Positions 1 to 64,000 of a stretch of 64,000 nucleotides of DNA are shown in pieces. The stretch comes from Gammaproteobacteria bacterium. Its GTDB lineage: Bacteria; Pseudomonadota; Gammaproteobacteria; Eutrophobiales; Eutrophobiaceae. Location of the stretch: assembly GCA_026710545.1 (NCBI GenBank), contig JAPOQU010000045.1, positions 59,016-123,015 of the forward strand, written 5' to 3'. The notes under the pieces were generated by a model. The model was not told the DNA's origin, did not search any database, and was given only the letters and a program-made list of their open reading frames with translations. The translations under genes and the position numbers were made by a program. How positions within the stretch are numbered: position 1 is the first letter of the stretch; each line of letters opens with the position of its first letter.

Positions 1-861
1 ACATTCTTCATGCCCTGCTGGGCGCACCCGTCGCGCTTCGAGCGCTTCGCTCACCGCAGGCTGGGCTTGCTGGTGGACACGTTCTGGTCTTTCATCTCGG
101 GCCTGATCGTCCTGTTGTGCAAACTGCTCGGGGTATTCAAGGGCAGGGCCGCGCAGCGGCGGTTGGATACCCTGATACCGCCTCACAAGCTCACCGGCGA
201 CCTGCGTTCGGCGGCCGCGCTGACGCCGCCGGATTACTACCGCCTGGTTGCGGACGGCCGGATTGAACCCTGCCACGGAGAGATATCCCGTTTCACCGGT
301 GCAACCGTGCACCTGGAAGACGGCCGCAGTTTAGACTGTGACCAGGTGGTGTTATGCGTCGGCTCGGAAAAACCCAGGTTCCCTTTCCTGCCCGGCAAAT
401 ACCGCACTCTGCTGGAGAGTGAGGATGACGGCGTGCAGTTGTACCGTCATGTATTGCATCCGGATATCCCGCACTTTGCCTGCGCCGGTTATAACCACGG
501 CTTCATGCATGTGCCCGCGGCCGAAATAGGCATGATCTGGCTGTGTGCGCACCTGGACGGAGACATCACCCTGCCGGACCGTGATGAGATGCTCAGGTGT
601 ATCGAAGCCATCCGGGAGTGGAAGCGCAAACATATCAACTACGAACCGTCGCGCTCCTGCGCCGTCAATACCCGGTTCCAGCAATACCTGGACATCATGC
701 TGCAGGAACTGGGCGTTTCGCCCTACCGGAAGATGCCTAACCTGCTCGCGGAAATATTCAAGCAATACGGCGCTGAAGATTACCGCGGCGTATTCGATGA
801 GTATCTCAGCCGGGCGAAAAAACGGAAAATGCCGTTAGTAACTTTACCGTTGGATACATAG
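1..861 (+). CDS. Flavin-containing monooxygenase family protein, C-terminal part
   Basis: The reading frame is open from the first base of the window, so the N-terminus with the first FAD dinucleotide motif lies outside it. About 286 residues remain. They resemble the C-terminal half of FMO-like class B flavoprotein monooxygenases: a segment leading to VLCVGSEKPRFPF, where the second nucleotide-binding lobe rejoins, and then HFACAGYNHGF followed by a helical tail. Such enzymes use NADPH and oxygen to oxidise a soft nucleophile or ketone; the substrate cannot be inferred here. A hydrophobic stretch near the start (VDTFWSFISGLIVLLCKLLG) may associate with the membrane. The next gene, an SDR oxidoreductase, follows after 50 bases on the same strand and may be co-transcribed. 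Confidence 0.75.
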   Translation, partial: TFFMPCWAHPSRFERFAHRRLGLLVDTFWSFISGLIVLLCKLLGVFKGRAAQRRLDTLIPPHKLTGDLRSAAALTPPDYYRLVADGRIEPCHGEISRFTGATVHLEDGRSLDCDQVVLCVGSEKPRFPFLPGKYRTLLESEDDGVQLYRHVLHPDIPHFACAGYNHGFMHVPAAEIGMIWLCAHLDGDITLPDRDEMLRCIEAIREWKRKHINYEPSRSCAVNTRFQQYLDIMLQELGVSPYRKMPNLLAEIFKQYGAEDYRGVFDEYLSRAKKRKMPLVTLPLDT

Positions 862-911
862 GATTTAATATTCAGTCTCCAATAACCAAAAACAGGAACA
901 GGAAACTGACC

Positions 912-1631
912 ATGCAGACTGCAATCATCATAGGGGTAGGGCCGGAACACGGTCTGGGAGCACAATTGTGTAAACGCTTTGCGGGTCTGGGCCTGCATGT
1001 TTTCGTGGCGGGACGGACCCGGGCGAAACTGGACAAGGTTGTAGCGTTGATCGAGGCGGAAGGAAACACGGCGAGCGCGTACGTTGCCGACACCACCGAC
1101 GAGGCGCAAGTGAACAACCTGTTCGACGAGGCCGCGCACGCCGGCCCTCTCTCCGTCGCCATCTATAACGCCGGCAACAACACGCCGGGCAAAATCATCG
1201 ATATGGAGGCATCCTATTTTGAAAAGAGCTGGAAAATCTGCTGTTTCGGCGGCTTCCTGTTTGCCCGCGCCGCGCTGCAGCAGATGCAGGGTTCCGGCGG
1301 CACCCTGCTGTTTACCGGCGCCAGCGCATCCATGCGCGGGCGGGCCGGGTTTGGCGCGTTCAACTCATCCAAGGCCGCGTTGCGTGTCCTGGCGCAGGCC
1401 CTGGCAAAGGAATACGGCCCGGAAAAAATCCATGTGGGCCACGTGGTCGTCGACGGCGCGATCAACGGTGAAAAAATCAAGACGAGGTGGCCCGAGTATG
1501 CGGAAAAACTGGGCGATGAGGGGATGATCAGTATCGACGGGATCGTCGACGCCTACGAATATCTCTACAGACAACCCGAAACCGCATGGACGTTCGAGGT
1601 GGACCTGCGCACCGCAATAGAAAACTGGTAG
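912..1631 (+). CDS. SDR family oxidoreductase with Phe replacing the catalytic Tyr
   Basis: This is a 239-residue Rossmann-fold protein of the short-chain dehydrogenase/reductase family. The N-terminal glycine-rich cofactor motif is GVGPEHGLG (residues 8-16), followed by NAG at 86-88 and the serine region TGASAS (135-140). The position that normally holds YxxxK reads F150-N-S-S-K154, so the catalytic tyrosine is absent while the lysine is kept. I recall a subgroup of proteobacterial SDR-like proteins with this same Tyr-to-Phe change, so it may be a family trait rather than a lesion. The ATG is preceded by a purine-rich AGGAAAC. It may sit in an operon with the upstream monooxygenase. The reaction is unknown, and activity as a normal SDR is doubtful. 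Confidence 0.85.
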   Translation: MQTAIIIGVGPEHGLGAQLCKRFAGLGLHVFVAGRTRAKLDKVVALIEAEGNTASAYVADTTDEAQVNNLFDEAAHAGPLSVAIYNAGNNTPGKIIDMEASYFEKSWKICCFGGFLFARAALQQMQGSGGTLLFTGASASMRGRAGFGAFNSSKAALRVLAQALAKEYGPEKIHVGHVVVDGAINGEKIKTRWPEYAEKLGDEGMISIDGIVDAYEYLYRQPETAWTFEVDLRTAIENW

Positions 1632-1673
1632 CCTGGACCACTCCGGGTAGCCGGCGCCGGACTGTTCCCTTTC

Positions 1674-2156
1674 CTATTCGCCCAGTCTTACGTAAGCGTC
1701 GGTGTCCTTCAGGGTTTCGTTGTCCTTGATATAGTCCCAGGCCAGTTTTCCGGCATCCCGCAGGGTGAGGTCGGCGCCGGAGTCCAGTAAGGTAAGGATA
1801 ATCTCGGGGTTATTGCTCTGGTCCGCTGCCGCATGCAGCGGGGTGCTCTCCCTGGCATCCCTGGAATTCGGGTCTGCTCCACCGTCCAGCAATGCGATGA
1901 TGATACCGGGATTGTCATTGGACCAGGCTGCCCAGTGCAGCGGTGTAGCGCCCCATTCCTTGTCCTGCGCGTTCAGGTTCGCGCCGGCGTCCACCAGGGC
2001 GGAAACAATGTCGGGGTCATCATTGAACGCAGCGGCAAAATGCAGCGGGGTGAATCCCCACTCATCCTTTGCGTTCGGGTCGGCGCCCGCCCGGAGTTGT
2101 TCCAGCACCGATTTCAATGTGGCCTTTTCAAAAAAAGCCATCGTATTCCAGTTCAT
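1674..2156 (-). CDS. Ankyrin repeat protein
   Basis: This 160-residue protein is built almost entirely of ankyrin repeats. Three good copies of the pattern (G)xTPLHxAA...IVxxLLxxGADxN can be seen ([39 protein letters not shown]), with partial repeats at both ends; the C-terminal cap is [11 protein letters not shown]. There is no signal peptide or membrane segment, so it is probably a cytoplasmic protein-binding module. The three central repeats are evenly spaced. It is divergent from hemE and convergent with the SDR gene, so it is probably a single-gene unit. Its partner is unknown. Confidence 0.85.
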
Positions 2157-2332
2157 GCCTTTCTGTATCCTGCGAGAATCAGGTCGCCATTGTATTCCTG
2201 AACGAGTCAGCAGGTCAACATGATAGTAACCGGACCCGTAAAATAGAGGCCGCTTCGGCTTTTCCCCTTGTTTTTGCCGGGATGAGGGCTTATTGTTTAG
2301 CCTTGCCCACCACGTATGGAAGTGTTTTGCCA

Positions 2333-3406
2333 GTGCCTGAAAAATTGCTTAACGATCGTCTGTTAAGAGCGCTTCGGCGCCAACCGGTCGACATGACGCC
2401 GCTCTGGATCATGCGCCAGGCAGGGCGTTACCTGCCTGAATACCGCGCCACCCGGCAGCGTGCGGGCGGTTTCATGACCCTGTGCAAGACTCCCGAGCTT
2501 GCCTGCGAGGTCACACTGCAACCCCTGGATCGCTTTGACCTTGATGCGGCAATACTGTTTTCCGACATTCTTACCATACCCGACGCCATGGGCCTGGGGC
2601 TGAGTGTGGTGGAGAACAAGGGTCCGCAGTTTGCCAGGCCGGTCCGGACCGGGAGTGACATCCGCAACCTGGGAGTGCCCGATGTTGAAACCAGCCTGCG
2701 TTACGTCATGGATGCGGTCAGGCTCATCAAACGGGAATTGCAGGGCAAGGTCCCGCTCATCGGCTTTGCCGGGAGTCCCTGGACCATTGCCACTTACATG
2801 ATTGAAGGCGAGTCGAGCAAGAATTTCAGCCGGGCCAAGGGCATGTTGTACGGGCAGTCGGACCTGATGCATATGCTGCTGGACGTGTTGAGCCGCTCAA
2901 TCACAGACTACCTGAACGGCCAGATTGCGGCGGGGGGCGATGTGGTCATGGTCTTTGACACCTGGGGTGGCATATTGTCGCGGGATGCTTACCAGGAGTT
3001 CTCACTGGGGTACATGAAACGGATTGTCCAGGGCATCAAGGCTGAAGGCCGGAGCGAATCGGTGCCGGTCATCCTGTTTACCAAGGGTGGAGGCCTGTGG
3101 CTCGAGGACATTGCCGGGTCCGGTTGTGACGCCATCGGGGTCGACTGGACCGTAGACATCGACGCCGCGCGCAGGAGAACCGGTGGGAAGGTGGCGTTGC
3201 AGGGCAACCTGGATACGGCCGTGCTGTATTCCTCCCCGGCATCCATCCGCAGGCAGGTGGCGGAGATACTGGCTGCCTACGGGCCGGCAGACGGCCACGT
3301 CTTCAACCTGGGGCACGGCATCCATCCCGACATCGACCCGGATAAAGTAGCGGTACTTGTGGACGCCGTACACGAACTCAGCAGACCATTCCATGCACGG
3401 AAATAG
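2333..3406 (+). CDS. hemE: Uroporphyrinogen decarboxylase
   Basis: HemE removes the four acetate carboxyl groups of uroporphyrinogen III to give coproporphyrinogen III in cytoplasmic haem synthesis. The sequence carries the family signature [16 protein letters not shown] near the N-terminus, the [15 protein letters not shown] region, GFAGSPWT and the C-terminal FNLGHGI motif. The open frame extends further upstream, but family alignment ([20 protein letters not shown] against the E. coli N-terminus) points to a GTG start at 2333, with GGAAG ten bases upstream. This gives 357 residues, close to the 354 of E. coli. A perfect inverted repeat begins four bases after the stop codon and may end or stabilise the transcript. 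Confidence 0.96.
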
Positions 3407-3409
3407 GGG

Positions 3410-3447
3410 ATATTTGGGGTCAGAGCAATAGCTCTGACCCCAAATAT
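3410..3447. repeat. REP-like palindrome, GGGGTCAGAGC type
   Basis: Two perfect 17-base arms (ATATTTGGGGTCAGAGC and its complement) flank a four-base AATA loop. It sits directly behind the hemE stop. A near-identical element is found at 12802-12847. Palindromes of this kind are common in Gammaproteobacteria and are linked to REP-associated tyrosine transposases (RAYTs); no such transposase gene is in this window. Confidence 0.9.
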
Positions 3448-3461
3448 CTGACAGGCCGAAT

Positions 3462-4400
3462 ATGAGTTTTTACACTGACCCCAAATACCTGAAGGAACGG
3501 ATCATCCTGGCCGCGAAGGGTTTCTGTATCGGGACCGCGGACATCATTCCCGGGGTGAGCGGCGGCACCATGGCGTTTATCCTGGGGATTTACCGCGAAT
3601 TCATCGCCGCAATCAAATCCTTTGACCTTGCCGCGCTCACGGCCCTGCTCAGGCTGGATTTCAGGGAAGCCGCGGCAAGGCCGCATTTCGGCTTTATCGT
3701 GCCGCTGGCCATCGGCATTGTCGCCGCCCTGCTGTTTTTTACCCGGGTTGTGCAACTGCCGCAGTTGCTGCTGGATTATCCCGAACAGATCTACGGCCTG
3801 TTTTTCGGCCTCATCGGCGGTTCCATCCTGGTCCTGCTCAGGGACCTCGACGGCATTGCCGGCGCGGAAATCTTCACGCTGGTTGCGGGTGCGGTTATCG
3901 GTTACATCGTGTTCAACATGGTGCCCATACAAACTCCCGATGCCGGCTGGTTCATATTCATCGCCGGCGTGCTGGCAATCTGCGCAATGATGTTGCCGGG
4001 CATATCGGGATCATTCGTGTTGCTGCTCCTGAACAAATACACGTATGTATTCACGGCAATCGGGTATTTCAAATTGGCCGTGTTGCTCCCGTTTGCCGGC
4101 GGGGCGCTGGCCGGGCTGGTTTTTTTCAGCCGCCTGTTGTCGTACATACTCGAACGCTGGTATCGCCTGACCGTGGTTTTCATCACCGGCCTGCTGCTTG
4201 CTTCGTTGACGGTCATCTGGCCTTTCCAGCAACGTGTCTATGAAAGCGCCGGGGATGATTCGCTGCTGGTGGATACACATCCGGTTTTCCCCACGGAATT
4301 GTCCCGGCCGGCCCTGACCTCATTTATACTTATCATCTGCGGTATCATAGTCGTACTGGGTATCAGGCGCCTTCACAAAGCGGAAGCGCCGGAAAACTGA
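3462..4400 (+). CDS. popT: DUF368 family polyprenyl-phosphate translocase
   Basis: This is a 312-residue polytopic inner-membrane protein of the DUF368 family. The signature GTADIIPGVSGGTMAF appears near residues 19-34, and a second, inverted copy of the idea, MMLPGISGSFVLLLL, appears midway, as expected for an internally duplicated family. DUF368 proteins (PopT) have been shown to recycle undecaprenyl phosphate across the cytoplasmic membrane for cell-wall precursor synthesis. About eight membrane segments are visible. The first codons contain a stretch (TTTTACACTGACCCC) that resembles the REP-like repeats, so the true start could lie a few codons downstream. A TonB receptor gene follows after 25 bases. 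Confidence 0.88.
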   Translation: MSFYTDPKYLKERIILAAKGFCIGTADIIPGVSGGTMAFILGIYREFIAAIKSFDLAALTALLRLDFREAAARPHFGFIVPLAIGIVAALLFFTRVVQLPQLLLDYPEQIYGLFFGLIGGSILVLLRDLDGIAGAEIFTLVAGAVIGYIVFNMVPIQTPDAGWFIFIAGVLAICAMMLPGISGSFVLLLLNKYTYVFTAIGYFKLAVLLPFAGGALAGLVFFSRLLSYILERWYRLTVVFITGLLLASLTVIWPFQQRVYESAGDDSLLVDTHPVFPTELSRPALTSFILIICGIIVVLGIRRLHKAEAPEN

Positions 4401-4425
4401 GTGGTATGTCTGCTACGGGGAGTCT

Positions 4426-7400
4426 TTGATAAAGTCGATCACAGTGCTGCTCTGTTGTGCCGCCGCCAGCACCGGCATTACCGGTGCTGAAGAAACCAAC
4501 GCGGTTCCCGGTAGCACACAGATCGAGGAGATAGTCGTTACCGGCAGCCACCTGAAGCGTGAGGCCGGGGGCCTGGCATCACCCCTGACGGTGCTCGACC
4601 GGGATGACCTGGACGTTGCCGGTGCCACCGACGTCAAGGAAATCATCCGCACCATGAGCTTCAACTCAGGGTCGCTGGGGGTCTCCGCCACCAACTGGGC
4701 GGGTGATGACAGTTCCACCGGCAATGCCAGCGTCAACCTGCGCAATCTCGGTAACGGCGCGACGCTGGTATTGATTAACGGCAGGCGCACCGTCAGTACC
4801 AGTTTCGACAACAGCGGCAGCAGCTACGTGGATGTCCAGGGACTGGTGCCCAACATCGCGCTGGAACGGATCGAAGTCGTCAAGGACGGCGCCTCCGCGT
4901 TGTACGGTTCCGATGCCGTTGCCGGGGTGGTGAACTTCATCACCCGGCGCGAGTTCACCGGGGTCGAATTACAGGTCGATTTCAGCAGCGACGATGAAAC
5001 CCACGAGCAGCAGGACTTGCTGTTCTCGGGTCTGGCCGGGATAAGCGGTGGCCGGGGATATATCAACCTGGCTGCCAGCTACCTGGATCGCGGGGGGCTC
5101 AGCTTTGCTGATCGCTTCGACCGGTTCGGCCGCTCCGGCCTGTCCAGTTTCGGCCAGCCCGGGCGTTACGTGCCGCAACTTACGGCACAGGGCGCGACGC
5201 CGGTGCACTCCAACTACTGGTGGCCGCAGGGGGGCGCCGACCCGGCAAGTTTCTCCGGCAGCCTGCCCGATCCGGAGTGCGAGAAAGCCGCCGCGGACGA
5301 CGGACCGATGGGGACCCTGGGGTTGCACCCGGATTTCAGCCACATCTGTGTCTATGATTACTCCAGCTTCTTCGCCCTGGTGCGCCCGGAGGAGCAGGTC
5401 AAGTTCCACGCTGACGGCGCGCTCGACCTGGCCGGCGCCGCGGAGATATACGGCTCATTCAGCTACTCCGAACAGGAATCCTCGCGCGGCAATTCCCTGT
5501 ACCCGGACGTACGCTACGTGCTCGTGCCGGAGCACCACTTCGGACTGCAACTGGATGCGGCGCGGCGCGGTTTCGAGCCGGTCCCTTACCAGGCAATGCA
5601 GCGCATACTGGGCGGCACCATCGACTCAGCGGAGGAAGACCGTCCCATCAGCACCGTCTCCAGCACAAGCCGGGACAACCTGCGCGCGTTGATCGGCCTG
5701 CGTTCCGATTTTACCCTGGGCGGCCGGGACTGGTTCCTGGACACCGACCTGGTCTGGTCCCGTAACCGCCTTGACCTGAACTGGCCGGTAGACACGCTTA
5801 CCTCGCGCATGGACCTGGCCTTCGCAGGCCTGGGCGGGCCGGACTGCGACCCCGGGACAGGGATACCCGGTTCCGGCAACCTGGGCACGGGTGCGTGTTA
5901 CTATTACAACAGCTTTCAGACCAGCGTGTATGACCCGGTCACGGGTGAACGCTGGGATGGCGCGGATACGTCCCCCTGGGCAGCCGATCCCCGGCTCAGC
6001 GTGGCCGAGGCTGCGCGCAGGTACCGGAACCCCCCCGAACTGCTGCGCTGGACGCAGGGAGCCTACATCACGGATGCCGAAATCGAGCAGGTCGTATTCG
6101 ACCTGGTGCTGTCAGGTGATGCCTTTTACATGCCGAATGGTCCGCTGGGTCTTGCCCTGGGGTTCCAGTACCGCAGCGATGATGCCCGCTTTGACTACGA
6201 TGATGAGGCCAATGCCTTCAACTATACCTTCCTCACGGGCGACCGGGACTGGGATAACCGCCTCAGTTCCTGGTCGGTATTTGCCGAGGCCCTGGTGCCA
6301 TTGACGGGGTGGGCCGAACTGACCCTTGCCGGACGCTACGAATCCTTCGAGCAACTGGACAAGGATACTTTCGATCCGAAACTGACGCTGTTGCTGCAAC
6401 CCCTTGAATCGCTGTCGTTGCGCGCCTCCTGGGGGACCTCCTTCCGGGCGGGGTCCCTGTTGCAGACCGGCGGCAGCCGCACCATCTTCCAGAACTCCAG
6501 CGATCCGTTTTCCAACGCGCCCGCACTGGCTTACCGCGCCTCCGCAGCCACCGGCAATCCGGACCTGAAACCGGAGGAGGCGGAAGTCTTCAATGCCGGG
6601 TTCTCCTGGAACCCGGCAGGTCTGCTGGACGGCCTTTCACTGGACGTCGATTACTACCGTTATGATTATACCGGCCTGATAGTCCGGGAAGGACACCAGG
6701 AGTTGATCGACCGGGACAACGCCTCCCGCTGCCCAGGCGGCCTGAATAACAACCCCGCAGCCGGACCCCTGTGCGGGTCATGGGACCTGGACGGTGACGG
6801 TCAGGTTACCGTCTACAGTCTCGGTCCGGGTCTCCCGGACAAGGTTATCCGCAGGGAAGACGGCTACCTGGTGCGTACGGAAGCCTCTTACTTCAACGCG
6901 CCCAGCCTGGAATCGTCGGGCATCGACCTTGCGCTGGCCTATGCCCGTGACGCAGGCGCGGCAGGATTGTTCAGTGCGTCGCTGGACCTGAGTTATACCC
7001 TGGACTACGACATCATCCTGGCGGATGGGGAGAAAATAAAAGGGGTGGGCAGCCGCAACGCGGGCAACTCCATCGGCCGGCCCATGCCGAGATGGCGCGC
7101 GAACGCGGGCCTGGGCTGGCAGCGCGGGCGCCACGACCTGTTCCTGGACGTACATTACATCCACAGTTACCAGGACGATACCTCCCAGAGCACATTTCTC
7201 GGCGCCTACATAGGCTATGCGGAGACCATCGACAGCATGACCACCGTCGACCTGCAATACCGGTTTGAACTGCCACCCCTGGTAGCGCAGCAAAAGGGTT
7301 CGAAACTGACCCTGGGCATCAAGAACCTGCTGAACGAGGACCCGCCGCTGGTAAACGTGGACGGCGCCTATGATTACTACACACACGACCCCCGCGGGCG

Positions 7401-7434
7401 CATATTCTACGGCCGTTACCAGTTACAATTCTGA
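4426..7434 (+). CDS. TonB-dependent outer-membrane receptor
   Basis: This is a 1002-residue outer-membrane receptor. A short signal peptide (KSITVLLCCAAASTGITGAEE) is followed by a TonB-box-like segment IEEIVVTGSHLKR and a complete plug domain with NLRNLGNGATLVLINGRR and VVKDGASALYGSDAVAGVVNFITRR, split here from one motif run. The long beta-barrel ends in the aromatic GRIFYGRYQLQF, as needed for outer-membrane insertion. The substrate is not evident; this plug style (NLRNLG, LINGRR) is shared by large receptors for oligomeric organic substrates. The start codon is a TTG at 4426 with GGGGAG close upstream, and no in-frame ATG or GTG lies nearby. An inverted repeat behind the stop probably serves as terminator. 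Confidence 0.93.
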   Translation: MIKSITVLLCCAAASTGITGAEETNAVPGSTQIEEIVVTGSHLKREAGGLASPLTVLDRDDLDVAGATDVKEIIRTMSFNSGSLGVSATNWAGDDSSTGNASVNLRNLGNGATLVLINGRRTVSTSFDNSGSSYVDVQGLVPNIALERIEVVKDGASALYGSDAVAGVVNFITRREFTGVELQVDFSSDDETHEQQDLLFSGLAGISGGRGYINLAASYLDRGGLSFADRFDRFGRSGLSSFGQPGRYVPQLTAQGATPVHSNYWWPQGGADPASFSGSLPDPECEKAAADDGPMGTLGLHPDFSHICVYDYSSFFALVRPEEQVKFHADGALDLAGAAEIYGSFSYSEQESSRGNSLYPDVRYVLVPEHHFGLQLDAARRGFEPVPYQAMQRILGGTIDSAEEDRPISTVSSTSRDNLRALIGLRSDFTLGGRDWFLDTDLVWSRNRLDLNWPVDTLTSRMDLAFAGLGGPDCDPGTGIPGSGNLGTGACYYYNSFQTSVYDPVTGERWDGADTSPWAADPRLSVAEAARRYRNPPELLRWTQGAYITDAEIEQVVFDLVLSGDAFYMPNGPLGLALGFQYRSDDARFDYDDEANAFNYTFLTGDRDWDNRLSSWSVFAEALVPLTGWAELTLAGRYESFEQLDKDTFDPKLTLLLQPLESLSLRASWGTSFRAGSLLQTGGSRTIFQNSSDPFSNAPALAYRASAATGNPDLKPEEAEVFNAGFSWNPAGLLDGLSLDVDYYRYDYTGLIVREGHQELIDRDNASRCPGGLNNNPAAGPLCGSWDLDGDGQVTVYSLGPGLPDKVIRREDGYLVRTEASYFNAPSLESSGIDLALAYARDAGAAGLFSASLDLSYTLDYDIILADGEKIKGVGSRNAGNSIGRPMPRWRANAGLGWQRGRHDLFLDVHYIHSYQDDTSQSTFLGAYIGYAETIDSMTTVDLQYRFELPPLVAQQKGSKLTLGIKNLLNEDPPLVNVDGAYDYYTHDPRGRIFYGRYQLQF

Positions 7435-7447
7435 TATTCCCTGATCT

Positions 7448-7488
7448 GGGGTCAGTGTAAAAACTCCGCAAGTTGTTACACTGGCCCC
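7448..7488. terminator. Imperfect inverted repeat between convergent genes
   Basis: The arms GGGGTCAGTGTAA (7448-7460) and TTACACTGGCCCC (7476-7488) pair with one mismatch across a 15-base loop. The element lies between the TonB receptor (plus) and lnt (minus), so it could terminate both transcripts. In sequence it is a variant of the REP-like repeats at 3410 and 12802. Confidence 0.6.
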
Positions 7489-7498
7489 GAATATCACC

Positions 7499-9043
7499 TT
7501 AAATCTGCGATTTATCCCGCGCCGGTGTGCCGAACAGCAGCATCAACAGCAACAGGACCAGCGACAGCGTCACGATCGGTTTGTCGCCGGCAATGACATA
7601 CGGCGTACTGCCCTTGAACAGGGGAACGGTCGCGGCGACGGCATCCGGTTCGAACTGGCCCGTCTTGCCGACGATGTTCCCTTTCCGGTCGATGATTGCG
7701 CTGATGCCGGTGTTCGTGGCGCGCAGCAGGTAGCGGCCGGTCTCAATAGCCCGCATGCGCGCCATCTGCAGGTGTTGATGGGGTGAGGCGGAATCGCCGA
7801 ACCAGGCGTCATTACTTACGTTCACCAGCACGCCGGCCTGCGGCAGCGCCCTGATGATCTCCGCGCCGAAGATGGCTTCATAACAGATGGACAGGCCCAT
7901 GGAATAACCACCGGTATGAAACAGCAGGGGCTCGTGCGCGGGTGCGGGGGTGAAATCTGCAATGGGGATGTTCAGGACGTCAAGCGGCCATTGAAGCAGC
8001 CACTTGAGCGGCAGGTACTCGCCGAACGGGACCAGGTGACGTTTACTGTAGACCTGTTGCTTGCCGCCCAGCAATACCAGGCTGTTGAAATAAGCGCCGC
8101 TGTCCGGGTGCCTGGTGGGCAACCCGGCCAGCACGACGGATCCGTGCTGACTTGCCGTTCTGTCGAGTTGCCCGATGTAGTCACGGACCTCGTTCAAAAG
8201 ACCGGGGATGGCCGTTTCCGGCCAGATGATCAAATCATGGCCCCAGAAGGGTTCGGTGAGTTCCGGGTAGCGCTCCAGGGAGGTGTTTTTATACTCCGGC
8301 AACCATTTGAGTTCCTGGGGAATGGCGCCCTGGACCAGGGCGACGCTGATCTCAGCTTCACTGTTGCCGGTCCACTGGTATTGGCGCAACTGCCAGCCGG
8401 CGAGAAGGATCAGCAGCAGGGTCGCAGCCAGGGTCATGCTCCTGTTCTTCCCGAAAACGAGTACAAGACTCCCCGCCAGGAAGGCGAGGATAAAACTGAT
8501 GCCGAACACGCCAAGGAGACTGCCGTAGCCGGACAACATGCCCGAGGTCTGGGTATACCCCAGCGATAACCAGGGGAACCCGGTGAACAGCCAGGAACGA
8601 ATCCATTCCCCCAGGGTCCACAGCGACGGTATCATGACCAGGAAAAAGGTGTAATCGGAGCGTAGCGAACGGCAGTTTGCGAGCAACCCGGTCAGGGCAG
8701 GGAACAGGGACAGGTAGGCGATGAGTAATAATGTCACCAGCCAGGCGCCTGCCAGGTTGATCCCGGAAAACAGGTTGATACTGATATGCAACCAGCTGAC
8801 GCCGACCCCGAACAGGCCCAGGCCGAATAAATAACCGTTGATAAAGGCCTGCTTCCCGGTATTCGTGCGCCAGGTCCTGAACAGCACTGCCAGGGTGATA
8901 AACGGGACGACGGATATCTCGTACGGCGCAAACGCAAAGGCGCTGGCGGCGCCCGCCGACAGGCACACTAATCCACTTGAGAGGGAACGGGCGCGGACCT
9001 TACGCGGGCTGGGTTCCAGCTTGTGAAACAGGCGTTTTTTCAA
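7499..9043 (-). CDS. lnt: Apolipoprotein N-acyltransferase
   Basis: Lnt transfers the third acyl chain from phospholipid to the N-terminal cysteine of lipoproteins in the inner membrane. The 514-residue protein has several N-terminal membrane helices and then a nitrilase-fold domain. The catalytic triad is visible as E276 (WPETAIP), K334 (YSKRHLVPFGEYLP) and C387 (SICYEAIFG). It is the last gene of the miaB-phoH-ybeY-corC-lnt unit. The start shown is a TTG that overlaps the end of corC by 44 bases; an in-frame GTG 25 codons later (SGLVCLSAG) is a possible alternative, so the exact N-terminus is uncertain. Confidence 0.95.
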   Translation of the reverse strand: MKKRLFHKLEPSPRKVRARSLSSGLVCLSAGAASAFAFAPYEISVVPFITLAVLFRTWRTNTGKQAFINGYLFGLGLFGVGVSWLHISINLFSGINLAGAWLVTLLLIAYLSLFPALTGLLANCRSLRSDYTFFLVMIPSLWTLGEWIRSWLFTGFPWLSLGYTQTSGMLSGYGSLLGVFGISFILAFLAGSLVLVFGKNRSMTLAATLLLILLAGWQLRQYQWTGNSEAEISVALVQGAIPQELKWLPEYKNTSLERYPELTEPFWGHDLIIWPETAIPGLLNEVRDYIGQLDRTASQHGSVVLAGLPTRHPDSGAYFNSLVLLGGKQQVYSKRHLVPFGEYLPLKWLLQWPLDVLNIPIADFTPAPAHEPLLFHTGGYSMGLSICYEAIFGAEIIRALPQAGVLVNVSNDAWFGDSASPHQHLQMARMRAIETGRYLLRATNTGISAIIDRKGNIVGKTGQFEPDAVAATVPLFKGSTPYVIAGDKPIVTLSLVLLLLMLLFGTPARDKSQI

Positions 9044-9866
9044 AACGTAACAGGTGTATTCTTCTTTTGTCAGCCCGGAGTACTTTCACGTTGTAACCGG
9101 AAAAATCCACAATCTCCCCGCGTTTCGGCAGGTAACCGAATTCATCGATTACCATCCCCCCTATCGTATCATAACTGTCGTGGCCCAGTTTTGTGCCGAA
9201 GTAGTCGTTGAATTCATCAATAGGCGTGAATGCCTGAACCGTATAACGGTTTATTCCATGTTGTTTAATATAGGCTTCTTCGTTCAGGTCGGTTTCATCT
9301 TCAATCTCGCCCACGATTTCTTCTATTATGTCTTCGATAGTTACCAGGCCGGCAATACCGTACTCATCGACGACAATGGCCATGTGGTTACGGTTGGTGC
9401 GAAAGTCCCTCAACAGAACATTGAGGCGCTTGCTCTCAGGCACGAACACCGCGGGACGCATCAGTTTCTTTACCGCAAACACCTCCGGTTCGTCGCTGAC
9501 GAAACACGAAAGCAAATCCTTTGCCAACAGGATTCCAAGTACGTCATCCTGGTCGTCGCTGACTACCGGAAAACGGGAATGTCCCGATTCAATCACCGTT
9601 TTCATTATGCTTTCCGGCTCGGCGGAGTGCCGAATTGTCACCATCTGCACCCGGGGCACCATGATGTCGCGCACCTGCAATTCCGCCACGTGCAGGGCGC
9701 CCTCGAGCATCATCAGCACATCGGGGTCCATGATGTTTCTTGCTTCGGAATCGCGCAGGACGTCAATTAATGCCGTCCGGTCCTGCGGGGTTTTTGAAAA
9801 GGTGGTCTTGAGCTGCTTCCACCAGGGTTGTTTATCGTTACTCGACGGAGGTTTGTCTTTACTCAT
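9000..9866 (-). CDS. corC: CorC/HlyC-family CBS domain protein
   Basis: This 288-residue cytoplasmic protein has two CBS domains (VRDIMVPRVQMVTI onward and the VKKLMRPAVFVPESKRL region) and a C-terminal CorC_HlyC domain (DTIGGMVIDEFGYLP). The family affects magnesium and cobalt efflux and is usually encoded between ybeY and lnt, as here. I chose the ATG at 9866 (MSKDKPPSSND), which matches the E. coli N-terminus and has AAGAG upstream; the frame extends five codons further to a TTG. The N-terminal region is soluble, without the DUF21 membrane domain found in larger CorC relatives. It is downstream of ybeY by 27 bases and overlaps lnt. Confidence 0.94.
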   Translation of the reverse strand: MSKDKPPSSNDKQPWWKQLKTTFSKTPQDRTALIDVLRDSEARNIMDPDVLMMLEGALHVAELQVRDIMVPRVQMVTIRHSAEPESIMKTVIESGHSRFPVVSDDQDDVLGILLAKDLLSCFVSDEPEVFAVKKLMRPAVFVPESKRLNVLLRDFRTNRNHMAIVVDEYGIAGLVTIEDIIEEIVGEIEDETDLNEEAYIKQHGINRYTVQAFTPIDEFNDYFGTKLGHDSYDTIGGMVIDEFGYLPKRGEIVDFSGYNVKVLRADKRRIHLLRFEKTPVSQAGTQPA

Positions 9867-9893
9867 GGCTCTTGATAGCAAAAAAACAAAATA

Positions 9894-10349
9894 TTACAAA
9901 CCGGCCCTGCCGTCCTGTAAATAAGGATCAGGGAAACCGAGGTTTTGCAATAGCGCGGTTTCTTTAGCTTCCATGAAGTCCGCATCCTTATCGTTACTAT
10001 GATCATAGCCCATTAAATGCAAAATTCCATGAATAATCATATGCGCCCAGTGTGCCTTCACCGATTTGCCCTGCTGCGCCACCTCCCGCCTGAGGACGGG
10101 AGCGCAGATCACTATGTCTCCGAGCAAGGGGCTGCCGGTATCGTGCAGCGGGAATGACAGGACATTGGTGGGGCTGTCGATATTGCGCCACCTGGAATTC
10201 AGCGAGCGCATTTCATCCTCACCGGTAATGCGTATGGTGACTTCGCCCTCTTGCCCGTCCAGCATTGACCCGGCCCAGGACAGGATCTCGTCTTCAGCGG
10301 GAATACCGGGTTCTTCCGTGTTGAACTGTACGGTGACGTTAGCCTGCAT
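9894..10349 (-). CDS. ybeY: Endoribonuclease YbeY, rRNA maturation factor
   Basis: YbeY is a zinc metallo-endoribonuclease involved in 16S rRNA 3'-end maturation and ribosome quality control. The 151-residue protein contains the diagnostic HGILHLMGYDH motif, whose three histidines bind the metal, and the upstream SPTNVLSFP segment. The ATG lies three bases after the phoH stop codon, so translation is probably coupled. Length and operon position match the gammaproteobacterial orthologue. Confidence 0.96.
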   Translation of the reverse strand: MQANVTVQFNTEEPGIPAEDEILSWAGSMLDGQEGEVTIRITGEDEMRSLNSRWRNIDSPTNVLSFPLHDTGSPLLGDIVICAPVLRREVAQQGKSVKAHWAHMIIHGILHLMGYDHSNDKDADFMEAKETALLQNLGFPDPYLQDGRAGL

Positions 10350-10352
10350 ACG

Positions 10353-11339
10353 TCAGGCCTCGCCATTGCCATCGCGCCTTTCATATGCGTTCAGAATTCG
10401 CGCCACCAGCGCATGGCGCACCACGTCCCTGGATTTGAAAAAAGTAAAACTGATACCGGATTCGGAGCTGAGGATGTCGATCACGTGCCGCAGGCCCGAT
10501 ATTTTGCCCCGGGGCAGATCGATCTGGGTGATGTCGCCCGTAATGACGGCCGTTGAATTGAAGCCTATGCGGGTCAGGAACATCTTCATCTGTTCGACGG
10601 TCGTATTCTGCGCTTCATCCAGGATGATGAAGGCCTCGTTGAGCGTCCTGCCGCGCATGAAAGCCAGGGGCGCAATTTCAATGACGTTTTTCTCTATGAG
10701 TTTCATCACATGGTCGAAACCGAGCATTTCGTACAAGGCGTCGTACAGGGGGCGCAGGTACGGATCGACTTTCTGCACCAGGTCGCCGGGCAGGTAGCCC
10801 AGCTTTTCTCCGGCTTCCACTGCCGGCCGTACCAGGACCAGGCGCCTGACCCGGTTCTGTTCCAGGGCAACCACCGCGCTGGCGACGGCCAGGTAGGTTT
10901 TTCCCGTCCCCGCCGGGCCGATACCGAAGCTGACGTCATGTTCCCGGATATTGTTCAGGTATAAACGCTGGTTCGGGCTGCGGCCCTTGATGATGCCGCG
11001 TTTTGTCTTGACGATGACTTCCTTGTCCGCCTGCTCTTCGATGGAATCATCGATTGCCTTATCCTGTAGCCAGAGGTGGATTTTTTCCGGAGACAAGTTG
11101 TCCGCCGCGGTTGATTCATACAGTTCGCCCAGCAACCGGCTGGTAATATCGACGATCCTGGCCGCGCCGATGATGCGGAACGAGTTGCCGCGGTTGTTTA
11201 TCTCGACACCCAGGCGTCTCTCTATCTGGCGCAGGTGAGAATCCAGGGATCCGCACAGGTTGGCCAGCCTCTCGTTATCGTCCGGTACAAGATCGAGTTT
11301 GGCGGAAACCGTGTTGGGTTTGTCTGTTGAAATGCTCAA
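10353..11339 (-). CDS. phoH: PhoH-like ATPase (YbeZ)
   Basis: This 328-residue P-loop ATPase belongs to the PhoH family. The Walker A motif is GPAGTGKT and the Walker B region is FIILDEAQN; TAVITGDITQIDLPRG follows as in other PhoH proteins. An N-terminal KH-like or PhoH-specific region precedes the ATPase core. The protein is thought to act with YbeY in RNA metabolism, and the two genes are adjacent here. The frame opens with TTG two codons after the in-frame miaB stop, and no ATG is nearby, so initiation probably depends on coupling to miaB translation. Confidence 0.94.
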   Translation of the reverse strand: MSISTDKPNTVSAKLDLVPDDNERLANLCGSLDSHLRQIERRLGVEINNRGNSFRIIGAARIVDITSRLLGELYESTAADNLSPEKIHLWLQDKAIDDSIEEQADKEVIVKTKRGIIKGRSPNQRLYLNNIREHDVSFGIGPAGTGKTYLAVASAVVALEQNRVRRLVLVRPAVEAGEKLGYLPGDLVQKVDPYLRPLYDALYEMLGFDHVMKLIEKNVIEIAPLAFMRGRTLNEAFIILDEAQNTTVEQMKMFLTRIGFNSTAVITGDITQIDLPRGKISGLRHVIDILSSESGISFTFFKSRDVVRHALVARILNAYERRDGNGEA

Positions 11340-11342
11340 GTA

Positions 11343-12704
11343 TCAGATTGTTGCGGCCATTTGCCGCGGCAGCTCGCGGGCGGCGGCCAATTCACCCCGT
11401 AGTGAATTGGGGAGCGCCCTGGTTATCCTGACGTCCACCATTTCGCCGATGAGTTCGGAGGCCCCGGGGAAATTCACAACACGGTTGTTTTCGGTTCTGC
11501 CGGCCAGTTCCTGCGGGTCTTTCCGGGAATTCCCCTCTACCAGCACCGTTTGCGACGTACCCGTCATGCCCTGGCTTATGTCCTGCGCCTGCTGGTTTAT
11601 CCTGGCCTGGAGCAGTTGCAGGCGCTGCTTTTTCAGCTCCTGCGGGGTCTCGTCCCGGTAGCCTGCGGCCGGTGTGCCGGACCGTTTGCTGTAGATGAAA
11701 CTGAAGGACTGGTCAAAACCGATTTCCGCAATCAGGTCCAGGGTGGCCTGGAAGTCGGAGTCGGTCTCACCGGGGAAACCGACGATAAAATCGGAGGAGA
11801 TGCTGATGTCCGGCCTGACCTTGCGCAGCTTTCTTATTTTGGACTTGTATTCAAGTACGGTGTGGCCCCGTTTCATCAGCGCCAGTATGCGGTCCGACCC
11901 GCTCTGCACGGGCAGGTGCAAGTGGCTGACAAGTTCAGGCACACGGCCGTAAACGTCTATCAGGCGATCGGAAAATTCGACCGGGTGCGACGTGGTGTAA
12001 CGGATGCGCCGGATGCCCTGGATCGTCGCGATATACTCGATCAGGTCGGCCAGGTCGGCGCTGCCGCCCTCGTAAGTGTCGCCGCGGTAAGCATTCACGT
12101 TCTGGCCGAGCAGGGTGACTTCCTTGACGCCCTGTGCGGCAAGTTCGGCCGTCTCGGCCAGGACGCCGTCCAACGGACGGGAAACTTCCTCCCCGCGCGT
12201 GTAAGGCACGACGCAGAAAGTACAGTATTTGCTGCACCCTTCCATGATGGAAACAAAGGCAACCGGACCCTCTGCCCGGGGTTCGGGCAGGTTGTCGAAC
12301 TTTTCGATTTCGGGGAAGGATATATCGATTACCGGTTTGCCGGTACGGCGCGCCTCGTCGTAGAGTCCGGGCAGCCGGTGCAGGGTCTGGGGTCCGAATA
12401 CCACGTCCACGAACGGCGCCCGCGTATTGATCGCCGAGCCTTCCTGGCTGGCGACACAGCCCCCGACACCAATCATGAACCCGGGTTTTTCCCGTTTACG
12501 GTTGCGCCAGCGGCCCAGTTCCGAGAACAGTTTTTCCTGGGCTTTCTCGCGTATGGAACAGGTATTGAAGATGATGAAATCGGCTTGTTCCGGCCTTGAG
12601 GTTTCCTCCATTCCATGGGAGGTGCGCAACACGTCCCGCATCTTTGCGGAATCGTATTCGTTCATCTGGCAGCCGAATGTCTTGATAAAAAGTTTCTTTC
12701 CCAT
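11343..12704 (-). CDS. miaB: tRNA-2-methylthio-N6-dimethylallyladenosine synthase
   Basis: MiaB is a radical-SAM methylthiotransferase that adds the 2-methylthio group to i6A37 of tRNAs. The 453-residue sequence has the N-terminal UPF0004 domain ([33 protein letters not shown] with the three auxiliary-cluster cysteines), the radical-SAM motif CSKYCTFC, and a C-terminal TRAM domain ([15 protein letters not shown] onward). ATG start at 12704. It heads the miaB-phoH-ybeY-corC-lnt operon. Confidence 0.97.
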
Positions 12705-12792
12705 GTTCCGTTCGATTTGCAGGGATCGGCTACGTTACACCTTCTTCATGGTTTTTTCCAGTGCCATGCAGGCCCGGGCCGGTAATCATAAA

Positions 12793-12847
12793 TTTTGGGG
12801 TCAGGATATTTGGGGTCAGAGCAATAGCTCTGACCCCAAATATCCTG
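12793..12847. repeat. REP-like palindrome with extra half-site
   Basis: Two perfect 21-base arms (12802-12822 and 12827-12847) around an AATA loop contain the same GGGGTCAGAGC core as the element at 3410. An additional half copy (TTTTGGGGTCA) stands just before the left arm. It lies between miaB and the NTF2-like gene, six bases beyond the stop codon of the latter. Confidence 0.9.
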
Positions 12848-12852
12848 TCGGG

Positions 12853-13248
12853 CTAGTGCGGCTTGCCGGCCGGGGATTCGTCGAGAAGGTCCGGCGCCGG
12901 GCCGGCCTGGTGATGGATGAGCTTCCATGAATTGTCTTCCAGTGTGAATATGTTGGTTGCGATCAGTGTGCTGTTGGCCAGGGTTTCATGGCAGACGACA
13001 TAAGCGAAACGGTCATTGATGTACGCACTGGCATTACAGCAATGAATCTCGGGGGAATGGACTGATGACAGGATCTGCCGCCAGCTCTCCAGTACCGTTG
13101 CGCGGCCGTGTAACAGCGAATAGCCGGGATGGATCACGGTTACGCCCTCGCGCCTCGACCAGATGCCATCCATCCTGTCAAAATCGCGCTCGAGAAAAGC
13201 CAGGTAGAATTCCGAATTGGCAGTAAGTACTTGTTTTTTGTCCGACAT
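12853..13248 (-). CDS. NTF2-like (SnoaL/DUF4440) domain protein
   Basis: This 131-residue single-domain protein has the NTF2-like alpha+beta cone fold pattern: an N-terminal helix (NSEFYLAFLERDFDRMDGIWS), VTVIHPGYSLLHGRATVLESWRQ in two parts, and a C-terminal sheet ending in NSWKLIHHQAGPAP. Members of this family are small ligand-binding proteins or isomerase-like enzymes; the HHQAGP ending is typical of the subgroup often annotated as a nuclear transport factor 2 family protein. No signal peptide is seen. It is flanked by the tRNA gene upstream and the REP-like palindrome downstream, so it is probably transcribed alone. Confidence 0.85.
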   Translation of the reverse strand: MSDKKQVLTANSEFYLAFLERDFDRMDGIWSRREGVTVIHPGYSLLHGRATVLESWRQILSSVHSPEIHCCNASAYINDRFAYVVCHETLANSTLIATNIFTLEDNSWKLIHHQAGPAPDLLDESPAGKPH

Positions 13249-13267
13249 CCGATATAGCAGTGAAATC

Positions 13268-13344
13268 TGGTGGCTATGGGTGGACTTGAACCACCGACAT
13301 CAGCATTATGAATGCTGCGCTCTAACCGACTGAGCTACATAGCC
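13268..13344 (-). tRNA. tRNA-Met (CAT anticodon), elongator type
   Basis: Read on the minus strand, a full cloverleaf can be folded: acceptor GGCTATG with CATAGCC, D stem GCTC/GAGC, anticodon stem CAGCA/TGCTG around loop TTCATAA, and T stem GGTGG/CCACC with loop TTCAAGT. The CCA end is encoded. The first acceptor pair is G-C, not the C-A mismatch of an initiator tRNA, and the sequence resembles the E. coli elongator tRNA-Met. A lysidine-modified tRNA-Ile with the same CAT anticodon cannot be strictly excluded. Confidence 0.95.
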
Positions 13345-13438
13345 AGGGTTTAGTGTGTCCCATTTTACTTCATTTTGAATATCTTGACACGCGGATGTGT
13401 TACCCTTGCCTGTCGAGATTAAGCAAGGGGTACCGGAA

Positions 13439-13852
13439 ATGAATACAAGCCTGACCTGGGCAGGCGGAGCTGCTTTTATCGGCGAGTCGGAAAACGGCCG
13501 TACTATCGTCATGGACGGACCACCCGAAGGTGGCGGCAGGAACCTGGGGCCGCGTCCCATGGAGACCCTGTTACTGGGGATGGGCGCCTGCACGGCTTAC
13601 GACGTGCTGTCCATTCTGAAGAAATCGCGCCAGGCCATAAGCGATTGTAAAATCGAAATCTCGTCGACGCGGGCGGGCGAGCACCCCAAAGTATTCACGG
13701 AGATCCACGTTCATTTTGATATTACCGGGACAGGCATCAAGGAGGCGCAGGTGGAGAGGGCGATCAAGCTGTCCGCGGAAAAGTACTGCTCCGCGTCAAT
13801 CATGCTGGGGAAGACCGCGAAAATTACGCACACCTTTGAAATTACGAATTAG
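13439..13852 (+). CDS. OsmC-family protein
   Basis: This 137-residue protein belongs to the OsmC/Ohr superfamily of thiol-dependent peroxidases. GPRPMETLLLGMGACTAYDV holds the first redox cysteine, and EKYCSASIMLGKTAKITHTF carries the second. The arrangement resembles the YhfA branch more than Ohr. The ATG at 13439 was chosen because it has AAGGGG at a suitable distance and begins a conventional family N-terminus (MNTSLTWAGGAAF); the frame is open a little further upstream. The final codons and stop belong to a short inverted repeat shared with the following intergenic region. Confidence 0.9.
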   Translation: MNTSLTWAGGAAFIGESENGRTIVMDGPPEGGGRNLGPRPMETLLLGMGACTAYDVLSILKKSRQAISDCKIEISSTRAGEHPKVFTEIHVHFDITGTGIKEAQVERAIKLSAEKYCSASIMLGKTAKITHTFEITN

Positions 13853-13977
13853 GAATGGGGGGATTACATCTATGCGCGCCTTGGTTTGGCTTGCGAAAAA
13901 CCTGAAAATCATCGAAAAACAGCCGCCACAGGCGGCACATTCATTCGTAATTCGTAATTCCTAATTCCTAATTCTCA
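13838..13977. repeat. Heptad repeat cluster and hairpin between convergent genes
   Basis: The gap between the OsmC gene and the TusA gene holds four tandem copies of a seven-base unit ATTCSTA (13943-13970, two ATTCGTA and two ATTCCTA). Two complementary units (ATTACGAATTAGGAAT) cover the last OsmC codons at 13840-13855. A GCCGCC-ACA-GGCGGC hairpin lies between. The RNA could fold into a long stem, which would suit a terminator for convergent transcripts. Confidence 0.65.
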
Positions 13978-13991
13978 TTTCTTAATTGAAT

Positions 13992-14252
13992 TCAAATCTT
14001 CCTGGGATTCTCGGCGCGGCTGATTGTGAAACCGATAATTCCCTCAGTTTCATCAATGCCCAGGATTTCGTGGCCGGTCCTGGCGCAGTAGGCCTCGAAG
14101 TCGATCACTGAATGGGGGTCGGTTGCCTCCACGAACAGTACTTCTCCCGGTTGCATCCTGTTCAGTTCAAGCTTTGTCTTGAGCACAGGCAACGGGCAGT
14201 TCAGTCCCCTGGCGTCCAGGTACCGGTCAAACCTGTCTTGCTCGCCCGGCAT
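13992..14252 (-). CDS. TusA-family sulfurtransferase
   Basis: This 86-residue protein belongs to the TusA/SirA family of small sulfur carriers. The conserved GLNCPLPVLKTK segment holds the persulfide-forming C19 in the CPxP motif. Such proteins pass sulfur to tRNA thiolation or, in sulfur oxidisers, to dissimilatory sulfur metabolism; a sulfide dehydrogenase (fccAB) is encoded about 1.1 kb away. The ATG at 14252 follows the DAHP synthase stop by five bases, so the two genes are probably one transcript. Confidence 0.9.
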   Translation of the reverse strand: MPGEQDRFDRYLDARGLNCPLPVLKTKLELNRMQPGEVLFVEATDPHSVIDFEAYCARTGHEILGIDETEGIIGFTISRAENPRKI

Positions 14253-14257
14253 ACACC

Positions 14258-15316
14258 TTACCCCCGGCGCCGCTGCCGTACCGCTTGCGCGAGTGATTCC
14301 AGTACCGGTTCGGTCATCTCCCAGGATATGCAGGCGTCGGTCACACTCATGCCGTACTCCAGTGACGCCGCATCTGTCAGGGTCTGCTTCCCGGCTTTCA
14401 GGTTGCTCTCGATCATCACGCCGCAGATATCGGGCGAGCCGTCTGCCAGTTGCCGGCAGATGTCCTCCGCCACAACCACCTGGCGCGTGTGGTCCTTGTT
14501 GCTGTTACCGTGGCTGAAATCCACCATAACCCGCCCGGTCACGCCGGCCGAGCGTAATGATACCGTTGCGGCCTTGATTGACGCTGCGGAGAAATTAGGG
14601 CCGTTGGAAGCGCCGCGCAGGATCAGGTGGCAGCTATCGTTGCCGGTGGTCGCCACTATCGCGGAGATGCCCTCCTTGGTGACCGACAGGAAATGGTGCG
14701 GGCTTTGCGCAGCGCCGATGGCGTCTATGGCGATCTGTATGTTGCCGTCGGTCCCGTTCTTGAAACCCACGGGCATGGACAGGCCGGAAGCCAGTTCACG
14801 GTGCACCTGGCTCTCCGTCGTGCGGGCGCCGATCGCGCCCCAGGACACCAGGTCGGCAATGAATTGCGGCATGATCGTATCCAGGAACTCCGAACCGGCC
14901 GGCAGGCCGATTTCACCGAGGTCCACCAGCAGTTTGCGGGCGATACGCAGGCCGGCGTTGATCTTGAAACTGTTGTCCAGGCAGGGATCGTTGATCAGGC
15001 CTTTCCAGCCCACTTTCGTGCGCGGCTTCTCGAAATAGACCCGCATGATGATAAGCAGGTCATCCTGCATGCGCCCGGCGGCATTGACCAGCCGCTCGGC
15101 GTACTCGAGTGCGGCCTCGGGATCGTGAATCGAGCATGGCCCGACTATCACCAGCAGCCGGTCATCGCCGCCCTTGATGATATTACCCGCTGCCCCCCGT
15201 GTTCTTGCGATCAGGTTCGATGCCTCTTCGCTGATAGGCAGTTCCTCCATCAGGATGGCAGGAGACGTCAACGGGCGAAGCCCGGCAATTCTTAAATCGT
15301 CTGTAAGTTGGAACAT
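14258..15316 (-). CDS. 3-deoxy-7-phosphoheptulonate synthase (class I), copy 1
   Basis: The enzyme condenses phosphoenolpyruvate and erythrose 4-phosphate in the first step of aromatic amino acid synthesis. The 352-residue sequence is a typical AroF/G/H class I enzyme: VIVGPCSIHD, RVYFEKPRTKVGWKGLINDP and GARTTESQVHRELASGL, with VDFSHGNS near the metal site. A second, clearly paralogous copy is at 18808-19866. The ATG is preceded by a leader with a stem-loop (15333-15352). I cannot tell from sequence which aromatic amino acid inhibits it. The tusA-like gene follows closely. Confidence 0.95.
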   Translation of the reverse strand: MFQLTDDLRIAGLRPLTSPAILMEELPISEEASNLIARTRGAAGNIIKGGDDRLLVIVGPCSIHDPEAALEYAERLVNAAGRMQDDLLIIMRVYFEKPRTKVGWKGLINDPCLDNSFKINAGLRIARKLLVDLGEIGLPAGSEFLDTIMPQFIADLVSWGAIGARTTESQVHRELASGLSMPVGFKNGTDGNIQIAIDAIGAAQSPHHFLSVTKEGISAIVATTGNDSCHLILRGASNGPNFSAASIKAATVSLRSAGVTGRVMVDFSHGNSNKDHTRQVVVAEDICRQLADGSPDICGVMIESNLKAGKQTLTDAASLEYGMSVTDACISWEMTEPVLESLAQAVRQRRRG

Positions 15317-15332
15317 GTTGTTTGTTTAACGC

Positions 15333-15352
15333 GGCTGTAACGCCGTACAGCC
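15333..15352 (-). promoter_or_regulatory. Stem-loop in the DAHP synthase leader
   Basis: The seven-base arms GGCTGTA and TACAGCC flank a six-base loop 17 to 36 bases before the start codon. It could be a repressor site or an RNA hairpin. The spacing does not match a TyrR box, and no attenuator peptide rich in aromatic residues is obvious. Confidence 0.35.
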
Positions 15353-15381
15353 AGTCTCCTTCAGCAGGTTGAAGCCGGCAA

Positions 15382-16668
15382 TTATACCCCAAAACTGTCC
15401 CGGTTAATGCTGGCATACCAACTGCGGGCATAATCGGCCTCGCTGGCGCGATATTCCCTGGGGGCCCTGAGCGGACTCAACCCGCCCGCCCGTTCAACCG
15501 GCTTTATCCTGTTCTCCTCGTAGCGGTACATGCCGTTGACGGAGATCCCGTAATCCGGCGCCAGAAGGCTGTAACAGGTGTTGTGATAGAACATGGCGCC
15601 GGGTTCCTGCCCGCGCAACAGCGCTACGATCGCCTGGCTGCATACCTTGGCCTGGCTGTTGGCGGAGGATGCCGATTTGGGCATGTTGCCGGCGAGGCAA
15701 CTGTCGCCCAGGACGTGGATATCCGGGGCAAGGGTAGATTCAAACGTCTGGTGGTCAACCGGACACCAGCCGGTTTCATCGGTCAGTCCGTGGTCGACCG
15801 CCAGGCGGCCGGCCTGCTGGAACGGGATGACATTGGCCACGTCCACCCTGAATTCACCCGCTTCCGCCTGCAGGGACATGCGCGCCGGGTCGACGCGCCT
15901 GAGCAGGCCCCCGGCGGATATCGGGATGTGTTCAATCATTCCCGGGTACAACGAATCCCAGCCCTCTTTGAACAGATGCTGCTTGGAGAAGTGTTCATTG
16001 GCATCCAGGATCAGTATCTTCGCACGCGGGTTGGACTGCTTCAGGTAATACGCCGCCAGGCTGGCCCGTTCATAGGGACCGGGCGGACAGCGGAACGGCG
16101 TGCCGGGCACTGCGATGGCAAAGACGCCGCCGCCGCGCATCGCGACCAACTGTTGCTTGAGCAAGGCAAGCTGCTCACCGCCGTGCCAGGCATGGGGCAT
16201 GGTGGAACTGGCCGCTTCATCGTAGCCGGAGAAGATGTACCCCCAGAGAAAACTGATACCCGGGGAGATTACCAGGCGCTGGTAGGGCAGGGCGCTGCCG
16301 TCCGCCAGCGTGACGACGCGCTGTTCCGGGTCTATGGCCGTTGCCTCGGCATGGACGACATCGACCCCGTAATTGTTCTTCAGTGCGGCGTAGTCCCGGA
16401 TCGTCGATGCTTGCGCTTCGATCCCGCCCAGCACGGCATTGCTGAACGGGCAGGTCTGGTAGTGCGTCCGCCTCTCGACCAGCGTTACGTTGACGTCCGG
16501 GTCAAAGTAACGGATATACCTGGCGCAGGTGGCCCCGCCGTAACCGCCCCCGATGACGACGACCCGGGGCGCGCCCTTGCCGGGCGGCCGCGCACAGGAC
16601 GTGACAACCCCGGCGCCGAGCGCTGCGGTGGCGGTGTTGGCCAGGAAACGGCGGCGCGAGAGGGGCAT
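15382..16668 (-). CDS. fccB: Sulfide dehydrogenase flavoprotein subunit (FccB/SoxF)
   Basis: This is the FAD subunit of periplasmic flavocytochrome c sulfide dehydrogenase, which oxidises sulfide and passes electrons to the haem subunit. A twin-arginine signal (SRRRFLANTATAALG) is followed by the FAD motif VVVIGGGYGGATCARYI and HYQTCPFSN, where the cysteine is the expected covalent FAD attachment site. FRCPPGPYERA and GDSCLAGNMPKSASSANSQ carry the cysteine pair near the active site. About 428 residues, normal length. The start at 16668 (MPLSRRRFL) lies one base after the fccA stop codon, so the subunits are translationally coupled. Confidence 0.93.
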   Translation of the reverse strand: MPLSRRRFLANTATAALGAGVVTSCARPPGKGAPRVVVIGGGYGGATCARYIRYFDPDVNVTLVERRTHYQTCPFSNAVLGGIEAQASTIRDYAALKNNYGVDVVHAEATAIDPEQRVVTLADGSALPYQRLVISPGISFLWGYIFSGYDEAASSTMPHAWHGGEQLALLKQQLVAMRGGGVFAIAVPGTPFRCPPGPYERASLAAYYLKQSNPRAKILILDANEHFSKQHLFKEGWDSLYPGMIEHIPISAGGLLRRVDPARMSLQAEAGEFRVDVANVIPFQQAGRLAVDHGLTDETGWCPVDHQTFESTLAPDIHVLGDSCLAGNMPKSASSANSQAKVCSQAIVALLRGQEPGAMFYHNTCYSLLAPDYGISVNGMYRYEENRIKPVERAGGLSPLRAPREYRASEADYARSWYASINRDSFGV

Positions 16669-16669
16669 G

Positions 16670-17008
16670 TCAGTGCGCCTCACTGCCGAACATGGCGCTG
16701 ATACCGTCGATTTCCGTGTCGGTGAGCGCCTTGCTGATACGGTTCATAATGGTTCCCCGCTCCCGGTCTGACTTATAGGCGTTTAACAGTTGCTTTATCT
16801 CCGCCGCGCGCAGCCCGTCGAGCCGCGGTATCGCCGCGGCGTCCCCGCTGCCGGCGTCGTGGCAGGTAAGGCAGGTCGTTGAAATCAGCCTGAAATAACT
16901 GTCATCCGCGCCCTTCTCCTCACTGGCGTTTACGGGATTCAAGGCAGCGAGAGCTTGCAGGAGCAAGACAATATACGAAAATTTATACACCTTGCCGATA
17001 AATTGCAT
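16670..17008 (-). CDS. fccA: Sulfide dehydrogenase cytochrome subunit (monohaem c-type)
   Basis: This 112-residue protein has an N-terminal signal peptide (FSYIVLLLQALAALNPVNA) and one haem-binding motif C46-L-T-C49-H50. The rest (IPRLDGLRAAEIKQLLNAYKS split in the middle, then IMNRISKALTDTEIDGIS) matches the compact cytochrome domain of FccA-type sulfide dehydrogenases and c4-like cytochromes. It precedes fccB by one base and would receive electrons from its flavin. The single haem indicates the monohaem form, not the dihaem form of purple sulfur bacteria. Confidence 0.9.
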   Translation of the reverse strand: MQFIGKVYKFSYIVLLLQALAALNPVNASEEKGADDSYFRLISTTCLTCHDAGSGDAAAIPRLDGLRAAEIKQLLNAYKSDRERGTIMNRISKALTDTEIDGISAMFGSEAH

Positions 17009-17081
17009 GGTGCGAGAGAATAACAGTGATTGACCGGGTAAGACAACTATGCCTGAACCCGAAGGCAGGGCTTCCCCCCGC

Positions 17082-18680
17082 TTACACTGCAGTCAGTTGG
17101 TCCAGAAGCGGCCCGGATACGCAAATCACGCCGGGTCTGGGTAGTGCATCGCCGCCGTCGGGCCAGTGGCTGTCCAGCGCATCCGTTGAATCGGAGTTTT
17201 CCCCCGGATGCTGCACCGACAGGAACAGCGTGCGCCCGTCCGGGCTGAATGTGGGGCCGGTCAGCTCGGCCCCCGGCGGGGCATAAGCCACCTGCACGGG
17301 CACGCCTGCATGCATGCCGGACATGGGGATATGGAACAGGCCGTTGCTCGGGAAGGAATCGTAAGGCGGCTCATTTATCTCGTAGGATGCGATATCCGTA
17401 CACATCCACAGGTTCCCGCGCGGGTCGAAGACCAGGTTGTCCGGGCAGGCAAATCCGGTTTCAGGGCCGCCCGCCAGGAACGTGCTTGCTGCGAACTCCT
17501 GTGCGGACGGGTCGCCGTCTTTTTCCACCAGCTTGAGGATGGAACCGAACGGGCGTTCCTTGTGCTTGGTCAGGCTGATGAACACGGCGCCCGTTTGCGG
17601 GTCGATCTCGATATCTTCGGGGCGATCCTGGGGCGTGGCGCCCACCAGCTTTGCCGCCTCGCGGGTGCGGACCAGCAGTTCCGTCTGCGAACCGAAGGCC
17701 TGTTGCAGCCGCGTGTCCCCCGCCACGTCCAGCGGCAGCCAGCGGCCCTGGTCCGTATCCGCCACGTACAAGGCGCCGCGCGCCAGCGAGCCGGGTTCGC
17801 CGCCGACAAACTTGTAGATGTGTTCGTCGGTCTTGTCATCCCCCATGTAGACCACCGCACGGCCGTCACGGGCCAGGGTCACCGTCGCCCCCTCGTGGGC
17901 AAAGCGGCCCAGGGCGGTGAGCTTGTTTGCCGCGCCGGTGAACGGGTCAACTTCCACCACCCAGCCGTAGTGCTCGGGAGGATGGTACAGGTAGCGATCC
18001 CAGCCGATAAGCCTGCTTTTTTCGTGGACGCGTTCGCCCGTATCGAAACTGACGTCGCCGTAGAAGAAATGGAAGTTCTCTTCACAGGTAAGCACGGTCT
18101 GCCAGGGGGTCACGCCGCCGGCGCAGTTGCCGAGGGTGCCGACCGCGGTACGGGACCCTGCAATGGGTTGTTCCGAGATTATCGGTATCCGGGTCGCGCC
18201 GCTGATGCGCCGGTTGAACCGGTCGTTCCGCACCAGGCGCCAGCGCCCACCCTGCCTGCTGATGCGGATGATGCTGCCGCCCACCTCCAGGACTTCCCGT
18301 TCGACATCCTCCCTGGATTTCTCCTCCGGGTCGCCGGGAGAGGCAAAATAGCCGGACAGCACCTCTTCATGGTTCACCCATAACAGGCCGTCATGAGGAT
18401 TACCGTCGATGGGGAAGAAGGCGGTGTAGTCGTTATTGAACCCGAAGCGTTCCCCCTTGCCGTTTATCTGCTCCGGCCAGGAAACCAGCAGGTCGTATCC
18501 CAGTCCGTCGGCCAGGACCACTTCATCGTCCGTGCCCGGCGCAACCGGGGAGATGCCGGCAAGCGCGGCATCGGGATCGGTACCTGAGCAGGACATGACC
18601 GGCAGGGCGACGGCGGTCGCACCCGCGGTCCTGCCCATGAAGCTGAGGAATTCACGCCTGGACCAGTGACTTTTCATCAT
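17082..18680 (-). CDS. phoX: PhoX-type alkaline phosphatase (DUF839)
   Basis: This 532-residue protein matches PhoX, a calcium- and iron-dependent phosphatase exported by the Tat pathway. The signal region is SRREFLSFMGRTAGATA followed by MSCSG, which may act as a lipobox. Metal-site landmarks include LLWVNHEE, GNCAGGVTPW, TCEENFHFFYG and LWMCTDIASYEI with the closing GPTFSPDGRTLFLSVQHPG. It would release phosphate from organic phosphate outside the cytoplasm. Two adjacent ATG codons (18680 and 18677) are preceded by AGAAG; the longer frame upstream lacks a convincing ribosome site. Confidence 0.92.
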   Translation of the reverse strand: MMKSHWSRREFLSFMGRTAGATAVALPVMSCSGTDPDAALAGISPVAPGTDDEVVLADGLGYDLLVSWPEQINGKGERFGFNNDYTAFFPIDGNPHDGLLWVNHEEVLSGYFASPGDPEEKSREDVEREVLEVGGSIIRISRQGGRWRLVRNDRFNRRISGATRIPIISEQPIAGSRTAVGTLGNCAGGVTPWQTVLTCEENFHFFYGDVSFDTGERVHEKSRLIGWDRYLYHPPEHYGWVVEVDPFTGAANKLTALGRFAHEGATVTLARDGRAVVYMGDDKTDEHIYKFVGGEPGSLARGALYVADTDQGRWLPLDVAGDTRLQQAFGSQTELLVRTREAAKLVGATPQDRPEDIEIDPQTGAVFISLTKHKERPFGSILKLVEKDGDPSAQEFAASTFLAGGPETGFACPDNLVFDPRGNLWMCTDIASYEINEPPYDSFPSNGLFHIPMSGMHAGVPVQVAYAPPGAELTGPTFSPDGRTLFLSVQHPGENSDSTDALDSHWPDGGDALPRPGVICVSGPLLDQLTAV

Positions 18681-18807
18681 ACTTCTGTGTTTTACCACAG
18701 AGGACACGGAGTGCACAGAGAATATTTATTAAGGAACCTCTGGAGATTAAGTCTCAGAGCTTCTTTAATATCAACTGTGCCTGCAGCGGTTGCCGGCCGT
18801 GTCCCGG

Positions 18808-19866
18808 TTAACCGGACTGCGTGCGGCGCGCCCTGGAGGCTGCTGCCAGCGAGGCGAGCAAGCCCTCGGAGTCGTCCCAGCCCAGGCAGGCGTCGGTGAT
18901 GCTCTGGCCGTATACCAGTTCCTGTCCGGGCCTGGCGTCCTGGCGGCCCTCCTGCAGGTGGCTTTCGATCATCACGCCGAAAATCCTGCCGTCGCCATCC
19001 TGGACCTGGCTGCAGATGTCGGCGCCTACCTGCAGTTGATTCTTGTGCTGTTTCTGACTGTTGGCGTGGCTGAAATCCACCATGATGCGGGCCGGAAGAC
19101 CGGCGCCGGTCAACTCGGCGGCGGTGGAATCGATGCTCCAGCGGTCAAAGTTGGGGCGTTTCCCGCCGCGCAGTATGACGTGGCAGGCCTTGTTGCCGGT
19201 AGTGATGTAGATCGCCGAGTTCCCCTCCTTGCGCATGGACAGGAAGTTATGGGGAACACTGGCCGCGTGGATGGCATCGACGGCGATCTTCACGGACCCG
19301 TCCGTGCCGTTCTTGAAGCCGACCGGGCACGACAGCCCGGAGGCCAGTTCCCGGTGCACCTGGCTTTCCGTGGTGCGGGCGCCGATGGCGCCCCAGCTCA
19401 CCAGGTCCGTGACGTACTGGGGGGTGATGATGTCAAGGAATTCGGTGCCCGCCGGGACACCCATCTCGTTCAGATCCAGCAACAGGCGGCGCGCCAGGCG
19501 AACCCCCTTGTTGATGTGGAAACTGTCGTCCAGGTCGGGGTCGTTGATCAGCCCCTTCCAGCCTACGGTGGTCCTGGGTTTCTCGAAATACACCCGCATG
19601 ACGATCAGCAGGTCATCCCGGAACTTGTCAATCAGCGGCTTGAGGCGTCCGGCGTACTCCCGCGCCGCGTCGACGTCGTGTATGGAACAGGGACCTGCCA
19701 CCACCATCAGGCGGTCATCGGACCCGTCCAGCAGGTTGCCGATCGCCTGCCTGGTGTGCCAGGTAGTCTCGGCCGCGGCCTCGGTTATCGGGATCTCCTC
19801 GCAGATCTCGGTCGGCGGGGGGACGGCCTTGATGGAGGCAATGCGTAAATCGTCGGTTGCGCGCAT
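18808..19866 (-). CDS. 3-deoxy-7-phosphoheptulonate synthase (class I), copy 2
   Basis: This 352-residue class I DAHP synthase is a paralogue of the copy at 14258. It shares VVAGPCSIHDVDAAREYAG, RVYFEKPRTTVGWKGLINDP and TTESQVHRELASGLSCPVGF. Divergence between the copies suggests different feedback inhibitors. The ATG at 19866 was preferred to a GTG one codon upstream. It is six bases downstream of the HIT-domain gene, and the pair probably forms an operon. Confidence 0.95.
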   Translation of the reverse strand: MRATDDLRIASIKAVPPPTEICEEIPITEAAAETTWHTRQAIGNLLDGSDDRLMVVAGPCSIHDVDAAREYAGRLKPLIDKFRDDLLIVMRVYFEKPRTTVGWKGLINDPDLDDSFHINKGVRLARRLLLDLNEMGVPAGTEFLDIITPQYVTDLVSWGAIGARTTESQVHRELASGLSCPVGFKNGTDGSVKIAVDAIHAASVPHNFLSMRKEGNSAIYITTGNKACHVILRGGKRPNFDRWSIDSTAAELTGAGLPARIMVDFSHANSQKQHKNQLQVGADICSQVQDGDGRIFGVMIESHLQEGRQDARPGQELVYGQSITDACLGWDDSEGLLASLAAASRARRTQSG

Positions 19867-19872
19867 CACGGA

Positions 19873-20331
<459 letters not shown>

Positions 20332-20338
20332 TTATTCT

Positions 20339-20791
20339 ATGGAACATTGTGAGCACCACCCGGTGAAGACAGACACCGCCTCAACGGCCGCAACGGTCAC
20401 GCTGCATTGCCTGGCAGGCTGCTCCATCGGCGAGTTCACCGGCCTGGCCATCGGCGTGGAGTTCGGCCTGTCGGTGGCCGCCACCGTGACCCTGGCGACG
20501 GTGCTGGCGTTCATCACGGGTTTTGCATTGACCCTGTATCCCCTGGTTTACCGCAGGGGCATGACAGTGGCGCTGGCGTTCCAGACCGTATGGATCGGGG
20601 AAGTGATCTCGATCGGCGTGATGGAAATCGCCATGAACGTCACCGACTACCTGGTCGGCGGCATGTCCGCCACCTCGATGTTCGATGCAATTTTCTGGAT
20701 CGGTTTCGCTGCGGCCCTGGTAGCCGGGTATGTGTTTGCCTACCCCGTCAACTATTACATGGTGAAGCGCAACATGCCGCGTTGCCATTAA
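20339..20791 (+). CDS. DUF4396 membrane protein
   Basis: This 150-residue membrane protein has the DUF4396 signature TLHCLAGCSIGEFTGLAIG near the N-terminus and about four hydrophobic segments. The N-terminal HCEHH cluster and the HC.AGC motif could bind a metal, but that is inference. The family function is unknown. The ATG at 20339 has GAGG eleven bases upstream; pdxH begins 15 bases after its stop, so both genes are probably on one transcript. The REP-like palindrome just upstream could affect expression. Confidence 0.85.
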   Translation: MEHCEHHPVKTDTASTAATVTLHCLAGCSIGEFTGLAIGVEFGLSVAATVTLATVLAFITGFALTLYPLVYRRGMTVALAFQTVWIGEVISIGVMEIAMNVTDYLVGGMSATSMFDAIFWIGFAAALVAGYVFAYPVNYYMVKRNMPRCH

Positions 20792-20806
20792 CCTGCCGAT
20801 AAATCC

Positions 20807-21448
20807 ATGGGCAGTGACTTTTCGGACCTGCGGCAGGAATACCGCCACGTACCGCTGCTCGAGCAGGAGGCGCATGCAGATCCGGTAGAACAGTTCAAGG
20901 ACTGGTTCGGGCAGGCCGTGGATTATGGCGTGCCGCTGCCCAATGCCATGGCGCTGGCGACGGTGGCAAAGGACGGCAAGCCGACGCTCAGGTTCGTCCT
21001 GTTAAAGGATGTCAGTGACCGGGGATTTTCCTTCTACACCCACTCCGTCAGCGTGAAAGGCAGGCAAATCGCGGACAACCCGGACGTGGCCCTGGTGTTT
21101 TACTGGACGCAGATGCACAGGCAGGTACGCATTGAAGGCAGGGCATACCTGTTTGCCGGCGAGGAGGCGGACGCCTACTTCGACACCCGGCCTTACGACA
21201 GCCGGGTCGCGGTCTGGGTGGCAGACCAGAGCGTTGAGGTCGACAGCCGGGAGTATCTCGAGGACAGGCTGGCCGGGCTTACCGAACAGTATGCGGGCGA
21301 CCCGGTGCCCCGTCCCGCCACCTGGGTCGGTTACCGCGTCGTGCCGGACAGCGTGGAATTCTGGCAGGGCAGGGAAAGCCGGTTACACGACCGGCTGCTG
21401 TATACCCGGGAAGACGGCGGCTGGAAGATCGCCAGGCTGGCGCCCTGA
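20807..21448 (+). CDS. pdxH: Pyridoxine/pyridoxamine 5'-phosphate oxidase
   Basis: PdxH is the FMN-dependent oxidase that makes pyridoxal 5'-phosphate. The 213-residue protein shows the family features ALATVAKDGKPTLRFVLLKD, GFSFYTHSVSVKGRQI, PDVALVFYWTQMHRQVRIEG in two adjacent segments, and the C-terminal signature EFWQGRESRLHDRLLYTRED with conserved arginines. Normal length, cytoplasmic. It follows DUF4396 closely and converges with the phoD remnant 15 bases downstream. Confidence 0.96.
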   Translation: MGSDFSDLRQEYRHVPLLEQEAHADPVEQFKDWFGQAVDYGVPLPNAMALATVAKDGKPTLRFVLLKDVSDRGFSFYTHSVSVKGRQIADNPDVALVFYWTQMHRQVRIEGRAYLFAGEEADAYFDTRPYDSRVAVWVADQSVEVDSREYLEDRLAGLTEQYAGDPVPRPATWVGYRVVPDSVEFWQGRESRLHDRLLYTREDGGWKIARLAP

Positions 21449-21463
21449 AGCGCGTACGTCTAC

Positions 21464-23540
21464 TCAGACTTCATCCGCACCAAAGGGAAAAGCAGGCGGG
21501 CCGGTAAAGTCCGGGCCTGACAAACGGGGTTCCTCGCCTGCTTCCCATAGCGGCAGTCTGAAGAACGCCCGGTAAGCGGCGGCGGGGGCCTGCTCGAAAG
21601 GGACGGTCACATCGCCCATGGCCACCATCTCCACCTTGACTTCAGCAGCGCCGAACCTGGCGATGGTATAGCCCCGGGCGGTGCTGTCCACGTAGCGGAT
21701 ATCCGTTCCCCGTGTACGCGGCAACGCCTGTGCGCCGTGGACCTGGTATGCCAGCGCCGCGGCAACGCCATCCTGCAGGGTCAGGTTCCATACCGGTATT
21801 TCCTCGCCGTTCTCCAGCCTGTACACCAGGGGCGCGAACTCATCATTGTTCCGCCCCGAGACAAACGCGTCCTCGTACATCGACTCCGCACTGATGCAGG
21901 TGGTAACGAACTCCGCGCAAACCGCCGTAGCGCCCGGGTCATCACGATGCGCCCTGAGAAGTCCTGCAGCATGGAGGTGATGGTCGCCGCTCAGGGACAC
22001 GACCCCCGTTATCCCTGCACTGCCTATGAACTCGAGCAGGCCGCGCAACTCGTGGGGGTAACCGTTCCATGAATCGATGGTGAACAGGCTGTCTTCATGA
22101 CCGGGAGACGGCAGCTTGGACAGGTCGATGTGAAACGGCAGCGCTGGCATGGCGTTGCCCCAAACTCTCATGATCAGATCTCTGCACACCCCGACAGCAT
22201 GTAACTCAGCTTGCTGGGGACAGAATTAATTCTGTCCCCGAATTTACACAGCAAACCTTCCAGGTGGCCCCGGACTCCTTCAGTTGGTCCAGGAACCACG
22301 CCTTCTGCGCCTCACCCAGTATCGTGCCGGCAGGCCGCCGTAGCGCCGGGTTAGGCATGGCGCCGTCGCCATAGGGGAGGAATTCAGGCGGGTTGCCGTC
22401 CCGGTACTCACGCCCGCCGTCGGCAATCTCAACCAGCTTCACCGTGTTCATCGGCAGCCCCAGTTGCTTATGGAGGCCCGCAGGAAGACAGTGGGGGGAG
22501 CGGTAGCTGCGGTTGTCGGTGATGACGGCGTCCAGCAGCTTGCCCCAGCGCAGGCGCCGGTAGATGCACAGGGAATCGACCGCCGCGTTGTTGTCCTCCT
22601 CCTCCTCGCTACCGCCAAGGTCTGCTGCAACAAAGTCGTGGGCAGGCCCGCCGCTGCGTGCGTCGCTGAGCACCATGGGTATGAATTCGAACCAGGCCTG
22701 GTTCGCATTCAACTTGCGCTGCGGGTCGGGACGGTTTTCACCGCCATAGGTGCTGTAGGACTGGTAGCCGTTGTTGCTGAACTCGTGGTCGTCCCAGGTG
22801 CAGACGAACGGCCAGCGCGCCCGTGCGGCCTGCAGGTGCGGGTCGTTCAGGTAGGTCTTGTACAGGTGCCGGTAATCCGCCAGGGAAACCGCGTAATCGT
22901 TGCTGTCGTCGTTGGCGCCGTCGGGGAACGGGGGCGGCAACCGCGGCTGGTCGCCGCCGCGATAACGTTTCGGGAAGACACGTTCGTAGATGAAATCACC
23001 GGTGTGCAAGACGAAATCTATCTGTTCGCCGGCGGGAGCGGCCATATCGTCAGCCAGCATACGAGCCCAGGAACCGTAAAACCCGCTTTCGTAGTTCTGG
23101 CAGGCGGCGAGCGCCACCGTGACCGGCGCCGCGGAATCGGGATGGGGCGCAGTCCGGGTCCTGCCGGTGACCGAGCGGCTGCCGTCTTCACCCAGGAAGC
23201 GGTAATAGTAGGTCCGGGCGGGTTCAAGCTTATCGACGAACACACGCAGGGTGTAGTCACTGGTCTTGTCCGTACTGAGCGGGGCCTGCAGCACCAGGCC
23301 GGTAAAGTCCGGGTCCTGCGCGACCTGCAGGGACAGCGCAACGGTATCGGCGGGACTCTCCGGTTCGGCGCGGGTCCACAGCATCACGGCGTCAGGCTGG
23401 GGATCTCCCGAAGCAACACCCTGGGGAAAGCGCAGGCGTTGCGGGTTACCCGTCAGCTTGACGGCGGCCCGTACACCGGCGCTGAGCAGGAAAGTGCCGG
23501 ATGAGAGTAAGCCCAGCAGTTGGCGGCGGTTCAGGAGCAT
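21464..23540 (-). pseudogene. phoD: PhoD-family alkaline phosphatase, interrupted by a 91-bp insertion
   Basis: Two frames together encode one PhoD-type metallophosphatase. The upstream part (22206-23540) has a signal region (RRQLLGLLSSGTFLLSAG), the PhoD_N domain (RFPQGVASGDPQPDAVMLWTR in two segments) and the metal motifs HTGDFIYE and CTWDDHEFSNN. It runs to TWKV and then into insertion-derived codons and a stop. The downstream part (to 21464) resumes with RVWGNAMP and carries SLSGDHHLHA. Joining TWKV to WGNA restores the normal family sequence. The insertion is 91 bases, so it also shifts the frame. The second half may still be translated from an internal start, but a functional enzyme is unlikely. 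Confidence 0.93.
22161..22251 (-). mobile_element. REP-like insertion with 5-bp flanking repeat inside phoD
   Basis: Relative to an intact PhoD reading frame, 91 bases are extra. The 5-base sequence GTTTG (minus strand) occurs immediately before and at the end of the insert, as expected of a target duplication. The insert contains a perfect 24-base palindrome at 22216-22239 with arms GGGGACAGAATT and AATTCTGTCCCC. The element is too small to encode a transposase, so it must be mobilised in trans, plausibly by a RAYT enzyme. Confidence 0.82.
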
Positions 23541-23627
23541 ATTCCCTCTCAGGGATGCATGGTTTGCGACTATTTATCTTACTGCTATCCGGGGGTGGTG
23601 TCGATGTGGAAAGACCTGGTTGACTTT

Positions 23628-23661
23628 ACCCAATGTGGGTTGTATCATACCCGATATGGGT
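23628..23661 (+). promoter_or_regulatory. Two palindromic operator-like sites at the nucleotidyltransferase start
   Basis: ACCCAATGTGGGT (23628-23640) and ACCCGATATGGGT (23649-23661) are imperfect palindromes with the same ACCC/GGGT ends. Their centres are 21 bases apart, two helical turns. The second contains the ATG of the downstream gene, whose product has an N-terminal winged-helix domain, so autorepression is likely. Confidence 0.6.
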
Positions 23662-24279
23662 AAAGAAACGCCTCCACTTAAACCGTCCACAAGCGGATTG
23701 GCCGACGCGCTGTTTTCCACGACACGGCAAAAGGTGCTGGCCTATCTTTTCGGCCACCCTGACCGCAGCTTTTATGCCTCCGAGATGATCGCACTCGCCG
23801 GCAGTGGTTCCGGTGCGGTACAGCGGGAATTGTCGCGCCTTGCACAATGCGGCCTGGCAACAATGAACCGTATCGGCAAACAGACACACTACCAGGCCAA
23901 CACCGAATCGCCCATCTTCGAGGAACTGTGCAGCATCGTGGGCAAAACCGTGGGGCTGGCCGGACCGATTCACAACGCGCTGGCGCCACTTCAGGATGAT
24001 ATCAGCGCCGCGTTCATCTACGGCTCGGTCGCCAAACACACGGACCACGCCGGCAGTGATGTTGACGTGATGATTATCAGCGAAACACTGACCTATGCAG
24101 ACACCTATTCAGCCCTTGAAGCCGCGACCTCCCGCATTCTGCGAACTGTAAACCCGAGCCTTTATTCGCATGGGGAGTTCAACCGGCTGCTACAAAATGA
24201 CAACGCGTTCATCAAGCGGGTCATGGAGCAGCCAAAGCTGTGGATTATAGGATCTGAGGATGACCTCCCCGCTGGATAA
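23656..24279 (+). CDS. Winged-helix nucleotidyltransferase (MNT-like antitoxin)
   Basis: This 207-residue protein has two parts. Residues about 15-80 form a winged helix-turn-helix (TTRQKVLAYLFGHPDRSFYA, then GAVQRELSRLAQCGLATMNR). Residues about 115-190 form a minimal nucleotidyltransferase domain with G123-S124 and S134-D135-V-D137. In MNT/HEPN systems such proteins add AMP to, and so neutralise, a HEPN ribonuclease partner, and the HTH may repress the promoter. The ATG at 23656 lies in the second of two palindromic sites. A short HEPN-like reading frame overlaps the 3' end but has lost its middle, so this may be an antitoxin without a working toxin. Confidence 0.85.
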   Translation: MGKETPPLKPSTSGLADALFSTTRQKVLAYLFGHPDRSFYASEMIALAGSGSGAVQRELSRLAQCGLATMNRIGKQTHYQANTESPIFEELCSIVGKTVGLAGPIHNALAPLQDDISAAFIYGSVAKHTDHAGSDVDVMIISETLTYADTYSALEAATSRILRTVNPSLYSHGEFNRLLQNDNAFIKRVMEQPKLWIIGSEDDLPAG

Positions 24280-24403
24280 TTGCCATAATCTGCGTAATAA
24301 GAATGTATATCATGGTGTCGTCAACATAGATGAGCGGTTGGTCGAAGACCTCATTGAAACCTGGCTGAAGGTAGCGGGTAAAATTTCTGCATTGACCCTG
24401 TAG
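24260..24403 (+). pseudogene. HEPN-domain toxin with internal deletion
   Basis: A 47-codon frame begins at an ATG overlapping the end of the nucleotidyltransferase gene by 20 bases. The first residues (MTSPLDN) look like the normal start of the HEPN partner of this nucleotidyltransferase family. The rest (CHNLRNKNVYHG, then DERLVEDLIETWLKVAGKI) looks like its C-terminal third, including the R-x5-H ribonuclease motif RNKNVYH. About 80-100 residues that should lie between are missing. This reading comes from remembered family structure, not from a search. A functional short protein cannot be excluded. Confidence 0.55.
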
Positions 24404-24785
24404 CTTGCACACGAACTCGTCGGAGCGTCTTTGGAAATCTCCAGTTTAGAGTGGTCTAGTTTGGTGGGGGGAGGTTAGGATTATCCTACAGGCGTAATTA
24501 AACCATCCAATGATGCTAAAATGTTCGAAGGAAAGTCTCATAGCTTGAATTTTCCAGGTTGAGTATTAGTAAATTCGCAAAACTGCCTGCTTGCTCTATG
24601 CTAAACTTGCGACGATGAATTCTGCCTTATTAATCTACGCTGTTATAAATTTTGATGTTATGGCGTTTTTGAACTGGAAAACTTCGTGACAGAACACCAA
24701 GGATAATGTGATGCGTTCATGCTTGGTAGAAAAATCTGGTTATAGGTCTTGAAATTCAATCTACATAAGCCCAATAATCTCAACC
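24404..24785. other. Gene-free AT-rich interval
   Basis: This 382-base stretch is AT-richer than the flanking core genes and carries no convincing reading frame or RNA gene. It marks the left edge of the accessory segment. A promoter for the TIGR04255 gene must lie in or near its right end, but I see no clear -35/-10 pair. Confidence 0.5.
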
Positions 24786-25601
24786 ATGTCCGAATTTAAA
24801 CCTGTCCATAACGCTCACGCTATTGAGCGCGTCTCCACAGGGATTCAATTTGCACAACCACTTAATGAGACCGACTTCAAGGAAATCAGGGAACTGGCAT
24901 CAACTTTCATAGATGACTTGCCCAGACAGGTTGAAATTCAGGCTATGATGTTAGCTATTGGTCCGCCAGGCGGCTCACCTGAACCTCCGTTTCCTGGAGG
25001 ATTCTTACTTCAAAATATGGAAAGAGATGGTTCAGTTTCTTCAGAACTTCGTATTGAAACTTCATCAATTACGTACAGAACGGATACTTATACTCGTTGG
25101 CATGATGTGTGGTCAAAAGCAAAGAAATATTTTGATATTTTGATCCCTAAATTTCTGAGTTATTCAGAAATTGTTAGCATAAACCTCACATACGTTGATA
25201 AATTTGTATGGGATGGGGAAATATCCGAGTGTCAACCGAACTTGCTGCTAAGGAATAATTCTGAATATATCTGTTCACACGTCTATGATTCCGGCGAATT
25301 GTGGCACACACACACCGGAAAATTTCTAAGAGTTGAGGACAAATTTAAAAGACTGCTTAATCTTAATATTGATTGTTTGGATGAGAAAGAAGCATCTGGA
25401 AATGATAAACGTGTTGTAAAAATATTAACCGTTATAACTGATAACTTAAATCAACATGGTTATAAAGCCGTTGATATAAAGTCTGATGCAGTGGTAAATT
25501 TTGTCGACGAACACATGCATAAGTTGCACACATTTAGTAAGAATACGTTTAGTAATATAATTTGTGATGATATGTGTAAAAGGATTGGGTTATTTGAATG
25601 A
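24786..25601 (+). CDS. TIGR04255 family protein
   Basis: This 271-residue protein fits the sporadically distributed TIGR04255 family: an early segment (HAIERVSTGIQFAQPL), a central beta-rich region (SSITYRTDTYTRWHDVW) and the motif INLTYVDKF in the middle. Function is unknown. It is probably cytoplasmic, with no signal peptide or membrane segment. The stop overlaps the next start (ATGA), which indicates tight translational coupling with the 192-residue partner. Low GC relative to core genes and a patchy family distribution suggest horizontal acquisition. Its position in a mobile defence-rich segment makes a role in phage or plasmid conflict plausible, but that is inference. Confidence 0.72.
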   Translation: MSEFKPVHNAHAIERVSTGIQFAQPLNETDFKEIRELASTFIDDLPRQVEIQAMMLAIGPPGGSPEPPFPGGFLLQNMERDGSVSSELRIETSSITYRTDTYTRWHDVWSKAKKYFDILIPKFLSYSEIVSINLTYVDKFVWDGEISECQPNLLLRNNSEYICSHVYDSGELWHTHTGKFLRVEDKFKRLLNLNIDCLDEKEASGNDKRVVKILTVITDNLNQHGYKAVDIKSDAVVNFVDEHMHKLHTFSKNTFSNIICDDMCKRIGLFE

Positions 25602-26176
25602 CTAGTCATACAGCAACTGCTGAAAATTACATTTTAGGACATCTAAAAACTGAACAGATTTTAGACCAGTTCAAATATATACCTCGGATTGCCGATAGCA
25701 CATTATCAGATTTGTTTTACAAGCGGCATTCTGAGCTAATAAAAGAGGATGGTAATCGTTCAAAATCTTCGGAAGCAATCAACCTGGAGTTTTACGATGA
25801 GTTTATACAGATTGCTGAATTTACGAGGTCTACAACGACCCGAGAACAGTTGATGGGAGAAATAAGGTCCTGGGCTTTATTGGAGGCCGATTGGGATGGT
25901 GAAGGCGCTGCAGTACCAATTGCTAGATGCATTAAAAATGCTGTATCTTTCATCAGGCTATTGCCTGATAATATTTCTCTTCCAGAACCAATGCTACATG
26001 CATCTGGGAATACCGGTTTATTTTGGGGAGACGGTGGAATGTATGCCGATATCGAGTTTCTGCACAATGATAGGATAGCCTATTACATTGAACAAAACGG
26101 AGACAAACATAAGGGTGCCATTAACTTCGATTCAGAAAGTCTACCGCCTGTGTTCTCAGTTCTTCTCAGAGGGTAA
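25598..26176 (+). CDS. Uncharacterised partner of the TIGR04255 protein (WDG motif)
   Basis: This 192-residue protein has an N-terminal helical part and a C-terminal domain with SWALLEADWDGEGAAVP, then AVSFIRLLP, and a beta-hairpin region ending in DIEFLHNDRIAYYIEQNGDK. The W-D-G-x-G-A motif followed by a helix and a sheet recurs in small proteins I have seen next to TIGR04255 genes. I do not know a function. It overlaps the upstream gene by four bases. Codon use and AT content match its partner, so the two probably moved together. Confidence 0.7.
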   Translation: MTSHTATAENYILGHLKTEQILDQFKYIPRIADSTLSDLFYKRHSELIKEDGNRSKSSEAINLEFYDEFIQIAEFTRSTTTREQLMGEIRSWALLEADWDGEGAAVPIARCIKNAVSFIRLLPDNISLPEPMLHASGNTGLFWGDGGMYADIEFLHNDRIAYYIEQNGDKHKGAINFDSESLPPVFSVLLRG

Positions 26177-26318
26177 AAAACTAATAATAAGTCTGCTTCC
26201 TTGTCGAATAGATTGCTGCAAAATTAATTACGACAGCAGTGGGAGTAGCAAGCGAGTCAGCATAATAAATAATGCTGCGCCAGACTGTGTTTGTGAAAAA
26301 CACAGTATGAGTTATGAC

Positions 26319-26669
26319 TCACCACATCCGATATCCGGCAAATTTACCGTATTGAGTGAATTTGAGATCCGGGATATGTATTTGAGCCATGTATACATCG
26401 TGTGATTTTGCTCCACCAGCGCCGGAAATAGTCATTTTATCTACGATTGGCAGCTCAAGATTTTGCGCAAATGAAATATCGATGCAACTTTCAGTCGCGT
26501 CTGTATCAACTAAGGCTACAGCATATTCATCTTGCTCTGGGAGAGCACCAGCCGAATCACCGCTTCTAAAATGACCCATAGAAACTCGAATTGATGGGCC
26601 GAGTAGTGTTAGCTGGTTAGGATCGAGCTTCCCATCACTGTTTGGGACACCTGCTTCAATTATGGGCAT
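26319..26669 (-). pseudogene. Retropepsin-like aspartic protease, truncated and with altered active site
   Basis: The 116-residue product begins MPIIEAGVPN and contains ALVDTDATESCID and ISGAGGAKSHDVYMAQIHIP, which identify a bacterial retropepsin-like domain. The usual catalytic triplet D-T-G is D55-T-D57 here. The protein stops after KFAGYRMW, where relatives continue for about 40 residues through an Ala-Leu-Ile-Gly-Arg segment. Both changes suggest an inactive remnant. The gene overlaps its upstream partner by 14 bases, as in intact pairs I recall. The frame is open a little upstream to an alternative start, but family N-termini support 26669. Confidence 0.65.
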
Positions 26670-26919
26670 GCACAGGCCTGTAAGCAACAGATGCAGGCAT
26701 AGGCATTTCAGTCGGAGCGCCAACCTGGCGAATTAAATATGGGCCTTTCCCGTACCGTTCTATAGCAGCTCTCGCTGCATTATCAAAGCTATCGTATGAC
26801 GCGACGAAATTGCCGTCATAAATTAATACAAATTTACCGGCATGGTGTTGATTTAACTCTTCTGACATATTAATAAACGCTTTTATGTTGCCATCGAGCG
26901 TTTGAGGTGTTTTTGTCAT
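26656..26919 (-). CDS. Small conserved protein paired with retropepsin
   Basis: This 87-residue protein contains KFVLIYDGNFVASYDSFDNA, then AIERYGKGPYLIRQVGAP and a C-terminal ASVAYRPVHA. Proteins of this type are often encoded directly upstream of a retropepsin-like protease, as here. Function is unknown. The ATG at 26919 has a strong AGGAGG about eight bases upstream, which settles the start. Its frame appears intact while the downstream protease is damaged. Confidence 0.7.
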   Translation of the reverse strand: MTKTPQTLDGNIKAFINMSEELNQHHAGKFVLIYDGNFVASYDSFDNAARAAIERYGKGPYLIRQVGAPTEMPMPASVAYRPVHAHN

Positions 26920-27246
26920 GGCTTTGTCCTCCTTATCAGGAGTAAACTTTCCTTCTCTCAATTTAAGTTCAGTGTATCATCAGGCTCGAATTGTTAGCAA
27001 AAAAATCTCGCTTTCCTGTTTTTCCCCTGTTGTTGGATTATTGTTAACAAAGTCAATACATTCAAGTAAATATCTACCGAGACTCACTTCAATAGAATGG
27101 CTTACAGAATGATTACTTACAGCATTATAGTTACAGACTCTGGTGGGTAAAAGTTGACAGTTTATCCAAGTAAATTGCGAGGATTGATTTAGCGTCACTA
27201 TTCGTCATGGTTCCGTTATTTTGTTTCTAATTGCCAAATTCAGGTA
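26920..27246. other. Gene-free interval
   Basis: I find no supportable gene here. It is AT-rich and includes the ribosome-binding region of the gene on its left. A 72-codon minus-strand frame (26980-27198) has no recognisable features or ribosome site. Confidence 0.45.
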
Positions 27247-28440
27247 TCAGATTGAGCATTGCGGGTCTACCTGCTCTCTCTCATTCAATGTCTGGACTAG
27301 ACACTTCAACCCCTTGGTCTTCCCCATACTCAATGGCGAATCGCTCAAATGCTTGCTGAAATTGCCCCGATTGGCCCTTCCAGTTATCCCATTTGATCTG
27401 TGACCACTCTTGTTATTAAATATCTTCGATTGAACCTCCTCATCCACGATATACTTTTTCAAGATATTTTTGATTAATGATGTTTTTGGATGATCAAAAT
27501 ACAGTTCCATTATGCCGTTTCTGCGTAGAGCCACTATAATCCTGCCAGAGACGTCGGGAAGCTTAAATTGCATAGAATCGTCCAGTTTCTCGGTGTAGCC
27601 GGATTTTATCATGGCTTCTTGAAACCTCTTCGTAGTCTCAACACATTCTAAGCCCGTCTTCTCTTCGAGTAATGACCAGAACATGTCGGGACGCAAGGGG
27701 CGAGAGATACTTTTACTGCTGACTGTACGCTGCTTAACCCGACGTGCCTGTTCGGTATAACCGAATACGGATGGTACTGCAATTCGCATGTCCTCCATCT
27801 CGAACAGACGCGCTTCCACGATGAGAAATTCTGTCCGCTCGGTCTGTCGATTTAGAAAATCCACGATGCTACGTAGCTCATCAGGCGAATTTTCCAAAAA
27901 GAAGATTATGCGTAGTTGACCTTCGCGTAAGTTTTCCACGACCCTGTCAAAATAACCATCCTCGGTATCGCTAATGTCAAGCCGTCTGAACTCGTCTTCT
28001 ATGCTGCAACCCCTTTTACCTGCGGATGTAGAAGCCATTTCCCTTAGTTGTTCGCGGTCCCAGTAGTGATGGGCATTTGCCGCATACTCAAGCACCTGTC
28101 CTACCACTTCGCGCCGTGACTGAGTGTTTGCATATCTCTTGCATTCAACAAATGTCGGAAAGGCATGCTGATCAGTTAGAAAAAAGTCGATGCTCCAGCG
28201 AACTTCGCCGCTTGATGGGTCCTGGACCGGCATTTCCCGTTTAACCAGCAGCCACTGGGGAGGGTCGTCGTTGTTAATCTGGTCGCCAGGGATCAGATTC
28301 AGTTCCCAGGTAATCTCTGCACCCTCCGGGGTGTTCCCCTGGCTTGGTGTCAGGCGATCATCTGCAGAGCAGCGATGATCAAGGGTGGCCACGCCAAAAC
28401 TATGCCAATTAACCAGCGTTGACCAGTACGCATTTCGCAC
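27247..28440 (-). CDS. PD-(D/E)XK nuclease-like protein
   Basis: This 397-residue protein carries a restriction-endonuclease-like core: D85 in RWSIDFFLTD, then E99-C-K101 in FPTFVECKRYA, followed by the helix RREVVGQVLEYAANAHHYW with Q115. This D-(x)n-E-x-K pattern is shared by many stand-alone nucleases linked to DNA restriction or repair. A middle region (LRIIFFLENSPDELRSIVDF) and a C-terminal domain (PDMFWSLLEEKTGL onward) may bind DNA or a partner. The start shown is a GTG with AAGGGA upstream, overlapping the small membrane protein gene by 91 bases, so the N-terminus is uncertain. No methyltransferase is adjacent, so a role as a simple restriction enzyme is unproven. Confidence 0.72.
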   Translation of the reverse strand: MRNAYWSTLVNWHSFGVATLDHRCSADDRLTPSQGNTPEGAEITWELNLIPGDQINNDDPPQWLLVKREMPVQDPSSGEVRWSIDFFLTDQHAFPTFVECKRYANTQSRREVVGQVLEYAANAHHYWDREQLREMASTSAGKRGCSIEDEFRRLDISDTEDGYFDRVVENLREGQLRIIFFLENSPDELRSIVDFLNRQTERTEFLIVEARLFEMEDMRIAVPSVFGYTEQARRVKQRTVSSKSISRPLRPDMFWSLLEEKTGLECVETTKRFQEAMIKSGYTEKLDDSMQFKLPDVSGRIIVALRRNGIMELYFDHPKTSLIKNILKKYIVDEEVQSKIFNNKSGHRSNGITGRANRGNFSKHLSDSPLSMGKTKGLKCLVQTLNEREQVDPQCSI

Positions 28441-28553
28441 ATGTCTTCCCTTATGAACTGTAGTTCCTTATGTATTGACTTATATCGTTCCGTGCACAGA
28501 TCTTCATGGTGTTCCAGAGACTTTTGCCAATCCGGCTTTTCGACGTAACTCAT
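28350..28553 (-). CDS. Small protein with C-terminal membrane anchor
   Basis: This 67-residue protein is a charged, helical (possibly coiled-coil) segment (HEDLCTERYKSIHKELQFIR) followed by one membrane helix (RWLIGIVLAWPPLIIAALQ). The ATG at 28553 has AAGGAG seven bases upstream, a good site that supports a real gene. It overlaps the nuclease gene downstream. The architecture resembles small accessory proteins that place a partner at the membrane, but no function is known. Confidence 0.6.
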   Translation of the reverse strand: MSYVEKPDWQKSLEHHEDLCTERYKSIHKELQFIREDMCEMRTGQRWLIGIVLAWPPLIIAALQMIA

Positions 28554-28642
28554 TTTATTCTCCTTTTCAGTAAAGTCTTCTCGTTTCCCGCCAGAGGTGG
28601 GGAAATATCCTGTAATACTACCGCCTGAGTCTACAAGTTTTG

Positions 28643-28777
28643 TCAGCTGCCTTCAATGAAGGTCCGCAACCACTCGGACCGGCTGGGGCGCAGTTTCCGC
28701 AATGCCTTGGCTTTTATCTGCCGGAGACGCTCGCGGGTCACGTCGAACTGTTTGCCTACGTCTTCCAGTGTGTGGTC
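28643..28777 (-). pseudogene. 3' fragment of an rpoD sigma factor gene
   Basis: On the minus strand, 44 codons and a stop encode [20 protein letters not shown] followed by the end of sigma-70 region 4.2 ([17 protein letters not shown]). This is the exact C-terminus of a housekeeping sigma factor, abruptly joined at its 5' side to unrelated DNA. It cannot be an active gene. It is probably debris left where a mobile segment once joined the real rpoD locus. Confidence 0.88.
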
Positions 28778-28782
28778 GGCTC

Positions 28783-28872
28783 GACCTGGGATCGGGAGGC
28801 GATGCCGCGGGTACTGCTGCCGCTGCGAAGGTGCTGGTTGCTGATGAAGTCAGGAAAAAATACGGTCGATGA
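28783..28872 (+). pseudogene. VapB-like antitoxin, C-terminal fragment
   Basis: An open stretch encodes [20 protein letters not shown] and ends KKYGR-stop, with the stop overlapping the ATG of a PIN-domain frame (ATGA). The overlap and the basic tail are what is expected of a VapB antitoxin upstream of VapC. Its N-terminal DNA-binding part is replaced by the rpoD fragment on the left. Confidence 0.5.
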
Positions 28873-29001
28873 TCCTGACTGATGCCGGGCCGCTTGTGGC
28901 GCTGTTCGATCGCACCGGCAAAGCACAGGGTATTCACCATTGACCGGCGCGACTTCGATATCTACCGTATCAGGCGCGGGCATTGTAAAGCTGCTCAATA
29001 A
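28869..29001 (+). pseudogene. VapC-like PIN-domain toxin, collapsed
   Basis: The frame begins MILTDAGPLVALFDRTGKAQ, the start of a PIN-domain ribonuclease with its first catalytic Asp. It then shifts frame, and from 28930 the sequence encodes VFTIDRRDFDIYRIRRGH, which matches the C-terminal end of such toxins. About 90 central residues are missing. The fragment runs into the end of hicB on the other strand. Confidence 0.65.
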
Positions 29002-29360
29002 TGCTTTTGCGCTGTTTTTGTTCGGCTTAAACGCACTACTCCCTGTGCCAGCAGGGTAGTTGTGAGTTGGTTCAGACTTACACCTTCATTTTCTGCGCAT
29101 TTGGCGAGTTGCATGTGCAGGCTTTTGGGGATGCGCTGTACAAACTGGCCACTGTAAGTTTTAGGCATAGGCACGTTTGCATGATCTTCCATCTCCGCCA
29201 TCATCCATGCCTTGAACGCATCGCGTGCTTCCGTTATGGCATCTTCGATACTTTCGCCATCCGCTATACATCCAGGTAAGTCGGGAAAAGAAATCAGGTA
29301 ACCACCACCCTCGTCAGTGGGGATAGGGCTGATGTGAATAGGATAATCTTCAAAATTCAT
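28995..29360 (-). CDS. hicB: HicB-family antitoxin
   Basis: This 121-residue protein has the HicB fold (GGGYLISFPDLPGCIADGES, then AITEARDAFKAWMMAEMED) followed by a ribbon-helix-helix-like C-terminus (FVQRIPKSLHMQLAKCAENE). It should bind and inhibit the HicA ribonuclease and repress the operon. The ATG at 29360 overlaps the hicA stop by 11 bases. Both partners look intact. A perfect palindrome upstream of hicA is the likely operator. Confidence 0.9.
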   Translation of the reverse strand: MNFEDYPIHISPIPTDEGGGYLISFPDLPGCIADGESIEDAITEARDAFKAWMMAEMEDHANVPMPKTYSGQFVQRIPKSLHMQLAKCAENEGVSLNQLTTTLLAQGVVRLSRTKTAQKHY

Positions 29361-29589
29361 TGTCTGCCTCAATGAGTTCAACCAGGCGTTTGATGTAGAC
29401 CGGCTTTATGGGTTTGTGCATTGGCACGGTAATATGTTGTCCTGAACTGTTCGTAATCACTGCATGGCTCGTGTCACGTTGTCGTAAATTTAAATTAAAC
29501 GCCTTAACCAGAGTTTTGATATTGCTTTGAGACCAGTCCGCTTTGGGATTGGCCTTCATTTTCTGAAGTAATTTAACTGCTTTACTCAT
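29350..29589 (-). CDS. hicA: HicA-family mRNA interferase toxin
   Basis: This 79-residue protein resembles HicA, a double-stranded-RNA-binding-like fold that cleaves mRNA. The key stretch is RDTSHAVITNSSGQHITVPM, with H42 as the probable catalytic histidine, followed by VYIKRLVELIEAD. The ATG at 29589 comes first in the operon, as usual for hicAB. An 18-base perfect palindrome lies nine bases upstream. Confidence 0.88.
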   Translation of the reverse strand: MSKAVKLLQKMKANPKADWSQSNIKTLVKAFNLNLRQRDTSHAVITNSSGQHITVPMHKPIKPVYIKRLVELIEADNEF

Positions 29590-29597
29590 CGGCCATT

Positions 29598-29615
29598 GAT
29601 ACTATATATAGTATC
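29598..29615 (-). promoter_or_regulatory. Perfect palindrome upstream of hicAB
   Basis: GATACTATATATAGTATC reads the same on both strands. It sits nine bases before the hicA start codon and includes a TATA-rich core that could be the -10 region. A HicB dimer with an RHH domain would be expected to bind such a site. Confidence 0.65.
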
Positions 29616-29631
29616 TTAAGTCAAGAGAGGA

Positions 29632-29681
29632 TTCTGGTGACACATTACGTTATTCTGGAATACGGCCGATATGTCCAGGCT
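29632..29681. repeat. Left copy of imperfect direct repeat flanking the defence operon
   Basis: The stretch shares its order of motifs with 42785-42834: TTCTGGTG, then ATTCTGGAATACGGCC (29652-29667), then CCAGGCT-like bases. The central 16 bases differ at one position from ATTCTGAAATACGGCC (42806-42821). The two copies bracket about 13 kb that includes the whole defence operon. Confidence 0.45.
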
Positions 29682-29845
29682 GGGGGAAGCACTTTCAGGA
29701 CACCCAATAAAAAAACATGGATAAGACCATTAAATCACCTGAAACTTTAGAGGGGGTTTGTATGGTTGATAACCATGCAAACGCCGGGGTTCTCTTTTTT
29801 CATAACAAACGTGGTTTGTCCCCTGTTTCTCTAAGCCCGTCCGTT

Positions 29846-30004
29846 TACTCAGCCTTCATCCGCACCAAAGGGAAAAGCAGGCGGGCCGGTAAAGTGCGGG
29901 CCTGACAAACGGGGTTCCTCGCCTGCTTCCCATAGCGGCAGTCTGAAGAACGCCCGGTAAGCGGCGGCAGGGGCCTGCTCGAAAGGGACGGTCACATCGC
30001 CCAT
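29846..30004 (-). pseudogene. Second copy of the phoD 3' end
   Basis: These 159 bases match 21461-21619, the last part of the phoD gene, with three differences, in the same orientation. No other part of phoD is present. The copy stands alone next to the defence operon and is non-functional. The high identity means the duplication is recent relative to the decay seen around it. Confidence 0.92.
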
Positions 30005-30193
30005 TGGTTATCCACGTCAATCGCGCCGGTTATCTACCTCCCTGGGGGGTGGCAGCTTTCCCGTGAAATACGCACATCGAAGAGCACGCTCGAACACGAA
30101 CCGTCCTGGAGCCAGGCGCGAATGTGATGAGGCGCTGGGGTGTGCAGAACCCTGACCATGAAAGTTTTGTACAATCAGGGATATAATTCCCGA
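30005..30193 (+). promoter_or_regulatory. Upstream region of the defence operon with a -10-like TATAAT
   Basis: No gene is seen in this interval. A perfect TATAAT lies at 30182-30187, only six bases before the helicase ATG, and would place a transcription start on or next to that codon. A matching -35 is weak. If real, the mRNA would be leaderless. Confidence 0.35.
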
Positions 30194-33100
30194 ATGAAGA
30201 TAATTGATAACACATCTCAGCTTCTTGGCGATGACCTGAAGGGTACGCTGGAGCGGGGTGCTCGGCTGAAGATAGCCGCGTCCTGCTTCTCGATTTATGC
30301 CTTTGAAGCATTGAAGGCTGAGTTATCGAAAGTCGAGAGTCTGGAGTTCATCTTTACAGCGCCGACATTTGTGCCGAACGAAGTCGCCGATCGTATGCGC
30401 AAGGAGCGGCGCGAGTTCTTCATTCCGAAGGCGCGACGGGAGAGCGATCTCTACGGGACCGAGTTTGAGATTCAGCTTCGCAACAAGCTGACCCAGCGCG
30501 CAGTGGCCCGCGAATGCGCCGATTGGATTCGCAAAAAGGCCCAATTCCGATCGAACACCACCAAGGCGCTGATGCAGCAGTTCCTGCATATCACACAGGA
30601 ACGAGACGAAATCACCTACATGCCCATCAACGGCTTCACGGCCATCGACCTCGGCTACCAACAGGGGGATGCCGTCTCAAACATCGTCACACGGTTTGAC
30701 GAACCGAACCATACCCGAGTTTACCTCCAGTTGTTCGCCCAAATCTGGTCGGACCCGGAGAAGGTCAGGGATGTCACGTCCGTTATCTGCGAGCACATCG
30801 AATCCGTCTATCAGGAAAATTCGCCTGAGCGTATCTACTTCATGATGCTGTACAACATCTTTCAGGACTTCCTGGAAGATGTTGACGAAGATGTCCTGCC
30901 GAACGACCTCACCGGCTACCGCAACAGCTTAGTCTGGAACAAGCTGTTCAATTACCAACGGGACGCGGCGACCGGCATCATAAACAAGCTGGAAACCTGT
31001 AACGGTTGTATCCTTGCCGACAGCGTCGGCCTGGGTAAAACCTTCACCGCGCTTGCCGTTATCAAATACTATGAATTGCGCAACCGGGCTGTCCTGGTAC
31101 TATGCCCAAAGAAGCTTGCCGACAACTGGCGGAACTACAACACCAATCTGACCACCAACATCTTCGCTCAAGACCGGTTCAACTACGATGTCCTATGTCA
31201 TACGGACCTGTCCCGAACCTCTGGTGAATCCTTCGGCATCCCGTTAAACCGGGTGAACTGGGGCAATTACGATCTTGTTGTAATCGACGAATCCCACAAT
31301 TTCCGGAATAACGAGATCTTCAAGGATCGGGAAACGCGCTACCAGAAACTTATGAACAAGGTCATACGCGCCGGCGTGAAGACCAAGGTTCTGATGCTCT
31401 CTGCAACCCCGGTGAACAACCGCTTCACTGATCTGCGCAACCAGCTTGCGCTTGCCTACGAGGGGCAGTCAGAGGCGCTCAGCAAATACCTCAAGACCCA
31501 AACCAGCATCGAGGAGATCTTCCGCCAGGCCCAAAAGGCTTTCAACGACTGGTCAAAGCTACCCCCGGAAGAACGCACTGCCGCCGCTATCCTGAATACG
31601 CTGGATTTCGATTTCTTCGAACTGCTTGATGCCGTGACCATCGCGAGGTCGCGCAAGCACATTGAAACATTTTACGACACCAGGGATATTGGCAAGTTTC
31701 CGGAGCGTCGCAAGCCGCTATCCTACCACTGCCCGATCACGCAGCGAACGGATGTACCGGGGCTGAACGATATCTTCACACAGCTTTCTGAGCTAAATCT
31801 CGCGCTGTATGCACCGATCAGCTATATTCTCCCAAGCCGCCTTCTGAAATACGAGGAAATCTACGACACGCAGATTGAAGGCGGGCGTGGTAAGCTGCGG
31901 CAGGCCGACCGGGAGCGCAGCCTTCAGGCGCTGATAACCACCAACCTGCTGAAGCGTCTCGAAAGTTCAGTCGAGGCATTCAGGCTGACGCTTCGCTCGC
32001 TCGGCGCCAACATATCGCTCACACTGGATGCGATCATAGAATTTGAAAATACAGGGCGCAGTGAAAGTGTGAGCGACCACCTCGCAGAAATGAGCGATCT
32101 CGACTCGGAAGATGACGATCTGTTGGGACTCGACGAGTACACAGTCGGCACAAAGGTCCGGATCAGCCTCGCTGACATGGACCTGCCGTCGTGGAAGCAC
32201 GATCTGGAAACCGATCTTGAGCTCATTCAGGAATTGGTCGCATCAATGGACAAAGTCACGCCGGAGGACGACGCCAAGCTCCAGCACCTCAAACAAACAC
32301 TTCACTTAAAGGTGAGTGAACCGATCAATCCGGGTAATCGAAAGGCCCTGATCTTCACTGCCTTCGCCGACACCGCCAACTACCTTTACGACAATCTGAC
32401 GCCTCTCGCTCAGCAACTCGGATTGCAGCTCGGCAAGGTCACGGGCTCTGACGCACCGAAAACCACGATCAAGAAGAGTTACGACTTTCAGAGCGTCCTG
32501 ACCCTGTTCTCGCCACGCTCCAAGGAGAAGCACATTGCCTTGCCCAACGAGCCGCACGAGCTGGACATCCTGATCGGCACCGACTGCATCTCGGAAGGCC
32601 AGAACCTGCAGGACTGCGACTTCCTGATCAACTATGACATCCACTGGAACCCGGTTCGCATCATACAGCGCTTTGGGCGTATCGACCGGATCGGTTCACC
32701 GAATACCCAAATTCAACTCGTCAACTACTGGCCGGATATCACGCTCGACGAGTACATCAACCTCAAGGAGCGCGTTGAAAACCGGATGGTGATTGCCGAT
32801 ATTACGGCCACCGGCGACGACAATGTGCTGACGGCCAGATCGAGCGACATCGCCTACCGCAAGGAGCAACTCAAGCGTCTTCAGAACGAGGTCATTGAGC
32901 TCGAGGATGTCAAGACCGGGATATCCATCACTGATCTCGGTCTCAACGACTTCCGCATGGATCTTCTCAACTACGTCAAGGATCATGGCGAACTCGACAA
33001 CGTACCCTTCGGCATGCACGCCGTCGTTCCGGCGCAGGCGGAGTTGGGCTTGCAACCTGGTGTCATCTTCGTATTGAAAAACATCCACGACAGTGTGAAC

Positions 33101-33466
33101 ATAAACCAGCAGAATAGGCTACATCCGTTCTATCTGGTTTACGTTGGCGATAACGGACAGATCGTGGCCGACCATACCGAGGTCAAACGCCTGCTGGACC
33201 TGATCCGTACCAGTTGCAAGGGCCGGACAGAGCCGATCCACGATGTCTGCCACGTCTTCAATGAACGCACCGACGATGGGCGCAAAATGGAGCGCTACTC
33301 TGACCTGCTCAGCCAGGCGATCCGCTCCATGATCGAGGTGAAAGAGGAAAAGGATATCGACAGCCTGTTCAGCGGCGGTCAGACCACGGCCCTGACCCAC
33401 ACCATCAAGGGGCTGGACGACTTTGAGTTGATCGCCTTCCTGGTCATTGAAGGGAAAAGTTCATGA
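30194..33466 (+). CDS. SNF2-type helicase with N-terminal PLD-like region (defence operon gene 1)
   Basis: This is a 1090-residue superfamily 2 ATPase. The N-terminal 250 residues (AASCFSIYAFEALKAEL, FIFTAPTFVP) resemble the phospholipase-D-like front end of SNF2-family helicases found in restriction islands. The motor follows: Walker A DSVGLGKTFTAL near residue 275, DESHN near 363, LSATPVNN, and motifs V and VI in GTDCISEGQNLQ and IIQRFGRIDRIG. Such motors probably translocate on DNA and license or drive nucleases. The start is ATG 30194, although the frame is open 54 bases upstream. The stop overlaps the DUF4391 start (ATGA). This gene leads a six-gene same-strand operon. Confidence 0.88.
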   Translation: MKIIDNTSQLLGDDLKGTLERGARLKIAASCFSIYAFEALKAELSKVESLEFIFTAPTFVPNEVADRMRKERREFFIPKARRESDLYGTEFEIQLRNKLTQRAVARECADWIRKKAQFRSNTTKALMQQFLHITQERDEITYMPINGFTAIDLGYQQGDAVSNIVTRFDEPNHTRVYLQLFAQIWSDPEKVRDVTSVICEHIESVYQENSPERIYFMMLYNIFQDFLEDVDEDVLPNDLTGYRNSLVWNKLFNYQRDAATGIINKLETCNGCILADSVGLGKTFTALAVIKYYELRNRAVLVLCPKKLADNWRNYNTNLTTNIFAQDRFNYDVLCHTDLSRTSGESFGIPLNRVNWGNYDLVVIDESHNFRNNEIFKDRETRYQKLMNKVIRAGVKTKVLMLSATPVNNRFTDLRNQLALAYEGQSEALSKYLKTQTSIEEIFRQAQKAFNDWSKLPPEERTAAAILNTLDFDFFELLDAVTIARSRKHIETFYDTRDIGKFPERRKPLSYHCPITQRTDVPGLNDIFTQLSELNLALYAPISYILPSRLLKYEEIYDTQIEGGRGKLRQADRERSLQALITTNLLKRLESSVEAFRLTLRSLGANISLTLDAIIEFENTGRSESVSDHLAEMSDLDSEDDDLLGLDEYTVGTKVRISLADMDLPSWKHDLETDLELIQELVASMDKVTPEDDAKLQHLKQTLHLKVSEPINPGNRKALIFTAFADTANYLYDNLTPLAQQLGLQLGKVTGSDAPKTTIKKSYDFQSVLTLFSPRSKEKHIALPNEPHELDILIGTDCISEGQNLQDCDFLINYDIHWNPVRIIQRFGRIDRIGSPNTQIQLVNYWPDITLDEYINLKERVENRMVIADITATGDDNVLTARSSDIAYRKEQLKRLQNEVIELEDVKTGISITDLGLNDFRMDLLNYVKDHGELDNVPFGMHAVVPAQAELGLQPGVIFVLKNIHDSVNINQQNRLHPFYLVYVGDNGQIVADHTEVKRLLDLIRTSCKGRTEPIHDVCHVFNERTDDGRKMERYSDLLSQAIRSMIEVKEEKDIDSLFSGGQTTALTHTIKGLDDFELIAFLVIEGKSS

Positions 33467-34212
33467 CCCTCTATGACTGGCCCCGCGCGACCACATTCGG
33501 GCGCGTGGTCCCCAAGAACAGGATATACAAACACTCCGGCGCCAACACCGCGCTGAAGAACCTGTTTGTGCGCGAAGTGGATCAGATCATCTGGTCACAC
33601 AAGCTGGCGCCCGAAACCGTTAATCTGGCAGCCACCAGACAGGTCACGGAAATTCAGGTGTTTCGTATCACCTCGCGCACGGCGACGCTTAACCGCGACG
33701 TGTTGCTTACCATTGACCGGACCATTTCTTTCCCTCTGATCTTCGAGATCGTGTATGAAGGACTCACACGGCTGGCCGCAGCCTACAAACGGGCAAATGA
33801 GGCCGACAGTACGCGCTGGGTGGTCAGCGACTACTTCGAGACCGACTGGCTGCCGGAAGATACGCGCCACACACCGCTGCCGGTGGCGACCAACATGGAA
33901 GCACTGTACGAACATCTGCTCAGTCCGCTGGTAGATACGCACTCAGCGCGGCTGGTCCAGGGGATAGCTGAGCCACCGCAGACGTCCTATCTACCTGCCA
34001 TGCCGGAAGAATCCGCAACGCTGGGAGCTCGCATCGCCCGGACAGATGCGATCAAGGCGCGCACGCGCGATATCGAGCGAATCAAAGCGCGGCTGGCGCG
34101 TGAAAAACAATTCAACAAGCGTGTGGCGATCAATGCCGAACTGCGTGCCGCGAAGAACGAAATAGAGCATCTTATGAGCGCTCATTCAAATATAAAGAGG
34201 AGGTCGAGATGA
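33463..34212 (+). CDS. DUF4391 protein (defence operon gene 2)
   Basis: This 249-residue protein matches DUF4391, a family encoded next to SNF2 helicases and type III methylases. It begins TLYDWPRATTFGRVVPKNRI and has a central region (VFRITSRTATLNRDVLLTID) with an alternating strand pattern. The C-terminus is a long basic helix (DIERIKARLAREKQFNKRVA) likely to form a coiled coil with a partner. Biochemical function is unknown. It overlaps both neighbours by four bases (ATGA at each end), indicating a stoichiometric complex with the helicase and the PLD protein. GC content is like the helicase. Confidence 0.82.
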   Translation: MTLYDWPRATTFGRVVPKNRIYKHSGANTALKNLFVREVDQIIWSHKLAPETVNLAATRQVTEIQVFRITSRTATLNRDVLLTIDRTISFPLIFEIVYEGLTRLAAAYKRANEADSTRWVVSDYFETDWLPEDTRHTPLPVATNMEALYEHLLSPLVDTHSARLVQGIAEPPQTSYLPAMPEESATLGARIARTDAIKARTRDIERIKARLAREKQFNKRVAINAELRAAKNEIEHLMSAHSNIKRRSR

Positions 34213-35159
34213 AAGTGAGCAAAGTGCACAGTTATCCAAATATTGGTGTGTTAAAAAAGATAATTTCGGGAAAACGGCTTAAGGCAGTTTCACCATTTTA
34301 TTCTGCTGCGTCGCTAGACAAAATTAATCCAAAAAAAATAAAAAACATGACCTTCATTACGCGGCTTCCGATTCAATATCAAATGCCACCTGCCTATATT
34401 GATAATGATCCTCAACCGCTTATGGATTTAATGGAAAAGATGGGTAGGCAATTGAAGGTATTTGCCCTTCCCAGTCTTCATGCAAAAATCTACATCAATG
34501 AGAATACTACATGGATAGGTAGCCCTAACTTCACGATCAATGGGTTTTCCGGGAAACAAGAATTACTTCTGGAATTTGATTCTGCAGAGAACTATTGGTT
34601 AAACGTGTTTAGAGAATATAGAGGTGATTCTGTAAGAGTAACGCCCGATGAATTAAAGAAACTTTTGCGCTGGACTACTCTTGGCCTGACAGTAACACGA
34701 GGGTCGCATTATGTAGTAGGAAAATCTTCAAAAGAGATAAAACAAACACCCTTGACATTTGAAGATTTCATTGTCTGGTTGTCCGAACCAGACCAACCTC
34801 ACCCGGATCTTCGAAAGCATATTCGCGGGCAAATACGCGGAAAAAACAATATGAGCGGTCACGTACCCCCAGCCTTCAACGGAACAATGGCTTTTTTACG
34901 ATTGAATAAGGAGTATATCCCAATTTTAGATATAGCTAACGACGGATCAATTCCTGGGAATGTGCTTGATGATCTCGCATCTTTCATAAAAAAATTTGGC
35001 GATCAGTACAGGGGGGTTAGAGATGGTTACTGGAGAAATTACCTTTCAAATAGATTAGGGGGAAAACAAGCCGGTGGTGGTGCCGGCGATGTGGTTGTAA
35101 AGAGATGTCTAACGCTAATTCCTGCTTTTCTTAAAGCACGACAACCCGATATAGAATGA
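34209..35159 (+). CDS. PLD-family nuclease-like protein (defence operon gene 3)
   Basis: This 316-residue protein has one HKD-type motif: H91-x-K93 in SLHAKIYINE and G104-S-x-N107 in WIGSPNFT. One motif per chain usually means dimerisation, as in the NucA/BfiI-type phosphodiesterases, so a DNA-cleaving role is plausible. The C-terminal half (TFEDFIVWLSEP onward) is unrecognised and may be a specificity or interaction domain. The gene is much AT-richer than the helicase and DUF4391 genes (one full 60-base line, 34321-34380, has 18 G/C), which points to a separate origin. It is coupled to DUF4391 by ATGA. Confidence 0.8.
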   Translation: MKVSKVHSYPNIGVLKKIISGKRLKAVSPFYSAASLDKINPKKIKNMTFITRLPIQYQMPPAYIDNDPQPLMDLMEKMGRQLKVFALPSLHAKIYINENTTWIGSPNFTINGFSGKQELLLEFDSAENYWLNVFREYRGDSVRVTPDELKKLLRWTTLGLTVTRGSHYVVGKSSKEIKQTPLTFEDFIVWLSEPDQPHPDLRKHIRGQIRGKNNMSGHVPPAFNGTMAFLRLNKEYIPILDIANDGSIPGNVLDDLASFIKKFGDQYRGVRDGYWRNYLSNRLGGKQAGGGAGDVVVKRCLTLIPAFLKARQPDIE

Positions 35160-35169
35160 GTAAATAAAT

Positions 35170-37083
35170 ATGAAAAAACTAAACATGCACACCCCCAGTA
35201 TTAGCCAAAAAAAAATCGATATCATTCATAAGTTTTTTCCGAATTGTGTCACCGAGGCGTATGAGGATAATTCTGGCAAGCTTTCGCAGGCTGTGGATTT
35301 TGATCAGCTCAAGCAAGAATTATGCGATCAAATTGTAGAAGGCCCTCAAGAGCGGTATCGGTTGGATTGGCCCGGAAAGCGTAGATCGGTGGCACTTGCT
35401 AACGCACCAATCATGAAGACTTTACGTCCTTGCGAGCAAGAGAGTCTAAACTTCGCTTCAACTCGGAATCTTTTCCTAGAAGGAGATAATTTTGAAACAC
35501 TCAAAATTATTGAGGATACCTTCTTGGGAGCAGTAAAAATGATTTACATTGATCCTCCATACAATACCGGAAGGAACCTGTTATACAAAAATAACTTCAG
35601 TGAAAGTTCCACCGATTTTCTTGAAAGATCAGGGCAAGTAGATGAGAGCAGCGGAAAGCTAGTTGCAAATGCTGAAACCAATGGGAGGTTTCACTCTGAT
35701 TGGCTGTCGATGATGTATCAGCGACTCAGGGTTGCGAAAAATATTCTTGCCAAAGATGGTGTATTAGTCTGTGCGATTGACGAGAATGAGTTTGGCGCAC
35801 TATCAGTTCTAATGAAGGAAATCTTTGGTGGCACCGCTTGGGAACATGCCTACGTGAGCGTGGTCCACAATCCTCGTGGTCAGCAGGGAGCGAACTTCTC
35901 CTATGTCAATGAATATCTTATTTTTGTCTATCCAAGCGGAACCAAGGCTATCGGAGACCGACGAATTCGGAATGAGGAAGTTAAGTGGTCTCAATTTAGA
36001 AATTGGGGTGGTGAATCTGAGAGAACAGATGCTAAAAACTGCTTCTATCCGGTTCTCGTCAAGAACGATAAAATTGTTGGGTTTGGAGATATCGTCCCCG
36101 ACGATTTTCATCCTAAGCAGACTGAATGGATAGGCGATCTGGCCTACGTTTATCCAATTGATAACTCAGGTGTTGAGAGAAAGTGGCGATATGCTCGTCA
36201 GAGTGTTGATGAAATTGCCACAATGTTGAGAGCAAAACGCTCAGGAGAAGGTTACCAGATTGAGATTGGCAAAACTTTTGGTCTTTATCGAAGCGTTTGG
36301 ACAGATCGGCGCTATGACTCAAATGAGTATGGCACTAAGCTTGTAAATGGTCTCATCAAGGGTTCCAGCTTTACATTCCCAAAAAGCCTTTGGGCGGTGT
36401 ATGATCCGATCGAAGCAGTCACGGGAAATGATAAGGATTCAATCGTACTGGATTTCTTCGCGGGTTCGGCTACCACCGCCCATGCAGTGATGCATTTGAA
36501 CGCTGACGATGGTGGAAACCGCCGATTCATTATGGTGCAGGTTCCAGAACAGATTGATTCCAGCCTTCCGGCATTCGAGCATGGTTTCACAACAATTGCT
36601 GAGATATCGAAGGAACGCATCCGCCGCGCCGGACAGCAAATCCTCAAAGGCGAATGCCATCCCGACTGGAACCGCGATGTAGGGTTCCGCGTCCTCAAGG
36701 TTGACACATCGAACATGAAGGACATCTATTACCGCCCGGACGATCTGGAACAATCCGACTTGCTTAACATGGCCGACAACGTGAAGGAGGACCGCACCGC
36801 CGAGGACCTGCTGTTCCAAGTCCTAGTTGATTGGGGCGTGGACCTGACGCTGCCCATCCGCCGCGAGACTGTGCAGGACAAGACCGTGTTTTTCGTGGAC
36901 GACAACGCCCTCGTTGCCTGTTTCGAGCGCGACGTAACCGAGGAGTTGGTAAAGGAACTGGCGAGCTACAAACCCCTGCGCGTCGTCTTCCGCGACAACG
37001 GCTTCGTCTCGGACGCGATGAAGATCAATGTCGAACAGATTTTCCGCCAACTATCGCCCACCACTGAGGTCAAGGCGCTCTGA
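35170..37083 (+). CDS. mod: Type III restriction-modification methyltransferase (Mod)
   Basis: This 637-residue protein is a beta-class N6-adenine methyltransferase. The catalytic motif DPPYNTG (residues 128-134) precedes the SAM-binding motif VLDFFAGSATT (about 427), and the long region between them should contain the target recognition domain. Type III Mod subunits set the sequence specificity for both methylation and the Res subunit encoded at 39175. The N-terminal three quarters is AT-rich like the PLD gene, but from about 36600 to the end the composition becomes GC-rich like the downstream genes, so the gene itself looks mosaic. The AlbA_2 gene starts three bases after its stop. Confidence 0.93.
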   Translation: MKKLNMHTPSISQKKIDIIHKFFPNCVTEAYEDNSGKLSQAVDFDQLKQELCDQIVEGPQERYRLDWPGKRRSVALANAPIMKTLRPCEQESLNFASTRNLFLEGDNFETLKIIEDTFLGAVKMIYIDPPYNTGRNLLYKNNFSESSTDFLERSGQVDESSGKLVANAETNGRFHSDWLSMMYQRLRVAKNILAKDGVLVCAIDENEFGALSVLMKEIFGGTAWEHAYVSVVHNPRGQQGANFSYVNEYLIFVYPSGTKAIGDRRIRNEEVKWSQFRNWGGESERTDAKNCFYPVLVKNDKIVGFGDIVPDDFHPKQTEWIGDLAYVYPIDNSGVERKWRYARQSVDEIATMLRAKRSGEGYQIEIGKTFGLYRSVWTDRRYDSNEYGTKLVNGLIKGSSFTFPKSLWAVYDPIEAVTGNDKDSIVLDFFAGSATTAHAVMHLNADDGGNRRFIMVQVPEQIDSSLPAFEHGFTTIAEISKERIRRAGQQILKGECHPDWNRDVGFRVLKVDTSNMKDIYYRPDDLEQSDLLNMADNVKEDRTAEDLLFQVLVDWGVDLTLPIRRETVQDKTVFFVDDNALVACFERDVTEELVKELASYKPLRVVFRDNGFVSDAMKINVEQIFRQLSPTTEVKAL

Positions 37084-37085
37084 TA

Positions 37086-38744
37086 ATGACGATGGATGAT
37101 GCAACCCTTTCCAACTTGCTTTACCGGTTGATCGACAACTGGGAAAATGAGGTTGTCGAGTTCAAACGTGGCGGGGAAGGCTTCTCTAGCGGAGAACTCG
37201 GCAAGTATGTGTGTGCGATGGCCAACGAGGCCAACCTCCGCGAACAAGCCAGGGCTTGGTTGGTCTTCGGCGTCGACGACAAAAGCCGTTCGGTGGTCGG
37301 CACCGGTTACAAGAAAAATATTGAACACCTGCAAGCTGACAAGATGCAGGTACGGGAGGGCACAGGCAGCGTTACGTTTCGCGAGATTCACGTTCTCGCT
37401 CATCCTGATGGCAGGGTGGTAATCTTCGAGATTCCTGCCGCCCCGCGAGGAATGCCGGTCGCTTGGAACGGGCACTACTACGGCAGGGCCGGCGAGAGCC
37501 TGATCGCCCTCGACCCGGGAAAGCTGGATGAAATCCGTTCCCAGACGCTCACGTTCGACTGGACGGCACAGATAGTTCCCGACGCTACTATGGCCGATCT
37601 GGATGAACTTGCTCTGAAGATGGTGAGGACACGATTCGCGGCGAAGCATCGTAACATCTCGCCCAAAGATGTAGATGGTTGGGATGACGCTTTTCTGCTG
37701 GACCGGGCCAGGATTACTCGAAATGGCAAGATCACGCGTGCTGCATTGCTATTGCTCGGCACGCGTGAAGCCGCCTGGTATCTCAATCCGCACCTTGCCG
37801 AGATCACATGGAAGCTGGAAGGAGAGCAACACGCTTACGAACATTTCAGCCCGCCGTTTCTCATGACCACATCGCAGGTCTATGACCGCATACGCAATGT
37901 GCAGTTGCGGTTGCTGCCGCCGCATGGATTGATAGCGCACCAAGTGGAGAAGTATGACCGGACTGTCGTTCTGGAAGCGCTTCACAATTGCATTGCGCAT
38001 CAGGACTACACCCAGCTGGCACGGATTATCGTGGTCGAGCATTCCGACAGGCTGGTTTTTGAAAGTATGGGCGGCTTCTTCGAGGAGCAACCGGAAGATT
38101 ACGTGCTCCGCGAGCATATGCCCCGCTATTATCGCAATCCGTTTCTGGTTCAGGCCATGGCCGAATTAAACATGATTGACCGTATGGGTTACGGTATCCT
38201 TGGCATCTACCGTCGTCAACGCGAACGATTCTTTCCGTTGCCGGATTACGACCTAGATAAGCCGGACCGTGTGCGGCTGACGATACATGGCCGCGTGGTG
38301 GACCTCGCTTATAGCCACCTTCTCATGCAAAAGACCGGCTTGCCGCTTGCCGAGGTGCTGGCGCTGGACCGGGTGCAAAAGAGGCAACCCATCCCTGACG
38401 ATATGGTCCGTCGGCTTCGGCGCAAGCGTTTCATTGAAGGGCGGAAGCCCAATATTCATGTGTCCGCCAAGATCGCCGCGGCCACAGCAACCAAGCCCGA
38501 TTACATTCGCACTCGCGCCCAGGACGATGAACACTACGCAAGGCTGATTATCGATTATCTGACAACATTCGGGCAGGCTGATCGCTCAGAACTTGACAAG
38601 CTCCTGACCGACAAACTCAGTGATTCCATCTCTACTGACCAGAAGAGGAGAAAAATCAGCAACCTCTTGACAAAGATGAAACGGCGCGGGGTTATTCTTA
38701 ACACAGGCTCGCGAAAAGATCCCGTGTGGAAGATTGCAAAATGA
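37086..38744 (+). CDS. AlbA_2 (Schlafen-like) and ATPase-domain protein (defence operon gene 5)
   Basis: The 552-residue protein starts with an AlbA_2/Schlafen-type domain (NEVVEFKRGG with E25-F-K27, then LVFGVDDKSRSVVGTGY). The middle resembles the GHKL-type ATP-binding domain of this family (ALHNCIAHQDY, then RMGYGILGIYRRQRERF). The C-terminal winged-helix region (GQADRSELDKLLTDKL, RRGVILNTGS) is of the DNA-binding type. Such proteins are annotated as transcriptional regulators or Schlafen-like ATPases and often occur in defence loci. Here it lies between mod and res and may be a regulator or an extra effector. ATG at 37086 or 37092. Confidence 0.83.
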   Translation: MTMDDATLSNLLYRLIDNWENEVVEFKRGGEGFSSGELGKYVCAMANEANLREQARAWLVFGVDDKSRSVVGTGYKKNIEHLQADKMQVREGTGSVTFREIHVLAHPDGRVVIFEIPAAPRGMPVAWNGHYYGRAGESLIALDPGKLDEIRSQTLTFDWTAQIVPDATMADLDELALKMVRTRFAAKHRNISPKDVDGWDDAFLLDRARITRNGKITRAALLLLGTREAAWYLNPHLAEITWKLEGEQHAYEHFSPPFLMTTSQVYDRIRNVQLRLLPPHGLIAHQVEKYDRTVVLEALHNCIAHQDYTQLARIIVVEHSDRLVFESMGGFFEEQPEDYVLREHMPRYYRNPFLVQAMAELNMIDRMGYGILGIYRRQRERFFPLPDYDLDKPDRVRLTIHGRVVDLAYSHLLMQKTGLPLAEVLALDRVQKRQPIPDDMVRRLRRKRFIEGRKPNIHVSAKIAAATATKPDYIRTRAQDDEHYARLIIDYLTTFGQADRSELDKLLTDKLSDSISTDQKRRKISNLLTKMKRRGVILNTGSRKDPVWKIAK

Positions 38745-39174
38745 AATCCAACTCGATTTTATCGGAAACGTCAATGAAAACAATCGCTTATTCTTTTCTG
38801 CAGCGTGTTGCCAAAATACTGCTGAAAAGTAATCTTTGCAGAATAAATCTCTGCCCACTAATAATGCAATATACAATAACAACAAACACTTACGCTTTTC
38901 TGCAATGTGTCGCAAAAATGTCTTTGCAGAAAAGACACATAATAATTTGACAAAGTGGCAGCGACCGGGCGTCTCGTTGGACTCTTGCAGAGAAAAAAAG
39001 CTGGTTTGCAGAGAAACCGCAGAGAAAAAACGGTTGCTGATTTCCAGGAAAACCTTGATAGCTCTTTGATACATAACTGATTATAGAGATAACGGAGGTC
39101 CGATTGGTTGAGGATTCTTGCAGATTAATTAAAGAATCGTTGCAGAAAACAACGTAGCGAATTTGCGGAAAAAC
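38745..39174. repeat. Cluster of about ten TTGCAGARAA-like repeats before res
   Basis: This 430-base AT-rich gap has no gene on the forward strand but holds about ten copies of a short motif close to TTGCAGARAA. Copies are near 38796 (inverted), 38835, 38895 (inverted), 38922, 38984, 39005, 39018, 39118, 39140 and 39162. The copies at 38895-38905 and 38924-38934 form an 11-base inverted repeat (CTTTTCTGCAA / TTGCAGAAAAG). The last copy is TTTGCGGAAAAAC, directly before the res start codon. Spacing is irregular, so it is not a CRISPR array. Confidence 0.7.
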
Positions 39175-42100
39175 ATGAAACTGAAATTCAAGGTCCAGTC
39201 CTACCAGACTAACGCTGTCAACGACGTGGTGGAATGCTTTACCGGTCAGCCTAAGACCTCGGGCCTGAGCTATCGCATCGACCCCGGACGCGAAGCGCAG
39301 GCCAGAGCTTTTGACGAGGGTTTCAGGAACGCCGATCTGGCGCTGAGCGATGGCCACATCCTGGAGAACATCCAGCAGATACAACGTCGCCAGAACCTGC
39401 CTGTCTCGCGGTCGCTGACAAACTTCACGACCTTTGACAACAAAGGCGCCCGCGTTCCCGCGAAGGCGGCCTATAACAAAGCCGCGCTGGCTGCGACCAA
39501 CATCCACCTTGATGTCGAAATGGAGACCGGCACCGGCAAGACCTATTGCTATATCAAGACCATTTTCGAGATGAACCAGCGCTTTGGTTGGTCGAAGTTC
39601 ATCATTATGACGCCATCCATTGCCATCCGCGAAGGGGTGTACAAGTCGCTCAAAATCACCGCGGAGCACTTCACCGAAACCTACCACAAAAAAGCGCGCT
39701 TTTTCATCTACAATTCAAAGCGCTTGCATGAACTGGAGAGCTTTTCCTCAGACTCCGGAATCAACGTGATGGTGATCAACATCCAGGCGTTCAATGCGCG
39801 CGGGGCTGACAATCGGCGCATCTATGAGGAATTGGATGACTTCCAGTCGCGCAAACCCATCGACGTGATCGCCTCGAACCGGCCGATCCTGATTCTGGAC
39901 GAGCCCCAGAAGATGGAAGGCAGGGCCACAATGGATGCGCTGCCGAAGTTCAAGCCGCTTTTTATTCTACGTTACTCGGCCACCCATCGTACACAACACA
40001 ACCGGGTACATCGGCTCGATGCGCTGGACGCCTATAGTCAGAAGCTGGTGAAGAAGATCGCCGTGCAGGGTATCCACACCCGGGGACTGGCCGGAACCAA
40101 TGCCTACCTTTATCTGGAAGGTATCGACATCTCGAAGCAGGCCCCCATCGCCAGAATTGAGATGGAGGTGAAACTAGTGTCCGGCGAGATCAGGAGGAAA
40201 GTACAACGACTGGAGTTCCGTGACGACTTGTTCGTCAGGTCCGGCGAGTTGGACCAGTATCACGGCTTTACGATAAGCCAGATCGACGCGCGCAACGACA
40301 CGGTCGAGTTCTCAAACGGTGCTGTGCTAAAAGCCGGTGAGGCTAATGGTGACGTTACCGAACGCGACATCCGTCGCATCCAGATCCGCGAGACAATCAG
40401 GGCGCATCTTGATAGAGAGAAGCAGTTATTCGCTCAGAAGATCAAGACGCTGTCGCTATTCTTCATCGATGCGGTGGTGAAGTATCGCGACTACGGCCGG
40501 GAAGACGCAAAGGGCGAGTATGCCCGGATCTTCGAGGAAGAATACGAATCGCTGAAGGCCGAGTACCTGTCAGAGTTAGCAATCGATAACGAGGCATACC
40601 GGAAATACCTATCAGGGATCGAGGTTGCCAAGACCCACAACGGGTATTTTTCCATCGACAAAAAGACCGGGAGGGATATTGACGGAGCAATAGGACAAGA
40701 AAAGGACACCGAGACCGGGCATAAAGTTTCCGTGTCCAAGGATGTAGACGCCTATGACCTGATTCTGAAAGATAAGGAACGTTTGCTGTCCTTTGCCGAA
40801 CCGACGCGGTTCATTTTCTCTCACTCGGCGCTACGCGAGGGGTGGGATAACCCGAATGTCTTTGTCATCTGCATGCTGAAACACAGCGACAATACCATTT
40901 CGCGCCGGCAGGAGGTCGGGCGCGGGCTGCGACTAAGCGTCAACCAGCATGGCGACCGCGTGGATAACCCCGCGCTTGTGCATGACACCAACGTGCTAAC
41001 TGTAGTAACAAGCGAAAGCTACACCGACTTTGTGGCGGGTTTGCAGGCGGAGATTGTGGAAACCCTTTCTGCGCGTCCGCGTCGGGCCACCACGGACTAT
41101 TTCATGGGCAAGATGATGGCTACGGAGCAAGGCCAGGCTGAGGTGACTGAGGTGATGGCGAGGCGGATTTACCGCTATCTGGTCCAGAACGACTATAGCG
41201 ACGACTTCGACCAGATTACCGAAACCTACCATGAGGCCAAAGAGGCCGGAACGCTGGCAGAGTTGCCCGACGACCTGAAGCCATATGCCGAGCAGGTTTT
41301 ACAGCTTATCGACAGCGTGTTCAGTGAAGCCCAGCTCCCGAAGATTGAGGATAGCCGCAAGCCCAAGACCAACCCGCTGAATGCGAACTTCGAGAAAAAG
41401 GAGTTCAAGGAACTCTGGGCGCGGATAAACCGGAAGGCGGTGTACAAGGTAGAATTTGATTCGGCGGAGCTGATTGGAAAGTGCGTGAGGGCATTGGACG
41501 ACCAACTGCACGTCACCCCGTTGCAATACACTGTTCAGGCCGGCTTGCAGAAGGACGACTTGACCGACCAACAACTTCGCGCCGGCGCCGGCTTTGAGAC
41601 CAAGGAGACGACAACCGAGTATGGCGACTCGATCCACTCGCTGGTGAAATACGATCTCATCGGAAAACTGGCCGAAGACTCTCAACTGACGCGAAAAACG
41701 ATTGCGACCCTCCTGCGCCAGATCCAGCCTGCGGTTTTCGTACAATTCAGGCAGAACCCCGAGCACTTCATTGCCGAAGCCTTGCGCCTCGTTGCCGAAC
41801 AAAAAGCCGCGATGATCATTGAACGTCTGACCTACGATGAGATTGACCAGCGACACGACATTAAAATCTTTACCGACAATCAGACCAGGCAGGATTTCTC
41901 GCGCGCTACAGAGAAACTCAAGAAGCATATCTATGACTACGCGATCACAGACTCCAAGGTCGAAGGGAATTTCGTTAAGGAGCTTGACACGAGCAGCGAG
42001 ATTGTTGTTTACGCCAAGCTACCGCGCGGCTTCCTGATCCCGACCCCCGTCGGGGACTATAACCCTGATTGGGCGATATCCTTCCGGGCGGGGAGCGTCA

Positions 42101-42297
42101 GGCACATCTACTTCGTGGCCGAAACGAAGGGTACGATGTCCTCAATGAAATTGAGACAAATCGAAACGACAAAGATCGAGTGCGCGCAAAAATTCTTTGA
42201 CGAGATCAGCGAGTGCATCACTGAAGATCGCGTCAAGTATGACGTAGTCACAGACTATGGCAAGCTGATGGATATCGTTGGAGCCGTTGCATCCTGA
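39175..42297 (+). CDS. res: Type III restriction enzyme subunit Res
   Basis: The 1040-residue protein is a type III Res motor-nuclease. Walker A is [11 protein letters not shown] (about 117-126), and the DEAD-like box is [12 protein letters not shown] (about 239). The late helicase motifs are [14 protein letters not shown] and [11 protein letters not shown]. Near the C-terminus, N963-P-D965 and E983-T-K985 form the PD-(D/E)XK endonuclease site. It should cut DNA when the Mod-specified site is unmethylated on converging sites. ATG 39175 was chosen; a TTG four codons upstream is possible. It is separated from mod by the AlbA_2 gene and a repeat-rich gap, unlike the adjacent mod-res of classical systems. 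Confidence 0.93.
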
Positions 42298-43003
42298 GTG
42301 AGACCAGGCAAGGTTCCCTGATATTATCGACCACCGCCTCACGTCATCCCCATCCGCGCCCTGGCCAAGGTATTCAGACACATCTAAGCTTGGATGTATG
42401 CGATGATGCATAATTAAGGAACTTATGTAGCAAAATCAGCAACCAAGCTGAATTATTATGGTCGGGACGCAGAATCCCCTCCGGCCCAGTCGCCATTAAC
42501 GGCGTCCGGGACTGGCGCAACCGTACGTGGAGATAGCGATGCTGTCTATCTACACAATAGCGTCTCCCAGGGTGGAATTGAATAGGTGCATAACGTCCTT
42601 TATATTACTTATATTATCATCTCGAACACTTTGTCGTTCTGGTTCAATCAAGGCCGCTCCTACGATTGAATACCACAAACATTTTTTCCGGTCATGCAAC
42701 GCGTCGTGCCTTAGTCCAACAGATATCCGGAATACCCGGGGCGGTTCAGATTATAGAGGATAGGTCAATTGATCTCACTGGGAGTTCTGGTGGACCCAAA
42801 AACTAATTCTGAAATACGGCCAATGCAGCAAGGCTTATAAAGCAAGGGCCGCTCCAAAGAAGCAGCCCTTGAGCCGACAGCACGCTGACGGCGGGTAACT
42901 GCGCGTATCCTAACACCAGGTCAATGTACTCGCAAACATAATCGAGATTTAAGCCCACAACACTCCCTTTGCTATACTGTCCGGAAAGCGATCAATTTTA
43001 CCG
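42298..43003. other. Gene-free boundary interval after the defence operon
   Basis: Apart from the direct-repeat copy at 42785-42834, no gene, tRNA or clear terminator is seen in these 706 bases. The composition changes gradually toward the core genes on the right. It probably contains the right boundary of the acquired segment. Confidence 0.5.
42785..42834. repeat. Right copy of imperfect direct repeat flanking the defence operon
   Basis: It matches 29632-29681 in the same orientation, with the core ATTCTGAAATACGGCC at 42806-42821. The copies are diverged, so if they are attachment or recombination traces they are old. Confidence 0.45.
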
Positions 43004-43294
43004 ATGAAACATCTAGTCGTAATCCTGTTACTCATTCCTGCCGGCTGTAATACCGGGTACCTGAAAGAATCAACCCCTTATCAGACACCGGCAAGCCCGG
43101 AAATCGTCCAGGTCTGCGACGGCAGCGGATGTGAATCCGTATACATCCACCAGCTTACCGGCACAACCACACAGATATGCTATGTCCGGAGCGGGTCTTG
43201 TGATGTCGTGAATTCCTTTACGCACGGAACCACACAAACCACCCAGATATGTTCACTCAATGACGGAAAATGCAAAACCCTGATCAGGCACTGA
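43004..43294 (+). CDS. Small lipoprotein of unknown function
   Basis: This 96-residue protein starts with a lipoprotein signal, MKHLVVILLLIPAGC, where C15 would be lipidated. The mature part has three similar Cys-containing segments, each near a T-T-Q-I/V-C pattern (IVQVCDGSGCESV, TTTQICYVRSGSCDV, TTQTTQICSLNDGKCKT), so it is an internal triplication with six cysteines that could form three disulfides. I do not recognise a family. The stop is four bases before the IorB-like gene, so the two are co-transcribed. Confidence 0.7.
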   Translation: MKHLVVILLLIPAGCNTGYLKESTPYQTPASPEIVQVCDGSGCESVYIHQLTGTTTQICYVRSGSCDVVNSFTHGTTQTTQICSLNDGKCKTLIRH

Positions 43295-43298
43295 TGCC

Positions 43299-45530
43299 AT
43301 GAATCCCATCGTTAAACTTTCCCGCCGCGACTTCGTCAAGAGCACCGGCCTGCTGGTGCTGGGCGTGTCGATGGCGGGTTGCAGCCGCGGCGGCAACCCG
43401 GCGCAAACCGGCGCCGGTTCCGGGACCGCGCCGTGGTCCCCGGATGTATTCGTCAGCATCGATGCCGACGGCACCGTATTCATCGTTTCACACCGGTCCG
43501 AGATGGGCCAGGGAATTCGCACCAGCCTGACTTCCATCGTCGCAGATGAACTGGAGGCTGACTGGTCGCGGGTGAAGGTCGTGCAGGCCCCGGGTGATGC
43601 GGTATACGGGGACCAGAATACCGACGGTTCATGGTCCGTGCGCGGCTTCATGGAGCGCATGCGCATCGCCGGCGCCACTGCCAGGCAGATGCTCGAGCAG
43701 GCGGCCGCCGACCGCTGGCAGTTGGACGTCTCCGACTGCCGGGCGCGCCTGCACCAGGTGCTGCATGATGCCGGCAACCGCGCCCTGGATTACCGGGACC
43801 TGGTTGCGGATGCGGCCGGGTTGCCCGTCCCCGAACCGGATCAACTGACGTTCAAGCCGGACCATGAGTTTCACTATATCGGCAAGGACGTGCCCATGGT
43901 CGACATGGACGACTTCATCCAGGGCCGGGCTATATACGGGACCGACGTAAGCGTGCCGGGCATGAAATATGCGGCGATTGCACGCTGCCCGGTTGTATTC
44001 GGGCGCGTGAAGTCCTTTGATGCGAACGCGGCGCTGGCCGTCAACGGCGTGCGCCGGATAATCGAAATAAAGGCCGCCGAACCGCCGGCTGCATTCCAGG
44101 CGCTCGGCGGCATCGCCGTGATTGCCGACAACACCTGGGCGGCGCTGGAGGGGCGCCGGAGGCTGACCATCGAATGGGACCCGGGAGACAACGGAGACTA
44201 TGATTCCGACGATTACCGAATACAGTTGCTGCGCACCGTCAGGCAGGAAGGCAATCTCAGGCGCAACGAGGGGGATGCGTTGAAGGCCCTGGATACGGCG
44301 GCCTCGACGCTGGAAGCCGGATACTACACCCCGCACCTCGCCCATGCGCCGATGGAGCCGCCGGCGGCGCTGGCTTCGGTGACCGCTGACGGTTGTGAAA
44401 TCTGGGCGCCGACACAGTCTCCGCAATCGGTTATTCCCGCCGCAGCCGGGCTTACCGGTCTCAAGCCCGAGCAGATCAAGGTGAACGTAACCCTGCTTGG
44501 CGGGGCGTTCGGGCGTAAGTCCAAGTGTGACTTTATCAACGAGGCGATCATCCTGTCCAGGGAGACCGGGGGGCCGGTCAAGGTGGTATGGAGCCGGGAA
44601 GACGATATCCGCCACGGCTATTACCATGCCCCCAGCGCCCAGTACCTGAAGGCCGGCATTTCCGATACCGGCGCGGTGACGGGATGGCTGCAGCGCACTG
44701 CCTTTCCCCCGATAAAATCGACGTTTGACGCCGATGCCGTATACCCGGCCGATTGGGAACTGGGGCAGGGCTCGGTGAGCATGCCGTTTGCCATCGACAA
44801 TATCAGGGTCGAGGCGGGCGCGGCGCCGGCGAAGATCCGCATCGGCTGGTTGAGATCGGTGTGCAATATCTTCCAGGCATTTGCCGTGTGCAGTTTCGCC
44901 GATGAAATTGCCCATGCCCGCGGGCGCGACCCGCTGGAGAATTACCTGGACCTGCTCGGTCCGGACCGGCTGCTCGATTTCTCAGGGTATGGCATGGAAG
45001 GCGCGGACGGCTATACGTTCGATGCCGCGCGCCTGCGCCACGTTGCCGAGCTGGCGGCGGAACAGGCCGGTTGGGGCAGAAAACTGGCGCCGGGTCACGG
45101 GCTGGGGTTTGCCGCGCATTACAGTTTCCTGAGCTATACGGCCGCGGTGATAGAGGTCGCGGTGGACGCAGACGGCCGCTGGCGCGTCCCGCGCGCCCAT
45201 GTCGCATTTGATTGCGGGCTGGCGGTAAACCCGGACCGGGTGCGCTCGCAACTGGAGGGAGCGGTGGTTTTTGGCATCGGCCTGGCTCGCGACGGCCTGA
45301 TCTCCGTGGCAGACGGCCGGGTGGTGCAGGGCAACTTCGACGATTACCCGATGTTGCGCATGGATATGGCCCCGGCCACATCCATTCACCTGGTGCAGAG
45401 CGATGCACCGCCGGCAGGCGTGGGAGAGCCGGGTGTGCCACCCATAGCCCCGGCGCTGGCCAATGCCATCTATGCCGCCACGAAAAAGCGCCTGCGCGAG
45501 ATGCCGTTCGGCGCGCAGATACTGGCTTAA
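43299..45530 (+). CDS. Molybdopterin-dependent oxidoreductase, IorB-like large subunit
   Basis: This 743-residue protein belongs to the xanthine dehydrogenase superfamily, IorB branch (isoquinoline 1-oxidoreductase beta subunit). A twin-arginine signal (KLSRRDFVKSTGLLVLGVSM) is followed by a possible lipobox (MAGC). The molybdopterin domains show SEMGQGIRTSLTSIVADELE, GGAFGRKSKCDF and, near the end, GVGEPGVPPIAPALANAI with E710 as the likely catalytic glutamate. It would hydroxylate an N-heterocycle or aldehyde in the periplasm. The usual small [2Fe-2S] subunit (IorA) is absent from both sides. The gene before it encodes a Cys-rich lipoprotein instead. Confidence 0.88.
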   Translation: MNPIVKLSRRDFVKSTGLLVLGVSMAGCSRGGNPAQTGAGSGTAPWSPDVFVSIDADGTVFIVSHRSEMGQGIRTSLTSIVADELEADWSRVKVVQAPGDAVYGDQNTDGSWSVRGFMERMRIAGATARQMLEQAAADRWQLDVSDCRARLHQVLHDAGNRALDYRDLVADAAGLPVPEPDQLTFKPDHEFHYIGKDVPMVDMDDFIQGRAIYGTDVSVPGMKYAAIARCPVVFGRVKSFDANAALAVNGVRRIIEIKAAEPPAAFQALGGIAVIADNTWAALEGRRRLTIEWDPGDNGDYDSDDYRIQLLRTVRQEGNLRRNEGDALKALDTAASTLEAGYYTPHLAHAPMEPPAALASVTADGCEIWAPTQSPQSVIPAAAGLTGLKPEQIKVNVTLLGGAFGRKSKCDFINEAIILSRETGGPVKVVWSREDDIRHGYYHAPSAQYLKAGISDTGAVTGWLQRTAFPPIKSTFDADAVYPADWELGQGSVSMPFAIDNIRVEAGAAPAKIRIGWLRSVCNIFQAFAVCSFADEIAHARGRDPLENYLDLLGPDRLLDFSGYGMEGADGYTFDAARLRHVAELAAEQAGWGRKLAPGHGLGFAAHYSFLSYTAAVIEVAVDADGRWRVPRAHVAFDCGLAVNPDRVRSQLEGAVVFGIGLARDGLISVADGRVVQGNFDDYPMLRMDMAPATSIHLVQSDAPPAGVGEPGVPPIAPALANAIYAATKKRLREMPFGAQILA

Positions 45531-45583
45531 CCTGTACTTTTCACGCGCCAAAACATACGCTGGATTCGAGCTACTACTCTGCA

Positions 45584-45640
45584 TTGACACGCGCCATACA
45601 GACATTTTAAAATGTCAGAAATAAATCTACTTTTCTGACA
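45584..45640 (+). promoter_or_regulatory. Promoter and palindromic operators of the AbiE operon
   Basis: TTGACA at 45584-45589 is a consensus -35. A -10-like TTTAAA at 45606-45611 follows at 16 bases and lies inside a perfect 16-base palindrome, GACATTTTAAAATGTC (45601-45616). A second inverted repeat, TGTCAGAA (45613-45620) and TTCTGACA (45633-45640), overlaps it. This is a typical arrangement for autorepression by an AbiEi-type antitoxin with an N-terminal winged helix. Confidence 0.7.
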
Positions 45641-45661
45641 AACTGATTGGAGATACCAACC

Positions 45662-46261
45662 ATGTCCAGCCTTCCGGAGCGCATTATGGAGTATGCCGAA
45701 GCTCGTCCTGAGGCTACACCGTTGTGCTCGACTGCACTGCTTCACCTCGGTAACCGTTCGGCAGTCGACCAGGCGTTGTCGCGGCTTACGCGGTCGGGCC
45801 GACTGATGCGGATCTGCCAGGGTATATACATGCGACCAATCGACACCCGTTTTGGTATTCGAGCACCTAGCGTCCACAAAGTGCTCACCTCGCTGTCGGC
45901 ATTATGGGGCGAGGCGATCGTGCCACACGGCGGCTCGGCGGCAAATCGCCTCGGATTGACTCTTCAGAATCCGGTGCGGGAGATTTATCTGACTTCGGGC
46001 CGTAGTAGACGACTACACTTCGGGGAGCATTATATTGTTGAACTTCGCCATGCCCCGCGCTGGCAACTCATATCTCCGTACCGAAAGGCCGGAGATGTCA
46101 TCCGCGCCTTGGCATGGCTCGGTCCTGAGGAGATTGAGGATGGATTGGATGTAGTCCTGCCAGCGTTATCAATAGAAGATATGGATGAGCTTTCGGCCGC
46201 GCGGGCCGTTATGCCTGTCTGGATGGCAGAAGCGATGAGCACGCGCCTTTCGCATGGTTAA
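45662..46261 (+). CDS. abiEi: AbiEi-like antitoxin (DUF6088)
   Basis: This 199-residue protein has an N-terminal winged-helix region (VDQALSRLTRSGRLMRICQG, then IYMRPIDTRFG) and a C-terminal AbiEi-type domain (PHGGSAANRLGLTLQNP, then EIYLTSGRSRRLHFG). It is the antitoxin and repressor of type IV AbiE systems. The ATG at 45662 has GGAG nine bases upstream. It overlaps the toxin gene by eight bases. Palindromic operators lie directly upstream. Confidence 0.87.
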   Translation: MSSLPERIMEYAEARPEATPLCSTALLHLGNRSAVDQALSRLTRSGRLMRICQGIYMRPIDTRFGIRAPSVHKVLTSLSALWGEAIVPHGGSAANRLGLTLQNPVREIYLTSGRSRRLHFGEHYIVELRHAPRWQLISPYRKAGDVIRALAWLGPEEIEDGLDVVLPALSIEDMDELSAARAVMPVWMAEAMSTRLSHG

Positions 46262-47276
46262 AGTGCGATACCAGGATTTGTCTGGCGACGACCGTCGTGA
46301 CGCCATGGAGGTGGCGGGGCGCAGTAGCGGTCACCAAGCTCATCTGCTGGAGAAGGATGTCTGGGTCGTCGCCACGCTCAGCGTGCTGTTCGACGCGCCG
46401 TTCGCGGGCCACCTGACTTTCAAGGGCGGAACGTCGCTGTCGAAAGTATGGCGAGCAATTCAGCGATTCTCGGAAGATGTAGACATCACCTATGACATCC
46501 GGGCATTCGCTCCGGACCTGGTCTCCGGAGCCGGTGATGAGGCGTTACCTCCTACACGCAGTCAGGAGAAAAGCTGGACGCGCGCGATCCGCTCCCGCCT
46601 TGTCGAATGGGTTCGGGAGGAGGCCTGTCCATTCGTTGCAGAAGGGATTGCGCGAATTGGTTTCGTGGGAAAGGTTCGCGCCGAAGCAGACTCACTTTTT
46701 GTCAATTATGAGCCTCTGTTCGAACAAGCCAGTTTCGTGCGTCCCGAAGTCAAGGTTGAGTTTGGCGCCCGTTCCACGGGAGAACCGCACAAGAAAGTGC
46801 CGATCGCGTGCGACGCTGCGCCATACCTGCCGGATCTCGTGTTTCCCCAGGCTAGTCCGAACACCATGCTGGCGGAACGGACTTTCTGGGAGAAAGCCAC
46901 CGCAGTTCACGTCTACTGCTGCCAGGAAAGGCGCCGGGGCGAGCGTATGTCAAGACACTGGCACGATCTCTCACGTCTGGACAGAGCCGGAATTGCAGCG
47001 AGCGCTTTGACCGACCGGGAGCTTGCTATTTCAGTGGCTCGCCACAAGGCGATATTCTTCTCCGAGAAGGATGCCCGCGGTGGGTGGATTGATTATGAGG
47101 AGGCAGTCTCGGGCGATCTGCAACTTGTTCCCTTCGGAACCGCCCGTACAGTCCTTGCCGACGATTACGCGAAGATGCTGGGCGCCGGTATGCTGCTGGA
47201 TGAGAATGAACCGTTTGACGTATTGATGGAGCGTTGCGCCTCGCTTGAGGCGTGTGCCAACGGTTCAGAAGCATGA
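46254..47276 (+). CDS. abiEii: AbiEii nucleotidyltransferase toxin
   Basis: This 340-residue protein of the AbiEii/AbiGii family (DUF1814) belongs to the DNA polymerase beta-like nucleotidyltransferases. The family motif appears as KGGTSLSKVWRAIQRFSEDV followed by DITY: the GG(T/S)S and the Asp pair bind metal and nucleotide. Later motifs include RHWHDLSRL and a conserved lysine-containing HKAIFFSEK. Relatives inactivate tRNAs by adding nucleotides and act in abortive infection. The frame appears intact. An IS21 transposase scrap begins directly after its stop codon, on the other strand. Confidence 0.9.
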   Translation: MVKVRYQDLSGDDRRDAMEVAGRSSGHQAHLLEKDVWVVATLSVLFDAPFAGHLTFKGGTSLSKVWRAIQRFSEDVDITYDIRAFAPDLVSGAGDEALPPTRSQEKSWTRAIRSRLVEWVREEACPFVAEGIARIGFVGKVRAEADSLFVNYEPLFEQASFVRPEVKVEFGARSTGEPHKKVPIACDAAPYLPDLVFPQASPNTMLAERTFWEKATAVHVYCCQERRRGERMSRHWHDLSRLDRAGIAASALTDRELAISVARHKAIFFSEKDARGGWIDYEEAVSGDLQLVPFGTARTVLADDYAKMLGAGMLLDENEPFDVLMERCASLEACANGSEA

Positions 47277-47425
47277 CAACTTTGTTTTCCGAAACCAGCC
47301 AGCAGGCTCAGGGCATCGGCCCGGCTGAGGAGTTTCTGTACGCCGCCGACACTCAGTTTGGTGCTGCGGCTGATGGCGCGGATGGACAGGCTGATTTGCA
47401 GCCGGAGCCGTAAAATCTCTCGCAG
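47277..47425 (-). pseudogene. IS21-family IstA transposase, N-terminal fragment
   Basis: Minus-strand codons encode LREILRLRLQISLSIRAISR followed by STKLSVGGVQKLLSRADALS, which is the N-terminal helix-turn-helix of IstA. The frame has a stop just upstream, and the rest of istA and istB is missing. The fragment runs into the AbiEii gene end, so an IS21 element was probably lost by deletion here. Confidence 0.72.
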
Positions 47426-47663
47426 TTAAAACGCCATTTATGCCATCAATAACGAGGCTGAAGTACCTCATGCCTGTTTGAACGGCGTTACTTCCCTCGT
47501 ATGCCTGACCTGCTTGCGCAGGGTGTGTTACTCCTTAAAACCATGTTTTAGCGTGTGAAAAGAGCAGTTTAAGCATAGGACAGCACGCCTTTTATGACAG
47601 TTTCCTGTTTATTATCAGCAGGTTCCGTCACGCTGAACTGGTCCGACCCTATACAGGGCTTCT
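47426..47663. other. Intergenic stretch without genes
   Basis: I see no gene in this interval between the istA scrap and the operator-like palindromes. Confidence 0.5.
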
Positions 47664-47695
47664 AATTATCGATAATTCATAATATTATCGATAAT
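47664..47695 (+). promoter_or_regulatory. Two ATTATCGATAAT palindromes upstream of the TonB receptor gene
   Basis: AATTATCGATAATT (47664-47677) and ATTATCGATAAT (47684-47695) are perfect palindromes with the same core, centres 19 bases apart. They are 31 bases before the start codon of the damaged TonB receptor gene. They look like a dimeric regulator's tandem operator. Confidence 0.6.
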
Positions 47696-47725
47696 ACGAA
47701 TTCTGTCCACATGAGGGGGAGTTAC

Positions 47726-48973
47726 ATGTCTGTCAAAACATTTTTCGCACTGGCGCCGCGTAAAACCATCGGGATAATTTCCCTGTTGTCCGTTTGTTTT
47801 TATGCCGGTCCGGTCGCGGCCCAGGGTGGCGGTCTGCTCGAGGAAGTCATCGTTACGGCGCAAAAACGTGAACAATCCATCCAGGATGTCGGCATCGCGA
47901 TTACGTCCTGGTCGGGCGAGCAGATCGATCAGATGGGCCTGGAGAGCAGCACACAGATTGCCGATATCACCCCCGGCGTGTTCACCGCCGGTAATCTCGG
48001 CGGGCAAACGACGCTTTTCACCATCCGCGGTGTCGTCCAGAATGATTTTCTCGATGTAACCGAATCCCCCGTTGCCGTCTACATCGACGAAGGCTATATC
48101 CCCATGATCCAGGGCCAGAGCTTTGCCACGTTTGATGTGGATCGGGTGGAAATACTCAAGGGCCCCCAGGGTACGCTGTTCGGCCGCAACGCTACCGGCG
48201 GCCTGGTGCATTTCATCACCCGCAAGCCGACGCGGGAAGCGGAAGCCTTTGCCGATATTACCTACGGTTCTTACGACCAGGTGCGGTTTGAGGGTGCGGT
48301 CAGCGGACCGCTGGGCGAGAACCTGTCCGCGCGGGTCAGCGGCATGTATAACAAGCATGATGCCATATTCGATAACCACTATCCCGAGGGTGACCCTGGC
48401 GCCTCGGTTTATCCCTTCGGCAACTTCGGGCCGGGCCGGGCGGAACCCGATGATGTGTGGACCGATGATTCCTGGGTAATGCGCCGGACGGATCCGTGAT
48501 CCCCGGCGCCTATATACCTTTCCTCGGCACCGAAGCGAACAACGAAGTCAGGCTGAAGACCAATTCCTATTCGCTGTTCGGGCAGGTGGACTACGATCTC
48601 AACGACCAGTTTACGTTCATCGCCGGGATCCGCGGCCTGGTCGAAAAACAAAGTTACACCCGGAGTATCGTCGCCTACATGAACACGGACGATTACCGGG
48701 TTGAAACCGATACGCGCGTCGCCGGTTCAGGTTACGATTTCAACGGCACCCTGCGCACGCCGTTTGCCGACAGCCGTTCGCCCACGCTCTGGACCGGCAA
48801 GGTGCAACTGGACCAGCACCGATGGACGCTGGGACGGCACGGTGTTCGTCAACAACTTTACCGATGCGCGCATTCGCCTGATCGGCTTCGATGTGTCGAA
48901 CCTGTGCGGTTGTGTTACCTATTCCTACGGCAAGCCCCGTTGGGTGGGGGCGTCGCTGCGGTATAACTATTAA
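47726..48973 (+). pseudogene. TonB-dependent receptor, collapsed by internal deletions
   Basis: The gene starts well: GGGGGA before the ATG at 47726, signal peptide, TonB-box-like EEVIVTAQKREQSIQDVGIA and a complete plug with FDVDRVEILKGPQGTLFGRN and ATGGLVHFITRK. A stop follows at 48499 after WVMRRTDP. The next frame resumes with barrel sequence (FGQVDYDLNDQFTFIAGIRG). Near 48820 the frame shifts again to DGTVFVNNFTDARIRLIGFD and the terminal VGASLRYNY. Together only about 415 residues remain where a full receptor has 700-800, so one or two deletions removed most of the barrel. It is not functional. Confidence 0.9.
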
Positions 48974-49025
48974 CGGCTCCGGCGGTGTGCGCCGTAGTTA
49001 TTTTGTAACCAATGGAGAGTAGAAG

Positions 49026-49763
49026 ATGAGTGATCTTGAAGAAATCAAAGGTTTGTTGAAGAGTATCGACAAGCGGTTGCAGCACGTTGAGGCCATCGAA
49101 GACATCAATCGCCTGATCGTTGACTATGCCCGGGCGGCGGACAACGGTAACGACGTGGATATGCTGATGCCCTTGTTCACCGAAGATGCGGTGTGGGAGG
49201 CGAAGGGGTTTGGCGCCTGGGTTGGCCGCGACAAGGCCGTCGGTTTCCTGAAAGCCATTGCCGGCGAGAAAGTCTGGTGGTCGCTGCATTTCATGATCTC
49301 ACCGAAGATAGACCTGGCGGACGATGGTAATTCCGCCACCTTGATCTGGTACTTGTGGGAACCGGCAACCATGCCGGCTGAAGATACCAAGGAGGCGGAA
49401 CCGCACTGGATCACCGGCGTGTACGATGCCGAGGTGGTCAAGGTAGATGGAAAGTGGTTGTTCAAGCGCATTACCAGCAACATGAAAATGATCAGCCCGG
49501 CAAAAGACGGCTGGGTAAAAACACGCTTCCCGGCAGGCTCCGACACCAACCCGTATCTCCTGTTCCTGGACGAAGGCACCTATTACTGGTGTGCCTGCGG
49601 GCAGTCAAAGAACCAGCCCTGGTGTGACGGCTCACACAAGGGCACCGGTATCAACCCGGTCAGGTTTGAAATGAAAGAGTACGATTTCGTAGGGATGTGC
49701 GGCTGCAAGAAGACCGGGACACCGCCGTTCTGCGATGCCTCACACCTGGGACTGGATATTTGA
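49026..49763 (+). CDS. SnoaL-like domain fused to two CDGSH iron-sulfur motifs
   Basis: This 245-residue protein has two halves. Residues about 20-155 form an NTF2/SnoaL-like domain (IEDINRLIVDYARAADNGND, then LMPLFTEDAVWEA). The C-terminus holds two CDGSH motifs: C189-A-C191...C200-D-G-S-H204 and C225-G-C227...C236-D-A-S-H240. Each should bind a [2Fe-2S] cluster through three Cys and one His. Tandem CDGSH proteins act in electron transfer or cluster transfer. Placement 31 bases before a Rieske oxygenase gene suggests a built-in electron donor or substrate-handling factor for that oxygenase; that is inference. Confidence 0.85.
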   Translation: MSDLEEIKGLLKSIDKRLQHVEAIEDINRLIVDYARAADNGNDVDMLMPLFTEDAVWEAKGFGAWVGRDKAVGFLKAIAGEKVWWSLHFMISPKIDLADDGNSATLIWYLWEPATMPAEDTKEAEPHWITGVYDAEVVKVDGKWLFKRITSNMKMISPAKDGWVKTRFPAGSDTNPYLLFLDEGTYYWCACGQSKNQPWCDGSHKGTGINPVRFEMKEYDFVGMCGCKKTGTPPFCDASHLGLDI

Positions 49764-49794
49764 GCGATAACTGACACCTGTCCGGAGACTGGCA

Positions 49795-50979
49795 ATGTTG
49801 AACTCCCATGAGATATTCGGAGCGGCTATGCTGAAGGCCTTTGATGCTGCCACCGCACCGGTCAACGAGGCCGGGATACTGCCCCCGATCCTGTACACCT
49901 CGCCTGAATTTCACAGCTTCGAGCGCGACACGATTTTTACCAAGGACTGGATGTGTGTCGGACGCACCTCGCAGGTCCCGGACCCGGGCGACTGGTACCA
50001 GTTTACCCTGCTGGATGAACCCCTGCTGGTCGTACGCGACCAGGATGGGCAGGTTCGCGTTCTCTCCGCAGTCTGCCAGCATCGCGGCATGGTTGTCGCC
50101 GAAGGCAGCGGCAACTGTAATAAGTTTCTCTGTCCTTACCATCACTGGAGTTACGCCCTGGATGGAAGATTGCTCGCGATGCCGGAAATGGACCAGGCAG
50201 TCGAGTTCGACAAGGCGCGCTACAACCTGCCGTCGTTGCCGGCGGAGATCTGGAACGGGTTTATTTTTTGCCGCTTTACGGAACAGGGCGATGCGCTCGC
50301 GCCGACGCTGGAGCAACTCACGGAGTTGCTGTCTAACTTCGACCTGGATAACTGTTACACAAAAATCGGCGACACCTACGAAGACCTGCCGTGGAACTGG
50401 AAGGTGATGCTGGAAAACTTCAACGACGGTTATCACGCCAACCGCCTGCATGTCGGTATCGGCGATCATGTGCCGTCTGAAAACGCCCGTTTTCTGGAAT
50501 GGGACGATGAGCAGAATCATGTCTCCCGGCTCAATTATTTCACCCACATCGACGGCGGTTTCAACGCCACCAGGAAAACCCTGTTACCGGTGTTTGAAAA
50601 ACTGAGCGATGACGAGCGGCACCGCGCCATGTTCTGCCTGGTGCCCCCCAGCCTCGGCCTCGCCGTGACGCCCGACACCATTACCTATTTCATCGTCAAT
50701 CCCAAGGCCGCGGAAGCGATTGATATCCACATCGGTTACTGTATGGACCCGAGGGCGCCGAACGAACCCTTGTTCGATCTGCTGTTCAGGGACATGGAAG
50801 CCGGCGTGAACGATTTTAACGTCCAGGATATCCATGCGGATACGATGGTGCAGAAGGGTCTGCGCTCACGCTTCGGCCCCCATGGCCGTTATTCCTGGCA
50901 GGAGGAGACACTGCAGCAGTTTAATCGCTGGCTGGTGAAACGCTATCGCGCCAACTGGCCGTCAACTCAGATGGACTGA
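49795..50979 (+). CDS. Rieske aromatic-ring-hydroxylating oxygenase, alpha subunit
   Basis: This 394-residue protein has an N-terminal Rieske [2Fe-2S] domain with C94-x-H96 (VCQHRGM) and C113-x2-H116 (FLCPYHHWSY). The mononuclear iron site is in the C-terminal domain, LENFNDGYHANRLH, with an Asp bridging the two centres. It belongs to the broad ring-hydroxylating dioxygenase family; demethylase or hydroxylase activity is equally possible. No beta subunit, ferredoxin or reductase gene is adjacent; the CDGSH protein upstream may supply electrons. RidA and 2OG-oxygenase genes follow at short spacing, so this looks like a four-gene catabolic or tailoring operon. Confidence 0.92.
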   Translation: MLNSHEIFGAAMLKAFDAATAPVNEAGILPPILYTSPEFHSFERDTIFTKDWMCVGRTSQVPDPGDWYQFTLLDEPLLVVRDQDGQVRVLSAVCQHRGMVVAEGSGNCNKFLCPYHHWSYALDGRLLAMPEMDQAVEFDKARYNLPSLPAEIWNGFIFCRFTEQGDALAPTLEQLTELLSNFDLDNCYTKIGDTYEDLPWNWKVMLENFNDGYHANRLHVGIGDHVPSENARFLEWDDEQNHVSRLNYFTHIDGGFNATRKTLLPVFEKLSDDERHRAMFCLVPPSLGLAVTPDTITYFIVNPKAAEAIDIHIGYCMDPRAPNEPLFDLLFRDMEAGVNDFNVQDIHADTMVQKGLRSRFGPHGRYSWQEETLQQFNRWLVKRYRANWPSTQMD

Positions 50980-50997
50980 ACAGACAATAGAACGAAT

Positions 50998-51402
50998 ATG
51001 CCAAATAAATTTATCCACCCCGAGGGTATTCTGCCGGATGTAGTACACGGCTACACCAGTGTCGTTGTCAGCACCGGGAAAAAGATGGTGCATTGCGCCG
51101 GCCAGGTGCCGATGGACGCCGACCTGAACCTGGTCGGCGACACGCTCGCCGAGCAAATGGATCAATCATTCAAAGCCATCGGTATTGCGCTTGCCGCGGG
51201 CGGCGCGACCCCGGCTGATGTGGTGCGCGGCCGGATTTACATCGTCGATTATAACGCCGGTATGGTGCAGACGGTCATCGAAAAAACCGCGGCCTTCTAC
51301 GCGCCGGGTGAACCGCCGCCAAGCACGTTGATCGGCGTACAATCGCTGGCGTTGCCGGGGATCATGGTCGAGATCGAAGTGACGGCGGTACTCGATGATT
51401 AA
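50998..51402 (+). CDS. RidA-family protein
   Basis: This 134-residue protein of the YjgF/YER057c/UK114 family shows HCAGQVPMDADLNLVGDTLA, QMDQSFKAIGIALAAGGATP and LALPGIMVEIEVTA, the usual trimer-core segments. Classical RidA enzymes hydrolyse reactive enamines or imines using an arginine near the sheet (VVRGRIYIVD here). In oxygenase operons, RidA-like proteins often process unstable intermediates. It starts 18 bases after the Rieske gene. Confidence 0.9.
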   Translation: MPNKFIHPEGILPDVVHGYTSVVVSTGKKMVHCAGQVPMDADLNLVGDTLAEQMDQSFKAIGIALAAGGATPADVVRGRIYIVDYNAGMVQTVIEKTAAFYAPGEPPPSTLIGVQSLALPGIMVEIEVTAVLDD

Positions 51403-51425
51403 ACCCTGACCTGCTCCGGCGCACT

Positions 51426-52412
51426 GTGAGCGGCAGAACTGAAATTCCGGTTATCGATGTCTCGGGCTGGCTTGCCGGGGATAGCGCTGCGCAGAATACA
51501 CCGGCCGAGATAGACTCTATCTGCCGGGACCATGGTTTCTTCGTGATAACGGGGCACGGTATCGAGGCGCAGTTGATCAGCGACGTGCGCGCCGCGTGCA
51601 TCTCGTTTTTTTCGCTGCCCGAGGAGGTAAAAGCCGCTTATCAACCGCCACCCGGGGAATATGTCGGTTACCTGCGCCAGGAGGCGCTTTCCTACAGCCG
51701 CGGTGACGCCAGTCCCCCGGATCTCAAGGAGACCTATACCTGTAACCGGATGGACGTACCGGCGGATGACCCTTACTTCCACACTCCGGAGTCACGGCCC
51801 TTCTTCAGCCCCAACGTCTGGCCTGGTGAGGTAGCCGGGTTCTCCGCGGCGTGGATACAATACTATCGCGCCGCGGATGCGCTCGCCGTGCGGATGATGG
51901 GACTGATGGCCGTTGCGCTTGGCCTGCCGCAGGACCAGTTCGACCCTTACGTGGACAAGAGCATCTCCTCGATGCGCGCCCTGTACTATCCCGCGCTCGG
52001 TAAGGAACCGCTCCCCGGTCAGTTCAGGGCAGGGGCCCATTCGGATTTCGGCAGTTTCACCATGCTTATGACCGACGCTGCGCCCGGCGGCCTCGAGGTG
52101 CTGCATCGGAACGGCAGTTGGATGAAGGTGCCCCACGTGCCTGGCGCGCTGGTGGTGAACATCGGCGATCTCATGGCCCAGTGGACCAACGACCGCTGGG
52201 TGTCGACCATGCACCGGGTCGTGACGCCGCCGGTCGGGCCCGGCACCTCGAGGCTGTCCATCGTCTACTTCCACCAGCCCAACTACGATGCCCTCATAGA
52301 GACGCTGCCGACCTGCTGTGACGCCGGTAACCCGTCCCGTTACGACCCGGTCACCTCGGGACAGCACCTGATGCGCAAAGTCCAGTTGCAACGCGAGATG
52401 GCGTCGTCCTGA
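51426..52412 (+). CDS. 2OG-Fe(II) oxygenase, isopenicillin N synthase family
   Basis: This 328-residue protein has the non-haem diiron-free facial triad H205-x-D207 (GAHSDFGSFT) and H263 (STMHRVV), and the R-x-S motif SRLSIVYF for 2-oxoglutarate. N-terminal DIOX_N segment: HGFFVITGHGI. The family oxidises many small molecules. It is the last gene of the set 49026-52412 and converges with the PQQ dehydrogenase gene. Substrate unknown. Confidence 0.92.
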   Translation: MSGRTEIPVIDVSGWLAGDSAAQNTPAEIDSICRDHGFFVITGHGIEAQLISDVRAACISFFSLPEEVKAAYQPPPGEYVGYLRQEALSYSRGDASPPDLKETYTCNRMDVPADDPYFHTPESRPFFSPNVWPGEVAGFSAAWIQYYRAADALAVRMMGLMAVALGLPQDQFDPYVDKSISSMRALYYPALGKEPLPGQFRAGAHSDFGSFTMLMTDAAPGGLEVLHRNGSWMKVPHVPGALVVNIGDLMAQWTNDRWVSTMHRVVTPPVGPGTSRLSIVYFHQPNYDALIETLPTCCDAGNPSRYDPVTSGQHLMRKVQLQREMASS

Positions 52413-52472
52413 GGCGCTCTGGAGAAGGGGAAATACTTCGAGACTGTGGCTCCCGTCCGGGTGGTCGCCGCC

Positions 52473-54464
52473 TCAATGCGTTACATAGGAGTAAATCGTC
52501 AGCATTTCTTCCCGGCTGAAGGTATCTCCCCAGCCCGGCATAGTGCCCTTGCCGTCAACAATGGCGGACACGAAGCGCTGCTCAGCATTTTCCGGAAACT
52601 GCCTCAGGTCATAGTTGGCGCCGCTTGCCATGCGGTCCACACCATGACAGTGTGCGCAGTACTGGTGATAAAGCGATTTTCCTGCCGCGGCGGTTGCCGG
52701 CATCAGGTTGGTGTCAATCTCTGCCGGCTTGAGCGGCGGCAGGATCGTTTTTGCAACCGGCGTCCTGGCAATGGCGCCATCATTCAGGGCGAATGCCCAG
52801 ATGGAGTTGCCCGGATTGATATTCTTTAAATTCGGGTCCCCGGAGACGGCTGCATACAGGCCGCCGATGCCGCTGGCGACGGCTACATATTGTTTACCGT
52901 CGACCTGGTAGGTTACCGGTGGCGCAACGATACCGGAGCCGGTTCGGTATTCCCACAACTTCTCACCCGTCCCGGCGTGGAGGGCATATAACTCACCGGT
53001 CTGGGCCCCGGAAAAGACAAGGTCGCCGGCGGTGACCAGGGTGCCGCCATTCATGGCTGTTTCAGTGGGAAAGCTCCATTTTATGCGTCCGCTTAACGGG
53101 TCGACGGCCTTCAACTCGCCTTTGGGAACCGTTGCATCGACAAATTCAAAATCAATGGAAAAGAACAGCGCCCCTTCCTTGAATTCCTGGTCCACCGGCG
53201 TGACAATCCAGCCGGTATTGATCGCGTTGACATAAGCCAGGCCGGTGCGTTTGCTGTAGGACATGGGCGCCAGGTTTTTGCCGCCGAATGCGGTCGGCCA
53301 CACTTCGGTGGGTTCGCCCGTTGTCAGCATGTGCTCGACGGATCCGGAGCGTTCAGGCCGCCCCGTTACGGCATCGATCCCCGCGGTCCACGTGGTTTTT
53401 TCGACGAATGCGTTTGCCGTGATAAATTCGCCATTGGTCCGGTCCAGCACGTAAAAGAAGCCGTTGCGGTTTGCCTGGATCAGGACCTTGCGCAGTTCGT
53501 CCCCGATTTTCAGCTCGGTGAGCAGCGGTTCGTTGTTGCCGTCGTAATCGCCGGTATCGTTGGGTGTGAATTGAAAATACCACACCATTTCACCGGTACG
53601 CGGTTTAATCGCCAGCATACTGTTGGTATACAGGTTGTCGCCCGCCCGGCGGTGGGCGCTCCAGGGGGCCGGGTTGCCAACGCCCCAGTACACCAGGTCA
53701 AGCTCGGCGTCGTAAGAGCCTGTCAGCCAGGTGCCGCCGCCGCCCCGCTTCCAGTCGTCACCCTCCCAGGTCTCACTGCCCGGTTCTCCGGGTTTGGGAA
53801 TGGTATGCAACCGCCACAGGTGCTCTCCCGTGTCCGGATCCCAGCCGTCGATAAACCCGGGCGCGGCAAATTCAGATCCGCCAATGCCGGTGATAAGGAC
53901 GCCATTGGCCACCAACGGCGCGCTTGTCATGGAGTAACTGGGCGAGATATCGTGTACTTCCTTTTCCCAGAGTATCGCGCCGTTGTCCGGGTTAAAAACG
54001 ATAATGCGGTTGTCGATATTCGTCCGGTACAGTTTGCCGTCGTGGTAGGCCAGGCCGCGGTTGCCGTAGCCGCAGCAATTCAATGCGTTGTCTGCATATT
54101 CGGTTACCGTTTTCCAGATCTGCCGCCCGCTCGCCGCATCGATTGCGTGGGTCGAATTGTGCGTTGTCACGTACATGACATTGCCGATAACCAGCGGTTG
54201 TGTCTGCAGGCCGATTTTCTCCCCCAGGGCAAGTGTCCAGACCGGCGTTAGGTTGTTTATGTTGGCTGTATTGATCTGTGCAAGATCGGAAGAGCGGTTC
54301 AGGTCCTGCGTTAATCCGTAGAAGGGCACGCCGCGGTCTTCAGACTGCCCCGGAACGGCGTTGTCTTTGCCGGACTCGACACTGGCCGGCGTGATTGTGG
54401 GCGCATCGTCGGCGCATGCCGCAAGAAATAGTAATACCGGTACCAGGATGTTTCGCAGGGTCAT
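52473..54464 (-). CDS. PQQ-dependent alcohol dehydrogenase (quinohaemoprotein), lipoprotein
   Basis: This 663-residue enzyme has eight-bladed propeller repeats and a C-terminal cytochrome c domain with CAHCH. The N-terminal lipobox LFLAAC predicts lipidation at C17. The PQQ site shows adjacent cysteines C130-C131 (NCCGYGNRG), E198 in GSEFAAPG, N263 in GVGNPAPW and D306 in TGDYDGNNE. D308, two residues after the catalytic Asp, is a position filled by Asp in lanthanide-type dehydrogenases and usually not in calcium types. Start ATG 54464 has AAGG upstream; the frame extends to a GTG at 54488. It lies 20 bases downstream of the sterol methyltransferase gene and may oxidise a sterol-related or other alcohol. 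Confidence 0.9.
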   Translation of the reverse strand: MTLRNILVPVLLFLAACADDAPTITPASVESGKDNAVPGQSEDRGVPFYGLTQDLNRSSDLAQINTANINNLTPVWTLALGEKIGLQTQPLVIGNVMYVTTHNSTHAIDAASGRQIWKTVTEYADNALNCCGYGNRGLAYHDGKLYRTNIDNRIIVFNPDNGAILWEKEVHDISPSYSMTSAPLVANGVLITGIGGSEFAAPGFIDGWDPDTGEHLWRLHTIPKPGEPGSETWEGDDWKRGGGGTWLTGSYDAELDLVYWGVGNPAPWSAHRRAGDNLYTNSMLAIKPRTGEMVWYFQFTPNDTGDYDGNNEPLLTELKIGDELRKVLIQANRNGFFYVLDRTNGEFITANAFVEKTTWTAGIDAVTGRPERSGSVEHMLTTGEPTEVWPTAFGGKNLAPMSYSKRTGLAYVNAINTGWIVTPVDQEFKEGALFFSIDFEFVDATVPKGELKAVDPLSGRIKWSFPTETAMNGGTLVTAGDLVFSGAQTGELYALHAGTGEKLWEYRTGSGIVAPPVTYQVDGKQYVAVASGIGGLYAAVSGDPNLKNINPGNSIWAFALNDGAIARTPVAKTILPPLKPAEIDTNLMPATAAAGKSLYHQYCAHCHGVDRMASGANYDLRQFPENAEQRFVSAIVDGKGTMPGWGDTFSREEMLTIYSYVTH

Positions 54465-54484
54465 GAGAGTTAACCTTGATGGGG

Positions 54485-55510
54485 TCACTCCGCCTTACGC
54501 GCCAGCGTAAAATACATGGGCGTGAAGATACCCAGTTTGCCGCCTGCCGAGAGTCCGTCCGCGCCCCGGTTCAGAATGGTTGCGACCTGGTGCGAACCCC
54601 TGGGCGCCAGCCCGATGCGTTCTAACAGCCACAGCATCTTCGCCGTGACCTGCCGCCCGACCGGCGTCTTCAGGAAATCCAGGGGCGTGAACTTCTGTGC
54701 CCCCACCGCCTTGTGCCAGGGCACACCGGTATCGATGGTCTCCGCCAGGTCATCGTTCACCAGGATTTCAAAGCCGGCTTCTTCCAGCGCGCGGTCAATG
54801 TCCACGGGCGCGCTGATATCCGGCAGCGCATTGCCGATCATGATCTCGCGCTTGATATGTTGATGATCCGCATTGGCGGGGTCAAACATTGAGGTGACGC
54901 ACCAGTCATAGGAGGCGAACAGGCCCCCGGGCTTGAGGATTCGGTGCGCCTCGGCAAAAGCCTGTGCCTTGCTGGTTGCGTGCGGCATGGACTCGATGGC
55001 ATACGCCCGGTCAAAGCTCGCATCCGGCGCATCGATGTGCATGTAGTCACTGACGAGAAAGTCGGCAGGCGGCTCAAGGCCCGCATTCGCAGCCCTGGCG
55101 CGCGCTTTTTCAACCTGTGCATGGTTGTTGTTAAGCCCGACGACAGCGGCGCCCGTGTGCCGTGCGATCAGGACCAGGGGCCCGCCGATACCGCAACCGA
55201 TATCCAGCACCCGCATACCCGGCTCTATGTCCAGCCTGTCTGCCAGGCAGGTCTCGTGGAGGCGGAGCGACTCCTTGAACGGTTTGTCCGGGTAAAGCGG
55301 CGCGAAGTGGAACGACTCCCCCCAGCCGTACTCATAGAATGCCGTAACCAGGTCATAGTAATCCCGGGTTAACCCCATGTAGTCGAACGTCCCGTCCTTC
55401 AGTTTTTTCCGTTGCCCGGGAGAGAACCGCTCGACATACCCCCTGGAGCGCTTCGCCACATGCTGCCAACTGACCGTACCTGCCAGGTTCTTAATCAAAC
55501 GCGTTACCAT
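54485..55510 (-). CDS. Sterol C24-methyltransferase-like enzyme (ERG6/SMT family)
   Basis: This 341-residue SAM-dependent methyltransferase carries the sterol methyltransferase signature FYEYGWGESFHFAPLYP (58-74), the SAM motif VLDIGCGIGGPL (101-112) and YAIESMPHATSK (about 175), in the order seen in yeast ERG6 and plant SMT. These enzymes methylate the delta-24 side chain of sterols. The C-terminal TPLDFLKTPVGRQVTAKMLW region also resembles the family. It is preceded by a 102-base gap after the cyclase gene, where a separate promoter could lie, and is followed closely by the PQQ dehydrogenase. Alternative: a related methyltransferase acting on another isoprenoid, but the genomic context favours sterols. 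Confidence 0.85.
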   Translation of the reverse strand: MVTRLIKNLAGTVSWQHVAKRSRGYVERFSPGQRKKLKDGTFDYMGLTRDYYDLVTAFYEYGWGESFHFAPLYPDKPFKESLRLHETCLADRLDIEPGMRVLDIGCGIGGPLVLIARHTGAAVVGLNNNHAQVEKARARAANAGLEPPADFLVSDYMHIDAPDASFDRAYAIESMPHATSKAQAFAEAHRILKPGGLFASYDWCVTSMFDPANADHQHIKREIMIGNALPDISAPVDIDRALEEAGFEILVNDDLAETIDTGVPWHKAVGAQKFTPLDFLKTPVGRQVTAKMLWLLERIGLAPRGSHQVATILNRGADGLSAGGKLGIFTPMYFTLARKAE

Positions 55511-55612
55511 GAATATACTCTCAATACCGGTAATCCATTATAGAATTTCTCGTCCTGTTGTGCACTGACGTCATACCGTTTTTCTCTTCATGCCACTCCC
55601 TGGATTGAGCCT

Positions 55613-58600
55613 CTACGAACCTGCTGCTTCAGCCAGTTTCACATCGGCGGAGGGACCGGGGGCTGTCAAATCCACCCGGGCCAGCCGCCGTTGCTCGTAG
55701 AGACCGAGTGCGTGCAGGGGAAAATACTGCCGGTACAGGACGTAGTCCAGGAGCGCCGTGCGAAAGAAGACCCCGGCCATGTCCTGTCTGGGCCAGGTCC
55801 CGTCCGCGTTCTGGTTGTTGAGCAGGTACCGGGCGCCTCGTGAAATCGCGCTCCAGTTCGGATCGCTTGCCTCCAGCAGCGCAATCAATGCCCACGCGGT
55901 CTGGATGACCTGGCTTTCCTCGTGTGCGACGTAGCGCCCGGTCGTGCAACCGCTGTGGTGCTCGCCCCATCCCCCGTCCCTGCGCTGGCGCTCCAGCAGC
56001 CACTGGCAGGCCAGGCGCAGCGCCGGATCACCGGGCGGGGCCCCGGCGGCAAGCAGGCCCCTGATCCCGAAAAAGGTGCCGTAGATAAACTGAACGCCCC
56101 ACACGCCGCGCCAGGAACCGTCGATCGCCTGGGTCCGGCGCAGCCAGGCGTCAGCCCGTGAAATGGCGCTCGTCAGCGCCTGGTCCGTGGTTTGCGGGAA
56201 GCGCTCCCTGCAGGCGGCGAACGCCGCAAGACAGGACGCGGTACATTCCACATAGGAATGTTCGGTCATCGAGTCGCCGAACATCTCGGCCGGGTTCAAC
56301 CACTCGAGACCTGTCACGGTGCGGCGCGCCTCGTAGCTGCCGAAACCGCCGTCGCGGTTCTGGCCGCGCAACATGAAGCGGACCGCATCGCCGAGCACGG
56401 TTGCGTCCGCGGCCTCGCCCCGGGCCGCAATAATTCCCAGCACCGCTTCCGCCGTACAGTCGGTCACCGGCCAGCCGTGCCAGCCACCGGCAAAACACCA
56501 GCCGCCTTTGGGGTCGGTACGGTAAGCCTCGCGAAACCCTTCGAAGCTGGACCGGATTTGTTGTTCGTACAGGAAATCGGCCCCATTCCTGAGGGACGCG
56601 TTTTCCGCTTCGCCGGACCCGGGCACTGCCGCCAGCGCCTGCAGGGCGAAGCCGGTATCCCAGGAGGCGCTTCTCGCGCCGGTGACACGGGCTCCCTGTT
56701 CCTCGTCTTCCCAGAGCCAGCCATCCAGTTGCGAGAGCGCCTGTCCGGCGTCGGCGTCGTCCGGATCACGCAGCCACAGGGCAAGGATATTGAGCAGGCC
56801 GCTGACCGGAGAGATGCTCGTGTGGCTGGTTGTCTGCAGTTCCCATTTGATGAGCCGGTTTATCTCTTCCGTGCAGCGGGCGCGCAGGCGTTTGTTGTGA
56901 ATCCGATCGAAGAGACGCGCGAACTCGTAGCCGGCCCGGAGCCATACGCTGGGTCGCGCATACAGGTCGGCGTCCCGCAACTGATGGCGTGTGGCGGAAA
57001 AATCGATGTTGGCAAACCCCTGGGGATACAACTCTTCCCGTAACGAGGAGACCAGGGGTGTGACCGGCGCCGCGTACCGGCGCGGGTAAATCGACGCCAT
57101 CGCCATGTAAATGAGCCGGGTATGGCAGTACCAGTTCGAGGGGTGCAACGGGATCCGGCGCGGCAGGCTCCAGAGTTCCGGCAGCACCGCGTGTACCCCG
57201 CGCCAGTCGTAGAGATTGAGCAGCGCCAGCCAGAACTTGCCCCAGCTCGGGATACCGGTAACCCCCTCTGTCTGCAGGAAGCGCCGGGCCGGTTCGATCA
57301 ACGGATCATCCCGCTCGATACCAAGTAATCGCGCCGCGACATAAACCAGGGTGGTGACAAACAGGTGGGGGGGCGAGTGATCGTGTAAACCCCATGAGCC
57401 TCCTGCCAGGCGGGTCCGTTCGAAAAAACGCAGTACACTCCTGCGCCGGCCGGGTTCGAGCGGCCGCCCGATAATGTGGTGCAGCAGTACGTATTGCGCG
57501 GTGAGCATGGGACACCAGACCATCTCGCCTTCCCAGCCGCCGTCCTCATCCTGAAGATTTATCAGGCGCTCGGTCGCGCTGAGCAATGCCGGACCCGCAT
57601 CGGCTGGCGCAATCTCCCTCGGGCGGACCAGCCGGGGGGCGCGGACTTTCGCCGGCATGGAGATGAGAAAAATACCGGCCAGGCTGTCCCAGACTCGCCC
57701 GTCCATTTCCACGCCCGCGTTTCTCGCCTTGCCCAGCCGCCGGACGCTGCGCAGGAGCCACCCGCAACGAACCGCCAGCGCACGCATGATGTCGCGCGAC
57801 CGGCGCCAGGCGAGCAGGTCGCAGGAGCGCGGTATCTGCCCGGCAACCGTGCGCGCAACCGTCGTGAAAAAAGCCAGACCCAGGCGGATTATCGAGGTGT
57901 CTTCGCAGGCGAGTAAACGGATTGTCTGATCGCGGAACCCGGAACTTGCCCGGGCGCTCCGGTAGATCGTATGCCTGACCGCCACCGCCTCGGCCCGGTA
58001 ATCGGCAAAGCACTCATACAGCCCCATGGCGAGGAACGCCGGCGCGCGGGTCGCCCGGAAGCGCCTGCTGGTGAAATCGTGAAAATCCTCGTTGCCGGCC
58101 AGTGCAAGCGCATCGCCGAAACCGAAGGTCATCCCCATCGCCGTCATGGGATGGTAGTGCCCGGCGGCATCGCCGATAAGCACCCGGTGCGGGTTCCCGT
58201 AGGTGACGTGCGGCCTCAGCTTGTTGGCCGCGACGTGGAATTCCCCTGCACGCAGCGCTTCGATGAAGGCAGGCCTGAGTGTTTCCGGCAACAGGCCGGT
58301 GTACGAGTCCGACAGAAAACCGATCCGGTCCCGGGGGGTCGTGCGGTCCAGCGGGACATCGGCGATAATGCGGACGCAATCCGTTCCCAGGCGGTATATG
58401 AGGATTGGACCCGGCCCGCCAAGCAGCACGTGGCCATAACCCTCCAGCGGCAAGCTCACCCCTTTTACGATGACCCCCACCGTCTGCGAGCAGATCATCG
58501 GGTTGGTCGATAAACCCAGCGATTTACGCACGATCGAGGCCTGCCCGTCGGCGCCTACAATGCGCGTGGCAGTCACGGTTTCAGTGGCGCCGTTACGGGT

Positions 58601-59020
58601 AAACGTGATGCGCCCGTCTTCGACCGCACGTACCCGAGCGTGCAGCATAAAGTCGATATTCGGCTCGTTGCTGACGGCTTCACGCAGACTTGAGACGAGC
58701 AGGTTGTGCTCGCACGCCAACCCGCGCGACCCTTCGCTGTAAGGAAACTTTATCGGCTCCGAACCGTCTTCAGGGAATACCGCAAATCCTTTACCGGTGG
58801 GGTAATTTTGCTGTGTATTGAACTCGACGCCGACAGCGCGCAGCATCCGCACGGCAGGCGGGTGCAGCCATTCGCCCGCCAGTCGCAGGGATGCCTGGGG
58901 GTTTGCCTCGAGCAGAGCTACCCGGGCGCCTTTGCGTGCGTAAGCAAGTGCGCACAGGCTGCCCACCGGACCCGCGCCGACGATGGCTGCGTCACGGCAT
59001 AGTGGAGCGACGCCGTTCAC
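55613..59020 (-). CDS. Fusion of squalene epoxidase-like flavoprotein and oxidosqualene cyclase
   Basis: A single uninterrupted frame of about 1135 residues carries two enzymes. Residues 10-420: a class A flavin monooxygenase with GAGPVG (15-20), GADGQ (156-160) and GDAAGHYHPMTAMGMTFGFG (283-302), as in squalene epoxidases. Residues about 480-1115: a triterpene cyclase with repeated QW motifs (for example QNRDGGFGSYE, QRRDGGWGE). The acid motif is D854-C-T-A-E858, the oxidosqualene cyclase form; the DxDD of squalene-hopene cyclases is absent. Residues -6 and -2 from the catalytic Asp are H848 and V852, and C926 (YVECT) supports the acid. GTG 59020 overlaps the CYP51 stop (GTGA); a TTG 15 codons upstream is an alternative. 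Expected product: a protosterol such as lanosterol, parkeol or cycloartenol. Confidence 0.92.
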   Translation of the reverse strand: MNGVAPLCRDAAIVGAGPVGSLCALAYARKGARVALLEANPQASLRLAGEWLHPPAVRMLRAVGVEFNTQQNYPTGKGFAVFPEDGSEPIKFPYSEGSRGLACEHNLLVSSLREAVSNEPNIDFMLHARVRAVEDGRITFTRNGATETVTATRIVGADGQASIVRKSLGLSTNPMICSQTVGVIVKGVSLPLEGYGHVLLGGPGPILIYRLGTDCVRIIADVPLDRTTPRDRIGFLSDSYTGLLPETLRPAFIEALRAGEFHVAANKLRPHVTYGNPHRVLIGDAAGHYHPMTAMGMTFGFGDALALAGNEDFHDFTSRRFRATRAPAFLAMGLYECFADYRAEAVAVRHTIYRSARASSGFRDQTIRLLACEDTSIIRLGLAFFTTVARTVAGQIPRSCDLLAWRRSRDIMRALAVRCGWLLRSVRRLGKARNAGVEMDGRVWDSLAGIFLISMPAKVRAPRLVRPREIAPADAGPALLSATERLINLQDEDGGWEGEMVWCPMLTAQYVLLHHIIGRPLEPGRRRSVLRFFERTRLAGGSWGLHDHSPPHLFVTTLVYVAARLLGIERDDPLIEPARRFLQTEGVTGIPSWGKFWLALLNLYDWRGVHAVLPELWSLPRRIPLHPSNWYCHTRLIYMAMASIYPRRYAAPVTPLVSSLREELYPQGFANIDFSATRHQLRDADLYARPSVWLRAGYEFARLFDRIHNKRLRARCTEEINRLIKWELQTTSHTSISPVSGLLNILALWLRDPDDADAGQALSQLDGWLWEDEEQGARVTGARSASWDTGFALQALAAVPGSGEAENASLRNGADFLYEQQIRSSFEGFREAYRTDPKGGWCFAGGWHGWPVTDCTAEAVLGIIAARGEAADATVLGDAVRFMLRGQNRDGGFGSYEARRTVTGLEWLNPAEMFGDSMTEHSYVECTASCLAAFAACRERFPQTTDQALTSAISRADAWLRRTQAIDGSWRGVWGVQFIYGTFFGIRGLLAAGAPPGDPALRLACQWLLERQRRDGGWGEHHSGCTTGRYVAHEESQVIQTAWALIALLEASDPNWSAISRGARYLLNNQNADGTWPRQDMAGVFFRTALLDYVLYRQYFPLHALGLYEQRRLARVDLTAPGPSADVKLAEAAGS

Positions 59021-60426
59021 CGGAACACACTTGCCTGTATGCGGCGCCGGTAGCGGAGCCGGCAAGGCTCCTGCGGTCCGGTCACCCAGCTGCCGTAATT
59101 CGGCGCAGGGAATGCCGTGTCGAGATGGAAATCGAAGCGATCGAGCAGCACAGACCAGATTGCTTTCAGTTGCATGATGGCGAAATTCTTACCCATGCAC
59201 CGGTGTTTGCCGCCGCCGAAACCGATCAGTGCGTAGTGGTGTTGCTTGTCTTCGCTGGCGGGCGCAGCAAAACGCTGCGGATAGAACCGGTCCGGGTCGT
59301 AAAATAAGTGCGGCAGCCGGTGCGAGACTGCCGGCGATACCAGTGCCAGGGTGCCTGCAGCGATGGTATATCCCCGGTATTCCACGTCTTTGAGCACCTT
59401 GCGAATCAGCATTATCAGCGGCGGGTGCAGCCGTTCGTTCTCACGCACGGCGTGTTCCAGCGCCACCTGCCGCTTCAGGCTCGCCAGGCCCATGGTTCCT
59501 TCCTCGCGGTAGACGTCCTGCATTTCGTCTCTTATCAGCGCCAGGTATGATGATTCTCTCGCGAGTTCCAGGCCGGTCCAGGTTGCCAGCACCGCACTCG
59601 TGTGCTGGCCCGCGAACAACACCGTCAGCAGGATCCCGGTAATCTCATCGTCGCTCAAGGCGCGGCCATCCTTGTAACGGGCGTCCATGAGCGTCTGCAT
59701 GAAATCGTCGGGACGGGCCCCGGCGCGCCGCCGTTCCGCCATGACCCGGCTGAAAATCCCGGCCACTTTTTGCCGGGCCCGGTCGCGGCTTCGATGCGCT
59801 GCGACAGGAAGCCTGGGGAGAAAAAATCCCAGGGTGTTGATGCCGTTTTGCAGGTTGTGATAAGCATCGGCAAAACCGGAGTCCACCTGCTCCCGGACTT
59901 CCTCCCCGATGAGGCAGCGGCTGGCGATGTTGACGGTGAGTTCGTTCATCGCCGTCGGCAGGTCGATTTCTCCTTCCTCGCCAAGAGAGTCGGCGAAGCG
60001 GTCCGTCTCATCGAACATGATGCGGGCGAACCTGTTCATCGCGGATTCGCGCAGCGCCGGGTACAGGAACTCAAGCTGCTCGGCCATGATCGCCGGGGAG
60101 ACGTCGTATGCCACGCCGCGTCCGAAGACGGGCACCGTGAACTGGTAGACGGCTTTGGCGTTCAGCTGATCCTCGGGAGCCCTGAAGAAAAAGTCGTGGG
60201 CCTCGGGTCCGGTGAACAGGACAAAATTGCGGGGACCGATACGGAACCGGAGCAGTTCGCCCTGTTCACACTGGCCGCGGTTCAACATCGAGACCGGATC
60301 CTTCAGGAAACCCGGCAGGTGGCCGATTAACGGCCACCCGCCCCTGATCAATGGAACGGCTGTTGCCGCCCGCGGCGGGGGCTGCACCGGATGCAGGCTT
60401 GCCACACTGTCGGATCGTTGTGACAT
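59017..60426 (-). CDS. cyp51: Cytochrome P450, sterol 14-alpha-demethylase (CYP51)
   Basis: This 469-residue P450 shows the CYP51 hallmarks: YQFTVPVFGRGVAYD (94-108, the BC-loop signature), FAGQHTSA (271-278, the I-helix), E329-x-x-R332 and the haem loop FGGGKHRCMG with C410. CYP51 removes the 14-alpha methyl group of lanosterol-like sterols in three oxidations. There is no N-terminal membrane anchor, as in bacterial CYP51 such as that of Methylococcus; a ferredoxin partner must come from elsewhere, since no ferredoxin domain is fused. It overlaps the cyclase start by four bases and follows the delta-14 reductase gene, which would reduce its product. Confidence 0.93.
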   Translation of the reverse strand: MSQRSDSVASLHPVQPPPRAATAVPLIRGGWPLIGHLPGFLKDPVSMLNRGQCEQGELLRFRIGPRNFVLFTGPEAHDFFFRAPEDQLNAKAVYQFTVPVFGRGVAYDVSPAIMAEQLEFLYPALRESAMNRFARIMFDETDRFADSLGEEGEIDLPTAMNELTVNIASRCLIGEEVREQVDSGFADAYHNLQNGINTLGFFLPRLPVAAHRSRDRARQKVAGIFSRVMAERRRAGARPDDFMQTLMDARYKDGRALSDDEITGILLTVLFAGQHTSAVLATWTGLELARESSYLALIRDEMQDVYREEGTMGLASLKRQVALEHAVRENERLHPPLIMLIRKVLKDVEYRGYTIAAGTLALVSPAVSHRLPHLFYDPDRFYPQRFAAPASEDKQHHYALIGFGGGKHRCMGKNFAIMQLKAIWSVLLDRFDFHLDTAFPAPNYGSWVTGPQEPCRLRYRRRIQASVFR

Positions 60427-60432
60427 TCCGGG

Positions 60433-61533
60433 CTAGTACACATACGGCAGCATTGAATACCGCACCCGCTGCGTGTAGCGTCCCCACAGTTCGCCGTACT
60501 TGGCGCGGCAGCGGCGATCGTCACGTTTTGAGCGATGCCACAACAGGAGCGCCAGCCACGCGGGTAACAGGTAAGGCACCCAGGATCCGAACCCAGTGGT
60601 CAGGGCGAACGCGAGGTAGATGCAGATCTCGCCGGTATAGTTGAGATGCCGTCCGATCCCCCAGAATCCGGAGACCAGCAGGCGCCCGTCCAGCGACCGG
60701 GCGGGTTGTCCCCAGATCGAGACGCCGGGATTGCGCTTGAAGCGGTGTTTTTGCTCGTTGGCGCCGCGGAACAGCCAGAAGCCAATGATGAACAACATGA
60801 CGATCGCCGCCGCGGCGATTAGAGACAGCGGCTCCTGTGCATGGACCAGCCACCAGCCGGCGAGACAATAGAAAAACGGCACCAGCACGTAGTCCCCCCA
60901 GATCAGCATCCAGCCGAAGCGCTCGCTGACCATGTCCCAGGTGTGGGTCATGCCGTATTCGAACTGGAAGTAGTTGAGCACGTAACAGAAGGTGAAGACC
61001 TGGTACAGCGCCATTGCCAGGGTCAGCCCGCCGTAGGTCTCGTACTGCACTACGGCGAACGAAGCGTTGAACAGCGCCAGGCCGATGAGGGACGGGCGGT
61101 AGCTGAAGAGCTTCAAATCCACCCCGAGCACGGTTGGATTGAACTCCACGCCATAGAAGAAACCCGGCCGGATTCCCGGCGCTGAGTCCCGGGCCAGGGC
61201 GGACCGGTAATACAGCCACACGGAAAGTGCGAATGCAAGTACGTTGGCCGCCACGAACAAGGCGGCAAAGTGGGTATACAACGTGGAAAGTGAGAACCAG
61301 CCAAAGACCTGGGCGAGACCTGCCGCAATCACGGTCGCCAGGAACAGGGCGAGGCCGTTGAGGCTGTATTCGTGTGGTGTTCCCTCCAGGTCCGTCCCGG
61401 CAATCCGGCGTCCGGGCAGGAGCATGGAACCCAGGAACAACCCGCCGGTAAACACCAGCAGCATGGCCGCCGCCTTGAGCAGGGCGGCGCCGGACAGCGC
61501 GGACAACAGGAACTGCGGCTCAGGCGCCGGCAT
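60433..61533 (-). CDS. Sterol delta-14 reductase-like (ERG4/ERG24 family)
   Basis: This 366-residue polytopic membrane protein of the ERG4/ERG24 family has many hydrophobic helices. Conserved landmarks are YSLNGLALFLATV, GVEFNPTVLGVDLKLF, FGWMLIWGDYVLVPFFYCLA, GFWGIGRHLNYTGEICIYLA and the C-terminal RDDRRCRAKYGELWGRYTQR, which forms the NADPH-binding end. Next to CYP51, the natural role is reduction of the C14 double bond made by 14-demethylation; delta-7 or delta-24(28) reductases of the same family are alternatives. It overlaps the Rieske gene by 14 bases and is followed by CYP51 after six. Confidence 0.9.
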   Translation of the reverse strand: MPAPEPQFLLSALSGAALLKAAAMLLVFTGGLFLGSMLLPGRRIAGTDLEGTPHEYSLNGLALFLATVIAAGLAQVFGWFSLSTLYTHFAALFVAANVLAFALSVWLYYRSALARDSAPGIRPGFFYGVEFNPTVLGVDLKLFSYRPSLIGLALFNASFAVVQYETYGGLTLAMALYQVFTFCYVLNYFQFEYGMTHTWDMVSERFGWMLIWGDYVLVPFFYCLAGWWLVHAQEPLSLIAAAAIVMLFIIGFWLFRGANEQKHRFKRNPGVSIWGQPARSLDGRLLVSGFWGIGRHLNYTGEICIYLAFALTTGFGSWVPYLLPAWLALLLWHRSKRDDRRCRAKYGELWGRYTQRVRYSMLPYVY

Positions 61534-62605
61534 CGCCGGTCCCGTTTGCGCGCGCCAGGTGCTCCCGCCACTTGCGCACGGTCACATCCTGAAACGCCTT
61601 GACGACCGGGTTGAACTCGAAGGGAGGCGCGTCCCAGTGCCTCTCGTACCCCTGCTGCTCCGCTTCGACCGCAACGCCGTCCTGGCTGAGTAACGGGCCG
61701 ATGAGCATGCGGTTCGAAATCTTCAAAACCGTGGTCATGGCGAACCGGGGGATCCGCACCGGCAGAACGGGGATTTTCAGCGACTTGAAGTAGAACAGGA
61801 AGAACGCCCGGGTGGTGCGCTCATCGATGGGCAGCACAAACAGCCAGTGTTTTATCGCATCATCGGTGTTCGACCACTGGTAGGGGTACTGGTAGCAAAG
61901 CTCCATGTAGTTGGTGTCGATGCGGTTGTGGTCGACGAACAGTCTGGAGACGGGCCCGCGCCCGACCTGCGTATCGTAGGCGAGATGCACATTGTCACCG
62001 ACGGTCTCGCAGCGGGTGAGGGTGGCATCGTCAAAGGGGCGGTAGCGGCGGTGCAGGTGGGCGTGGGTGAAGTCGCTGACGTTGTCGATCACCATCGAGT
62101 GGTGCGCCGACCAGGTGAAGCTCAGCGGTACACAGGCCCACCGGGATGAGCCTTCGATCTCCGGGATATCCGGGATTTCGCGCTGCCGCGCCCGCTCCGG
62201 ATCCCCGGGGAACAACCAGACCAGGCCGTAGCGGACCTGCACGGGATAGGTTTTCAGCGCGAGGTTCTTAAGGCCTTGCCCGGACCGGCCGTAGGGGACC
62301 CCGTTTTCATCATACTCCCAGCCATGGTAGGCGCACACCAGCCGGCAACCCTGCACATCGCCCAGGGAAAGTTTGAGCTGCCGGTGCGCACAGCGGTTAT
62401 CCATGGCGTGAAACGAGCCGTCTTTCGCCCGGTACAGCGCGATGGAACGCTTCCAGAAAACGATCTCGACCACGGTCTCCGGCTTGACCCGGCGCACTTC
62501 CTCGACCGCGTACCAGTAATCCGGGTCCATGCCCGCGGCCCGCGCCTGCTGGCGCAGGGTGCGGGCTTCATCGAAGCCGGGTGGCGCACATGACTGCGGA
62601 TTCAT
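61520..62605 (-). CDS. sdmA: Rieske oxygenase, sterol C4-demethylase-like (SdmA)
   Basis: This 361-residue Rieske oxygenase binds its cluster through C72-x-H74 (NRCAHRQ) and C91-x2-H94 (LVCAYHGWEYD). The mononuclear iron motif DNVSDFTHAHLHRR is near residue 175. In Methylococcus, the Rieske enzyme SdmA oxidises a C4 methyl group of sterols, and its dehydrogenase partner SdmB completes removal. Here the two genes are adjacent (one base apart) inside a sterol operon, which supports this assignment over a generic ring hydroxylase. About residue 260-310 a hydrophobic stretch may contact the membrane. Confidence 0.87.
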   Translation of the reverse strand: MNPQSCAPPGFDEARTLRQQARAAGMDPDYWYAVEEVRRVKPETVVEIVFWKRSIALYRAKDGSFHAMDNRCAHRQLKLSLGDVQGCRLVCAYHGWEYDENGVPYGRSGQGLKNLALKTYPVQVRYGLVWLFPGDPERARQREIPDIPEIEGSSRWACVPLSFTWSAHHSMVIDNVSDFTHAHLHRRYRPFDDATLTRCETVGDNVHLAYDTQVGRGPVSRLFVDHNRIDTNYMELCYQYPYQWSNTDDAIKHWLFVLPIDERTTRAFFLFYFKSLKIPVLPVRIPRFAMTTVLKISNRMLIGPLLSQDGVAVEAEQQGYERHWDAPPFEFNPVVKAFQDVTVRKWREHLARANGTGDAGA

Positions 62606-62606
62606 A

Positions 62607-63746
62607 TCAGGCCCCTTCGGTAGATACCTGGATACCCTGGCCCGGATTGACTGTTTCCGGCTGACTCACGGCGTCAACGTACGGGCGTTTCGCGCGCGGG
62701 TTGCTGATCGCGTTGCGCTGGTAGTGGAACGCATAGGCCTCATGCACCGCGGCGCGGATACTGGTGGGCTGGTAGCCCAGCTCCCGTTTCGCCTTGTCGA
62801 TGTTGGCGTGGCGGCACTTTTTCAACAAGCGGATGGCGCCGGGGGTGAAACGCTGGTTGAAACCCGGGTGAAACCGGCTCAGGTAAAAGCTCGCCACTTC
62901 CGAGAAGGCCAGCATAACAGGGATCGGCATCCGCCTGCGCGGTCGCGGGATGCCCGAAACCTCCTCGTACAGGTCCAGGATCTCGGAAATGGTTTTGTAC
63001 TCGCTGCTGAAGATGTACTTTTCACCCGGGCGCCCATGGCGCATGCACAACAGGTGTCCCTGGACGATGTCCCGCGCCGCGACGAACTCAAAACCGCCAT
63101 CCACGTAAGCACGGAGCTTGCCATTGGTGTAGTCGCACAAGGTCCTGCCCAGACGCGAGGGAAAAAAATCGGCGCTCCCGATCACGGCACAACAGGTGGC
63201 GACAATGACATCCTGCCCCATCGCCGCGGCGCGCCAGCACTCATGCTCGACCAGCGTCTTGCTGCGCTCGTAGGGCATCGTGCGTTCCATGGGGTAGAAC
63301 TGCATGGTCTCGTCGCTGGGCGCCGACGGGTCATCCAGGTCATAACCGACCGCGCTGAATGAGCCCGTCACCACCACCCGGCCGGCCTCCGCCTCCCGCG
63401 CAGCCTGCAGCACGTTGCGGGTACCGAGGACGTTGCATTCGAACACTTCGCGGCGATGGGCGTGGTTGCCTTCGATGGTTGAGATCTTGGCCGCTACGTG
63501 ATAAACGCCCTGGCAGCCTTCCAGTGCGCGCCGGGTGGCATCCAAATCCCGGATGTCCGCAAACGCGCGTTCGACTTCGAGTCCTGCCAATGCTTCGTTA
63601 TTGTCCTCGTGTCTCAGCAATACCCGGACGCGGATGCCGTCGTCGAGCAGCCTGCGCACGAGGTTGGCGCCTACGTGCCCGGCAGAACCGGTGACCAGAA
63701 CAGGGGGCTCCGATAAGCCGGCGGATGTGCCTGATTCTGAAGTCAT
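62607..63746 (-). CDS. sdmB: NAD(P)-dependent 3-beta-hydroxysteroid dehydrogenase-like (SdmB)
   Basis: This 379-residue extended SDR of the 3-beta-HSD/sterol decarboxylase type shows the Rossmann motif VTGSAGHVGANLVRRLL, VTGSFSAVGYD and the active-site Y-x-x-x-K in MPYERSKTLVEHE. In Methylococcus, SdmB pairs with a Rieske oxygenase to remove a C4 methyl group: it oxidises the 3-hydroxyl and supports decarboxylation. The C-terminal half (ISEILDLYEEVSGIPRP, RFTPGAIRLLKKCRHANIDK) is like NSDHL-type relatives. It is the first gene of the sterol operon, and a promoter must lie in the 63747-63870 interval. Confidence 0.87.
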   Translation of the reverse strand: MTSESGTSAGLSEPPVLVTGSAGHVGANLVRRLLDDGIRVRVLLRHEDNNEALAGLEVERAFADIRDLDATRRALEGCQGVYHVAAKISTIEGNHAHRREVFECNVLGTRNVLQAAREAEAGRVVVTGSFSAVGYDLDDPSAPSDETMQFYPMERTMPYERSKTLVEHECWRAAAMGQDVIVATCCAVIGSADFFPSRLGRTLCDYTNGKLRAYVDGGFEFVAARDIVQGHLLCMRHGRPGEKYIFSSEYKTISEILDLYEEVSGIPRPRRRMPIPVMLAFSEVASFYLSRFHPGFNQRFTPGAIRLLKKCRHANIDKAKRELGYQPTSIRAAVHEAYAFHYQRNAISNPRAKRPYVDAVSQPETVNPGQGIQVSTEGA

Positions 63747-63873
63747 TCAGGCAATGGGCGCGACTGCGCCTGTAGTGTTGGTTTCAAGTGTGACCTCCCT
63801 AGTACTCTTTCAACTTAATATTGCCATGTTCAGCGGGTCAGGAAGCGGTTGAGCGCAAGGCACGCCGCGCCGG

Positions 63874-63993
63874 GAATGGCGCGTCCTTGCCAAGCGGCGT
63901 AACGCTGCGGGCGACCGCTTCCCGGCCCGCCCGCAGGGAGCCACACAGCGACGCCAATACGGCGTTGCAGCCCTTGACAAGGGCGCGCCATTC
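63874..63993. repeat. Nested inverted repeat at the window end
   Basis: Outer 21-base arms at 63874-63894 and 63973-63993 pair at 19 positions (GAATGGCGCG and CGCGCCATTC at the base). Inner arms CTGCGGGCG (63905-63913) and CGCCCGCAG (63928-63936) are perfect. The element lies upstream of the sterol operon. It could be a REP-type repeat or the end of a mobile element continuing past the window. Confidence 0.6.
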
Positions 63994-64000
63994 TCTGCGG

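Follow-up and report, generated by a model that had tools for sequence, protein, structure and literature searches.

A six-gene cluster for predicted sterol synthesis in a gammaproteobacterial genome, with a squalene epoxidase/oxidosqualene cyclase fusion and a methyltransferase of a separate lineage

The minus strand of a 64,000-nt stretch of gammaproteobacterial DNA (hereafter the window, meaning the whole stretch that was analysed) carries six adjoining genes that very probably constitute a sterol biosynthesis cluster of the type described as the msb locus or as a cluster of steroid genes (CSG). Five conserved genes are accompanied by a sterol methyltransferase (SMT) gene of another lineage, and the set, likely acquired by horizontal transfer, is predicted from its sequence to direct the synthesis of a C4- and C14-demethylated, C24-alkylated sterol. 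An earlier note on this DNA had listed six consecutive minus-strand sterol genes at 54485-63746; all six open reading frames (ORFs) were found at these coordinates and on this strand, and family models and solved homologues agree with the assignments (Table 1). The spacing given there, -14 to +6 bases plus one gap of 102 bases, was reproduced as +1 (sdmB-sdmA), -14 (sdmA-erg24), +6 (erg24-cyp51), -4 (cyp51-fusion) and +102 (fusion-SMT). The window is part of a 123015-base contig in a 4.4 Mb assembly, and window base 64000 is the last of the contig, 254 bases before sdmB; the contig closes with a repeat of about 200 bases that has at least 54 matches in its own genome, the self-match and both strands counted.

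Table 1. Features of the sterol cluster and its borders (window coordinates).
Feature	Coordinates	Strand	Remarks
sdmB-like NAD(P)-dependent dehydrogenase	62607..63746	-	379 aa, first gene; NF052578, Pfam
sdmA-like Rieske oxygenase	61520..62605	-	361 aa; NF052579; Rieske and VanA_C
ERG24-like sterol reductase, probably delta-14	60433..61533	-	366 aa; PF01222; 4quv
CYP51 sterol 14-alpha-demethylase	59017..60426	-	469 aa; 7jj1/6mcw
Squalene epoxidase/oxidosqualene cyclase fusion	55613..59020	-	1135 aa from GTG 59020
Fusion, epoxidase part	57671..59020	-	residues 1-450; 6c6r
Fusion, cyclase part	55664..57595	-	residues 476-1119; 1w6k; DCTAE at 854-858, V852
Gap ahead of SMT	55511..55612	-	102 bases; promoter-like match 55564-55537
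Sterol C24-methyltransferase, separate 'a' clade	54485..55510	-	341 aa; Sterol_MT_C; SMT tree
Right end of block	54480..54484	.	G013 match 50302 to 54480 only, other sequence beyond
Dispersed repeat, ~200 bases	63800..64000	.	at contig end, upstream of sdmB
PQQ dehydrogenase and cytochrome c, flank	52473..54464 (or to 54488)	-	outside sterol cluster

Squalene epoxidase and cyclase are joined in a single polypeptide, as the Pfam models SE, FAD_binding_3, SQHop_cyclase_N and SQHop_cyclase_C all match within a single ORF. The ORF list starts it at TTG 59065 (1150 aa), and the most likely start is the GTG in Table 1, which overlaps the cyp51 stop by 4 bases. Against the 1150-aa ORF, the oxidosqualene cyclase (OSC) model TIGR03463 gave an E-value of 4e-221 (736 bits, under its curated cut-off of 851) and the broader TIGR01787 scored 508 bits, over its cut-off of 323. 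A role as hopene cyclase was rejected: the hopene cyclase model reached only 269 bits (E 7e-80; cut-off 431) against 736 bits for the OSC model, and a separate hopene cyclase is encoded on contig C15 of the same genome. The cyclase half matched lanosterol synthase 1w6k (E 1e-133) and the epoxidase half matched squalene monooxygenase 6c6n (E 9e-25). A structure model of the 1135-aa protein, built from 30 aligned fusions, had a pLDDT of 80.9 and a pTM of 0.80 and contained both folds, with a low-confidence stretch (residues 459-469) dividing the epoxidase half from the cyclase half. The modelled halves aligned to human squalene epoxidase 6c6r and human OSC 1w6k with TM-scores by target length of 0.80 and 0.81, respectively, the latter at 35% identity. 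The DCTAE motif is kept and V852 aligns with human V453; V852, D854, C855, T856 and E858 are invariant in 30/30 aligned fusions. The gene thus has the features of a lanosterol-type OSC, that is, DCTAE, valine at human position 453 and OSC models scoring above squalene-hopene cyclase (SHC) models, with TIGR03463 under its cut-off. 'A key valine' was also used in the text on MsbE, the bifunctional protein of the msb locus, to call that enzyme a lanosterol cyclase (PMC7074536). Judged by these residues, the window protein is predicted to produce lanosterol rather than cycloartenol. Histidine H848 aligns with human C449, and histidine at this position is a plant-like feature, therefore other cyclisation products are possible.

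For CYP51, the nearest solved homologues are the CYP51 chains 7jj1 (from Methylococcus) and 6mcw (E 1e-100), P450 is the sole Pfam match, and the substrate-site and haem motifs of CYP51 are present. The earlier note had named a cyclase grouping with squalene-hopene cyclases, or a P450 and reductase outside the sterol families, as a reason to abandon its reading; on model and homologue scores, a tree-free comparison, the sterol families are favoured by far for the cyclase and the P450. The reductase belongs to the ERG4/ERG24 family (PF01222, 246 bits; delta-14 sterol reductase 4quv, E 1e-67) and was matched by no NCBIfam model; it probably acts on the delta-14 bond, given its best solved match and the gene context. 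The SdmA model NF052579 (E 1e-115, 386 bits) and the SdmB model NF052578 (E 9e-89, 298.5 bits) both scored under their 600-bit cut-offs, and the two proteins are homologues of the methanotroph SdmA and SdmB, not filed as equivalogs (NCBIfam >600). The sdmB-like protein, with Epimerase and 3Beta_HSD as its Pfam matches, scored lower with HpnA (228 bits, cut-off 368) than with SdmB. Depending on the bacterium, SdmAB pairs take off a single C4 methyl or both, and one pair needs a third protein; because of such differences the number of C4 methyls removed (one or both) is not readable from the sequence. No redox partner for CYP51 or SdmA was found among the six genes, nor a BstA-like sterol transporter.

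The earlier note had proposed a pathway of cyclisation, C14 and C4 demethylation and C24 methylation. Its assignments and predicted steps are backed by family models, matches to solved structures and conserved motifs. Squalene would come from a squalene-synthase-like gene elsewhere in the genome; the fused protein would epoxidise squalene and cyclise it to lanosterol; CYP51 would take off the C14 methyl and the ERG24-like reductase would saturate the delta-14 bond. SdmA may then oxidise a C4 methyl, the removal of which (one or both methyls) SdmB would complete. At C24 the SMT is expected to attach at least one carbon, a step that depends on an intact delta-24 bond.

Clusters of this kind have already been published from sponge symbionts (PMC7074536; PMC9531527), and the window holds a further member. 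The msb locus (msbA-F) of a gammaproteobacterial symbiont of Melophlus sarasinorum comprises, by the gene types described, an NAD(P) oxidoreductase, a Rieske oxygenase, a sterol reductase, a C30 (C14) demethylase, the epoxidase/cyclase and msbF, a SAM-dependent sterol methyltransferase, and its letters A-F run in the same order as the window genes (PMC7074536). Ircinia symbionts carry CSGs in 115/537 metagenome-assembled genomes (MAGs) of 11 classes and 10 phyla, for which horizontal gene transfer (HGT) was inferred; they likewise contain DFR (in the place of SdmB), a hypothetical gene (in the place of SdmA), ERG24, CYP51 and LSS (PMC9531527). The length of their LSS alignment, 3765 positions, would be compatible with a fused gene, and the main text of that report is without the word 'fusion'. 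The window has the one-strand order of five genes that marks this cluster type and the bifunctional epoxidase/cyclase stated for msbE, followed by the SMT as a non-core gene at the 3' end, where CSGs usually have an SMT or FDFT1 and the msb locus has msbF. Unlike the Ircinia CSGs, in which the SMT or FDFT1 usually lies on the opposite strand (PMC9531527), the window has its SMT on the same strand. The host is likely a sponge, from the source labels of some related loci and these two reports. Bacterial SMT clusters have also been described with sdmA, sdmB and other sterol genes, the methods of that work mentioning 'fused SMO/OSC homologs' (Brown et al., PMC10070321). Methylococcus capsulatus also has homologues of SdmA, SdmB and CYP51, with its CYP51 fused to or co-localised with a ferredoxin and with an 8,14-Bsr that yields a delta-8(14) sterol (PMC13277303; PMC10942540). 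Neither a ferredoxin nor 8,14-Bsr is present among the six window genes, which include a canonical ERG24-like reductase instead; by Pfam the window CYP51 is without the ferredoxin domain of the 8,14-Bsr-linked clade, which fits the use of such a reductase. C24-alkylated steranes are taken as eukaryote or sponge biomarkers (the argument of PMC10070321), and therefore the question of which bacteria and SMTs make C24-alkylated sterols bears on the oldest evidence for animals. To this the window adds a compact six-gene set, the SMT of which is set apart by tree from other cluster SMTs, with relatives that suggest a testable order of steps and a congener comparison in which the cluster occupies two different sites in the genus. 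Particular to the window are its SMT lineage, its insertion site and a five-gene tree at odds with a genus clade.

The earlier note had also considered such gene sets rare, a view that is not supported. Besides the two published reports, a scan of one genome per species turned up a relative of the fusion in 251 stretches. Eighty of these were given as loci, all of which match both halves of the fusion; their source labels name nine phyla, with four loci lacking a phylum. All five core genes were present in 57 loci, namely the window, three congener loci and 53/80 of the scan loci. The remaining 29 of 86 loci lack at least one complete core gene owing to contig ends or true absence or, for L151 and L154, to having been fetched for their SMT only. 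The order SdmB-SdmA-ERG24-CYP51-cyclase on one strand is kept in 56 of the 57 five-gene loci, the exception being L023, or in 55/56 distinct loci, since L017 and L156 represent a single contig, identical over 19001 of 19001 bases. Of the 57, 10 have an SMT called on the same strand and 25 on the opposite strand; for the other 22 none was called, L046 being one of them since there the SMT is contained in the fusion ORF. At several loci (e.g., L024-L026, L033, L051 and L052) the fusion was called within the locus and the other four genes were not.

Within the family, the fusion was found in 4/53 genomes, all four belonging to the genus of the window (4/7); in the other family genomes the matches were confined to one half, with identities of no more than 42%. 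A quick tree of the fusion (83 rows; L042, with its fusion in two ORF pieces, is absent) groups the window with L006, L041, L045 and L072 (SH-aLRT 100), and the congeners form a clade of their own (100). By path length the window operon is nearer to L006 and to Binatota and Nitrospirota rows than to the congeners; three of the rows joining it (L041, L072 and L045) have an unusual letter make-up. When the genus was forced to be a clade, the cost was 36.5 log-likelihood units for the fusion alone, which the AU test did not reject (p 0.204), and 79.3 units for a quick five-gene tree of 31 of the 57 complete loci, which was rejected (p 0.0165). Phylum labels require 9 changes on the fusion tree, where 8 is the least possible, counted without the four rows lacking a phylum (L012, L019, L024 and L049), and therefore this tree forces few transfers between phyla.

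The surroundings of the operon also differ within the genus. Three congeners (G012, G014 and G016) have it next to a luciferase-like monooxygenase gene and the genes that follow it, whereas in the genome of the window (G000) the operon is missing from this luciferase-like block, which lies on C15 with three proteins at 82-94% identity; the site in the window is thus a different one. A further congener, G013, matches window 50302 to 54480 at 84% DNA identity, the match ending five bases past the SMT stop. Beyond that point G013 continues with the end of an amidohydrolase-like gene (named by eye), which represents the site without the block; the G000 counterpart of this gene (89% identical) is on C54 and is followed by other genes. 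Loss of the operon at the G013 site is as possible as gain, and its absence elsewhere in G013 is unsure because the assembly is 88% complete in 760 contigs. We concluded that the operon was likely acquired horizontally. It might instead be ancestral in the genus, having moved within the genome and been lost in some congeners, with rate or model error behind the tree signal. The AU result for the fusion alone and the presence of the operon in more than half of the genus genomes leave room for this history, which we regard as possible but somewhat doubtful, since it has to contend with the rejection by the five-gene tree, the two different neighbourhoods and the absence of the fusion from all 46 family genomes outside the genus.

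A PQQ dehydrogenase/cytochrome c gene follows on the same strand within about 20 bases of the SMT as a seventh gene. It was rejected as a member of the pathway: it adjoins the operon in the window only and in 0/80 related loci (at 250 bits or more), and G013 carries the PQQ gene with no operon beside it.

The last gene of the cluster matches Sterol_MT_C (E 1e-22, 80 bits, cut-off 21.7) and has the stretches YEYGWGESFHFA and D-GCGIGGP in common with plant SMT P0027, so by model and SMT motifs it falls among sterol C24-methyltransferases. Identity to related loci is 59-86% for the five core proteins and only 35-50% for the SMT, except for an 87% copy in G014. A protein search with the SMT gave, among 120 listed of 1886 entries, 20 at 69-94% identity, after which identity fell to about 50%. 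In a quick SMT tree of 92 rows, made up of every one of the 49 SMT ORFs from the loci plus 43 of the 120 listed proteins, the window SMT is placed in a 22-row clade (SH-aLRT 100, stem 1.08) with these 20 entries and the G014 copy; apart from the window, none of the operon-adjacent SMTs in the tree belongs to it. The window's last gene is therefore an enzyme of a different lineage from those of the related sets examined.

In G014 the same SMT has the region of a D-Ala-D-Ala carboxypeptidase gene on one side and an OEP-HlyD-RND export set on the other, after which comes a second SMT. The matching RND region of G000 is syntenic, at 82-86% on both sides, and has a different 497-aa ORF in place of the SMT. 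Similarity to the stand-alone G014 gene extends 32 bases upstream of the start, to 55542, and includes a TATAAT. Most simply, this SMT can be read as occupying either of two positions within the genus, of which the end of the sterol operon is one, and it may have moved in either direction. The earlier note had called the six genes one transcription unit; co-transcription is likely for the five core genes, and the case is weakest for the SMT because the 102-base gap holds a promoter-like match and the G014-copy similarity reaches into it. The region contains two such matches, and chance would give 1.7. That the protein does not function as a sterol methyltransferase, or has a different lipid as its substrate and only adjoins the operon, seems quite improbable to us: the separate long-stemmed clade and the promoter-like sequence of its own would suit such a gene, as would the report that 20/24 metagenomic SMTs were active on desmosterol, which leaves some homologues inactive on it (PMC10070321), but Sterol_MT_C scores over its cut-off and the stretches shared with the plant SMT are nearly identical.

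SMTs of the genus adjoin the OEP-HlyD-RND export system, and a GPP34-P450 protein and a KshA-like Rieske protein are encoded nearby in G000. Such neighbours would be in keeping with a cluster whose product is not a membrane sterol but a tailored steroid, or the aglycone of a sterol that is glycosylated and secreted (sarasinoside-like), with SdmAB and the SMT as tailoring enzymes; for the msb locus, alike in its gene types, a link to sarasinosides was proposed (PMC7074536). Pfam detected no glycosyltransferase among the six genes, however, and we consider this product unlikely. The prediction for the window is a C4- and C14-demethylated, C24-alkylated sterol, for which the point of side-chain methylation may be suggested by related loci. 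L046 (Acidobacteriota by record), P0121 and P0122 have a triple fusion, a single chain of about 1500 aa that carries epoxidase, cyclase and SMT. P0122, on a 4.8 Mb contig, is 99% identical to L046 over 1509 aa, and P0121 is 88% identical over 1463 columns. No triple fusion turned up among the open-licence papers examined, in searches that were not directed at it alone. The occurrence of this fusion in a related lineage favours early methylation. We tentatively suggest, as a possibility at clearly less than even chance, that the side chain could be methylated at the start of the pathway, on the lanosterol leaving the epoxidase/cyclase, by an SMT coupled to that protein, and that this post-cyclase slot might have been filled independently by the common SMT clade, by the 'a' clade (window) and, in at least one lineage (L046), by fusion. 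If true, sponge symbionts would arrive at C24-alkylated sterols through an order of steps that differs from the desmosterol route, the one assayed to date.

Other genes of G000 bear on the supply of squalene and on further products. An ERG2 search of the genome gave no match, its control being likewise silent. The squalene-synthase-like gene is on C3 (126 bits, under the cut-off of 287), near a transporter gene that was rejected as a BstA-like sterol transporter (BstA 174 bits, cut-off 1400) and scores as HpnN (914 bits, over the cut-off). The genome also has an HpnD-like gene (under the cut-off), and the hopene cyclase on C15 scores over its cut-off; with HpnN and the squalene-synthase-like gene also present, hopanoids are therefore likely made too.

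Two gene sets from the genus under study, one on contig C55 of the own genome and one in its congener G014, combine outer-membrane efflux, HlyD and RND genes with a sterol methyltransferase (SMT) gene immediately after them and are considered a candidate sterol export system. Among the 80 listed loci encoding a relative of the squalene epoxidase/oxidosqualene cyclase fusion, neighbour-gene clustering placed an MMPL protein next to the operon in nine; this protein matches the sterol-sensing domain (30.5 bits against a cut-off of 22.3) in the domain scan. The same clustering found a gene whose single product unites GPP34 and cytochrome P450 domains close to the epoxidase/cyclase fusion gene in 12 of the 80 loci; both domains were confirmed in the two proteins tabulated, the other members being assigned through clustering. 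An amine-oxidase-like flavoprotein adjoins the operon in 15/80 loci from four phyla, and a protein of ∼240 aa in 14/80 from three phyla; the one member of the latter that was scanned gave no Pfam match.

Profile search of the own genome with the SdmA model gave 39 matches (E ≤ 0.001), the runner-up being on contig C71 (180 bits). The genome is thus predicted to encode many Rieske oxygenases.

The protein search brought the number of records with an epoxidase-cyclase-SMT triple fusion to three (locus L046 and search entries P0121 and P0122); another match there was a fungal SMT. The SMT part of the L046 protein is nearer to P0121 (100% identity, vs 96% to P0122), whereas the whole protein is nearer to P0122 (99%, vs 88% to P0121), as if the sequences had undergone recombination.

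Coordinates of oxygenase, export, fusion and neighbour genes and of the repeat
Feature	Location	Strand	Remarks
Rieske ring-hydroxylating oxygenase and 2OG-Fe(II) oxygenase (further)	window 49795-52412	+	adjoins PQQ dehydrogenase gene; domain scan
Efflux, HlyD and RND genes, then directly an SMT	L151:160-7319		G000, C55
Same set	L154:7887-14950		G014
MMPL protein	L009:2241-4535		example
Triple fusion, one ORF, ∼1500 aa	L046:9929-14503	+	also P0121, P0122
GPP34 (Golgi phosphoprotein 3)-cytochrome P450	L151:7279-9333	-	own genome; domain check
GPP34-cytochrome P450	L073:16449-18518		near epoxidase/cyclase fusion gene; domain check
Amine-oxidase-like flavoprotein	L023:12412-13848		operon neighbour; example
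Amine-oxidase-like flavoprotein	L156:16229-17611		operon neighbour; further case
∼240-aa protein	L080:13471-14214		example
Dispersed repeat, partly palindromic	window 63800-64000		

The repeat has at least 54 matches in the own genome (40 of 63 candidates scored), some of which sit at contig ends.
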